Origin: Anaerolinea sp.
Lineage (GTDB): Bacteria > Chloroflexota > Anaerolineae > Aggregatilineales > Aggregatilineaceae
Assembly: GCA_020725705.1 (NCBI GenBank)
Contig: DYEN01000088.1
Coordinates: 1-40,481 of the forward strand
Length of the DNA stretch: 40,481 bases
Direction of reading: 5' to 3'
In this document: in pieces, positions 1-40,481 of the stretch
Layout of the letters: every line of letters starts with the position of its first letter
Position numbering within the stretch: position 1 is the first letter of the stretch
Notes under the pieces: model-generated
The model's database searches: none
The model's input: the letters and a program-made list of their open reading frames with translations, nothing else
Told to the model about the DNA's origin: nothing
Made by a program: the position numbers and the translations under genes

Positions 1-1244
1 ATGTAGTTGATGTACTCGTGCGAGAAGCCCGGGACCAGATCCTGGCGCACGGGCGGAATGTGCGCGGCGCCGCGGTTTGAATAGTTGTCGATCGCGTGGC
101 GCAAGATCTCTTTGGCGACTGTGAGGGCGCGGTGTTCGTCGAACTCGATGTGCGTTGCCCCCTTGATTCTGACTTTGGGTGAAGTCGTAATAATCTTTGT
201 ATGGAAGTTGCTCGCAAGCTCGACCAACGCCTGCATGATACACTGAACGTCCACCACCATCGCCTCGACGGCGCCGGTCAGGATCGCCAGTTCCTGCTGG
301 AGAAAGTTGCCCGCCGCCGGAATACCCTGGCGCATCAGAATCTCGTTGGCCGTGCAGCAGATGCCGGAGAGATTGACACCCTGCGCCCCGGCCGCTCGCG
401 CATAGGCGATGATCTCGGGATCCTGCGACGCAACGACCATCATCTGGCTCAGGGTCGGCTCGTGACCGTGCACAATGACGTTCACCATATCCTCCTTCAG
501 GACGCCGAGGTTGGCCTGTCCGAGGACGGGCGCCGGCGTGCCGAAGAGAATATCGGAGACATCTGTGGCGATCATGCTGCCTCCCCAGCCATCGGAGAGC
601 GCGGTGCGGATCGCATGCTCTAGAATGTGCTCGGCATCCTGGTCGTCACCGATGTGCGTGCGATGCAAGGCTTCGACCACTTCCCGGTCGATCCCGCGCG
701 GCACGACCCCACGTTGTTTCCACACTTCTTGTCGCTTCTTTGGCGCGCGCCGGATGGGCACAACTTCGCCGCGCTGCTGACCAAACTGGGCAATGTAGAG
801 GTCGGCCAGATCGTTGGCAATTTCGGCTGGCGCACGCCCATCGATGGGGATACCGTAGCGGGCCGCCACCGTGCGCAGCTTGGCGACATCGCGGATGACA
901 TAGCCTTCTGCCTCACCGTTCGCCACCGCTTTGAGCGTGAAGGCCATATCTCGCCCGTGGTCGGAGTGAGCAGCCGCCCCCGCAGCGATGGCGCGAATCA
1001 GATTGCGGGCCTGGATCGTGTCGATCGTCGCGCCGCAGACGCCGGTCTGGCCGTCTTTCGTCAGGCGGCACGGACCCATTCCACACAGCTTGCAGCACAT
1101 GCCTGCCGCCCCGATATTGCAGGGCGACATCTCCTCTGCCCTGGAAAATGCCGTGCTCAGCCCCAGCTCATCGGCACGGATCAGCATTTGTTGGGCGGCA
1201 AGGTCAGCGGTGCGCTGCTCTGGAGATCGCGTTGTCTTAGCCAT
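1..1244 (-). CDS. cooS: anaerobic Ni,Fe carbon-monoxide dehydrogenase catalytic subunit, 3' end beyond window
   Basis: Reading the minus strand from ATG at 1244 gives an open frame of about 414 codons to the window edge; the family is usually about 630-640 residues, so the C-terminal third is missing here. It catalyses reversible CO oxidation to CO2. Visible features are the N-terminal cysteine set for the shared D-cluster (C42, C50) and the B-cluster (C51, C54, C59, C70), in the arrangement CCKLCGMGPCRL followed by VCGA. The HGHEPTLSQM segment carries the conserved histidine of the C-cluster, and GICCTANE carries a C-cluster cysteine. It overlaps the upstream HMA-like gene by 8 nt, so the two are probably cotranslated. 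No cooF or cooC is visible on this side; they may lie beyond the edge. Identification is by family motifs and is firm. Confidence 0.95.
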   Translation of the reverse strand, partial: MAKTTRSPEQRTADLAAQQMLIRADELGLSTAFSRAEEMSPCNIGAAGMCCKLCGMGPCRLTKDGQTGVCGATIDTIQARNLIRAIAAGAAAHSDHGRDMAFTLKAVANGEAEGYVIRDVAKLRTVAARYGIPIDGRAPAEIANDLADLYIAQFGQQRGEVVPIRRAPKKRQEVWKQRGVVPRGIDREVVEALHRTHIGDDQDAEHILEHAIRTALSDGWGGSMIATDVSDILFGTPAPVLGQANLGVLKEDMVNVIVHGHEPTLSQMMVVASQDPEIIAYARAAGAQGVNLSGICCTANEILMRQGIPAAGNFLQQELAILTGAVEAMVVDVQCIMQALVELASNFHTKIITTSPKVRIKGATHIEFDEHRALTVAKEILRHAIDNYSNRGAAHIPPVRQDLVPGFSHEYINY

Positions 1245-1641
1245 GGCCGTCGTCTTCTGCCTCCGTTCTTGCTACGACGCCGAATCCCGGGCACGGCCAG
1301 CCAGCCTGGGTGTCAGTCCTACTTTCCTGGGCAAAGCCCACCGACCGCCCAAGCTGCTGGTACATCGTGGTGTGGCGGAAGGGCGTGCTCTCCGGTTGCA
1401 GATAAGCAGCCTTCCCTGGCTCCACCGGAACGTTCAGGCGTTGGGTATAGCCTGCCTCTTGCAGCACCTGGTGCAGTTTCTCCGGGGTGACCAGCGTCGC
1501 GTCGTAATCGATCTCGACGACTCCGAAACAACTGCTCGCATACACCGCCGCAACACCCGGTAGCTGGAACAGGAGACGCCTGACTTCGGTGACGTGGTGA
1601 TCGCCGTACATAGAGGGAGTGTCAATGATAATCTTCTGCAT
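1237..1641 (-). CDS. small HMA-fold protein without CxxC, upstream of cooS
   Basis: A 134-residue protein. Residues 1-65 follow the beta-alpha-beta-beta-alpha-beta pattern of heavy-metal-associated domains: MQKIIIDTPSM, then a helix, GVAAVYASSCFGVVEIDYD, and EKLHQVLQEAGY. The metal-binding GMxCxxC loop is replaced by TPSMYGDHH (residues 8-16). That leaves two histidines, an aspartate and a lone cysteine (C38) as possible ligands. Residues 70-134 are a proline- and polar-rich tail of unknown role. ATG at 1641 is chosen because TAAGG lies 9 nt upstream; a TTG two codons earlier sits too close to that site. The 8-nt overlap with cooS suggests a role in CO dehydrogenase maturation, perhaps nickel handling, but this is only inference from position and fold. 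Confidence 0.75.
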   Translation of the reverse strand: MQKIIIDTPSMYGDHHVTEVRRLLFQLPGVAAVYASSCFGVVEIDYDATLVTPEKLHQVLQEAGYTQRLNVPVEPGKAAYLQPESTPFRHTTMYQQLGRSVGFAQESRTDTQAGWPCPGFGVVARTEAEDDGHG

Positions 1642-1869
1642 GGTCAATTACCTTATGAATGTCTATTAACAAGATCACCGGCACAGGGATGTCTCGGGCG
1701 CGAACCCGCTGTGCCATAATTAAGCGGTGGCCTCGGCTCGCTGCATTAGATAGTTGTGGTGGTACGTTTACGGAGCGTGGGGGTTGTTTGCGACAGGGGG
1801 CGGCGATGCCCGCTCCGCCATATCCGGTTTTAAATAGTCACACTAAGCGGCATCCGGCCAGCACCGGAA

Positions 1870-1885
1870 TGTGACGCATTACACA
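1870..1885 (-). promoter_or_regulatory. possible CRP/CooA-family site upstream of the CO dehydrogenase operon
   Basis: On the minus strand this reads TGTGT-N6-TCACA, one mismatch from the CRP-family consensus TGTGA-N6-TCACA. It lies about 230 nt upstream of the HMA-like start, in an AT-richer stretch. CooA, the CO sensor of some cooS operons, belongs to the CRP family, so the match is suggestive. The distance is long and no clean -10/-35 pair is placed relative to it. Confidence 0.3.
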
Positions 1886-2072
1886 ATTTAATACATTGTA
1901 CTGAGGTGCACAGGCAGAGTCTATGCGCCAAACAAGCTACCTTTCAAACTTTCCTGGTACATTTATACTGGTATATTCGAACTATTTAGATAGAACAGTC
2001 ACGGCCCGTCTGACACCCCGAGCACAATGCATCAAACGACGCGACCCAGGAGAAGAACACGCGAACAAACAC

Positions 2073-2139
2073 GGGCCAGGTGTCACGACTCGAGAACCAT
2101 CAGCGCGGTTGATGCTTGCGGTCGCGAGACACCTGGCCC
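2073..2139. repeat. long imperfect hairpin with 12-bp perfect outer arms
   Basis: GGGCCAGGTGTC at 2073-2084 is perfectly repeated in inverted form at 2128-2139. Inside, CGAC (2086-2089) can pair with GTCG (2121-2124), and a further short pairing exists around CATCA/TGATG. The whole folds into one stem of about 67 nt. It lies beyond the 3' end of the epimerase gene without a T-run, so it may be a factor-assisted terminator, a structured RNA or a cruciform. Confidence 0.55.
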
Positions 2140-2316
2140 CACCCTTCACCGGGTCTGCGATGCGCCCCATGCCCTGCCTGTTCCCGGCGCCGAACCCGAG
2201 GGCACGCCCGGCGCACGCAGGATAACCGCGCTAATTGCGCTCGCTTCGGGCGCCCGCTCAAGCGCGCCCGGCATGTCCCGGCCATCCGGCAGCCACATCG
2301 CATCAGGCGCGCGGTT

Positions 2317-3306
2317 TTAGACTTTCCCGGTGAGAATGCGCCCCGATTGAACGGAGTCTGCGCCGAGTGCCGAGGCCAACTCCACACGGAAGCCATCGCG
2401 CCAGCTACGATACCTGGGCGACCAGCCCAGGTCTTGTCTGGCTTTTTGGTTGGATGCCCCGCGCTGTTCTGTCATGAAGAAAACGCCAAAGCGCCCGGCG
2501 GCCAGCCGGCCAATAAGCTTAGACACGCGCATCGGCGGTGGCGCACCACACAATGTGGCATAGATCGGCAACCACTCTCGTAGAGGCGCGGGGTCATCGT
2601 CGACAATGTTATAGAGACCGGGATTGCCGCGCTCCATTACGACTATGGTTGCATCGGCGGCGTCTTCCACATGTATAAAAGAAAACACTCCGCCGCCGTT
2701 ACCGATGATTGGAACGCGTTTCCGGCGCACGTCGCCAGTGAAACTACCGTCCGCCGAATACATGGTACCCGGCCCATACAAGTGCCCGTAGCGCAAGGCA
2801 ATGCCCTCGATGCCGGACGCGTTCAGAACCATGTCCTCAAGCTGGTGAACTGCCTCTACGACCACGACAAACGCGGCTGGCGCGTGCCTATAGAGCGGAT
2901 CCGTTTCCGTAGCAGGACTGTTGCCCGGCGTATAGTATGTTGCAATGCTCTGAGCGATGAAACGGCGTGCTCCGGCAGCTTTGGCCGCTTGCAACAAAAG
3001 CCGTGTGCCCTCAGTCCGAAGCCTGTTTGTCGGCGCCATGTCCCGCCTGATCTGGCGAGGATCGATACGGTGGGGAATGCTCGTTAACTGGTGAATAACC
3101 ACTTCCGGTTTGGCATCGAGGACCGCCCTGTGTAACTTATCCCTATCAAATACATCAAGGACGACCGGGTGAGCGCCGACAGCGCGAATTTCGGGAACCC
3201 GATCGGGGCGGCGCGTCATGGCTACGACCGTATGGCCCGCTTCTACCAAACGAGGAAGGAGTTGGCGTCCAATAGCACCGGTTGCACCCGCAACAAAGAC
3301 GTTCAT
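2317..3306 (-). CDS. NAD(P)-dependent epimerase/dehydratase, atypical extended SDR, likely ECF41 target
   Basis: A 329-residue Rossmann protein. The N-terminus is the dinucleotide-binding strand-loop MNVFVAGATGAIG, followed by TRR for the nucleotide end and a VVLDVFD segment. The usual catalytic YxxxK is not present: the expected place reads AAFVVVVEAVHQLE, so this is an atypical SDR that may bind rather than turn over a sugar nucleotide. The substrate is unknown. ATG at 3306 has a strong GGGAGG 8 nt upstream. It is divergent from an ECF41 sigma factor and carries its own ECF41-like promoter at 3373-3399. Genes for epimerases, oxidoreductases and carboxymuconolactone decarboxylases are the usual neighbours and targets of that sigma family, so regulation by the neighbour is likely. 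Confidence 0.85.
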   Translation of the reverse strand: MNVFVAGATGAIGRQLLPRLVEAGHTVVAMTRRPDRVPEIRAVGAHPVVLDVFDRDKLHRAVLDAKPEVVIHQLTSIPHRIDPRQIRRDMAPTNRLRTEGTRLLLQAAKAAGARRFIAQSIATYYTPGNSPATETDPLYRHAPAAFVVVVEAVHQLEDMVLNASGIEGIALRYGHLYGPGTMYSADGSFTGDVRRKRVPIIGNGGGVFSFIHVEDAADATIVVMERGNPGLYNIVDDDPAPLREWLPIYATLCGAPPPMRVSKLIGRLAAGRFGVFFMTEQRGASNQKARQDLGWSPRYRSWRDGFRVELASALGADSVQSGRILTGKV

Positions 3307-3372
3307 GTGATGACCTCCCTAGTAGTGCCGCCGGCCCACCAAAACCCGGCCGCCGGTGTCTTCGCACATAGG

Positions 3373-3399
3373 TACGAAAACCTGGGCCGATTTGTGACA
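3373..3399 (-). promoter_or_regulatory. ECF41-type promoter for the epimerase gene
   Basis: On the minus strand TGTCACA (3399-3393) is followed by 16 nt and then CGTA (3376-3373). The ECF41 family recognises TGTCACA near -35 and CGTC near -10. The start codon is about 66 nt downstream. The first bases of the spacer (AATCGGC) almost match those of the opposite promoter (GATCGGC). Confidence 0.75.
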
Positions 3400-3480
3400 A
3401 GAAGGGCGAAAGCATATGCCTGTTTTGATAGTGAAGCGGATCAGGAACGGCAGCCCTTGTGCGGATCAGCCAGCCGCCGG

Positions 3481-3507
3481 TGTCACAGATCGGCTGCGGC
3501 GTTCGAC
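3481..3507 (+). promoter_or_regulatory. ECF41-type autoregulatory promoter for the sigma factor gene
   Basis: TGTCACA at 3481-3487, a 16-nt spacer, then CGAC at 3504-3507. Spacing is identical to the divergent promoter at 3373-3399, and seven bases after the -35 element are nearly shared. The sigma gene starts 43 nt downstream. Autoregulation is the common arrangement for this family. Confidence 0.75.
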
Positions 3508-3550
3508 TTATATTGTGTGAGACTGCCATGCAAAGGTAACGGAGCGTGTC

Positions 3551-4441
3551 ATGGCGACAGCTAGCTACGATGCGTTCTATCAGCATCAGCCGCTGCTCTT
3601 CAGTATCGCCTACCGTATGGTTGGAACTGTCGCTGATGCAGAAGACATTGTCCAGGAAGTACTGATCGACTGGTATCCGAAGGTCGAACAGGAGCTGGAT
3701 ATCGAATCGCAGAAATCGTACCTGGCTGCCATGGTGATCCGGAAATCCATCGATTATCTGCGTCATGCCTATGTGCAGCGGGAATCCTATTTTGGCACAT
3801 GGCTACCGGAACCCATCGTCTGCAGCGATCCGCACGAATGTACAGAGCGGCTTGTGCTGAAGGATAACGTATCACTGGCCTGGATGTTGCTTTTGGAGCG
3901 CCTGTCGCCGCTGGAGCGAGCGATCTACATCCTGCGCACTGCGTTTGACTTTGATTACAAAACGATTGCGGAGTATGTGGGGAAACAGGCCGATAACTGC
4001 CGCAAGATCATGCAGCGAGCGCAGCAGCGGATCATGGAAGGCAAGCCTGAGTACGATATCTCCGATGAACAACACCGCTGCGTCGTCCAGGAATTTCTGA
4101 GAGCGGCCAACAGTGGGGATATCGAAGCCCTGCTCGACACATTGCTGCCCGGTAGTACATTCATATCAGATGGAGGCGGGAAGATCGCCGCCGCGGTGCG
4201 AAAGGTGCACGGCGCTGATCGGATTGGCCGCTTCATGCTGGGAATTCGCAAGAAAGGACCCCACCCGCTTTATTACCAGATCGTCATTGTGAATGGCGAT
4301 TACGGTATCCTGGCCTGGGATGAGACTTCCATCCAATACGTGATGGCGATGGCGTTTCGCAACGGCAAGATTGCCACAATCTACAGCATTCGGAACCCGG
4401 ATAAATTGCGTCACGTCCACCCCAATCAAGCGCGCCGTTAG
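3551..4441 (+). CDS. sigJ: ECF41-family RNA polymerase sigma factor with SnoaL-like C-terminal domain
   Basis: A 296-residue protein. Residues 8-75 are sigma region 2 (FSIAYRMVGTVADAEDIVQEV) and residues 105-160 are sigma region 4 with its helix-turn-helix. The linker has the family hallmark WLPEP (84-88). Residues 172-290 form a SnoaL/NTF2-like domain with DGGG (207-210) and NPDKL (282-286), the other two signature motifs. In this family the C-terminal domain controls sigma activity in place of a separate anti-sigma factor, and none is seen here. ATG at 3551 is preceded by GGAG at 3541. The likely regulon visible in the window is itself plus the divergent epimerase. The inducing signal is unknown. 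Confidence 0.93.
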   Translation: MATASYDAFYQHQPLLFSIAYRMVGTVADAEDIVQEVLIDWYPKVEQELDIESQKSYLAAMVIRKSIDYLRHAYVQRESYFGTWLPEPIVCSDPHECTERLVLKDNVSLAWMLLLERLSPLERAIYILRTAFDFDYKTIAEYVGKQADNCRKIMQRAQQRIMEGKPEYDISDEQHRCVVQEFLRAANSGDIEALLDTLLPGSTFISDGGGKIAAAVRKVHGADRIGRFMLGIRKKGPHPLYYQIVIVNGDYGILAWDETSIQYVMAMAFRNGKIATIYSIRNPDKLRHVHPNQARR

Positions 4442-4477
4442 CCCGGAACGACGCCGGTCAAACGTGCCGGCAAGTTT

Positions 4478-4515
4478 GGGGTGCCCCGCCAAGTTGTGCA
4501 GGTGCGAGGCACCCC
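4478..4515. terminator. possible hairpin between convergent sigma and lutC genes
   Basis: GGGGTGCC (4478-4485) and GGCACCCC (4508-4515) are perfect inverted repeats with a 22-nt loop, placed between the convergent 3' ends. No T-run follows on either strand, so termination here is only suggested by position. Confidence 0.35.
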
Positions 4516-4541
4516 TGCCAGGCCGACGTTTATGTCGCTGA

Positions 4542-5198
4542 TTACAGGCGGTGGGGTTGAGTGCGGAGCAGCAGCACGTGCACCTCACCGGGTCCGTGCA
4601 TACCTCGGACCGGGATATTGCCGATATCCCCGGTGCGGCTGGGGCCGCTAATCACACTGATCGAACTGGTTGTGCCGAACTGATCCGGCCCGCCGGCGGA
4701 TATGGCCCCCAGCCACGCTTCCAGACCCGGATACAACCGGTCGGCAGTCAGCACGGCGACGTGCAGCGGCGGAAGAAGCGATGCCAGCCGGGGTTTGCCG
4801 GCACCGCTGCACAGCACAAGGCTGCCTGTGCCAGCCAGGCCCGCATCCGCCCCGGTGATGCCGACCCTGACTTGCGGATCGCCGTGTGCCACACAGATTC
4901 CCTTCCGCCTCAGCCCGTCACTCAGACCGGCGAGCGGGATGTACGCCGGGTCCCAGGCCAGGACGGTGCTTTCAGGCTCCAGGAGCGCCAGCAGATGGGC
5001 AAGTGCATCCGCTTCATCGTCAAAGACGTGAACCGTACACCCCAGTTTCACGGCCGCGCTGACAAAGTGCGCCATGAGTTCTAATGGGGACGTTTCCTCA
5101 AGCGGCACCATGGGGCGATGTTCCGCCAAGGGAAGAGCTTCCGCAAACGGTCGGCGCGCCGACCGCAGCCTGCCCAGTATCGCGGCTCTACTGCTCAT
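4542..5198 (-). CDS. lutC: lactate utilization protein C (LUD domain)
   Basis: A 218-residue LUD-domain protein, the third part of the LutABC complex that oxidises L-lactate to pyruvate in the cytoplasm. The family fold is seen in the central stretch GITGADAGLAGTGSLVL and in the C-terminal PSRTGDIGNIPVRGMHGPGEVHVLLL, which is the typical LutC end. ATG at 5198 is chosen: it overlaps the end of lutB by 11 nt, matching the lutA/lutB junction, and removes an arginine-rich artefact upstream. It is the last gene of the minus-strand catabolic cluster. Within the family, enzymes acting on related 2-hydroxy acids such as glycolate cannot be excluded. Confidence 0.9.
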   Translation of the reverse strand: MSSRAAILGRLRSARRPFAEALPLAEHRPMVPLEETSPLELMAHFVSAAVKLGCTVHVFDDEADALAHLLALLEPESTVLAWDPAYIPLAGLSDGLRRKGICVAHGDPQVRVGITGADAGLAGTGSLVLCSGAGKPRLASLLPPLHVAVLTADRLYPGLEAWLGAISAGGPDQFGTTSSISVISGPSRTGDIGNIPVRGMHGPGEVHVLLLRTQPHRL

Positions 5199-6600
5199 GA
5201 CGTTTTGCCGCCTCGCGTGCCTGCCACAGCGCGTGAAACGATGTGCCCGGCGGCGGCGGCAAAGCGCGGTGCCGTGTCCACGCACGCCAGGGCCCCGGCA
5301 AACGTTGGGGAATCAGACGCATCCCCCAGCGGACCAGGCGCCGGCCCCAGCCAAACAGCCGCCGCGACCGGCTTCCTTTAGCCCACAGGCGCATGCCTAG
5401 CGACCAGGAAACGGGGGAATGTCCCTGCTGCACCAGGTCCCGCCGCAGGTCGAGCAGCATCCGGGGCAGGTCGATATCCACCGGGCAAACTTCCTTGCAC
5501 CGGCCACACAGGCTGCTGGCGAACGGCAGCGGCGCGGCGTTATCGAGGCCGACGAGTAGCGGCGTCAGCACCGCGCCTATCGGCCCCGAGTAGATCCAGC
5601 CGTAGGCGTGGCCGCCGGTCGATGCGTAAACGGGGCACGCGCTCAGGCACGCGCCGCAGCGGATGCACGAAAGAACTTCCGCATAGTCGGTCGCGTAAAT
5701 GCGGCTGCGGCCGTTATCCACCAGAATGATGTACACCTCTTCGGGGCCGTCTTCTTCTCCGGCGCCGCGCGGGCCGTGGATCATCTGGGTGTACACCGTC
5801 ATGCTCTGCCCGCTGTTGCTGCGTGCCAGCATCTGCGAGAGCGTCGCGAAATCGGCCAGCGTTTCGACGACCTTCTCAATCCCCACAAGTGCCACAAGCA
5901 CTCGCGGCAGCGTCGTCACCATGCGCCCGTTGCCCTCGTTGGTAGAAAGGCACAGGCTGCCCGTTTCCGCCACAATGAAGTTGCCGCCGCAAATGCCCAG
6001 GTCCGCTTGCAGGAACGCCCGGCGCAAATGCTCGCGCACGAACCGCGTCATCTCTTCGGCGCGATCGGTGAATGGCATTTGCAGCTTGCGGATGAACAGA
6101 TCGCGAATCTCGTCTTTCGACATATGTAGTGCCGGTCCGACAATGTGGCTGGGTGCTTCGCCGGCCAACTGCACGATATACGCGCCCAAGTCTGTTTCGA
6201 GGACTTCGACGCCGATCTGCTCCAACGCCGGATTCAGCCCGATCTCCTCGGTCAAGGTGCTCTTGCTCTTCGTGATGCGCCGGGCGCCGTGCCGGCGCAC
6301 CAGGTCGATCACGTGTTGGCGCGCTTCGGCGGCATCCGCCGCCCACAACACGTGCATCCCGTTGGCCTGCATACGGGCTTCCGCCTGTTCGAGCAAGTCG
6401 GGCAGGTTGCGCAGCGCCCGTCGCTTCGCCTCGGCGGCTTGCCGACGCAGCGCTTCACCGTGTTCGCGGCCAAACTCAAACACGCCGGCTGTTCGCCCCT
6501 GCAGCCCGTTGCGCGTGCAGACAGCGAGCGTTGCCTGCAGGTGGGGATTGCTCAGGGCGATCTGCGCGGTGGCGATGAAATTGTTCGCCTTAACGTCCAT
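5188..6600 (-). CDS. lutB: lactate utilization iron-sulfur protein B
   Basis: A 470-residue protein close to the usual LutB length. Residues 60-290 form a LUD domain (RITKSKSTLTEEIGLN, then GNFIVAETGSLCLSTNEGNGR). Two 4Fe-4S motifs follow: C312, C315, C318, C322 in CIRCGACLSACP, and C365, C368, C372 in CGRCKEVCP. It passes electrons in the LutABC lactate oxidation complex. The start overlaps the end of lutA by 11 nt and its own end overlaps lutC by 11 nt, so the three are translationally coupled. Confidence 0.95.
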   Translation of the reverse strand: MDVKANNFIATAQIALSNPHLQATLAVCTRNGLQGRTAGVFEFGREHGEALRRQAAEAKRRALRNLPDLLEQAEARMQANGMHVLWAADAAEARQHVIDLVRRHGARRITKSKSTLTEEIGLNPALEQIGVEVLETDLGAYIVQLAGEAPSHIVGPALHMSKDEIRDLFIRKLQMPFTDRAEEMTRFVREHLRRAFLQADLGICGGNFIVAETGSLCLSTNEGNGRMVTTLPRVLVALVGIEKVVETLADFATLSQMLARSNSGQSMTVYTQMIHGPRGAGEEDGPEEVYIILVDNGRSRIYATDYAEVLSCIRCGACLSACPVYASTGGHAYGWIYSGPIGAVLTPLLVGLDNAAPLPFASSLCGRCKEVCPVDIDLPRMLLDLRRDLVQQGHSPVSWSLGMRLWAKGSRSRRLFGWGRRLVRWGMRLIPQRLPGPWRAWTRHRALPPPPGTSFHALWQAREAAKRHEQ

Positions 6601-7387
6601 CCTCTATGCCTGCTTCCAAACCATCGGCCAGCACATCCGCAATGTGGCGCGCGCGCTTGCGCGCTCCGAGCCGCGCCAGCCCGCCGTTGATATGCATCAT
6701 GCAGCTCAAGTCGCCCAGCACAATCGTATCTGCGCGACATGCCTCAATCGCATCGATTTTGCGCTGCAGTATCGCGCCGCTGATATCCGGCATCTTCACG
6801 CTGAACAGACCGCCAAACCCGCAGCATTCCTCTTCGTTGATCAGTTCCTCGATGGTAGCGTTCTCGACGCGACCTAGCAGCGCACGCGCCGCTCTCCGCA
6901 GCCCGAGGATGCGCAGCCCGTGACACGAATCATGGAACGCAAAGGTGCGCGGTTCGGGCAGACGCAGACCCAGGTCCTCGACCCCCAAACCGTCGACGAG
7001 GAACTCGGTGAACTCCCATGTGATCGACGCGAGCCTTTCGGCGCGCGGCAGATCGGGATCGCCTTCGAACAAACGCGGGTATTCGTGACGGACCATCGCC
7101 ACGCACGAGCCGGAGGGCGCCACGACGACTTCGGCATCCTCAAACGCGCGCAGGAACTGGCGCGCCACCTGCCGGGCTTCCTTCCAGTAACCGCTGTTAA
7201 AGGCTGGCTGGCCGCAGCACGTCTGCGCGAGCGGAAACCTCACCGTCAGCCCCAGATGCTCCAGCAGCCGCACGACAGACATCCCCGTCTGTGGAAACAG
7301 GGCGTCGGCGATGCACGTCACAAACAGCGAAACAGCTTTGCCCACAGGAGACGGGCGTTCCGGCAAGCGCGCGTGCGGTAGATTCAT
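6590..7387 (-). CDS. lutA: lactate utilization protein A (cysteine-rich CCG domains)
   Basis: A 265-residue protein with two cysteine-rich CCG modules, TCCGQPAFNSGY and ECCGFGGLFSVK, each completed by upstream and downstream cysteines (FVTCIADALF, DSCHG, SCMMHINGG). These resemble the clusters of heterodisulfide reductase subunits and carry electrons in the Lut complex. ATG at 7387 is preferred: GAGG lies 7 nt upstream, whereas a GTG four codons earlier overlaps that site. The gene begins 18 nt after the SDR stop codon, so it is in the same transcript as the sugar genes. Confidence 0.93.
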   Translation of the reverse strand: MNLPHARLPERPSPVGKAVSLFVTCIADALFPQTGMSVVRLLEHLGLTVRFPLAQTCCGQPAFNSGYWKEARQVARQFLRAFEDAEVVVAPSGSCVAMVRHEYPRLFEGDPDLPRAERLASITWEFTEFLVDGLGVEDLGLRLPEPRTFAFHDSCHGLRILGLRRAARALLGRVENATIEELINEEECCGFGGLFSVKMPDISGAILQRKIDAIEACRADTIVLGDLSCMMHINGGLARLGARKRARHIADVLADGLEAGIEDGR

Positions 7388-7405
7388 CGAAAGCCTCACT
7401 GCCGG

Positions 7406-8224
7406 CTACACGCCGCTGTAGGCGCTGAACCCGCCATCGACCGGCACGACGCTGCCTGTGACAAAACGCGATGCGTCCGACACCAGCCAGATGGTTGCGC
7501 CGACCAGGTCCGCCGGATCCCCAAACCGCCTCATCGGTGTGTGATCGATGATCGCCTGGCCTCGCGGCGTCAGCGTACCGTCCTCTTCGAGCAGCAAATA
7601 GCGGTTCTGATCGCCCAGAAAGAAGCCGGGCGCCAGCGCGTTCACGCGAATGGCCGGGCTGTATTCCTGGGCCATATGCACGGCGAGCCACTGCGTGAAA
7701 TTGCTGATCGCGGCCTTGGCCGCACTGTAGGCGATCGTGCGCGTCAATGGCCGGAAAGCGGCCATCGACGAAATGTTCAGGATCACCCCGCGCCCTTGCG
7801 CCGTCATGATCTTGCCAAAGACCTGCGAGGCAAGCACGGCGCTGAGGAAATTGAGGTTGAAAACCCATTGTAGCGCCTCGGGCGAGAGGTCAAAAAACGG
7901 TAAGGATTCGGGCGAGGCGGTGGCGTCGATGCGGTTGCCACCGGCGGCGTTGATCAGAATATCCACCCGCCCAAAGGTCTCCATGATCACGTTCGCCGAC
8001 CTGAGAAGCGCCTGCCGATCGAGCACATCTGTCGCCAATCCCAGCGCCCGGTGCCCGCGCGACTCAAGCTCGCGCACCAGGCAGTCTGTACGCGCCTGAT
8101 CGATATCGAGGCAGGCGATCCATGCCCCATGCTCCACCAGTCCTCGGCTGATCGCGGTCGCCAGAACGCCGGCACCCCCCGTGACGACGGCCACTTTGTC
8201 GGTCAAATCGAATTCTTCGAGCAT
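7406..8224 (-). CDS. SDR dehydrogenase of the fructuronate reductase-like (UxuB/YjmF) type
   Basis: A 272-residue classical short-chain dehydrogenase. Glycine-rich NAD site VVTGGAGVLATAIS (13-26), acidic residue D40 after the second strand suggesting NAD(H) preference, INAAGGN (91-97), catalytic S152/S153 and Y166-x3-K170 in AYSAAK. The long insert SPESLPFFDLSPEALQWVFNLNF and the C-terminal DGGFSAYSGV resemble SDR-type D-mannonate/fructuronate oxidoreductases. Substrate specificity cannot be fixed from sequence alone. It lies 7 nt after the frameshifted SDR and 18 nt before lutA, within the operon. Confidence 0.8.
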   Translation of the reverse strand: MLEEFDLTDKVAVVTGGAGVLATAISRGLVEHGAWIACLDIDQARTDCLVRELESRGHRALGLATDVLDRQALLRSANVIMETFGRVDILINAAGGNRIDATASPESLPFFDLSPEALQWVFNLNFLSAVLASQVFGKIMTAQGRGVILNISSMAAFRPLTRTIAYSAAKAAISNFTQWLAVHMAQEYSPAIRVNALAPGFFLGDQNRYLLLEEDGTLTPRGQAIIDHTPMRRFGDPADLVGATIWLVSDASRFVTGSVVPVDGGFSAYSGV

Positions 8225-8231
8225 CGCCGTT

Positions 8232-8983
8232 TCAATCCATTAAAGACCCGCCGTTGACATTGAGCACTTCGCCCGTGATGAACCTGGCCCCATCGGACGC
8301 CAGGAAGGCCACCGCTTCCGCGACCTCGCGCACGGTCCCCATCCGCCCCAGCGGGATGGTCGCCAACACCTCCCGGCGCTTCTCGTCCGGCCATTCGCGG
8401 CTCATTTCGGTCTCGATGGCATGCGGCGCGACAGCGTTGACGGTAATTCCGTGCGGTGCCAGCTCGCGAGCCAACGCCTTCGTGAATGCGTTCAGACCGC
8501 CCTTCGAGGTACCATAGGACGGCGCTGAGGTCAGGTCTCCGATCTTGCCGGCAATCGATGAGATGTTGACAATCGTTCCGCCACCCTGCCGGATCATGAC
8601 CGGCACCACTTCGCGGGCACAGTGATACGGACCCCACAGGTTGACCCGCAGCACCCGCTCCCATTCCTCGGGCGGGTGATCGAGCAGCCACCCCGCCGGA
8701 TTATCCCGGCATTATTGACCAGAATATCGATCCGCCCCATCTCGCGCACCGCCTGCGCGATCATGTCGCGAACCTGCTCGTAGTCGGCCACATCCGCAGC
8801 GATCGGGAGCGCCCGGCGGCCCAGCGCCTCAATTTGTCGCACAACGTCCAGCAGGCTGTCCGACAGGCTCCGGTCGTTCACCACCGCGTCGGCGCCATAC
8901 TCGGCCAGCGTGATGGCGATTGCTGCGCCGATCCCCTGCCCCGCGCCGGTGACCAGTGCGACTTTCCCGGCGAAATTAATCAA
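8232..8983 (-). pseudogene. SDR dehydrogenase (FabG/sugar dehydrogenase-like) with a one-base frameshift
   Basis: The first part (8983 to about 8690) reads VALVTGAGQGIG, then DILVNNAGII. The frame then breaks. From about 8690 to 8232 a different frame continues the same protein: LLDHPPEEWERVLRVNLWGPYH, the catalytic Y-G-T-S-K and NVNGGSLMD. Joining the two gives a normal SDR of about 250 residues. The break lies at about 8686-8693, where one base appears to be missing in the run reading GGTGGCTGC on the minus strand. The start is TTG at 8983 with an AGGAAGG ribosome site. It may be a sequencing or assembly error or a recent loss of function; the rest is well preserved. Confidence 0.8.
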
Positions 8984-8998
8984 GCGACCCTTCCTTGT

Positions 8999-9832
8999 TT
9001 ATTGCTTGACGGCACCCGCGGTCAAGCCTCTCACCAGATAGTTCTGCAAGAACAGGTACAGAATGATCGAAGGCAGCGCTCCGATCGTGGAACCGGCCAT
9101 TAACTGCGGCCAGATCGTGCGGAACTGCGTGACAAGACGGGTCAACCCGACGGTGACGGTCGCCATATCGTCACCGCTGGTCAACACCAGAACCCACAGC
9201 AAGTCACCCCACGCCAGCAGAAACGCGAAGATAATGGTGGCGACCATTCCGGGCATGATGACCGGCAGCACAACGCGCCAGTATGCCCCGAACGGAGTGC
9301 AGCCATCGACCATGGCCTGATCATCCAGTTCTTCGGGCACGGTATCCACAAACCCCTTGAGCATCCACACGCTGAACGGGAGCGTAATGCTGGTAAAGGC
9401 CAGGATAAGGCCGATATAGGTGTTGTAGAGTCCGATCTGAACCAGCAGCTTGAAATAGGGGCCAACCAGCAGCACACCCGGCAGCATCTGGCTTGCCAGG
9501 ATCAAACCGATCAATGTGACGCGCCCCCGGAAGGTAAAGCGCGAGAACCCATACCCCGCGAGTGCACCGATCAAAGTCGAGAGCAAGGCGGTGCCCAGGG
9601 AGATGATCGTGCTGTTCAGGAAGTAGCGCGGAAAGTTGGTCCAGCGCAGAAGCTGTTCGAAGGCTTCGAAGGTCAGGTCTTCCGGAAAGAAGGTGGGCGG
9701 AATGGCGTACGCTTCTTTCTCGGTCTTCATCGCCGTGAACACCATCCACAGAAACGGCACGACGTTGTAGACCACAACAATTAATAACAGCCCGTAGGCG
9801 GTGGCCGAGCTGGCGTAGCGCCTGCGCTTCAT
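8999..9832 (-). CDS. carbohydrate ABC transporter permease, MalG-like
   Basis: A 277-residue inner-membrane protein with six hydrophobic segments. The EAA loop that contacts the ATPase is EELDDQAMVDGCTPFGAYWRVVLP (about residues 189-212), and the protein ends with the family-like tail LVRGLTAGAVKQ. Its ATG overlaps the stop of the upstream permease by one base (TGATG). It forms the inner-membrane channel with that permease and works with the solute-binding protein. No ATPase gene is in the cluster, so a shared MsmX/MalK-type ATPase elsewhere is implied. Confidence 0.92.
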   Translation of the reverse strand: MKRRRYASSATAYGLLLIVVVYNVVPFLWMVFTAMKTEKEAYAIPPTFFPEDLTFEAFEQLLRWTNFPRYFLNSTIISLGTALLSTLIGALAGYGFSRFTFRGRVTLIGLILASQMLPGVLLVGPYFKLLVQIGLYNTYIGLILAFTSITLPFSVWMLKGFVDTVPEELDDQAMVDGCTPFGAYWRVVLPVIMPGMVATIIFAFLLAWGDLLWVLVLTSGDDMATVTVGLTRLVTQFRTIWPQLMAGSTIGALPSIILYLFLQNYLVRGLTAGAVKQ

Positions 9833-10746
9833 CAGTCTCTCCGCATAATCAGGTAGATGTAGGGGATACTAATGATCAGCATGATGACGGCAGAGACAAC
9901 CGCAACCGCCGAAGCATACTCAAAGTTGAAGTACCGGAAATACTGCTTGTAGACATAAATCGGCAGGATGTCGGTGGCGTATCCCGGCCCCCCGAACGTC
10001 ATGTTGTAGACCAAGCCAAAGCGCCGAAACTGCCAGACGGTATCGAGCGCCAGCGCAATGGCGATGATCCGCACCAGGCTAGGAAGCGTGATATAGCGAA
10101 ATTCCTGCAGCACGTTCGCCCCATCGACCTGCGCGGCTTCGTACAAATCGCGCGGAATGGCCTGCAGACCCGCCAGAAGGATGAGCATCACGAACGGATA
10201 GCCGCGCCAGACGTCCGCAAAGATCACGCTCGGAAGCGCCAGGTCCGGGTCGCCCAGCCACTCGATCCACCGCTGCGTCACACCGAGCTGGTGCAGGGCG
10301 TGGTTGACAACCCCGGAGGTTGGATTGTACATGAAGCGCCAGACCAAGCCGGAGATGACGTCTGGCACGGTCCAGGGCAGGATCGCGATGACCCGGAAGA
10401 TGGCGCGCCCCCGAATCTCGGAATTGAGCGCCAGTGCAACGATAAACCCCACGAACAGATGGAGCAGCGAGGTCCCGCCCACGAAAATGGCTGTGACTCG
10501 CAGCGAGTTCCAGAACAGGTCATCGCGGGTGAGATTGGTGTAGTTCTCAACCGTAAAGACGCGCTCTGCGGACCAGAGCGGCGTGAAGCTATTGAGGACC
10601 GCGATCACAACCGGGAAGCCAAGCACCAACACCAGCATCAACAGAGTGGGCAGCACGAACAGATAGCCCAGGCTGGCGTTGCGTGGCATCAATGAGGGCG
10701 TCGGGAGCCTGAGCAGCCTCAGCCGCGCCTTGAAGACCTCATTCAT
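9832..10746 (-). CDS. carbohydrate ABC transporter permease, MalF-like
   Basis: A 304-residue inner-membrane permease of the UgpA/MalF type. The first long hydrophobic segment is at about residues 27-50, followed by a periplasmic loop, and the EAA motif reads RDLYEAAQVDGANVLQEFRYITLP. ATG at 10746 is preferred over the ATG two codons earlier because AAGGA then sits 8 nt upstream. It follows the solute-binding protein gene by 58 nt and overlaps the next permease by 1 nt. Confidence 0.92.
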   Translation of the reverse strand: MNEVFKARLRLLRLPTPSLMPRNASLGYLFVLPTLLMLVLVLGFPVVIAVLNSFTPLWSAERVFTVENYTNLTRDDLFWNSLRVTAIFVGGTSLLHLFVGFIVALALNSEIRGRAIFRVIAILPWTVPDVISGLVWRFMYNPTSGVVNHALHQLGVTQRWIEWLGDPDLALPSVIFADVWRGYPFVMLILLAGLQAIPRDLYEAAQVDGANVLQEFRYITLPSLVRIIAIALALDTVWQFRRFGLVYNMTFGGPGYATDILPIYVYKQYFRYFNFEYASAVAVVSAVIMLIISIPYIYLIMRRD

Positions 10747-10804
10747 CGGCATCGTCCTTGGGGCGGAGGGCCACAGCGGGTGGCCCTCCGCACGGCCTCA
10801 GTGG

Positions 10805-12127
10805 CTAGAACTCAGGGCAGCTTTCGCCTTCGGCGCGATAGCCCGCCAACAACTCGTTGATCCGGTTATAAGCGTCTCGGAGAGCGTCTTCTGGCGCCTT
10901 GGCGCCGATGAAGCCCTCCTGAACGGCAACATTAACGGCCTCGATAATCTGCGGCCATTCGCGGAGTTGCGGCACGAACTTCGCGTGGGCCAGTTCGGCC
11001 GAGATAACGCTCGCGAATGGGTCGTTCAGCAGCGGCTCATACTCGCCGGAAACATCCTGGCGTGACGACAGCACGCGCGCATCGTCGAACCATTTCTGTT
11101 CCATTTCCTTGCTGGTAATGAACTTGATCAGCTCCCACGCTTCCTCGGGGTGCTCGGTGTTCGGGTTCATGCCCCAGGCGCTGAGCCAGGCGGTGGTCGG
11201 AAACTCCGGATTCGCTCCGGCCTTGACCGGAACCGGCGCGGCACGCAGCACCTCAAGCGCGTTGAGATCCGGGTTGATGGAGTTGACGATCGGCGCGGTC
11301 CAGCCGGAGCCGATCTTCATCGCGATCTGCTCATTGGCCATCTTCTGCCGCACCGTTCCCGGATTATCGGCAGTGACGCCTGGTGGGATGACACCGTGCA
11401 CGGTGAACAGCTCAACAAAGAAGGTGAACGCCTCGCGCGCCTCGGGCGTGTTCAGCGCCGAGCACTTGTTGTCGGGGGTGAGGTAATCGCCGCCGAAGCT
11501 AAACAGCACCGGGCTGAAGCGCAGTTCGAAACCGGGATCAATTGCGCCAACCACGCCAAACCCCCACTGGGATCCGCTGGTGAGAGCCTTAGCGTACTCC
11601 AGAAACTCGTCCCACGTGGTCGGGGGTTTCGCGGGATCAAGGCCGGCTTGCTCGAAAAGCCTGCTGTTGTAGAACAGGACCATCGCCATGAAGTCGCCCG
11701 GCATCGCGTAGTAGCGACCCTCGCGCTGCATCAACTCGAGTGTTTGTGGATACCAGGCGTCGAGGAATCCCTCTCCCTCGGCTTCGATGAAGGGGGTGAG
11801 GTCGTGGAGATAGCCGCGGTCCATGAACGAGGCGAGCGAGTAGGCGTGGATGTGAAACACATCCGGACCTACGCCGGCGTCGATTTCGGTCGCGTATTTA
11901 GTCTCCTTTTCTGCGTACGATACATAGTCAAGCTCAACGTTGATGTTGGGATACATCTCCTCGAATTCTGCCATTGCTTCTTTCAAAGCAACTTCCCAGT
12001 GCGGCTCAGTCAGGTGCCAGTCCGAGAAAACAAGCGTAATCTCGTCCTGCCCCCGGCTGACGCCCGCCGGCGCAGACAAGCCGAGAAGAAACGCAGCGGT
12101 TAGGGCGAGCATGAAGATCTTGCGCAT
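10805..12127 (-). CDS. extracellular sugar-binding protein, family 1
   Basis: A 440-residue secreted binding protein. ATG at 12127 is chosen because GGAG lies 7 nt upstream and a signal peptide follows at once (MRKIFMLALTAAFLLGLSAP, cleavage probably near residue 26). No lipobox cysteine is present, so it is not an obvious lipoprotein. The mature part begins with the family pattern ITLVFSDWH, then MYPNINVELDYVSY and DVFHIHAYSLASFMDRGYLHDLTPF, and the hinge region GAIDPGFELRFSPVLFSFGGDYL. It delivers its ligand to the two permeases encoded downstream. The ligand is unknown; the neighbours suggest a sugar or sugar acid. Confidence 0.92.
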   Translation of the reverse strand: MRKIFMLALTAAFLLGLSAPAGVSRGQDEITLVFSDWHLTEPHWEVALKEAMAEFEEMYPNINVELDYVSYAEKETKYATEIDAGVGPDVFHIHAYSLASFMDRGYLHDLTPFIEAEGEGFLDAWYPQTLELMQREGRYYAMPGDFMAMVLFYNSRLFEQAGLDPAKPPTTWDEFLEYAKALTSGSQWGFGVVGAIDPGFELRFSPVLFSFGGDYLTPDNKCSALNTPEAREAFTFFVELFTVHGVIPPGVTADNPGTVRQKMANEQIAMKIGSGWTAPIVNSINPDLNALEVLRAAPVPVKAGANPEFPTTAWLSAWGMNPNTEHPEEAWELIKFITSKEMEQKWFDDARVLSSRQDVSGEYEPLLNDPFASVISAELAHAKFVPQLREWPQIIEAVNVAVQEGFIGAKAPEDALRDAYNRINELLAGYRAEGESCPEF

Positions 12128-12277
12128 CTGGCTACTCCTCTCAAAAGCGTTCTTTTTTACGGCCGGTTGGATGCAGTGGTGTCGTATGTCGCGCGCTGGC
12201 TGGTGGAACCTCCTTTCCAACTGACGCCCACAGGTATGAGAGTGACGCGCTGGCCCGTGGAAACGAAACGCAGGGCA

Positions 12278-12294
12278 TCGCAATCGCATTGCGA
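12278..12294. promoter_or_regulatory. possible operator upstream of the transporter operon
   Basis: TCGCAAT-CGC-ATTGCGA is a palindrome with 7-bp arms in the 283-nt gap between the GntR gene and the binding-protein gene. A second, widely spaced inverted pair, AGAGTGTT (12312-12319) and AACACTCT (12371-12378), also lies here. Neither resembles the GntR palindrome at 13137-13156, so the regulator that binds is unknown. Confidence 0.3.
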
Positions 12295-12410
12295 AGCGCC
12301 GGCCCATCGCAAGAGTGTTCAATGGTCCGGTCAAACGCCGCGGAAGGGCGCGCACGATCTGCGATCGATCAACACTCTACCGGCCTTGTGGGTATACCTT
12401 CCGGATGTCC

Positions 12411-13100
12411 CTATAGCGTGCCCCCAACCTCACTTAAGACTTTCAAGATGCGCTCTTTGGGTTCCGTAATGTGTGTTGTCAGCGCTTCGTAGACGTCGTC
12501 CGCCCGACCGCGTTCGAAGGCCGCCACGATGGCGCGGTGCTGCCGCTGGATATGCCCGGCATGTTCCACGTTTTTCAGGTAATAGGCCCGGGCAACGTGC
12601 ATGTGCAGGTTCATGTTGCGATACATGCGCATCAGGTGGTTGTTGCCGGCGGCGCCCACCAGCGCCAAATGGAAATCGCGGTCGTTGCTGATAAACAACT
12701 CGTAGTCGCGGTAGTCGTCTTCATCAACGGCTCTGTCCATTGCGTCCATCGCGGACCGGCTGGCGGCGAGGAAATGCTTGACTGTGCCCAGCTCAAACAG
12801 CCGCCGGGCGGCATATAACTCGATCATCAGACGGATGTCGAACAGCTCTTCGACATCGCGCGCCGTCAATTCGGTAACAAAAGTGCCCTTGCGCGGCTTG
12901 ATGGTGACCAGTCCCTCGCTGCCCAGCCGCTTGAGCGCGTCATTCACCGGGGTTCGGCTGACATTCAGCGCGCGTGCCACCTCCGGGATCACGATCTGCG
13001 TGCCCGGCTGGAGTTCGCGGCGCAGGATCTTGTCGCGCAGAACGTGATAGACCTGCTCTGTCAGATCGGTATGAACCAGCGAAGGATATTGGATGTCCAT
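12411..13100 (-). CDS. GntR-family regulator, FadR/FCD subfamily
   Basis: A 229-residue regulator from ATG at 13100 (a TTG three codons earlier is possible). Residues 9-75 form the winged helix (VYHVLRDKILRRELQPG, ALNVSRTPVNDALKRLGSEGLV, then PRKGTFVTEL). Residues 85-215 form an all-helical FCD ligand domain with the metal-binding D..FH (RDFHLALVG) and later histidines (NNHLM, QRQHRAIV). This subfamily binds sugar acids, organic acids or their metabolites. It heads the minus-strand transporter/SDR/Lut cluster and probably represses it and itself: a perfect palindrome lies just downstream of its predicted -10 box. Confidence 0.92.
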   Translation of the reverse strand: MDIQYPSLVHTDLTEQVYHVLRDKILRRELQPGTQIVIPEVARALNVSRTPVNDALKRLGSEGLVTIKPRKGTFVTELTARDVEELFDIRLMIELYAARRLFELGTVKHFLAASRSAMDAMDRAVDEDDYRDYELFISNDRDFHLALVGAAGNNHLMRMYRNMNLHMHVARAYYLKNVEHAGHIQRQHRAIVAAFERGRADDVYEALTTHITEPKERILKVLSEVGGTL

Positions 13101-13136
13101 CGTGCTCAACTATCTGATACCGGGGAGTCCTGGCTA

Positions 13137-13156
13137 GCATGTAACATGTTACATGC
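13137..13156. promoter_or_regulatory. GntR operator, perfect 20-bp palindrome
   Basis: GCATGTAACATGTTACATGC is a perfect palindrome 37-56 nt upstream of the GntR ATG. Its core resembles the GT-N3-AC operators of FadR-type regulators. It covers the predicted transcription start of the promoter at 13160-13189, a position suited to autorepression. Confidence 0.75.
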
Positions 13157-13159
13157 CAC

Positions 13160-13189
13160 ATTGTATGTCGATTCCGATTTTGATGTCAA
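13160..13189 (-). promoter_or_regulatory. promoter of the GntR regulator gene
   Basis: On the minus strand, TTGACA (13189-13184, full match to the -35 consensus), an 18-nt spacer and TACAAT (13165-13160, five of six). Transcription would start near 13153, inside the palindromic operator. Confidence 0.75.
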
Positions 13190-13205
13190 CTGTTTCGATT
13201 CAGGT

Positions 13206-13231
13206 GAGGTCTGACGCGCGCGTCAGACCTC
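13206..13231. repeat. 26-bp perfect palindrome between GntR and the YCII remnant
   Basis: Two 13-bp halves, GAGGTCTGACGCG and its exact reverse complement, lie side by side. As RNA it gives an 11-bp stem with a CGCG loop. It is placed beyond the 3' end of the remnant at 13300 and upstream of the GntR promoter, so it may terminate readthrough on the minus strand, although no T-run follows. Confidence 0.5.
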
Positions 13232-13299
13232 CCATCTGCGGATGACCGCCCGGATCTTCTGGGGAATGGTTTGCGGGGAGAGAAGCGGTTCGGTACGGC

Positions 13300-13497
13300 T
13301 CACCCGGACGGCTGCACCAGCTCGTCAAGCCGGCGCCGGAGATAAGCGCGCTCGGCGCCGTTGCCGCACAGGGCGAGCACGCCCGCGGCCTTCGCCTCCC
13401 GCAACAGAGCCATCCAGGCGGCTTGCACGGCCTGTTGCTCCTCAGGGGTGCTTGGCCCGTCCGCCTCGTTGGCGTACATCAGCGGCATGGATTTCAT
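13300..13497 (-). pseudogene. fused remnant: YCII-domain N-terminus joined to ECF sigma factor C-terminus
   Basis: A 65-residue frame from ATG at 13497 with GGAG 9 nt upstream. Residues 1-41 match the start of YCII/DGPF proteins (MKSMPLMYANEADGPSTPEEQ, then AWMALLREAKAAGVL). Residues 42-62 (ALCGNGAERAYLRRRLDEL) look instead like the extreme C-terminus of the ECF sigma factors encoded next to YCII genes, which end in a helix with GN-AER-FLRRRL. The YCII catalytic core and nearly the whole sigma factor are absent. The simplest reading is an in-frame deletion through a YCII-sigma gene pair; a genuine short protein is possible. Confidence 0.6.
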
Positions 13498-13627
13498 GGC
13501 TTGATTCTCCGGTGCAATACAGTCGACCACCCGTAGGCGGCCCAGCCGAAGCGGTTGCGCGTTCGAAATCGGACAGCCGCATGGAAACAGACGCCCGGCA
13601 TTCCACTCATCAAGGCGCATGCAGCCC

Positions 13628-14092
13628 TTAGCTCACTGCTTTGCGTACAAGCGCGGCGATCGTCGCTTCTTCAGCAGCGGTCAACTCCTTCAGTGCGAAG
13701 GCGGTCGGCCACATGGCGCCGTCGTCGAGGTTCGCCGTGTCGTTGAAACCAAACGTTGCGTAACGCGCGTTGAACTTGGCCGCAGCCTGGAAGAAGCAGA
13801 CGACTTTGCGATCTTCGTTGGCGTACGCAGGCATCCCGTACCAGGTTTTCGGCAAGAGCGATGGCGCGTTGGCTTTGACGATTTCATGGATCCGCTCGGC
13901 AATCACGCGATCCGCCTCTGGCATTTCAGCGATCTTTTCGAGCAGGTCGCGCTCGCCGTCTGCCCGCTGCTTCTTCCCGCGCGCTTCTGCTTTCAGCTCC
14001 TTGGCGCGCTCCTTCATCGCGGCGCGTTCCTCAGCCGTAAAGCCCTGCGCCGGGGTCCCAGCCGAACTGTGCGTGTTCTTCTTCGCGCTCAT
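13628..14092 (-). CDS. DUF1801 / YdhG-like protein
   Basis: A 154-residue protein from ATG at 14092, preceded by a near-perfect AAGGAGG with 5-nt spacing. Residues 1-65 are a lysine- and glutamate-rich helical arm ([20 protein letters not shown]). Residues 65-154 match DUF1801: [24 protein letters not shown], then [21 protein letters not shown] and [14 protein letters not shown]. The domain has a frataxin-like fold and has been linked to iron handling in some bacteria, but the function is not established. It stands alone between the YCII remnant and the radical SAM terminator. Confidence 0.85.
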
Positions 14093-14310
14093 AGAAACCT
14101 CCTTGTGCTGACTTCCAGATTGTAGGCTGTTTCGCCCTTCTATAACTAACGTCGAACAACAAAGCGCCAAAATGACAGGCGGCAGTAGTTCTCAGCATTT
14201 TCTTACAAAGACGAGTATAAGGGTGGATAAAGGGGACGCGGGAAATCTCCGCGAATGAGCGGGCGCCAACCCTGCCATTGGACGTGACGGCGGACCTCTG
14301 CTCACCCCAA

Positions 14311-14338
14311 AAACGCGCGGGCAACGACCCGCGCGTTT
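14311..14338 (-). terminator. rho-independent terminator after the radical SAM gene
   Basis: AAACGCGCGGG and its perfect reverse complement flank a 6-nt loop. On the minus strand the stem is followed by a run of five T, partly within the stem end. It lies about 47 nt beyond the stop codon of the radical SAM gene. Confidence 0.85.
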
Positions 14339-14384
14339 CTGACATATCCCTGATGGTGTGCGGCGAGCAGATCGCAGCCGGCTT

Positions 14385-15491
14385 TCAGGTTGTGCGCGCT
14401 TCTGGCTGGTATACGCAGAACGGCTCTTCGGCCAGATAATCGCCTGTTAAGCCGTACGCACGTGCCCGGCACCCGCTGCACAGCGCCTTGAACTGGCACA
14501 CACCGCATTTCCCGCTCAGCAAACCGGGATCGCGCAGCTCGGCAAACAGCGGGCTGTTCTGCCAGATATCGTCGAACGGTTGCGCGCGAATATTCCCTGC
14601 CTCGACCGGTAGATAACCGCACGGAAAGACCTGCCCCCGATGCGAGATAAAGCAAACACCCGTCCCGGCCAGGCAGCCCTTGGTCGCAGCGTGCATCTGA
14701 CCGTGCGGGTGCCCGCCCACCTGGCGCGCGTGACTTGCCGGCAGGCCGCGCCGAATCCCCTGCCGGTTCTCCTCGGCGCGGCGCTGGCGCATCACGCGGA
14801 AGTAATGGGGCGCGCAGGTCGCCTTCAGTTGCAGGGAAGGCTCTGCCTGTTCGGTGTCGTACAACCAATTCAGCACGTGTTCGTAGTCGGCAGCGCTGAT
14901 CATCTGCTCGTCGGCGATTTCGACGCCGCAGCCGACCGGCACCAGCAGGAAAAGATGCAGCGCAACCGCACCCAGGTCCTTTGCCAATCGCAGAATGGCG
15001 TCAAGCTGGGCCTGGTTATGCCGGGCGATAGTCGCGTTGATCTGCACCGGCAGCCCGGCCGCGCGCAACGCCTCAAAGCCATGGCGCGCCGCCTCGAACG
15101 AGCCGGGCAGCCCGCGGAACCAATCGTGGGTTGCAGCGTCCGCCCCGTCAAACGAGATGCTCACCCGTTTGATGCCACTGTCCCGAATCGCGGCGGCGAG
15201 CGTGTCATCGATCATCGTCCCATTTGTCGCCAGCGCGACGGGCAGACCGGCGCGGCTGGCATAGCGGGCAATGGTCAGAATATCGGGGCGCATCAACGGC
15301 TCACCACCCGACAGCACCAGCACCGGCGACCCTGCCCGCACAAGCTGATCGATCAGGCCGAACGCCTCGGCAGCCGTCAGATCGTGGGGCGTAAGCTGCT
15401 CCGCCACGGTGATGCGGCGGCAGTGAATACAGCGCAGATTGCATCCGGCAGTAGTTTCCCAGAAAACGAGACGTGGCGGTGGGTACGGCAC
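14385..15491 (-). CDS. radical SAM/SPASM protein of the AhbD/NirJ-like heme-related type
   Basis: A 368-residue protein from GTG at 15491, chosen because AGGAG lies 9 nt upstream and the predicted promoter would start transcription near 15540, leaving no leader for an ATG at 15539. The radical SAM motif is CNLRCIHC (C17, C21, C24), followed by VLSGGEPLMRPD. The C-terminal auxiliary-cluster region has GCLAGTGVC, FPCGYLPVEAGN and CGVCQFKALCSGCRARAYGL, then TGDYLAEEPFCVYQP. This ending is typical of AhbC/AhbD/NirJ-like proteins that modify heme precursors. Since it is divergent from a complete heme operon, a role on coproheme or another tetrapyrrole is a reasonable inference, but the exact reaction is not shown. 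Confidence 0.85.
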   Translation of the reverse strand: MPYPPPRLVFWETTAGCNLRCIHCRRITVAEQLTPHDLTAAEAFGLIDQLVRAGSPVLVLSGGEPLMRPDILTIARYASRAGLPVALATNGTMIDDTLAAAIRDSGIKRVSISFDGADAATHDWFRGLPGSFEAARHGFEALRAAGLPVQINATIARHNQAQLDAILRLAKDLGAVALHLFLLVPVGCGVEIADEQMISAADYEHVLNWLYDTEQAEPSLQLKATCAPHYFRVMRQRRAEENRQGIRRGLPASHARQVGGHPHGQMHAATKGCLAGTGVCFISHRGQVFPCGYLPVEAGNIRAQPFDDIWQNSPLFAELRDPGLLSGKCGVCQFKALCSGCRARAYGLTGDYLAEEPFCVYQPEARTT

Positions 15492-15545
15492 AGTTGTGCT
15501 CTCCTGGCAGAAACCCGATAGAAGTTTTGCAAAAGTCATCAAAGC

Positions 15546-15574
15546 TCTATAAAATTGCGCAAACTATTGGACAA
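15546..15574 (-). promoter_or_regulatory. promoter of the radical SAM gene
   Basis: On the minus strand TTGTCC (15574-15569), a 17-nt spacer and TATAGA (15551-15546). Both hexamers match four of six consensus bases. It supports the GTG start at 15491. On the plus strand the same stretch holds a weaker pair, TTGCGC (15555) and AATAAT (15578), which could serve the heme operon. Confidence 0.5.
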
Positions 15575-15684
15575 CAAAATAATTGACGGGGCAAGTGCCA
15601 TTTGTCACCCCGGCGCAATGGAAAAGGGACCGTGACCGGGGATAAAACAGAGCGCCATTCGCAGCAACGGGAAGCAACGAAACC

Positions 15685-16326
15685 ATGAACCAGCCCGACA
15701 AGAAATGGCTATCCCTCTCAGAAGCCGCCCGCAGCCTGGGTGTGCATCCGAGCACGCTGCGGCGCTGGGCAGATCGCGGCAGCATTCCGGTCAGCGTAAC
15801 ACCCGGGGGTCACCGCCGCTTTAGTGAAACCGACCTCGCCATGTTCGCCACACAGCATCGTCAGACCGGCACTCTGGCCCCCAACACCGGCCAGGTCTGG
15901 GGAGATTATGCGCTCGTCGAGACGCGCCAGCGGCTGTCCGTCCGGCCCGAACCTTCGTGGTTAGCAGCCTTCGAAGAAGACGAACGCAACGAGAAGCGCG
16001 AGCTTGGGCGCCGCTTGATGGGGCTGATCATGCAGCACATATCGGCGCCCGCCGACGACGAAACGCTGTTGATCGAGGCAAAAAGCATCGCGATCCGCTA
16101 TGCCCAGAACTGTGTCAGGGTTGGGCTGCGCGCGGCGGACGGACTCAAAGCTACCGCTTTCTTCCGCGACGCACTGACGGAAGTTGCCCTGCAAATGCCG
16201 CAAGTCGCCCGGCTGGACGACGAAGCACGGCTGCGGCTGCTGCGAAAAGTAAATCAGGTGTTCAACGTGGTTCAGGTCGCGCTGGTGGAGTATTACGAGC
16301 AGCACGGAGCGTCTCTTTCCCGATGA
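15685..16326 (+). CDS. MerR-type regulator with helical C-terminal domain, first gene of the heme operon
   Basis: A 213-residue protein. Residues 8-55 are a MerR/excisionase winged helix: WLSLSEAARSLGVHPSTLRRW, then the wing TPGGHRRFSETDLAMF. Residues 55-100 are a linker rich in charged residues. Residues 103-210 form an apparently all-helical domain of four or five helices (RRLMGLIMQHISA, AIRYAQNCVRVGLRAADGLKATAFFRDAL, VNQVFNVVQVALVEYYE) that I cannot name; it recalls RsbR-type sensor domains. It lacks an obvious metal-cysteine set. It overlaps hemA by 4 nt (ATGA), so it is made together with the enzymes and probably senses heme, a tetrapyrrole intermediate or redox state. That role is inference. 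Confidence 0.8.
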   Translation: MNQPDKKWLSLSEAARSLGVHPSTLRRWADRGSIPVSVTPGGHRRFSETDLAMFATQHRQTGTLAPNTGQVWGDYALVETRQRLSVRPEPSWLAAFEEDERNEKRELGRRLMGLIMQHISAPADDETLLIEAKSIAIRYAQNCVRVGLRAADGLKATAFFRDALTEVALQMPQVARLDDEARLRLLRKVNQVFNVVQVALVEYYEQHGASLSR

Positions 16327-17588
16327 GGCAGTCTACGTTTGAGTGCCGCAGTGTCAGCCATCACCGCGCGCCGCTGGCGATCCGCGAGCGCCTGAGCCTG
16401 ACGGCTGCGCAGCAGCTCGAGTGGCTCGCCCGACAGCGCCACACCCAGGTCGCGATCCTGTCTACCTGCAACCGCCTTGAACTGTACGCCTATGTACCCG
16501 CCGGGGATCAGGCGGATGCGTTGTGGGCCGGCTTGCTCGATGTCCAGGGGATCGACCCCAACGAGATCGCCGGCTATACCATGTCGGCTTCAGGGTCGGA
16601 CGCGGTTCGACATCTGTTTCGCGTCGCGGCAGGGCTAGAGTCGATGGCACTGGGCGAACCGCAGATCCTCGGCCAGGTGATCGCGGCGCACCAGCAGGCG
16701 CACGCGCAAGGCACCGCCGGAGCCGCGCTATCGCTCTTGTTCCGCGCCGCTATTCACGCCGCCAAACGCGCTCACAGCGAAACATCGATCGCCTTCGGGG
16801 CGGTGTCGGTCAGCTCGCTGGGAATCGCCAGGGCCGAAGCAGAACTCGGCTCGCTGGCCAACCGGCGGATCCTGATCCTTGGCGCGGGGGAAATCGCGCA
16901 AACGGTTGCGAAGGCGCTGGCTCAGCGCAAGATCGCGGATGTGGTGCTGGTGAGCCGGACTTACGAGCACGCGCGCAGGCTGGCCGCGGAGTGGCAGTTC
17001 CGGGCGCGGCCCATGACCGAACTCAAAGACGCGCTGATCGACGCCGATCTGTTGTTCACCACATCCAGCGCGCCGTTTATACTTCTCACCCGCGACGAGC
17101 TGGAGTCGGTGATGCGTCTGCGTGGGGGGAGACCGCTGTGCATCGTTGACCTGGCCGTGCCGCGTGACGTCGATCCCGCCGCCGCAGAGATCCCGGGAAT
17201 CGCGCTGTACGACCTCGACACCCTGCAGGGCGTCATCGAAACCACTCTGGCCGAACGCCGGGCCATGATCCCGCTGGTGGAACGTATTCTGGACGAGGAG
17301 CAGGCGGCGTTTTGGAACGACTACCACGGGCGGACGGTTGCGCCAACCATCCAACGGCTGCGCGAGCGGGCCGAGCAGGTCCGGCAGGCGGAGCTGTCAC
17401 GGGTGTTCAACCGCCTGCCCCCCGAAAGCGAGCATGAGCGCCTGCTGTTTGACCAGTTCAGCCACCGGTTTATGAACAAGATGCTCCACCAGCTCACCGA
17501 GAATTTGAAGGCGAAAGCGGGAAACGAGGACGGCGCGCTGTTGGCCGCTGTTGCGCGCGATCTGTTTGGACTGGAAGACAACGCCTAG
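16323..17588 (+). CDS. hemA: glutamyl-tRNA reductase
   Basis: A 421-residue enzyme that reduces glutamyl-tRNA(Glu) to glutamate-1-semialdehyde with NADPH, the first committed step. The catalytic cysteine is C49 in ILSTCNRLELYA. Then come GLESMALGEPQILGQVI (substrate pocket), SVSSLGIARAEAELG, the NADPH site ILILGAGEIAQTVAKAL (about 181-197), IVDLAVPRDVDP and the C-terminal dimerisation helices ending with LHQLTENLKAKA. ATG at 16323 overlaps the regulator stop codon (ATGA); the frame is open further upstream but only inside the regulator gene. HemC begins one base after its stop codon. Confidence 0.97.
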   Translation: MRQSTFECRSVSHHRAPLAIRERLSLTAAQQLEWLARQRHTQVAILSTCNRLELYAYVPAGDQADALWAGLLDVQGIDPNEIAGYTMSASGSDAVRHLFRVAAGLESMALGEPQILGQVIAAHQQAHAQGTAGAALSLLFRAAIHAAKRAHSETSIAFGAVSVSSLGIARAEAELGSLANRRILILGAGEIAQTVAKALAQRKIADVVLVSRTYEHARRLAAEWQFRARPMTELKDALIDADLLFTTSSAPFILLTRDELESVMRLRGGRPLCIVDLAVPRDVDPAAAEIPGIALYDLDTLQGVIETTLAERRAMIPLVERILDEEQAAFWNDYHGRTVAPTIQRLRERAEQVRQAELSRVFNRLPPESEHERLLFDQFSHRFMNKMLHQLTENLKAKAGNEDGALLAAVARDLFGLEDNA

Positions 17589-17589
17589 A

Positions 17590-18537
17590 ATGATCAGGGT
17601 CCCCTCACTCCGAATCGGCACGCGGCGCAGCCCGCTCGCCGTGTGGCAGGCCGAGCGCGTGCGGACGCTGCTCAGCGCGCATCACCCCGCCCTGCATGTG
17701 GAGCTTGTGTTCTTCACCACGCGCGGCGACCGAGAGCTGGCACGCCCCCTGCCGGAGATCGGCGGAAAAGGGTTGTTCACGCAGGAACTGGAAAAGGCCC
17801 TGCGCAATGGCGAGATCGATGTTGCCGCTCACAGCCTGAAGGACCTGCCCACCACTCTTGAGGCGGACTTCGCCCTGGGCGCGATCTTGCCACGCGCCAA
17901 CCCGTTCGACGCGCTTGTCAGTCGCGCCGGCTATACTCTCGCCACCCTGCCGCCCGGCGCCACCGTAGGAACGAGCAGCCTGCGGCGCAGCGCGCAACTG
18001 CTTGCCTACCGCCGCGACCTGCGCATCGAATTACTGCGCGGCAATGTGGATACGCGCCTGCACAAGGCGCTCGATCCTGGCGGCCCATACGACGCCATCG
18101 TGCTCGCGGTAGCCGGATTGGACCGGCTCGGATACAGCGAGAGAATCAGCGAGGTTATCGATCGCGACGTGATGCTGCCCGCGCCGGGCCAGGGCGCGGT
18201 TGCCGTGCAGTGCCGGGCCGATGACATCCGCGCCCTGGAGCTGCTTGCTGCGCTCGACCACCCCACCACGCGCCACGCGGTGACAGCCGAGCGCGCGTTC
18301 TTGCAGCAGTTGGACGCCGGGTGCCGCCTGCCGGTGTCGGCCTATGCCACGCTTGACGAGCACGAACTTCACCTGACCGGCCGGGTGAGTGACCTTGAAG
18401 GCATGCAAACCATCACTGTGCACGGGGACGCGCCCGCCGGTGAAGCGCACGCCCTGGGGATGAGATTGGCCGAACAGGCGCTCGCCCAAGGTGCGGATGC
18501 GCTGCTCAGTACGGTCCGCGGAGAGTTTCCCCAATGA
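17590..18537 (+). CDS. hemC: hydroxymethylbilane synthase (porphobilinogen deaminase)
   Basis: A 315-residue enzyme that links four porphobilinogens into hydroxymethylbilane. Visible are the N-terminal IGTRRSPLAVWQ, GGKGLFTQELEKALRNGEID, the catalytic aspartate D85 in HSLKDLPT, the arginine-rich GTSSLRRSAQL (128-137) and RGNVDTRL, and C245 in LDAGCRLPVSAYA, which carries the dipyrromethane cofactor. ATG at 17590 is one base after the hemA stop codon. The gene ends in a 4-nt ATGA overlap with hemD. Confidence 0.97.
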   Translation: MIRVPSLRIGTRRSPLAVWQAERVRTLLSAHHPALHVELVFFTTRGDRELARPLPEIGGKGLFTQELEKALRNGEIDVAAHSLKDLPTTLEADFALGAILPRANPFDALVSRAGYTLATLPPGATVGTSSLRRSAQLLAYRRDLRIELLRGNVDTRLHKALDPGGPYDAIVLAVAGLDRLGYSERISEVIDRDVMLPAPGQGAVAVQCRADDIRALELLAALDHPTTRHAVTAERAFLQQLDAGCRLPVSAYATLDEHELHLTGRVSDLEGMQTITVHGDAPAGEAHALGMRLAEQALAQGADALLSTVRGEFPQ

Positions 18538-19325
18538 CACCCCAGTCCCTCGCCGGAAAGCGTGTTGTGATCACCCGTCCGCCCCATGCTGCCGGGGAAT
18601 TCGCCAGCCGGCTGCGCGCACTGGGCGCGGAGCCGGTGCTGTTGCCCACAGTTTCCATCCGCCCGCCGCAAGACTGCGGCCCGCTCGATCATGCACTGGA
18701 GTATCTGGAACGCTACGACTGGGTGATTTTCACCAGCGCTAACGCGGTTGAGCATGTCTGGGAACGAGCGCGGGCATTGGGCCGCACGCCGGACCACACA
18801 GCCTGGCCGCAGATCGCAGCGATCGGCCCGGCAACGGCTGCCGCATTGAGCAGGTGTGGGCTGCAGGCCGCGCTTGTGTCAGAGCAGCACGTCGCCGAGG
18901 CACTCTTTGACGCGCTGGCGCGGGCTACGCGCCTGGCCGGCCTGCGTGTGCTTCTGCCACAGAGCAACCTCGCACGCCCGATCCTGGCGGATCGCCTGCG
19001 CGCGGCAGGCGCGTCGGTCGACGCACCGGTCGCCTATGAGACCATCATCACCGATGCCGATCCGTCGGTGCTGGCACCACCGCCGGACGCCATCACCTTC
19101 ACCAGCGCCTCGGCGGTGCAGAGCTTCGCCGCCCAGTTCGACAGCATCGCGACGCTCTCGCCCGGCACACTGATTGCCTGCATCGGGCCGGTCACTGCCG
19201 ACGCGGCGCGCGCGTGTGGCCTGCCGGTGCATGTCGTCGCCGATCCACACACCATCGAAGGGCTGATCGCGGCGCTCGACACGGCCTTCGCACATCCCCC
19301 CAGCGAAAGGATATCCGCCGAATGA
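18534..19325 (+). CDS. hemD: uroporphyrinogen-III synthase
   Basis: A 263-residue enzyme that closes hydroxymethylbilane to uroporphyrinogen III. The family is poorly conserved, but the pattern is present: [36 protein letters not shown], then [65 protein letters not shown] and [17 protein letters not shown]. Its position between hemC and hemB, with 4-nt overlaps on both sides, makes the call secure. Confidence 0.95.
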
Positions 19326-20302
19326 GTTTCCCGACCGTCCGGCTGCGGCGCCTGCGCGCCACGCCCACCCTGCGTGACATGGTCCGCGAGACCATGCTCA
19401 GCGCCTCGCAGTTGATCTATCCGCTGTTTGTCGTGCACGGGCGCAACGTGCATGAGGAGATCGGGTCGATGCCGGGTGTCTATCACCACTCGGTTGACCG
19501 GTTGGCGGCTGAGATTGACGAGCTTTCGGCGCTGAATATCCCGGCTGTTATCCTGTTTGGCATCCCCGCCCACAAAGACCCAATCGGGCAGGAGAACTTT
19601 GCAGAAGACGGGATCGTTCAGCAGGCAATCCGGGCGATCAAGGCTGCCAATCCCGCGATCCTGGTCATTACCGACGTGTGCCTGTGCGAATACACCGATC
19701 ACGGCCACTGCGGGCTGGTGCGCGGCAACGAGATCCTCAACGACGAAACCCTCGACGTTCTGGGCCGGGTCGCCGTGTCACACGCGCAGGCAGGGGCGGA
19801 TGTCGTCGCCCCGAGCGGGATGATGGACGGCATGATCGGCGCGATCCGGGCGGCCCTCGACAGCGCCGGATATCCTGGCGTGAGCATCTTCTCATATGCC
19901 ATCAAATACGCCAGCGCGTTCTATGGCCCGTTCCGCGAGGCCGCCGACAGTGCGCCCAGTTTCGGCGATCGGCGCACGCATCAGATGGACCCGGCCAACG
20001 CGCGCGAAGCCCTGCGCGAGGCACAGCTTGATGTCGAGGAAGGCGCCGATATGCTGATGGTCAAACCCGCGCTGGCCTATCTCGACATCATTCGCCGCGT
20101 GCGAGCCCGTTTCGACCTGCCTCTCGCTGCATACAACGTCAGCGGAGAATACAGCATGGTGAAAGCGGCAGCGGCGCGTGGCTGGCTGGACGAGCGCCGT
20201 GTCGTGCTCGAAACACTGACGGCCATCCGCCGCGCCGGAGCGGATCTGATCCTGACCTACCACGCCAAAGATGCTGCCGCATGGTTGCAGTCCTGGGAGT
20301 AG
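19322..20302 (+). CDS. hemB: delta-aminolevulinic acid dehydratase (porphobilinogen synthase)
   Basis: A 326-residue enzyme joining two 5-aminolevulinates into porphobilinogen. The zinc-type active site is present: C120, C122 and C130 in [14 protein letters not shown]. The two active-site lysines are K195 ([15 protein letters not shown]) and K248 ([12 protein letters not shown]). ATG at 19322 overlaps the hemD stop codon. After its own stop there are 6 nt before the hemQ-Rieske gene, whose ribosome site GGAG lies inside the hemB end. Confidence 0.97.
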
Positions 20303-20308
20303 CTGTCG

Positions 20309-21415
20309 ATGAGCGCTGAAACACCTTCCCACAACCCGGACACCGCCGGCCGCCAATGCGTCAAATACACCTTTTACAAGCTGGACGCGGCCTTTCTGCG
20401 CCTGCCAGAAGAAAAGCAGCGCGACGCGAAACTTGACTTCATCGACACGGTGCGCCACTTCAACCGCCGGATGCTGCTGCGCTCGTACAGTCTGGTCGGC
20501 ATGCGCCGTGACGTGGACTTCCTGCTGTGGACTGTTGCGGCAGAGATGGAACCTTTCCAGCAGCTTGAAACGGCGATCCGCAACACCGCCCTCGGCCCGT
20601 TTCTGTCAGTCGCGCGGTCGTTCCTCTCGACCACCAAGCGCAGCATCTACGACATCAGCCTGCCAGAAGACGCTCAGGCGCCGAACGCCGACGAGCGCAT
20701 CCGGATCGAGCCGAGCGGATCGCGCTATCTGTTTGTTTACCCGTTCATCAAGACACGCGCCTGGTATGCCCTCTCGCACGAGGAGCGCCAGGAGATGATC
20801 ACCGAGCACATCCGCGTCGGGCGCAAATATCCGGACATCCGCCTGAACACGACGTATTCGTACGGCATTGACGATCAAGAGTTCGTAGTCGCGTTCGAGG
20901 GCGACAACCCGCACGATTTCGTAGACCTGGTCGCCGACCTGCGCTTCACCAAAGCCAGCATGTACACGCAAGCCGATACGCCGATGCATATTTGCATTGC
21001 CATGCCGCTGCCCGAAGTGATGGACTCGATCGGCGGGGCGCACGTCAGCGATCTGGTGGACCCGGATGTACCCGAGGTGGGCGGATGGCTGGCGGTCGCC
21101 ACGATGGACGAGCTGGCGCCGGAGTCATCACTGCGCGTGTACTACGGGGCGCAGCAAGTCGCGCTGTTCCGGGTTAACGGCAGCATCTACGCGCTGAGCA
21201 ACCGCTGCCCGCACGCCCGGGGTCCGCTGTGCGAGGGAACGCTGGTGACGAACGGCGATGGCCCCGCGGTGCGCTGCCCGTGGCACGAAGCGTTCTTCAG
21301 CCTGGAAACCGGCAGGGTGCTGTCCGGCCCGGCCCCGCGCGCCGTCGAGACATTCCGCGTGCGCGTCGAGGGCGGCACAATCTACATCGCACAGAGCGGC
21401 GAGGGCGGCGAATGA
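20309..21415 (+). CDS. hemQ: coproheme decarboxylase HemQ (ChdC) fused to a C-terminal Rieske 2Fe-2S domain
   Basis: A 368-residue protein; HemQ alone is usually about 230-250. Residues 15-235 form the chlorite-dismutase-like HemQ part: [27 protein letters not shown], the catalytic tyrosine Y144 in [11 protein letters not shown], and proximal heme histidine H167 in [18 protein letters not shown], a pattern close to actinobacterial HemQ. It decarboxylates coproheme to heme b using peroxide. Residues 255-362 form a Rieske ferredoxin domain: C300-P-H302 and C323-P-W-H326, with [19 protein letters not shown] and [14 protein letters not shown]. Both ligand pairs are intact, so a 2Fe-2S cluster is expected. 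The fusion is continuous in one frame and overlaps hemE by 4 nt. The electron-transfer role of the added domain is unknown. Confidence 0.93.
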
Positions 21416-22458
21416 GATCGAGCCGGTTTCTCATGGCCTGCCGCCGCGAACCGGTGGACGTCACACCGGTGTGGCTGATGCGGCAGGCGGGCCGCTATAT
21501 GCCTGAATATCGCACCATCCGCGCACGGCACAGCATGCTCGATGCCATCCGCACGCCCGAGCTGGCCTGTGAGATCACGCTCCAGCCGGTTAATGTCTTC
21601 GCGGTAGATGCCGCGATCATCTTCGCGGACATTCTACCGATCCTGATCGGCATGGGGCTGGACCTCGACTTTGTCAAAGGCGAAGGCCCCGCGATCTCCA
21701 ATCCCGTGCGCTCTCCGGCAGATGTGGACGCGCTTCGCATGCCGCCCACCGAGGAAAACCTGCCCTATACGCTCGAAGCGATCCGGCTGGTGCGGCGCGA
21801 ACTGGACGGGCGCGTCCCGCTGATCGGTTTTGCGGGCGCGCCGTTTACGCTGGCGAGCTACGCGATCGAAGGCGGCGGCTCGAAGCATCACGTTCGCACC
21901 AAGTCGTTCATGCACGCCGAGCCGGACGCCTGGCACCGCCTGATGGACAAGCTGGCGACGGTGCTGGGCGAGTACCTCGTCGCACAGGTGCAGGCCGGCG
22001 CTCAGGCGCTGCAAGTTTTCGATAGCTGGGCCGGGGTACTGTCACCGGCGGACTATCGTGCGTTCGTCTTGCCATATACGCAGCATGTCATTGAGCGCGC
22101 GCGCAGCACCGGCGTGCCGGTGATCTACTTTGGCACCGATCTGAACGGCATGCTGCCGCTGGTTCGGAAAACCGGCGCGGACGTGTTCGGGCTGGACTGG
22201 CGGATCGGGATCGATGATGCCTGGCACCAGCTTGGCGAGGACATCGCCATTCAAGGGAACCTCGACCCGGTGACCCTGCTCGCGCCGTGGCCAGAGATCC
22301 GCCGCGGCATCGATGACGTGCTGATGCGGGTCGCCGGGCGCCCTGGGCATATCTTCAACCTGGGGCATGGCATTCTGCCGGAAACACCTGTCGACAACGT
22401 CCGCCGGCTGGTGGATTACGTGCATACATGGGGCACTGGAGAGAAAAGTGACGGCTGA
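21412..22458 (+). CDS. hemE: uroporphyrinogen decarboxylase
   Basis: A 348-residue enzyme that converts uroporphyrinogen III to coproporphyrinogen III. The signature [15 protein letters not shown] is at residues 20-34, including the substrate-binding arginines. [36 protein letters not shown] and the ending [24 protein letters not shown] are all conserved. ATG at 21412 overlaps the hemQ stop codon (ATGA). The 3' end overlaps hemH by 11 nt. Confidence 0.97.
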
Positions 22459-23383
22459 AACAATTGGTGTGCTGCTGATGGCGTATGGCGGGCCAGATTC
22501 GCTGGACGACATTCCCGCTTATCTGCACGACATCCGCGGGGGGCGCCCCACACCGGGTGAGCTGGTCGCCGAGATCACCGAGAACTACCGGCGCATTGGC
22601 GGCAGGTCGCCGCTATTGGAGCTGACTCGGCGCCAGGCAGCTCTTGTCGAGGCGCGGCTCAACGTTGGCGCCCCACCCGGGCGCCGCTACAAATCCTATA
22701 TCGGCATGCGCCACTGGTCCCCATGGATCGAAGACGCGGTCGACCGGATGATGCAAGACGGGATCCGTGATGCCGTCGCCCTGGTGCTGGCGCCACACTA
22801 TTCGAACATGAGTGTTGCCAGATACTTCGCCAAACTCGACGCCGCGCTCGCCAAATACCCCAACCCCTTCAGCGTCACGCCGATTACCAGTTACCACGAT
22901 CATCCGTTGTACATCCAGGCGCTGGCCCGGCGCGTCAGCGAGGGTCTGGCGAGAATGCCGGCAGATACACTCGTGATCTTCAGCGCGCACAGCCTTCCGC
23001 AACGTATCCTCGCCGAAGGCGACCCGTATGACGCACAGCTTCGCGAAACCGCGCGGCTGGTCGCGGAACATGCCGGGCTGCCCGACGATGCCTGGACCTT
23101 CTCATACCAAAGTGCCGGTCATTCGCCGGAGCCATGGCTCGGTCCGCAGCTTGAAGACTATGTGGTTGAGCTGGCGCAGCAGGGGTACCGGAACCTGCTC
23201 TCCGTTCCGATCGGCTTTGTGGCGGATCACGTTGAGGTGCTGTTCGATATCGACATCCAAGCGCGTGAGGCGGCGCAAGCGGCGGGCGCGCGTCTGGACC
23301 GCGTGCCCTCGCTCAACGACGATCCACTCTTCATCGCGGCGCTGGTCGATCTCGTCCGCGCGGCGCACAGGGCGCGTGCATGA
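22448..23383 (+). CDS. hemH: coproporphyrin ferrochelatase
   Basis: A 311-residue ferrochelatase. GTG at 22448 is chosen: GGAG lies about 7 nt upstream, it overlaps hemE by 11 nt and gives the normal N-terminus [21 protein letters not shown]. The tyrosine in MAYGGP is typical of the Gram-positive type that inserts iron into coproporphyrin III. The catalytic histidine is in [15 protein letters not shown] and the glutamate in [12 protein letters not shown], followed by [17 protein letters not shown]. With HemQ and HemY beside it, the coproporphyrin-dependent pathway is the natural reading. No hemF or hemN is needed and none is present. Confidence 0.95.
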
Positions 23384-24834
23384 GCCAGCACGTCGTCATC
23401 GTTGGTGGCGGCATCGCCGGGCTGGCGACTGCCTATTTCCTGCAGAAAGAAGCCACAGCGCAGGGCCTCGACATCACCCTGACGCTGGTCGAGCGCGAGG
23501 CCCAGCTCGGCGGTAAGATCGTCACGGATATCGCCGGCGAATTCGTGGTCGAAGGCGGGCCGGACTCGTTTATCACACAGAAGCCGTGGGCGCTGCAACT
23601 CTGCCGTGAGCTGGGGCTGGCTGATCGGCTGATCGGGACAAATGACATGCAGCGCAGCGTGTATGTTCTGCGGAACGGCCGGCTGCGCAAAATGCCGGAC
23701 GGCATGCTGCTGATTGTGCCGACACGCTTTATGCCGTTTGTCACGTCCGACCTGCTTTCGTGGCGCGCGAAGCTCCGCATGGGGCTGGACCTGTTCATCC
23801 GGCCGCGTCGCGACCCGGCGGACGAGAGCCTGGCGAACTTCATCCGGCGGCGGCTTGGTCAGGAAGCGCTGGACGTGCTGGCCGAGCCGATGATGGCAGG
23901 AATTCACGTCGCCGATCCTGAGACGCTCAGTCTGCAAGCCACCTTTCCGCGCTTCGTCGAGATCGAGCGGCGCTACGGCAGCCTCACGCGTGGCATGATT
24001 GCCGCGCGGCGCGTCGCCCGCGCCAACGGACGGGATGCCAGGACGACCACCTTTATGACGCTGCGCGGCGGCCTGCAAGAGCTTGTCGGCGCGCTGGCGC
24101 ATACGATTCGCGCGGAGATTCGCCTGGGGACACGGGTCACCCGGCTGGCGGCCACCCCGGCCGGTGGCTATCGTCTACTGTTGGACGACAGCGTGATGCT
24201 CGAAGCGGACGCGGTCGTCCTGGCGACCCCCGCTTACGTCAGCGCTGACCTGCTGCGTCACACTGCACCCGAGCTTGCCACAAAACTGGACGCGATCCGC
24301 TACGTCTCGACGGCGACCGTCTCGCTCGGCTACAACGCCGACGAGTTCGAACACCCGCTCGACGGTTTCGGCTTCGTCGTCCCGCGCCACGAGCAGGCCC
24401 GGCTGCTGGCCTGCACCTGGACGAGCACCAAGTTCCCACAGCGTGCCGCACCGGGAACGGTTTTGTTGCGGGCGTTTGTCGGCGGGCCGCGCCGCGAAGG
24501 CCTGGTCGCACTGGATGATGATGCTCTCGTCGGCCTGGTGCGCGAAGAACTGCGGGCGATCATGGGCGTGAGCGCGCGCCCCACGCTGGCGCGAGTCTTC
24601 CGCTGGCACCGCAGCAACCCGCAGTATGAGGTCGGGCACCTGGATCGCGTGGACGAGATCGAGGCGCTGGCTCCGACCGGCCTATATCTGACCGGCAGCG
24701 CGTATCGCGGCGTCGGCATCCCGGACTGTGTGCGGCAGGGCCAGGAAACCGCCGCCGCCGTCGCACGCTATCTGGCCGGGCAGTATGTTTCGCGCATCTT
24801 ACCCTCCGAGGACATGACACACCATGCAGATTGA
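23380..24834 (+). CDS. hemY: coproporphyrinogen/protoporphyrinogen oxidase, HemY (CgoX) type
   Basis: A 484-residue FAD enzyme oxidising coproporphyrinogen III to coproporphyrin III with oxygen. The N-terminal FAD site is [18 protein letters not shown], then [30 protein letters not shown] is characteristic of Hem[24 protein letters not shown] lies mid-protein and [22 protein letters not shown] is the C-terminal FAD contact. ATG at 23380 overlaps the hemH stop codon, and the gene overlaps hemL by 11 nt. Confidence 0.95.
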
Positions 24835-26113
24835 GCGCTCATCCGAACTCTACCGCCAGGCCACGCGACTGATGCCGGGCGGGGTCAATTCCCCAGTGCG
24901 CGCCTTTCGCGGCGTCGGTGGCGACCCGCTGTTCATCGCGCGCGGCGAAGGCCCTTATCTGGTTGATGTAGACGGCAACCGCTATGTAGATTACGTCCTG
25001 AGCTGGGGGCCGCTGATCCTCGGCCACGCGCACCCAGCGGTGGTCGAGGCGATTCAGCGGCAGGCCGCGCGCGGGACCAGCTTCGGGGCGCCTACTGAGG
25101 TCGAGGTCGAGCTTGCGCAGGCGGTGATTGATCTGGTGCCATCTGTCGAGATGGTCCGCTTCGTCAACTCCGGCACAGAAGCGACGATGTCGGCACTGCG
25201 CCTGGCGCGCGCCTACACCGGGCGGCACAAAATCGTCAAGTTCGAGGGGTGTTATCACGGGCATGCAGACATGTTGCTCGTGCAGGCCGGTTCCGGCATC
25301 GCGACACTTGGCCTGCCGGACAGCCCCGGCGTGCCCCCAGGCGCAACTCAGGACACCCTGCTCGCCCCCTACAACGATCTGGGGGCGGTGCGGGCGCTGT
25401 TCGAGCAGTTTCCTGATGAAATTGCCGCCGTGATTGTCGAGCCGGTCGCCGGGAACATGGGTGTCGTGCTACCGGCGGACGGGTTTCTCCAGGGGCTGCG
25501 CGCGCTGACAACGGCGCATCACGCGCTGTTGATTTTCGACGAGGTGATGACGGGCTTTCGTGTCGCGCCGGGTGGGGCACAGGCTGCGTACGGGATCATG
25601 CCCGACTTAACCGCGCTGGGCAAGGTCATCGGCGGGGGGCTGCCGGTCGGCGCCTACGGCGGGCGACGCGACATCATGGAGCAGGTTGCGCCGGCAGGGC
25701 CGGTATACCAGGCGGGCACACTTTCGGGTAATCCGCTGGCGATGGCAGCCGGGCTGGCGACGTTGAAAGAGCTTTGCGCGCCGGGCGTATTCGAGCGAAT
25801 TGCCGCAGTAGCGACCGCGCTCCAGCGGGCAATACGCGCCGGTGCCCATGAGGCGGGCATTCCCGTGCAAACCGTCGCAGTCGGCACGATGTTTGGCGTG
25901 TTTTTTCACTCTCAAGCGGTGACAAACTACGCCGAAGTGAAAACCTGCGACACCCAGCGTTACGCCGCCCTCTTCCATGCCCTGTTGGCGCGCGGGGTGT
26001 ATCTGGCACCCTCGGCGTTCGAAAGCGGGTTCGCCTCGCTGGCACACGAAGGCGAGGCATTAGAGCGTACACTGGAAGCCATCGACGACGTTTTCCGGCA
26101 CGCGCGCATCTAA
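24824..26113 (+). CDS. hemL: glutamate-1-semialdehyde 2,1-aminomutase
   Basis: A 429-residue PLP enzyme giving 5-aminolevulinate from the hemA product. Seen are [36 protein letters not shown], the gating-type segment [31 protein letters not shown] and the PLP lysine K267 in [19 protein letters not shown]. It is the last biosynthetic gene, although it acts second in the pathway. It overlaps hemY by 11 nt. With hemA it shows that the organism uses the five-carbon route. Confidence 0.97.
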
Positions 26114-26152
26114 CACGGCCAGAGCGCGCTCGGTCTCAAGCTGGGAGCTGGA

Positions 26153-27352
26153 ATGCAGAAACACAGACTGCTGACAATCTTCGCGGTCGTCTTTGTCAAT
26201 ATGCTCGGCTTCGGCCTGATCCTGCCGCTGCTGCCTTTTTACGCCGAGCGGTTCGACGCCAGCAGCACGGTTGTCGGGCTGCTGGTCGCGTCCTATGCCG
26301 CTGCGCAAATGATCGGCGCGCCGCTCTTGGGGCGCGCGTCGGATCGCTATGGCCGCCGCCCGATCTTGCTCTTCAGCATCGCCGGATCGCTCGCCGGTTT
26401 CGTGATGTTGGGCGCCGCAAACACGCTCTGGTTGTTGTTCGCCAGCCGCATTCTGGACGGCCTGACCGGCGGCAACATCACCGTGGCGCGCGCCTACATC
26501 ACCGACCTGACCGACGAGAAGAGCCGCGCGAGGGGAATGGGACTGATTGGGGCGGCGTTTGGACTCGGCTTCATTATTGGTCCGGCGGCCGGGGGGTTGC
26601 TGAGCGCCGGGGAACGCTATGCCCTGCCCGCTTATGTCGCGGCTCTGTTGACCGCGTTGAACCTCGCAGCGGCTTATCTGTGGCTGCCCGAATCGCTCCC
26701 GACTGACCGACGGACGCAGCCGGCGGCCGCCAGATCGACTGTGCTGTCCCTGCATGCGCTTCAGGATATGCTCAGCCGTCCGAAAGTAGGTCCGCTGCTG
26801 GAAAGCGTCTTTGTGTTTGGTCTGGCGCTCGCAACCTTTGAAGGCGTGTTTTCCCTGTATGCACAGAAACATCTCGCGCTGGAATCCGACCAGACCGGCT
26901 ATATGCTGGCCTATGTGGGGCTGCTGATGGCGCTGGTGCAGGGTGTGGCAATCGGCCGGCTGGCGGCACGTTACGACGAAGATCGCGTTCTTCGCGGCGC
27001 TGCGATCATCATGGCGGTGTTCCTGGTCGCCTGGGCTTACGCGCCCAACGTATGGATCACGCTCCTCGTACTGGCGCCACTGTCGCTTTCAATCGGCGTA
27101 CTGAGCGCTACGATCCACACTGTCGTGACGAAAGCGGTCCATGTGGACGAGGTGGGGAGCGTGCTGGGTCTGTCCACCTCGCTCACCAGCCTGGCGAGGG
27201 CGCTCGGTCCGGCAACCGGCGGGGCCTTGTTTGATGTGGTGGGGGTCTGGGCGCCCGGCGTGTTCGCAGCCGCCTTGATGCTCTGGCTGGTCTGGCGCCT
27301 GTCGCGCGCGCCCTCGGTCATGTCGCGATCTCCCCTATCGCATGTTGAGTGA
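26153..27352 (+). CDS. MFS transporter, DHA1 (TetA-like) drug:H+ antiporter type
   Basis: A 399-residue inner-membrane protein with about 12 hydrophobic segments. Motif A is GRASDRYGRRPIL between helices 2 and 3; helix 5 carries the antiporter-like GAAFGLGFIIGPAAGG, and LDGLTGGNITVARAYITDLT matches TetA-like carriers. It starts 39 nt after hemL on the same strand, so it may be cotranscribed with the heme genes. Export of a porphyrin or other compound is possible but the substrate cannot be read from sequence. Confidence 0.88.
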   Translation: MQKHRLLTIFAVVFVNMLGFGLILPLLPFYAERFDASSTVVGLLVASYAAAQMIGAPLLGRASDRYGRRPILLFSIAGSLAGFVMLGAANTLWLLFASRILDGLTGGNITVARAYITDLTDEKSRARGMGLIGAAFGLGFIIGPAAGGLLSAGERYALPAYVAALLTALNLAAAYLWLPESLPTDRRTQPAAARSTVLSLHALQDMLSRPKVGPLLESVFVFGLALATFEGVFSLYAQKHLALESDQTGYMLAYVGLLMALVQGVAIGRLAARYDEDRVLRGAAIIMAVFLVAWAYAPNVWITLLVLAPLSLSIGVLSATIHTVVTKAVHVDEVGSVLGLSTSLTSLARALGPATGGALFDVVGVWAPGVFAAALMLWLVWRLSRAPSVMSRSPLSHVE

Positions 27353-27562
27353 GGCAAAGCGCCCGGCGGCAGCAGCGCGGATCAAGCGACACGCCAGAGC
27401 GGTACGGACCGTGCAGATCACTACTACCACAGCGTTAATCAGACTCCCGCAGGCAAAAGGCGCAAAAGCCAGCGTCGGGGAGCCTGACGTCCTGCGCCGT
27501 TTGGGTTTTCTGGTAGAATGTAATGCCAGATCCCCGGCCACCAGGACCGCCGGAGCCGTGCG

Positions 27563-28294
27563 ATGTCCCTGCGCCTCGACCATGTTGTGATCGCTGTCGC
27601 CGACCTGGCTACTGCTATTCAGGACTACCGCGATCTGGGGTTCACCGTCGTGCCGGGCGGTATGCACGCCAACCGCGCCACGCACAACGCCCTCATCCCC
27701 TTCGCGAACGGGACCTACCTCGAACTGCTGGCGGCCACCGGCGAGCGCCCCATCCCAGGCAGGCTCGACTTCAGCCGGCTGCTGGAACACGGTGAAGGGC
27801 TGGTGGGGTTCGCGCTGCGTACGGAGCACATAGAGGCCGAGGGCGCCCGGCTGCGGGCCGCAGGCTTTGCGGTTGGCGAGATCATTCCGGGCGAGCGCCG
27901 CCGTCAGGATGGGACGCTTGTGCAGTGGAAGCTGGCGCTGCTGGATGACGGTTTCGCGCCTTTCCTCATTCAGGACGTGACGCCGCAAGACCGGCGCATC
28001 CCCACCGACCCCGCCCTCACCACACACGCCAACAACGCCGCCGGGCTGATCGCGGTCGAGATCGCCGCGCGCGACCTGCTCCAGGCACGGGAGCGATATA
28101 CGCGGTTGTTCGGTGTCTCTGCGCCGGACAGCGGGGCGGACGACCGGGCAGTTGGGGATGTCATGTTGCGCGCCGGAGACGTGGAGACGCCGGTCGCCGT
28201 GCATCTGATTTTCTCCCGCGGCGAAGGGCACTCGTTCCCGCTCGATCGGACGCATCATGTCCGCCTTGTGCCGCATTGGCCGTCTCCCGGCTAG
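27563..28294 (+). CDS. VOC-superfamily protein, glyoxalase-like domain (Glyoxalase_3 type)
   Basis: A 243-residue protein. The N-terminal half has the VOC pattern LRLDHVVIAVADLATAIQDYRDLGFTVVPGG, then GTHNALIPFANGTYLELLA-like strands (THNALIPFANGTYLELLA, residues 38-55), with a candidate metal histidine (H7) and a glutamate in YLEL. The second half repeats the fold (AAGLIAVEIAARDLLQARERYTRLFG). The start has GGAG 8 nt upstream. The substrate is unknown. It follows the MFS gene by 210 nt that show no further gene. Confidence 0.8.
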   Translation: MSLRLDHVVIAVADLATAIQDYRDLGFTVVPGGMHANRATHNALIPFANGTYLELLAATGERPIPGRLDFSRLLEHGEGLVGFALRTEHIEAEGARLRAAGFAVGEIIPGERRRQDGTLVQWKLALLDDGFAPFLIQDVTPQDRRIPTDPALTTHANNAAGLIAVEIAARDLLQARERYTRLFGVSAPDSGADDRAVGDVMLRAGDVETPVAVHLIFSRGEGHSFPLDRTHHVRLVPHWPSPG

Positions 28295-28442
28295 CGGCGC
28301 AGCAACCCCACCCAGAGATCGATCGGACGCGAGGCGGCAGTGGACAGTCTCGACTGTATAACCCGCAGGACTCGCGAATCCTGCCGAACTTGACGATGAA
28401 TCGCCGCCGGTGTCAGGATGCTGGCCGGGCAAATCCGATCCT

Positions 28443-29006
28443 ATGACTGCTGTTGCGCTTCCCGACGTGCTGACGCACTACTATGACGCTACCTGCGGAC
28501 CGTTCCGCAGCCTCACGGCGCTCGCCCCGGACGAAGCCGACCGGTTGCAGGCGCAGATTCACGCGCGGGCGCGCGCCTTTGCCAGCCGGCGCCCACCCGG
28601 ATACCTGGCCGTGCGCCGTGAGCTGGAGCAGCGTATCCGGCAGTTATTTGTAGCACGGGGCGGCCGCCCAGAACGCACCACCCCACACTACTTCATCGTC
28701 GGCTCGTGTGCCTGGCTGCTGACGTGGTACGAACATGCCGCGTCGGTCAGCATACCCATCGCGGCGTTCGATCCCGTCACGGTCAGCCTGACGTATGGTG
28801 ACTCGTTCCCGGCCATGCGCTTTGACGACGGCAAGCCCTGGCGCGGGCAGGTTTACACCCTCAACGACCTGCCGGAGCTGGTGGAACGGTTCGGGTTGCC
28901 GCAGGCATGGAACCCGGACGGTGCACGCGGCCCGGATCGCTACATCGAGGCGCAGGTGTGGAGTGACACGCCGTTGTGCGCGTGGGGGCTGTTGGACCGC
29001 AGCTAG
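28443..29006 (+). CDS. protein of unknown function
   Basis: A 187-residue protein that I do not recognise. ATG at 28443 gives MTAVALPDVLTHYYDATCGPF. It has an N-terminal helical part with an arginine-rich helix (PPGYLAVRRELEQRIRQLF) and a C-terminal part with conserved-looking tryptophans and tyrosines (HYFIVGSCAWLLTWY, SVSIPIAAFDPVTVSLTYGDSFPAM, YIEAQVWSDTPLCAW). It looks soluble and has no signal peptide or membrane segment. It sits between the VOC gene and a convergent ABC exporter. Confidence 0.7.
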   Translation: MTAVALPDVLTHYYDATCGPFRSLTALAPDEADRLQAQIHARARAFASRRPPGYLAVRRELEQRIRQLFVARGGRPERTTPHYFIVGSCAWLLTWYEHAASVSIPIAAFDPVTVSLTYGDSFPAMRFDDGKPWRGQVYTLNDLPELVERFGLPQAWNPDGARGPDRYIEAQVWSDTPLCAWGLLDRS

Positions 29007-29077
29007 CCCGCGCCCGACAGCCGCACCCCCTTTGTAGCGTCGCGGTCAGATGCAAAAACACACATCCGGCGAAAAAA

Positions 29078-29108
29078 CGAACCTGAACCCACGATCGGTT
29101 CAGGTTCG
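29078..29108 (-). terminator. rho-independent terminator of the ABC exporter operon
   Basis: CGAACCTGAACC and its perfect reverse complement flank a 7-nt loop. On the minus strand the stem is followed by six T. It lies 36 nt past the stop codon of the permease gene, between two convergent genes, and may also stop plus-strand transcription. Confidence 0.9.
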
Positions 29109-29143
29109 CAAGGCCATCTGCTACCTGTCCACGCGCCGGCCCG

Positions 29144-29959
29144 CTAGCGGGCTACGTGGCGCCGGTATAGCCAGGCTGTGATCGGGACGGAGATGGCGAT
29201 CAGGGCGACCGACCAGGCGACCGCCAACCAGGCTGAATCCCCCAGCGGCGTGCCGACCAGCCAGGCACGGATCGCATTGATCACGTGAGTCACCGGCTGA
29301 TTCTCGGCGAACACGCGGATCGCCTTCGGCATGGTGTGGGTGGGAACGAAGGCGCTGGAGACGAACGTGAGCGGGAAGATCAAGACGAAACCCACCCACT
29401 GAGCTGCCTCGAGGCTCTTGACCATAAGCCCCAGAATCGCGGACAGCCACGAGATCGCCAGCGTGAACAGCAGGGCGAGTCCGATGACGTACAGCCATTC
29501 GACGAGGCTGGCGTTCGGGCGGAACCCAACCGCATACCCGGCCAGCAAGATGATGATCCCCGAGAGGATGTTGCGCACTAGGTCGGCGGCAATGTGCCCG
29601 ATGACCAGCGCATGGTCGGACATTGGCAGCGATCGAAACCGGTCGACGATCCCTTCTTTCATATCGACTGCCAGGTTGATGGTCGTGTAGTTGGCGCCAA
29701 AGGCCAGGGACTGCACGAGAATGCCGGCAAACAGGAAGTTGGCGTAGCTGACGTCCCCTGTGTCGATCGCGCCACCCAGAACGTAGCGGTTCAGCAGCAT
29801 GAACATGATCGGGAACAGCACCAGCGAGAGCACCTGGTCGAGGCTGCGGATGATGTGCAGGGTGCTGCGCTTCGCCATGATCCACGCATCGGACACCAGC
29901 CAGTACGGGCGACTATGGCATTCGGTCGGGACGGGTGCTGACAGCGACATCTCAGCCAT
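29144..29959 (-). CDS. ABC-2 type exporter permease (DrrB-like)
   Basis: A 271-residue membrane protein with about six hydrophobic segments. The DrrB-like features are LDQVLSLVLFPIMFMLLNRYVLGGA, MKEGIVDRFRSLPMSDHALVIGH and PLTFVSSAFVPTHTMP. ATG at 29959 is chosen: it overlaps the ATPase stop region by 8 nt and gives a normal N-terminus. It forms an exporter with the ATPase; the family exports drugs, lipids or polyketides, and the substrate here is unknown. Confidence 0.9.
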   Translation of the reverse strand: MAEMSLSAPVPTECHSRPYWLVSDAWIMAKRSTLHIIRSLDQVLSLVLFPIMFMLLNRYVLGGAIDTGDVSYANFLFAGILVQSLAFGANYTTINLAVDMKEGIVDRFRSLPMSDHALVIGHIAADLVRNILSGIIILLAGYAVGFRPNASLVEWLYVIGLALLFTLAISWLSAILGLMVKSLEAAQWVGFVLIFPLTFVSSAFVPTHTMPKAIRVFAENQPVTHVINAIRAWLVGTPLGDSAWLAVAWSVALIAISVPITAWLYRRHVAR

Positions 29960-30959
29960 AGCGGACTTTCTCCTGAATCTCCTGAATCCGATCAGTGCCG
30001 TTTCCATGAGAGCCATTGCCAGTCAGGAACAGGAACGCATCGTCGAGGGTTGGGCGGCGCATTGAGACGCTTTCGACCTCGATCTGCGCGTCTTCCAGGC
30101 GCTGGAGCACCTGCTTGAGCGTAGTTGCGCCGTGGCTGGCCACGATCGTCAGGACACGCCGCTCAGGGTCGGCCTGGAGCTGGTGACCATCGACCATCTG
30201 CTGCGCCAAGGCGAAGTCGCTGCCACTCGCGATCGTCAGGTCCATATGTTCGGCCCCGACGCGCGCCTTGAGCGAGTCCGAGTCGCCTTCAGCGATCACC
30301 CGACCCTCGTCGATCACGACGATCCAGTCTGCCAGGTGATCCGCCTCGTCCATGTACTGTGTGGTGAGCAGGATTGTCGCGCCGTTATTGGCCAGATCCT
30401 TGATCAGCGCCCACAGCGCCAGACGGCTTCGCGGGTCCAGGCCCGTCGTCGGCTCGTCCAGGAAGATGATGGGCGGCGCGGCGATCAGGCTCATCGCCAG
30501 GTCGAGGCGGCGCTTCATTCCGCCGGAATAGGTTCTCACCGGGCGGCGGGCAGCATCGACCAGATCAAACTGCTCCAGCAATTCCCAGGTGCGGCGCTTG
30601 GCATCGGCCCGGCTCAGGCGATACAGCCGCCCGAGCATGAGCAGGTTCTCTTCACCGGTCAGGTACAGATCGACCGCCGCAAACTGCCCGGTCAGACCGA
30701 TGCTGGTGCGTACTTCACATGCCTGCCGGACCACATCGTAGCCATTGACCCAGGCCTCACCGCCATCCGGAAGCAGCAGGGTGCTGAGGATGCGAACGGT
30801 TGTTGTCTTACCCGCACCGTTTGGCCCCAGCAGTGCGAGAATCGAACCGCGGCGGACGGTGAGATCGATGCCATGCAGGACCTTGTGATCCCCGAACGAT
30901 TTCTGCAGATTCCTCACTACAATGGCGCCGTCTGGAATGCCGGACTGTCTTGTGTCCAT
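29952..30959 (-). CDS. ABC exporter ATPase (DrrA-like)
   Basis: A 335-residue ATPase. Walker A is GPNGAGKTTT, signature YSGGMKRRLDLAMSL, Walker B IIFLDEPTTGLD, then the switch region ILLTTQYMDEADHLAD. A C-terminal DrrA-type regulatory tail of about 90 residues follows (SVSMRRPTLDDAFLFLTG). ATG at 30959 has GGAGG 8 nt upstream. It is the first gene of a two-gene operon driven by the promoter at 31000-31027. Confidence 0.95.
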   Translation of the reverse strand: MDTRQSGIPDGAIVVRNLQKSFGDHKVLHGIDLTVRRGSILALLGPNGAGKTTTVRILSTLLLPDGGEAWVNGYDVVRQACEVRTSIGLTGQFAAVDLYLTGEENLLMLGRLYRLSRADAKRRTWELLEQFDLVDAARRPVRTYSGGMKRRLDLAMSLIAAPPIIFLDEPTTGLDPRSRLALWALIKDLANNGATILLTTQYMDEADHLADWIVVIDEGRVIAEGDSDSLKARVGAEHMDLTIASGSDFALAQQMVDGHQLQADPERRVLTIVASHGATTLKQVLQRLEDAQIEVESVSMRRPTLDDAFLFLTGNGSHGNGTDRIQEIQEKVRYG

Positions 30960-30999
30960 ATGGTGACCTCCGCAGATTGACGATAGCAACAATTATAAC

Positions 31000-31027
31000 A
31001 TTATATTTGTGATTTTTATCTCATCAA
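31000..31027 (-). promoter_or_regulatory. promoter of the ABC exporter operon
   Basis: On the minus strand TTGATG (31027-31022), a 16-nt spacer and TATAAT (31005-31000, full consensus) in a strikingly AT-rich stretch. A second TATAAT lies 7 nt further on. The ATPase start is about 40 nt downstream. Confidence 0.7.
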
Positions 31028-31169
31028 TATGTACAAATGTTCTGTTTGAGATCAGACACGGCTGCCCGAACCGAGAGTAGTGCTCTGACGCTGCGCGGCA
31101 GCGGGCATCGATCTTCGGCTACGAGCAGACAGACAGCCGGACGGCCCCGCACGGAATGCGGAAAAGAAG

Positions 31170-31196
31170 AACCCCTGGCAGGGGTGCACAGGGGTT
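31170..31196 (-). terminator. terminator after the cytochrome domain gene
   Basis: AACCCCTG (31170-31177) and CAGGGGTT (31189-31196) are perfect inverted repeats. On the minus strand the stem is followed by a pyrimidine run TCTTCTTTTCC. It lies about 20 nt past the stop codon of the second cytochrome domain, which suggests that transcription continues through that domain. Confidence 0.75.
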
Positions 31197-31216
31197 CATC
31201 ATCAAGGCTCAGCAGC

Positions 31217-31513
31217 TCAATCGTCGTCGTGCGGATCGTCTCCACCACGGCCTCGACCCCGACCGCGACCCCGCCCACGATCGTCGTCATCGTCCTCGCC
31301 GTGCGTGGCGACCAGATAGTCGATCAGCACGGCCCGCTCGGCTTCCGACAACTGCGCTCCATAGGATCGCATCCGGTCGACGATCTCCGTCCAGCCCTCG
31401 CGGTCTTCGTCCTTATCGTCGATCCGCGCGCGCGAATGGCAGACGGTACACCGCGTTTGGATCAGTGTCTCGCCATCCAACACTTCCGCAGGTGGTGCCG
31501 GAGCACCTGCTCT
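31217..31513 (-). pseudogene. second cytochrome c domain, in frame after a TGA stop of the propeller gene
   Basis: 98 codons, in exactly the same frame as the preceding gene and separated from it only by the TGA at 31516-31514. The linker RAGAPAPPAEVLDGETL is followed by a heme c motif C-T-V-C-H and a repeat of the first domain (DRM-x-SYGAQL, DYL). The tail has five aspartates, five RG dipeptides and an acidic end. A GTG at 31483 could start it separately, but the product would have no signal peptide and could not receive heme c outside the cytoplasm. It is either the readthrough part of a diheme protein, the end of a gene broken by a nonsense mutation, or a sequencing error. Confidence 0.65.
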
Positions 31514-32716
31514 TCAATCACCACCGGTCAGATAGTCGAGGACGGCCTCGCGCTCTTCGGGAGTAAGCTGGGCACCATACGAGATCATGCGGTCTACTGT
31601 CGCTTCCCACCCGGCGCGGTCCTTGTTGGCGGCGTCGATACGCTCGCGCGTGTGGCAGACGGTGCAGCGGGTGTTGACCAGCTCCTCACCGTGCGCGGCG
31701 GTCATGCCACCCTCTGCGCCGGCTCCCGCCGGCTCACCGGCGCTTGTCAGGTCTTCGAAGGTAAAGCGCTGGATCTCGAAGGTCTCCACCGGCGGATCGG
31801 AGCCGATGCTGGCGAACTTGGCGTGAACGACATAGGCGGCTCCGTCACGCATGGCAAGCGTGGTCGGCGACAGGTCGGCCTGAGTCTCCTGGCGAGATAG
31901 GATCGTCGCGCTGGCCCAGTCATCGTCGCTGCCCAGCACCACTACCTCGCGTGCCTGGGCGCCATCCACACTGGCGACCGCGTAGAGGTTGCCGTCTTCA
32001 TAGAGCACCATGCCGTCGATGCTGACCGGCACTTCCAGCTCAACCTGGGTGTAGGCTTCCGGGGCGTCAAGCGGGATCTTGTAGATCGCGCCCGCGCCCG
32101 AAACGGCCACCAACAGGAAGTTTCCCTCCGGATGATAGTCGATGCCGTTCAGACCAAACCCCTGCACGGCAAAATCATCCGACGCGAGGAACACCTCGCC
32201 GTTGCCCTCGGTGTCGACCACATAGATCACACCGCTGAAGCTGGTGGTCAGATAAGCGTTACCGTCCGCATCCACGGTGACATCGTTGCCGAAATCGCGC
32301 CCTTCGTCCAGATCCGATAGATCGACGAAGAACAACTCTTCGCCCGTGTCCAGGTCATACGCGCCCAGCGCAGCCGCGCCCGGCGCCTCAGGGTTTTGCG
32401 CGGCGCTGAAATCCGGCATGGCAACCAGAACGCGATTGCGCTCGGCATCCACATGCACGCCGGTGCTGGACAACCCTTCGTGCCCTTCGGCCAGCGGAGT
32501 AACGGTGCCATCATCTGCTACTGTAAAGACTCCGCCTTCGGTCAGCGAGCCTGTGACGAAGACGCCACGCTCGGCGTCCCAATCGATCCCTTCGGGGTGG
32601 TACCCTGGCCGCGCTGCGAGGATCAGTTCGGGGAGGTTATCTTCCTGAGCGTACAGCGCCAGCGGCACCGCCAATAGCGCAGCCAACAAAGTTACGATCA
32701 GAACACGCTTTACCAT
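31514..32716 (-). CDS. secreted beta-propeller protein with C-terminal cytochrome c domain
   Basis: A 400-residue protein. Residues 1-24 are a signal peptide (MVKRVLIVTLLAALLAVPLALYAQ). Residues 30-325 are a propeller of the SMP-30/gluconolactonase or NHL kind, with repeated D-G-N/T units (PGYHPEGIDWDAERGVF, GNDVTVDADGNAYLTTSF, GLNGIDYHPEGNFLLVA). A linker rich in Gly and Ala precedes a monoheme cytochrome c domain: C351, C354, H355, with M377 as the likely second iron ligand. The protein probably works outside the membrane in electron transfer coupled to a substrate bound by the propeller, which is unknown. The frame ends in TGA and then reopens into a second copy of the cytochrome domain. 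Confidence 0.85.
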   Translation of the reverse strand: MVKRVLIVTLLAALLAVPLALYAQEDNLPELILAARPGYHPEGIDWDAERGVFVTGSLTEGGVFTVADDGTVTPLAEGHEGLSSTGVHVDAERNRVLVAMPDFSAAQNPEAPGAAALGAYDLDTGEELFFVDLSDLDEGRDFGNDVTVDADGNAYLTTSFSGVIYVVDTEGNGEVFLASDDFAVQGFGLNGIDYHPEGNFLLVAVSGAGAIYKIPLDAPEAYTQVELEVPVSIDGMVLYEDGNLYAVASVDGAQAREVVVLGSDDDWASATILSRQETQADLSPTTLAMRDGAAYVVHAKFASIGSDPPVETFEIQRFTFEDLTSAGEPAGAGAEGGMTAAHGEELVNTRCTVCHTRERIDAANKDRAGWEATVDRMISYGAQLTPEEREAVLDYLTGGD

Positions 32717-33085
32717 AGACCTTCTCTCCTCAGACTCTCAAGTTACAACGTTTTGTGGGTTCAGTGTCGAGTGCGTTTGTAACCGGACGGGAAAGGGTCG
32801 GGCTGTGCCTGGCGGCAACCCTCGGCGCTTTCGTAGCGGACGACGATGGGATCATAGCAACAACATCACCTATCTGCACACTTACACGCCGTTCTGCGCC
32901 CGAAAATCGCTGCTCCGCCGCCGGCATCACCGCGTGATGCAGCAACTTTGCGCCAGCCTTTGCGTACTGAGTCAAAGGTTTTTGCAGATAAAAAAGAGAT
33001 ATATTGACTTTTTTCGATAAATACCTTATCCTGCGACACGTGCGTTCTAGATCCGTTCGCGGATATAGAGACAAGGAGTGTGCTA
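32717..33085. other. 369-nt divergent intergenic region
   Basis: Lies between the cytochrome gene and the FAD oxidase gene. The right part (32960-33035) is AT-rich and carries the oxidase promoter. The left part must carry the promoter of the cytochrome gene, but no convincing hexamer pair was found there. No credible gene is seen. Confidence 0.6.
33004..33032 (+). promoter_or_regulatory. promoter of the FAD oxidase gene
   Basis: TTGACT (33004-33009), a 17-nt spacer and TATCCT (33027-33032), five and four of six consensus bases, in an AT-rich stretch. The start codon is 53 nt downstream, behind AAGGAG. Confidence 0.65.
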
Positions 33086-34504
33086 ATGTCCTCACCAAGC
33101 CAGCACGCACCCTCCGTGCAGAGCGGCGCCAGCCTCGCCCGCAATGGGGTTTCGATCCCGGAACTGCGAACCATGCTCAAGGGGCAAGTCATCACGCCAG
33201 ACGACGCCGCGTACGATTCGGCGCGCGCCGTCTACTACCGGATGTACGACCGCCGGCCCGCCGCTATTGTCCGCGTGGCCGATGCGTCAGACGTCGCGCG
33301 CGTGGTCACGTACGCCCGCGAGCACGGGGTGGAGCTGGCCGTCCGCAGCGGTGGTCACAGCGCCGCCGGACACAGCGTCTCCGAGGGCGGACTCGTCATC
33401 GATCTGTCGGCCATGAAAGGCCTGGAGATCGACGCGGACAACCGCACAGCCTGGGCCGAAACCGGCCTGACCGCAGGAGAGTACACGAACGCCGTAGGAG
33501 CCTACGGCCTAGCAACCGGGTTCGGCGATACCGGCTCGGTTGGCATTGGTGGAATCACACTGGGAGGTGGCATCGGATATCTCGTCCGGAAATACGGCCT
33601 GACGATCGATAGCGTGCTGGCCGCCGAGATCGTGACGGCGGACGGCCAGATCCTGCACGTTGACGCGGACCATCACCCCGATCTCTTCTGGGCGATCCGC
33701 GGCGGCGGCGGCAACTTCGGCGTGGTGACCCGCTTCCAGTATCGGCTGCATCCGGTCGACTCGATCGTGGGCGGGATGCTGTTCCTTCCTGCCACGGCAG
33801 ACATCGTGCGCGAGTTTATCGCTCTGGCCGACGCCGCGCCGGAAGAACTGTCGATCATTGCCAACGTCATGGTCGCGCCGCCCATGCCGTTCATCCCGGC
33901 CGAGCATCACGGCAAGCTGCTCGTGATGGCCATCATGGCCTACGCGGGCGACGCGGAAGCCGGTGAGCGCGCTATCGCGCCGTTCCGCGCGCTGGCGACC
34001 CCGCTCGCCGATATGATCCGGCCCATGCGCTATCCGGAGATCTACCCGCCGGACGATGAGGGCTTCCCCATGCTGGTGGCGGACAGAACGTTCTTCACCG
34101 ACAGCATCGATCAGGTCGCGGCCGAGACGATCGTGGATCAGCTTCAGAAGGCCAGCGCCAACGTCGCCCTGGTGCATCTCCGCGTGCTGGGTGGAGCGGT
34201 GGCGCGTGTGCCCGCCGAGGCTACCGCGTTCGCTCACCGCACGCGGCGGATCATGGCTAACGTCGTGGCGCTCTACACCAACCCCGCCGAGGCAGCGATC
34301 CACAAAGAGTGGGTGTCGCATCTCACGGCGGCGCTGCGCCAGGGTGAGCCGGGCGCGTACGTCAACTTCATGAGCGAGGATGGCGCGGAGCGGATCCGCG
34401 AGGCGTATCCGGGAGAGACGTGGAACCGGCTCACCGCGATCAAGCGCCGCTACGATCCGGACAATCTCTTCCACCTCAACCAGAACATCCCACCGGCACC
34501 GTAA
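33086..34504 (+). CDS. FAD-linked oxidoreductase, berberine-bridge/6-hydroxynicotine oxidase type
   Basis: A 472-residue enzyme. ATG at 33086 has AAGGAG 7 nt upstream. The FAD-binding PCMH part has AVRSGGHSAAGHS, with H91 in the position of covalent 8-alpha-histidyl attachment, then GIGGITLGGGIGYLVRKYGLTID. The cysteine that gives a second covalent FAD bond in many relatives is replaced around S150 (GDTGSVG), so single attachment is expected. The C-terminal BBE segment AYVNFMSEDG, then YPGETWNRLTAIKRRYDPDNLFHLNQNI is typical. The substrate is unknown. It appears to be a single-gene unit. Confidence 0.92.
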   Translation: MSSPSQHAPSVQSGASLARNGVSIPELRTMLKGQVITPDDAAYDSARAVYYRMYDRRPAAIVRVADASDVARVVTYAREHGVELAVRSGGHSAAGHSVSEGGLVIDLSAMKGLEIDADNRTAWAETGLTAGEYTNAVGAYGLATGFGDTGSVGIGGITLGGGIGYLVRKYGLTIDSVLAAEIVTADGQILHVDADHHPDLFWAIRGGGGNFGVVTRFQYRLHPVDSIVGGMLFLPATADIVREFIALADAAPEELSIIANVMVAPPMPFIPAEHHGKLLVMAIMAYAGDAEAGERAIAPFRALATPLADMIRPMRYPEIYPPDDEGFPMLVADRTFFTDSIDQVAAETIVDQLQKASANVALVHLRVLGGAVARVPAEATAFAHRTRRIMANVVALYTNPAEAAIHKEWVSHLTAALRQGEPGAYVNFMSEDGAERIREAYPGETWNRLTAIKRRYDPDNLFHLNQNIPPAP

Positions 34505-34847
34505 GCCCGGCCGCCAGCCGGCTCAAACCGGCGCCGCGGCTATCTCACCAACTCATCGACCGAACGCACAACTCTCATCATTCGCCCGTCCAACCGGCGG
34601 CCACGGGATCGGAAGCGCGCTGCGGCGTGCACCGGCCCCGGCCGCCGGATTTTGCGCCGAGCGCCCATCCGGATTTGCTTCCTTTGCGGCGCGCGGCAGG
34701 CTGTGTCTTGGGCACTTCGCACAGGATTTTCGGCAAAAATTCCAAACTGATTGCACCGTGTCAAATCACCGGTTCTTCATAGAATGAGATTATTCGTCGT
34801 TCCGTCTTTTTTATTGGGCGACATGCCCAACAGAGGAGTGAGCAAAG
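34505..34847. other. 343-nt intergenic region upstream of amt
   Basis: The first 200 nt are GC-rich with short inverted repeats but no clear terminator. From 34725 the sequence becomes AT-richer and must contain the amt promoter. TTGCAC (34751) and TAGAAT (34780) are too far apart to pair well, and no sigma-54 GG-N10-GC element was convincing. No gene is seen. Confidence 0.5.
34814..34830 (+). promoter_or_regulatory. small hairpin just before the amt ribosome site
   Basis: TTGGGC-GACAT-GCCCAA forms a perfect 6-bp stem ending 3 nt before GAGGAG (34833-34838). It could modulate translation of the ammonium transporter; this is only a structural observation. Confidence 0.3.
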
Positions 34848-36254
34848 ATGAAATCTCGCCGCTTTCTACGCACCCTTTTCATCTTCGCCATGGCTCTCAT
34901 CGTTTCCGGCGCCCTGACAGGCGTCACATTTGCACAAGACGATCAGCCGACCCCGGCCGTGCTCACACGCAATCTGGACACGGTCTGGATGCTGATCGCG
35001 GCCTTCCTCGTGTTCTGGATGCAGATTGGCTTCGCCCTGGTAGAAGCGGGTTTCACCCGTGCCAAGAACATCACCAACATCCTGATGAAGAACCTGTTCG
35101 ACTTCGTCATCGGATCGCTGGCTTTCCTGGCGATCGGCTTCGCCCTGATGTACGGGGGTGATGGCCTGTTTGTGGGCGGTGAGCGGTGGTGGTTTCTGGG
35201 CGACGCCCCGGAAATCTACCCCGGCCTGACCGTCACCTTCTACGCGTTCGCGTTCTTCCAGTTGGTCTTCGCCGCGACCGCTGCCACCATCGTCTCCGGC
35301 GCCATGGCCGAACGCACGCAGTTTCGGGGCTATCTGGTCTACAGCGCCGTCATTTCGCTGCTCATCTATCCCATTGTGGGACACTGGATCTGGGGTGGCG
35401 GCTGGCTGGGCCAGCGCGCGACCGCCTTTCACGACTTCGCCGGTTCGACCGTGGTGCACACGACCGGTGGCCTACTGGCCCTGGTGGGGGCGATCTTCCT
35501 GGGCGCGCGCATCGGCCGCTTTGGCCAGGATGCCGTGCCGATGCCCGGTCACAACATGTCGCTGGCGATGCTGGGCACCTTCATCTTGTGGCTGGGCTGG
35601 TTCGGATTCAACCCCGGCAGCCAGCTCAACGCGGACGCGCTGAGCATCTCCCTGGTGACAGTCAACACCAATCTGGCGGCGTGCGCGGGCGCGTTCGCCG
35701 CGGTGATGCTCGGCTGGTATCTGTCGGGCCGCCCGCAGCTCGGCTGGGGTCTCAACGGCGCGCTGGCCGGGCTGGTCGCGATTACCGCGCCGTGCGCCGT
35801 AGTCACGCCGACCGAAGCAATCATTATCGGAGCGATCGGCGGCGGCGTGATGTACGCGGTCGTCGTCGGGCTGGAACGGCTGCGCATCGACGACCCGGTC
35901 GGGGCGGTCGGCGTGCACGCCGGGGCCGGGATCTGGGGCACGCTGGCGGTGGGCATCTTCGCCAGGTCCGAGAGCGTGACCGGCGTGCTGCACGGCGGCG
36001 GGCTTGACCAGCTGGCGACGCAGATTATTGGTGTGGGCGCGGTCAGCCTGTACGTCGTTGGGTGCGGCATCCTGCTGTTCGGCGCCCTGAAAGCGATCCG
36101 CTGGCTGCGCGTCAGCCCTGAAGGCGAGCGCATAGGTCTCGATCTCCACGAGCACGGCATGGCGGCCTATCCCGAGCCGCTGCCCGCTGAAGGCATTCGG
36201 GAACATGAGGGCCTTGCGCGCGAACCCGTGCTCCGACCCGCGTCGGGCGACTAG
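34848..36254 (+). CDS. amt: ammonium transporter Amt
   Basis: A 468-residue inner-membrane channel for ammonium. Residues 1-30 are a cleavable signal peptide, as in many Amt proteins. About eleven hydrophobic segments follow. The pore twin histidines are H204 (FAGSTVVHTTGG) and H357 (VGVHAGAGIWG). The signature DFAGSTVVH and LGWFGFNPGSQLNA are present. The cytoplasmic tail contains GERIGLDLHEHGMAAYPE, the region that usually contacts GlnK; no glnK gene is adjacent. GAGGAG lies 9 nt before the ATG. Confidence 0.95.
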   Translation: MKSRRFLRTLFIFAMALIVSGALTGVTFAQDDQPTPAVLTRNLDTVWMLIAAFLVFWMQIGFALVEAGFTRAKNITNILMKNLFDFVIGSLAFLAIGFALMYGGDGLFVGGERWWFLGDAPEIYPGLTVTFYAFAFFQLVFAATAATIVSGAMAERTQFRGYLVYSAVISLLIYPIVGHWIWGGGWLGQRATAFHDFAGSTVVHTTGGLLALVGAIFLGARIGRFGQDAVPMPGHNMSLAMLGTFILWLGWFGFNPGSQLNADALSISLVTVNTNLAACAGAFAAVMLGWYLSGRPQLGWGLNGALAGLVAITAPCAVVTPTEAIIIGAIGGGVMYAVVVGLERLRIDDPVGAVGVHAGAGIWGTLAVGIFARSESVTGVLHGGGLDQLATQIIGVGAVSLYVVGCGILLFGALKAIRWLRVSPEGERIGLDLHEHGMAAYPEPLPAEGIREHEGLAREPVLRPASGD

Positions 36255-36372
36255 CCGGGATTCGCGACCGGCCTACAGAGGGCTGAGGCGGGGGCGGTCC
36301 GGCACCGGGGCGCTCCCGCCCGGATTTCCGGAGCCGGTTCGCGCCGCATCGATCACCCGGTAGGGGCGCCGG

Positions 36373-36759
36373 CTAACGCATTTCCCATACCGGGTCGCCG
36401 TTTAGAATCCGGTTGAGTTGATCGGAGAAGCGGTCCACATCCAGCGGCTTTGCTACGAAGCTGAAAAAACCATGACGCCGGGTGTTGCCGATCTCAGCCG
36501 TGTGCACCGTGCAGGCCACGACCGGCACCTTCGACGCCAGACGCTCGTTGAGAAACGCCAGCACTTCATAGCCGTCCATTTTGGGCATTTCGAGATCGAG
36601 GAAGACAATATCGACCCGATCGAGGGTTTGCAGCACCTCTTCGAGTTGCGTCGGATCGGCCACCCCGGTATAGGTGATATCTTCCTGATCCAGCAGCCGC
36701 TCCATCACATAGAGGCTGTAGGCATCATCATCGATGATCAGTGCGTGACGTTTCGCCAT
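36373..36759 (-). CDS. single-domain response regulator
   Basis: A 128-residue CheY-like receiver with no output domain. Acidic triad D10-D11-D12 (LIIDDDAYS), phosphoacceptor D55 (VFLDLEMPKMDGYE) and K104 (VAKPLD). The end RILNGDPVWEMR is close to that of the second receiver encoded upstream (RILNGEQVWHVK), so the two arose by duplication. It is the third gene of the kinase operon, 74 nt after the previous one. Confidence 0.92.
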   Translation of the reverse strand: MAKRHALIIDDDAYSLYVMERLLDQEDITYTGVADPTQLEEVLQTLDRVDIVFLDLEMPKMDGYEVLAFLNERLASKVPVVACTVHTAEIGNTRRHGFFSFVAKPLDVDRFSDQLNRILNGDPVWEMR

Positions 36760-36833
36760 TCGATTGTTTCTCGCGCTTCAAGCTACCCCAAACCGTGCGA
36801 CGGTACTCGGGCCAATTATACCCCCCGCGCTGC

Positions 36834-37256
36834 CTATTTAACATGCCAGACCTGCTCGCCGTTCAAGATGCGCCGCAGCGTGGCGGGGAAGGTGTCAAAA
36901 TCCAGCGGCTTGGCGATCACCCCGTCAAAACCGGCGTCCCTCAGCAGCTTCAATTCCTCGTTCATGACACTCGCCGTCAGCGCGATGACCCGCGTCCGGC
37001 CATAGACGGCATGCTGCCGGATAGTCTTCAGCATCGCGAAACCGTCGATCGGCTCGATGTGGATGTCGAGGAAGATGACGTCCGGCTTGACCGGCAGCTC
37101 GGCAAGCCGGGTTTCAAAATCGGCGCTGTCCGCGAAGATCGTGACGTTGCGATACCCCAGGCCGCGCTTGAGGCACACTTCCATCACCTCGCGGCTCAGC
37201 GTATCGTCTTCAAAGTACAGGATCGCAGGCTCCAGACAGGTCACAGCCCTTGTCAC
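36834..37256 (-). CDS. single-domain response regulator
   Basis: A 140-residue receiver: E16-D17-D18 (LYFEDDTLS), phosphoacceptor D64 (VIFLDIHIEPIDGF) and K116 (VIAKPLD). No output domain. The start is uncertain: GTG at 37256 is served by AGAGGTGA in the upstream copy of a 13-bp tandem repeat, while GTG at 37244 is served by the downstream copy. It lies 15 nt after the kinase stop codon and is its probable phosphorylation partner. Confidence 0.9.
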   Translation of the reverse strand: MTRAVTCLEPAILYFEDDTLSREVMEVCLKRGLGYRNVTIFADSADFETRLAELPVKPDVIFLDIHIEPIDGFAMLKTIRQHAVYGRTRVIALTASVMNEELKLLRDAGFDGVIAKPLDFDTFPATLRRILNGEQVWHVK

Positions 37257-37275
37257 CTCTAATTGTCACCTCTAA
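37250..37275. repeat. 13-bp tandem repeat carrying ribosome site and start codon
   Basis: TTGTCACCTCTAA occurs twice head to tail (37250-37262 and 37263-37275). On the minus strand each unit contains AGAGGTGA, which holds both a Shine-Dalgarno-like sequence and a GTG. It spans the kinase stop codon and the start of the response regulator gene. Confidence 0.8.
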
Positions 37276-39122
37276 GCTGTCACGACAAGCGACGATTCGA
37301 TTGGCAGGGCCACATAGAAGGTCGCTCCCTGCCCCAGCGCGCTCTTTACCCACAGACGGCCTCCATGCGCTTCGGTCAGCCGCCGCGAGATCGCCAGCCC
37401 CAGGCCGGTGCCTTCCGATTTGCGCACGCCAGCTTTTGCCTGCCGAAAGACTTCAAAGATCACCTCATGATCTTTCGGGTCAATGCCGGGGCCGGTATCA
37501 CTCACCGACATGATTAGCTCGCCATCCTGGCAGTACGCCCGAATCACAATTTCGCCTGCCTCGGTGAATTTGCAGGCATTCGAGATCAGGTTGAGCATTA
37601 TCTGCCGGATGCGTTGCTGGTCGCCGGTGAGGAGCGGCAGGTCCGGCTCGATCTCGCAGCGCAGCGTCACCGGCTTTTGCAGCAACAGCCCCTTGGACGT
37701 CTCGACTGCCAGCTGGATGATCTCGCTGACCTTCAGCCCGTCCTCGACAAAAAGCTCCAGCGATCCGGCCTCGATCTTCGAGATATCCAACACATCGTTG
37801 ATCAGATTGAGCAGGTGTTTTCCGCTCGCCTCAACCTTGTATAGCGTTTCTTTCTGTTCTTCGTTGACGTCCCCGTACATACCCAGCGCGACGAACTTCG
37901 TCAAGTTGATGATCGCGTTCAGCGGAGTGCGCAGCTCGTGCGAGACGCTGGCAAGAAACATCGACTTGACTTTGTCCGCCTGCTCGGCTTGCTCGCGCGC
38001 TTCCTGAAGGCTGCTCTCGCGCTGCTGGATGGCGGTCGCCATATCGTTGAACGCCAGAGCAAGCTGGCCGACCTCATCGTGGGAATAGACCGGCGCGCGC
38101 TCGCCGTATTGCCCGCTGGTCATCGTCTGCGCAATGGCCCGGAGCTTGTTCAGCGGGCGGATGATCGTGCGGTGGATGGCGACGTAGATCACCCCGATTG
38201 CCAGCGCCGTCAGCGCCGAGAAGATCAGCACCGTGTTGTTCAGCGTGCTCTGCTGAAAGGAATAGATTTCCTTCAGCTCGACGAGAATCATCACCACGGC
38301 GGGGAATGTCTCCATGTCCGTGCGGACAGGGACATAGGCCACCGCGTGCGGCACGCCCCGATCGCCGGAAATCAGATGGCCCAAAATGACCGTCTGGCCG
38401 GTGCGCGCCTGGTCGAGCGGGCCTCGCTCGATCGCGATACCGTTCGCCAGAATGTCGACCGGCACCGGAGGGGAAGGCGCGCGCTCGTGCGTGCGCGCCA
38501 CAATCTGATCCCCATACACCAACCCCAGGTGGACCGCATCGCGCCGGAATGTGAGCGTCTCAAGAAAATCGCTGTCGATCCGGCGGCTCATCTGGATTGC
38601 CCCCAGGATGTTGTCGTTGGTGTTGACCACGGGCGCAACGGCGGCGATGCTGATGCGCGTCTCTCCGCTGGTCTCGTCGACCAGCAGGGCGACCGTCTCT
38701 CTCCCGCTCAGGCCCACCGCCAGCAGCTTATCTTCCTCGATGTGATCATGTTCGGCGCCGGTGTCGACCAATCGCTTCCCATCACCGTCCACCACCGTAA
38801 TATCGTCGAGCTTCAAAAGCACATTCGTCGCGTCGACGATCTCCGCTACCCGTTCCTCGTTGCGGCTGCCGACTGCCTGAAAGAACAACACACTGCCGGT
38901 CAGGAAGTTGATGTCGACCAGCAGCTTTTCCTCAAACTCCGCCAGTCGGTTTTCGAGGATGTTCACTTCTTCGATCACGCGCTCTTCACCGACCTGATTG
39001 GTCAGCCGCTGTGTGTTGCGGTTCAGCAAGAAGATGATGCTGACCAGAAAGATGCTCAAGACGAACAGCAACACGACGTTCAGCTTGACGCCGAGTTCGA
39101 GGTTGCGTAGCAGCTTGGTCAT
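37272..39122 (-). CDS. membrane sensor histidine kinase with extracytoplasmic sensor and HAMP domain
   Basis: A 616-residue kinase. Transmembrane helices at about 14-34 and 295-317 bracket a 260-residue extracytoplasmic region of double-Cache type (LDDITVVDGDGKRLVDTG; DNILGAIQMSRRID). A HAMP domain covers about 318-370. A short coiled coil leads to HisKA with phosphoacceptor H395 in SVSHELRTPLNAI. The ATPase domain has the N box LISNACKFTEAG (from 512), G1 DTGPGI (542-547) and G2 GTGLGL (571-576). It probably signals through the two receivers encoded just downstream. The ligand is unknown. Confidence 0.95.
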   Translation of the reverse strand: MTKLLRNLELGVKLNVVLLFVLSIFLVSIIFLLNRNTQRLTNQVGEERVIEEVNILENRLAEFEEKLLVDINFLTGSVLFFQAVGSRNEERVAEIVDATNVLLKLDDITVVDGDGKRLVDTGAEHDHIEEDKLLAVGLSGRETVALLVDETSGETRISIAAVAPVVNTNDNILGAIQMSRRIDSDFLETLTFRRDAVHLGLVYGDQIVARTHERAPSPPVPVDILANGIAIERGPLDQARTGQTVILGHLISGDRGVPHAVAYVPVRTDMETFPAVVMILVELKEIYSFQQSTLNNTVLIFSALTALAIGVIYVAIHRTIIRPLNKLRAIAQTMTSGQYGERAPVYSHDEVGQLALAFNDMATAIQQRESSLQEAREQAEQADKVKSMFLASVSHELRTPLNAIINLTKFVALGMYGDVNEEQKETLYKVEASGKHLLNLINDVLDISKIEAGSLELFVEDGLKVSEIIQLAVETSKGLLLQKPVTLRCEIEPDLPLLTGDQQRIRQIMLNLISNACKFTEAGEIVIRAYCQDGELIMSVSDTGPGIDPKDHEVIFEVFRQAKAGVRKSEGTGLGLAISRRLTEAHGGRLWVKSALGQGATFYVALPIESSLVVTA

Positions 39123-39366
39123 GTCCGGGCCATCTCCACATCGGCGCTTCGGTTCGTTGTGGCGCCCGAAGCAGACGGCGGGTTGGACGGATGCGCGGGC
39201 GGTGTTACAGGCACTGCCGGCAAGGCGTGCTCTCCCGCGCAGCAGTTTTTGGACATTCTAGCACTGTGTCCGGCAGCAGCGATACTCGGGGCCGGGCGGG
39301 AACGGTGTTGAGCGTATGGAAGCCCGGTATGCTGGAACTATGCGCCGCCGCGAGCAGTTGAAATGC

Positions 39367-39406
39367 GCGGCGGGTGGTGAATGCGGCCGGCATCACCACC
39401 CGCCGC
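39367..39406 (-). terminator. strong hairpin after the sugar permease operon
   Basis: GCGGCGGGTGGTGA (39367-39380) and its perfect reverse complement (39393-39406) give a 14-bp stem, extended inside by TGC/GCA after one bulge. It begins 13 nt past the permease stop codon. The following minus-strand sequence is only weakly T-rich (GCATTTCAAC), so termination is likely but not textbook. Confidence 0.65.
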
Positions 39407-39418
39407 CCCACCCCTCGC

Positions 39419-40417
39419 TTACCCTGCGGATTGTCTAACTGGCCGTGGAATGCGCAGCGTCTCCAGAACGCCCGTGTTGCTGCTGAGCAGCTTCTGCAGG
39501 CCGATAAACCCGAACAGCAGGGCGCCAATGATGATCTTGATCCACCACGGAGACAGCGATCCGTCCAGCGTCAGATAGGTGTGAATCACGCCCGGCAGCA
39601 GGACGCCGATAAAGGTCCCGATTACGTAGCCGACCCCGCCGGTGAGCAGCGTGCCGCCGATCACGACCGCGGCGATCACGTCCATCTCGGCGCCCAGCGC
39701 GATGGTTGAGTCACCGGAGCGTTTCGAGAGCGACAGAACGATCCCGGCAAAGGTCGCCAGAAAGCTGCTCAGCGCGTAGGTGGCGATGATGGTTCGCCCG
39801 ACCGGCACGCCCAGCAGCAGCGCCCCGGTCGGGTTGCCGCCGATGGCGTAGACATTGCGCCCATAGCGCGTGAAATGCGCCAGGATGATGCCCACGATCA
39901 CCACCGCCAGAAAGGCCCCGGCAGCAAACGTGAACCGCCCCTTGTCGGGAAAAACATACACCAGCTTGGAGACTTCCAGATAAAACGGATGCCGGATGCT
40001 GATCGACTCCGTCGTCAGCACATACGCCATGCCACGCGCCAGGAACATGCCTGACAGGGTCACGATGAAGGCCGGTATCTTGAAATAGTGAATGAAGACC
40101 CCCATCGTCGCGCCGAAGGCGGTCCCGATGGTCAGCGCCATCGCGAAGACGATCAGCGGGTGGAGTCCCTGGCGCTCGATCATCAGCGCGCAGAACACGC
40201 CGGTAAAGGCGATCACCGACCCGACCGACAGATCGATGCCGCCGGAGAGAATCACGAAGGTCACGCCGATCGCGGGGATGCCCAGGTGAGCGTTATTGCG
40301 CAGCAGGTTGCAGACCACGCGCATACTGCCAAAGCTGGAGTATTGCGTGTAGCAGTAGAGATAGAGCACGGTGAAGATCGCAAATGTCACAAAGAGTGGG
40401 AAAAACCGCGATTTCAT
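39419..40417 (-). CDS. yjfF: sugar ABC transporter permease, YjfF type
   Basis: A 332-residue inner-membrane permease of the ribose/galactofuranose class (RbsC family) with about ten hydrophobic segments. Characteristic pieces are GVTFVILSGGIDLSVGSVIAF, IPAFIVTLSGMFLARGMAYVLT, YGRNVYAIGGNPTGALLLGVPV and DVIAAVVIGGTLLTGGVGYVIGT. The YjfF subgroup is favoured by overall resemblance (the TESISIRHPFY segment). ATG at 40417 has AGGAG 6 nt upstream and overlaps the stop of the upstream gene (ATGA). The partner ATPase and binding protein lie outside the window. Confidence 0.9.
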   Translation of the reverse strand: MKSRFFPLFVTFAIFTVLYLYCYTQYSSFGSMRVVCNLLRNNAHLGIPAIGVTFVILSGGIDLSVGSVIAFTGVFCALMIERQGLHPLIVFAMALTIGTAFGATMGVFIHYFKIPAFIVTLSGMFLARGMAYVLTTESISIRHPFYLEVSKLVYVFPDKGRFTFAAGAFLAVVIVGIILAHFTRYGRNVYAIGGNPTGALLLGVPVGRTIIATYALSSFLATFAGIVLSLSKRSGDSTIALGAEMDVIAAVVIGGTLLTGGVGYVIGTFIGVLLPGVIHTYLTLDGSLSPWWIKIIIGALLFGFIGLQKLLSSNTGVLETLRIPRPVRQSAG

Positions 40418-40481
40418 GAGGTTCTCCTAAAAACCCGCACTACGTGACCCCGAACTTCTTCGGACTGCAGCAACAGAACCA
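40414..40481 (-). CDS. C-terminal end of an upstream gene, probably the partner sugar permease (YtfT-like)
   Basis: The minus-strand frame from the window edge ends in TGA at 40416-40414, overlapping the next ATG as ATGA. The 21 residues seen, ending QSEEVRGHVVRVFRRTS, resemble the cytoplasmic tail of RbsC-type permeases, which often have LLQSE followed by basic residues. With so little sequence the call rests mainly on the coupling and operon habit. Confidence 0.5.
   Translation of the reverse strand, partial: VLLLQSEEVRGHVVRVFRRTS

Follow-up and report, generated by a model that had tools for sequence, protein, structure and literature searches.

The window, the whole 40,481-nucleotide stretch of Anaerolinea sp. 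DNA that was analyzed (contig DYEN01000088.1), carries on its minus strand a 400-codon gene (32716..31514) for a secreted protein composed of a beta-propeller and a C-terminal cytochrome c-like domain (Table 1). Both the sequence and the ORF translation end this gene at TGA 31516-31514. Past this stop, the reading frame runs on through 98 sense codons, including a second cytochrome c-like domain, up to TGA 31219-31217; translated without interruption, both domains would reside in a product of 499 residues. The coordinates and lengths reported for this arrangement in the first-pass annotation were correct. Reading of the frame revealed no further stop or frameshift in the 98 codons 3' of the first TGA, which is accordingly the single disabling stop in a two-domain frame that is otherwise coding-like. 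Openness of the post-stop stretch is not in itself strong evidence, as 5% of its mononucleotide shuffles were also open. The annotation had also placed a terminator 3' of the second domain and had stated that this domain lacks a signal peptide of its own. A terminator-like hairpin (31185-31171) does occur there, though as evidence it is weak, and the only export signal lies upstream of domain 1, the segment between the TGA and domain 2 being Ala/Pro-rich. The tail that follows domain 2 comprises an acidic stretch and an Arg-Gly repeat (DDDDDRGRGRGRGRGRGGDDPHDDD), and no such tail was found in the other family members that were read.

Table 1. Features of the interrupted propeller-cytochrome frame and its 3' flank, in window coordinates.
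Feature	Position	Strand	Basis
Start codon with hydrophobic N-terminus, signal or anchor (residues 1-23)	32648..32716	-	Translation MVKRVLIVTLLAALLAVPLALYA; predicted helix 2-22
SMP-30/gluconolactonase-like beta-propeller, residues about 31-318	31763..32626	-	PF08450, E 9.4e-6; AlphaFold2; PDB matches
Cytochrome c-like domain 1 (CTVCH)	31526..31687	-	PF09098/TIGR03908/NF052246 matches; family profile
In-frame TGA at codon 401, followed by A	31514..31516	-	Sequence; within residues 400-413, a linker predicted to be disordered
Ala/Pro-rich linker 3' of the TGA, lacking a signal peptide	31472..31513	-	RAGAPAPPAEVLDG; similar to GAAPPAEDMGAALDG, the sense linker in G001:C56
Cytochrome c-like domain 2 (CTVCH), intact	31307..31471	-	PF09098, E 6.4e-8; TIGR03908, E 7.8e-9; 16/16 near-invariant family positions kept
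Acidic and Arg-Gly-rich tail ending ...HGEDDDDDRGRGRGRGRGRGGDDPHDDD	31220..31306	-	Translation; predicted disordered
Second, terminal TGA	31217..31219	-	Sequence
Terminator-like hairpin, 3' of the whole two-domain frame	31171..31185	-	Weak: about as many sites expected by chance

The match of the propeller to PF08450 (Pfam) falls just under the cut-off of that model. AlphaFold2 returned a confident all-beta propeller, followed by two small helical domains of lower confidence that share the same helix order; the linkers were predicted to be disordered, and codon 401 lies inside the disordered segment. The best PDB matches were the propeller of Deinococcus radiodurans SodC (9m58/9m59) and propellers of the SMP-30/strictosidine-synthase-like type. 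The C-terminal SodC propeller is the best fold match and is also similar in sequence (E 3.4e-14), but the window protein has no superoxide dismutase domain, and cytochrome domains are appended instead. The two SodC entries are structures solved with and without calcium. Lactonases of the SMP-30-like type are likewise similar to the window propeller, both in sequence and in fold. Orthologues of the propeller, 59-31% identical and from the same family and order, were all devoid of this cytochrome domain, although one (L044) bears a different one, and no protein combining the propeller with two such domains was found in the searched genomes. Because the orthologous propellers lack the domain, the two-domain fusion is, as far as sequence comparison indicates, a local invention.

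The annotation's view that the two CxxCH domains are homologous was borne out: PF09098 (Pfam) and TIGR03908/NF052246 (NCBIfam) each matched both domains independently, and a helical fold was predicted for both. The matches cover roughly the first 70 positions of the model for the heme-binding region of the quinohemoprotein amine dehydrogenase alpha subunit (PF09098, TIGR03908, PDB 1jju); the scores, however, are far below the TIGR03908 family cut-off, and the rest of that enzyme is absent. Domains 1 and 2 are 57% identical as proteins and 67% identical as DNA (156 aligned columns). Domain 2 has a CAI-like value of 0.716 and a GC3 of 0.80, compared to 0.724 and 0.76 for domain 1 with its upstream linker, and 0.37 and 0.49 for the downstream non-coding DNA. 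Nine or more random amino-acid changes over the 56 positions would spare all 16 conserved ones with P < 0.05. It is this homology and codon usage, rather than the openness of the frame, that constitute strong evidence that domain 2 is coding. The conservation of these sites and of codon usage despite the low DNA identity implies that domain 2 was translated, and subject to selection, during most of its long divergence from domain 1, and the stop would therefore be younger than the duplication; the domain looks recently expressed. Its branch in a domain tree was longer (0.89 against a median of 0.33), which may reflect some mild relaxation of constraint, in a tree of 56 columns that was itself poorly resolved (9 of 11 inner branches open).

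A family profile of the cytochrome domain was run against 154 genomes of the order, yielding 42 matches in 18 of them. In this bacterial family, many secreted proteins that are unrelated to one another end in this domain of roughly 56 residues (L018-L029, L036-L054), nearly always in a single copy, and by this distribution it is apparently a mobile C-terminal module. A scan of genome contigs recovered distant single-domain cytochromes only, and a plasmid search gave no match. Besides that of the window, two tandems were identified, one in the same genus (G001:C56) and one in a further genome of the order (G013:C132). Both are sense-linked; the linker of G001:C56 reads GAAPPAEDMG, with no stop. 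Across the 154 genomes, no other tandem was split by a stop; the apparent stops inside other domain matches proved, in the loci that were read, to be true ends of genes over which the alignment had run on. The two domain copies in G001:C56:32212-32592 (L045) are near-identical in DNA, and their orthologue in the present genome (G000:C421, L002) has a single copy; copy gain or loss would thus be happening now in the genus.

The interpretation that we favor, with a probability of about 0.65, is that the TGA arose recently by nonsense mutation, or is a variant of the strain, and truncates a diheme protein to the monoheme form usual in the family. In its ancestral state, the gene would have specified a single secreted protein in which the propeller was followed by a tandem pair of class-I-like cytochrome c domains, with a flexible linker between the two. 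The TGA would have entered this predicted disordered linker through a recent point mutation, which may be a strain variant in the sampled population, whereas the paralogous tandems have sense codons there; from these paralogues, we infer that 31514-31516 was ancestrally a sense codon. The cell would now make mainly the 400-residue monoheme form, with domain 2 left as an intact remnant reached by basal read-through alone. The effect of the loss is probably mild, given that the family ordinarily has only one copy of the domain. The locus resembles other bacterial genes interrupted by recent pseudogenization or truncation in having a single in-frame stop, an intact homologous frame beyond it, and no further decay. 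It differs in that the remaining product keeps the propeller and one heme domain, the family's usual number, and so may still work. A comparison of the codon in relatives had been proposed as a check; it furnished sense linkers in the paralogous tandems, none of them split by a stop, and no orthologue of the same architecture in the searched genomes.

The main rival to a nonsense mutation, and a distinctly less likely one, is that the TGA arose as an error of base calling or of the assembly consensus in this metagenome-assembled genome, the real gene encoding an uninterrupted diheme protein. The assembly is fragmented (590 contigs) with 6.1% contamination, and decay of any kind is absent 3' of the stop, as would be expected if the stop were not real. 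Against this, internal stops were absent from 99 ABC_tran matches of this genome, which together span about 11,000 codons, and the Pfam domains of the neighboring window genes are intact, from which the general rate of nonsense errors must be low. An isolated error nonetheless keeps a sizeable share of the probability, because the site was picked for having a stop. Of the three options originally put forward, a recent nonsense mutation and a sequencing error are favored over read-through, the paralogous tandems in the genus and family being sense-linked. Functional read-through of the UGA by a near-cognate tRNA (e.g. tRNA-Trp), giving the monoheme protein and a minor secreted diheme form, is improbable. 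UGA followed by A is a leaky context in E. coli, and this stop has that context; moreover, both domains precede the terminator-like site, and domain 2, by its homology, codon usage, and conserved residues, is an intact coding extension whose retention would fit selection through read-through equally well. Yet the stop together with its extension is not conserved in relatives: no stop lies between the domains of any other tandem in the 154 genomes of the order, both of the others being sense-linked, and the propeller orthologues are without the domain. The decoding apparatus likewise appears ordinary. UGA serves as a normal stop elsewhere in the window, and among the scanned tRNAs none but tRNA-Sec has a UCA anticodon. 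A structured stimulator was not detected, downstream folds being weak (z-scores of -1.2 to -0.4). The anticodon stem of tRNA-Trp is a full 5 bp (A27-T43 to T31-A39), with A9 and G24 present; this tRNA was rejected as a UGA-reading species, having none of the features known for such tRNAs, namely an anticodon stem of 4 bp, A9C, or G24A (PMC13092985). Bacterial read-through usually amounts to 1e-3 to 1e-2 and is higher under stress (PMC10057733). At such basal levels, trace amounts of the long form would be made even without any special mechanism. It is slightly more doubtful again that a leaky linker UGA sets the ratio of secreted monoheme to diheme propeller-cytochrome and that this ratio shifts as stress increases read-through. 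Were it true, this would be a rare chromosomal bacterial case of a stop codon setting the heme number of a secreted redox protein.

Selenocysteine at UGA 31516-31514 was taken seriously, as the genome has a tRNA-Sec (UCA) and selB, both on contig C262 (G000:C262:12370-14466; L085, L093), and an fdhA with an in-frame UGA (G000:C489:4952-6961; L164) in the standard FdhA position, followed by a clear apical hairpin. A standard gene call would split this fdhA. In a relative, a match to an FAD-linked oxidase with one TGA inside was reported (G009:C1:136526-137884). The window locus shares with programmed UGA read-through and selenocysteine recoding an in-frame UGA with a conserved coding extension beyond it, in a genome with a Sec system, but it is without conservation of the stop, a stimulator, a convincing SECIS, or a Cys/Sec site. 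The codon lies in a disordered Gly/Ala/Pro linker with no redox role, and the linkers of the other tandems have no Cys at this position. Apical-G hairpins downstream of it are few and weak, their energies being within the range of shuffles, so that no convincing SECIS was recognized; Rfam gave no match at the linker UGA. On the evidence of the site and the SECIS search, selenocysteine was rejected as highly improbable. Two further readings of domain 2 are also very unlikely: that it forms a small gene of its own, translated by re-initiation, or that it is a duplicate that was copied together with its stop and never expressed. The first possible in-frame starts, GTG and TTG, do occur about 11 codons after the TGA, but domain 2 has no signal peptide, and the product of a separate gene would therefore not undergo periplasmic heme attachment. 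Nor would a duplicate that had been silent remain intact across 33% DNA divergence, and the end (tail) of domain 2 differs from that of domain 1.

With a recent nonsense mutation as the preferred explanation, the locus provides a snapshot of domain-copy turnover, in which the proteins of this family would freely gain, duplicate, and lose a small cytochrome domain at their C-termini.
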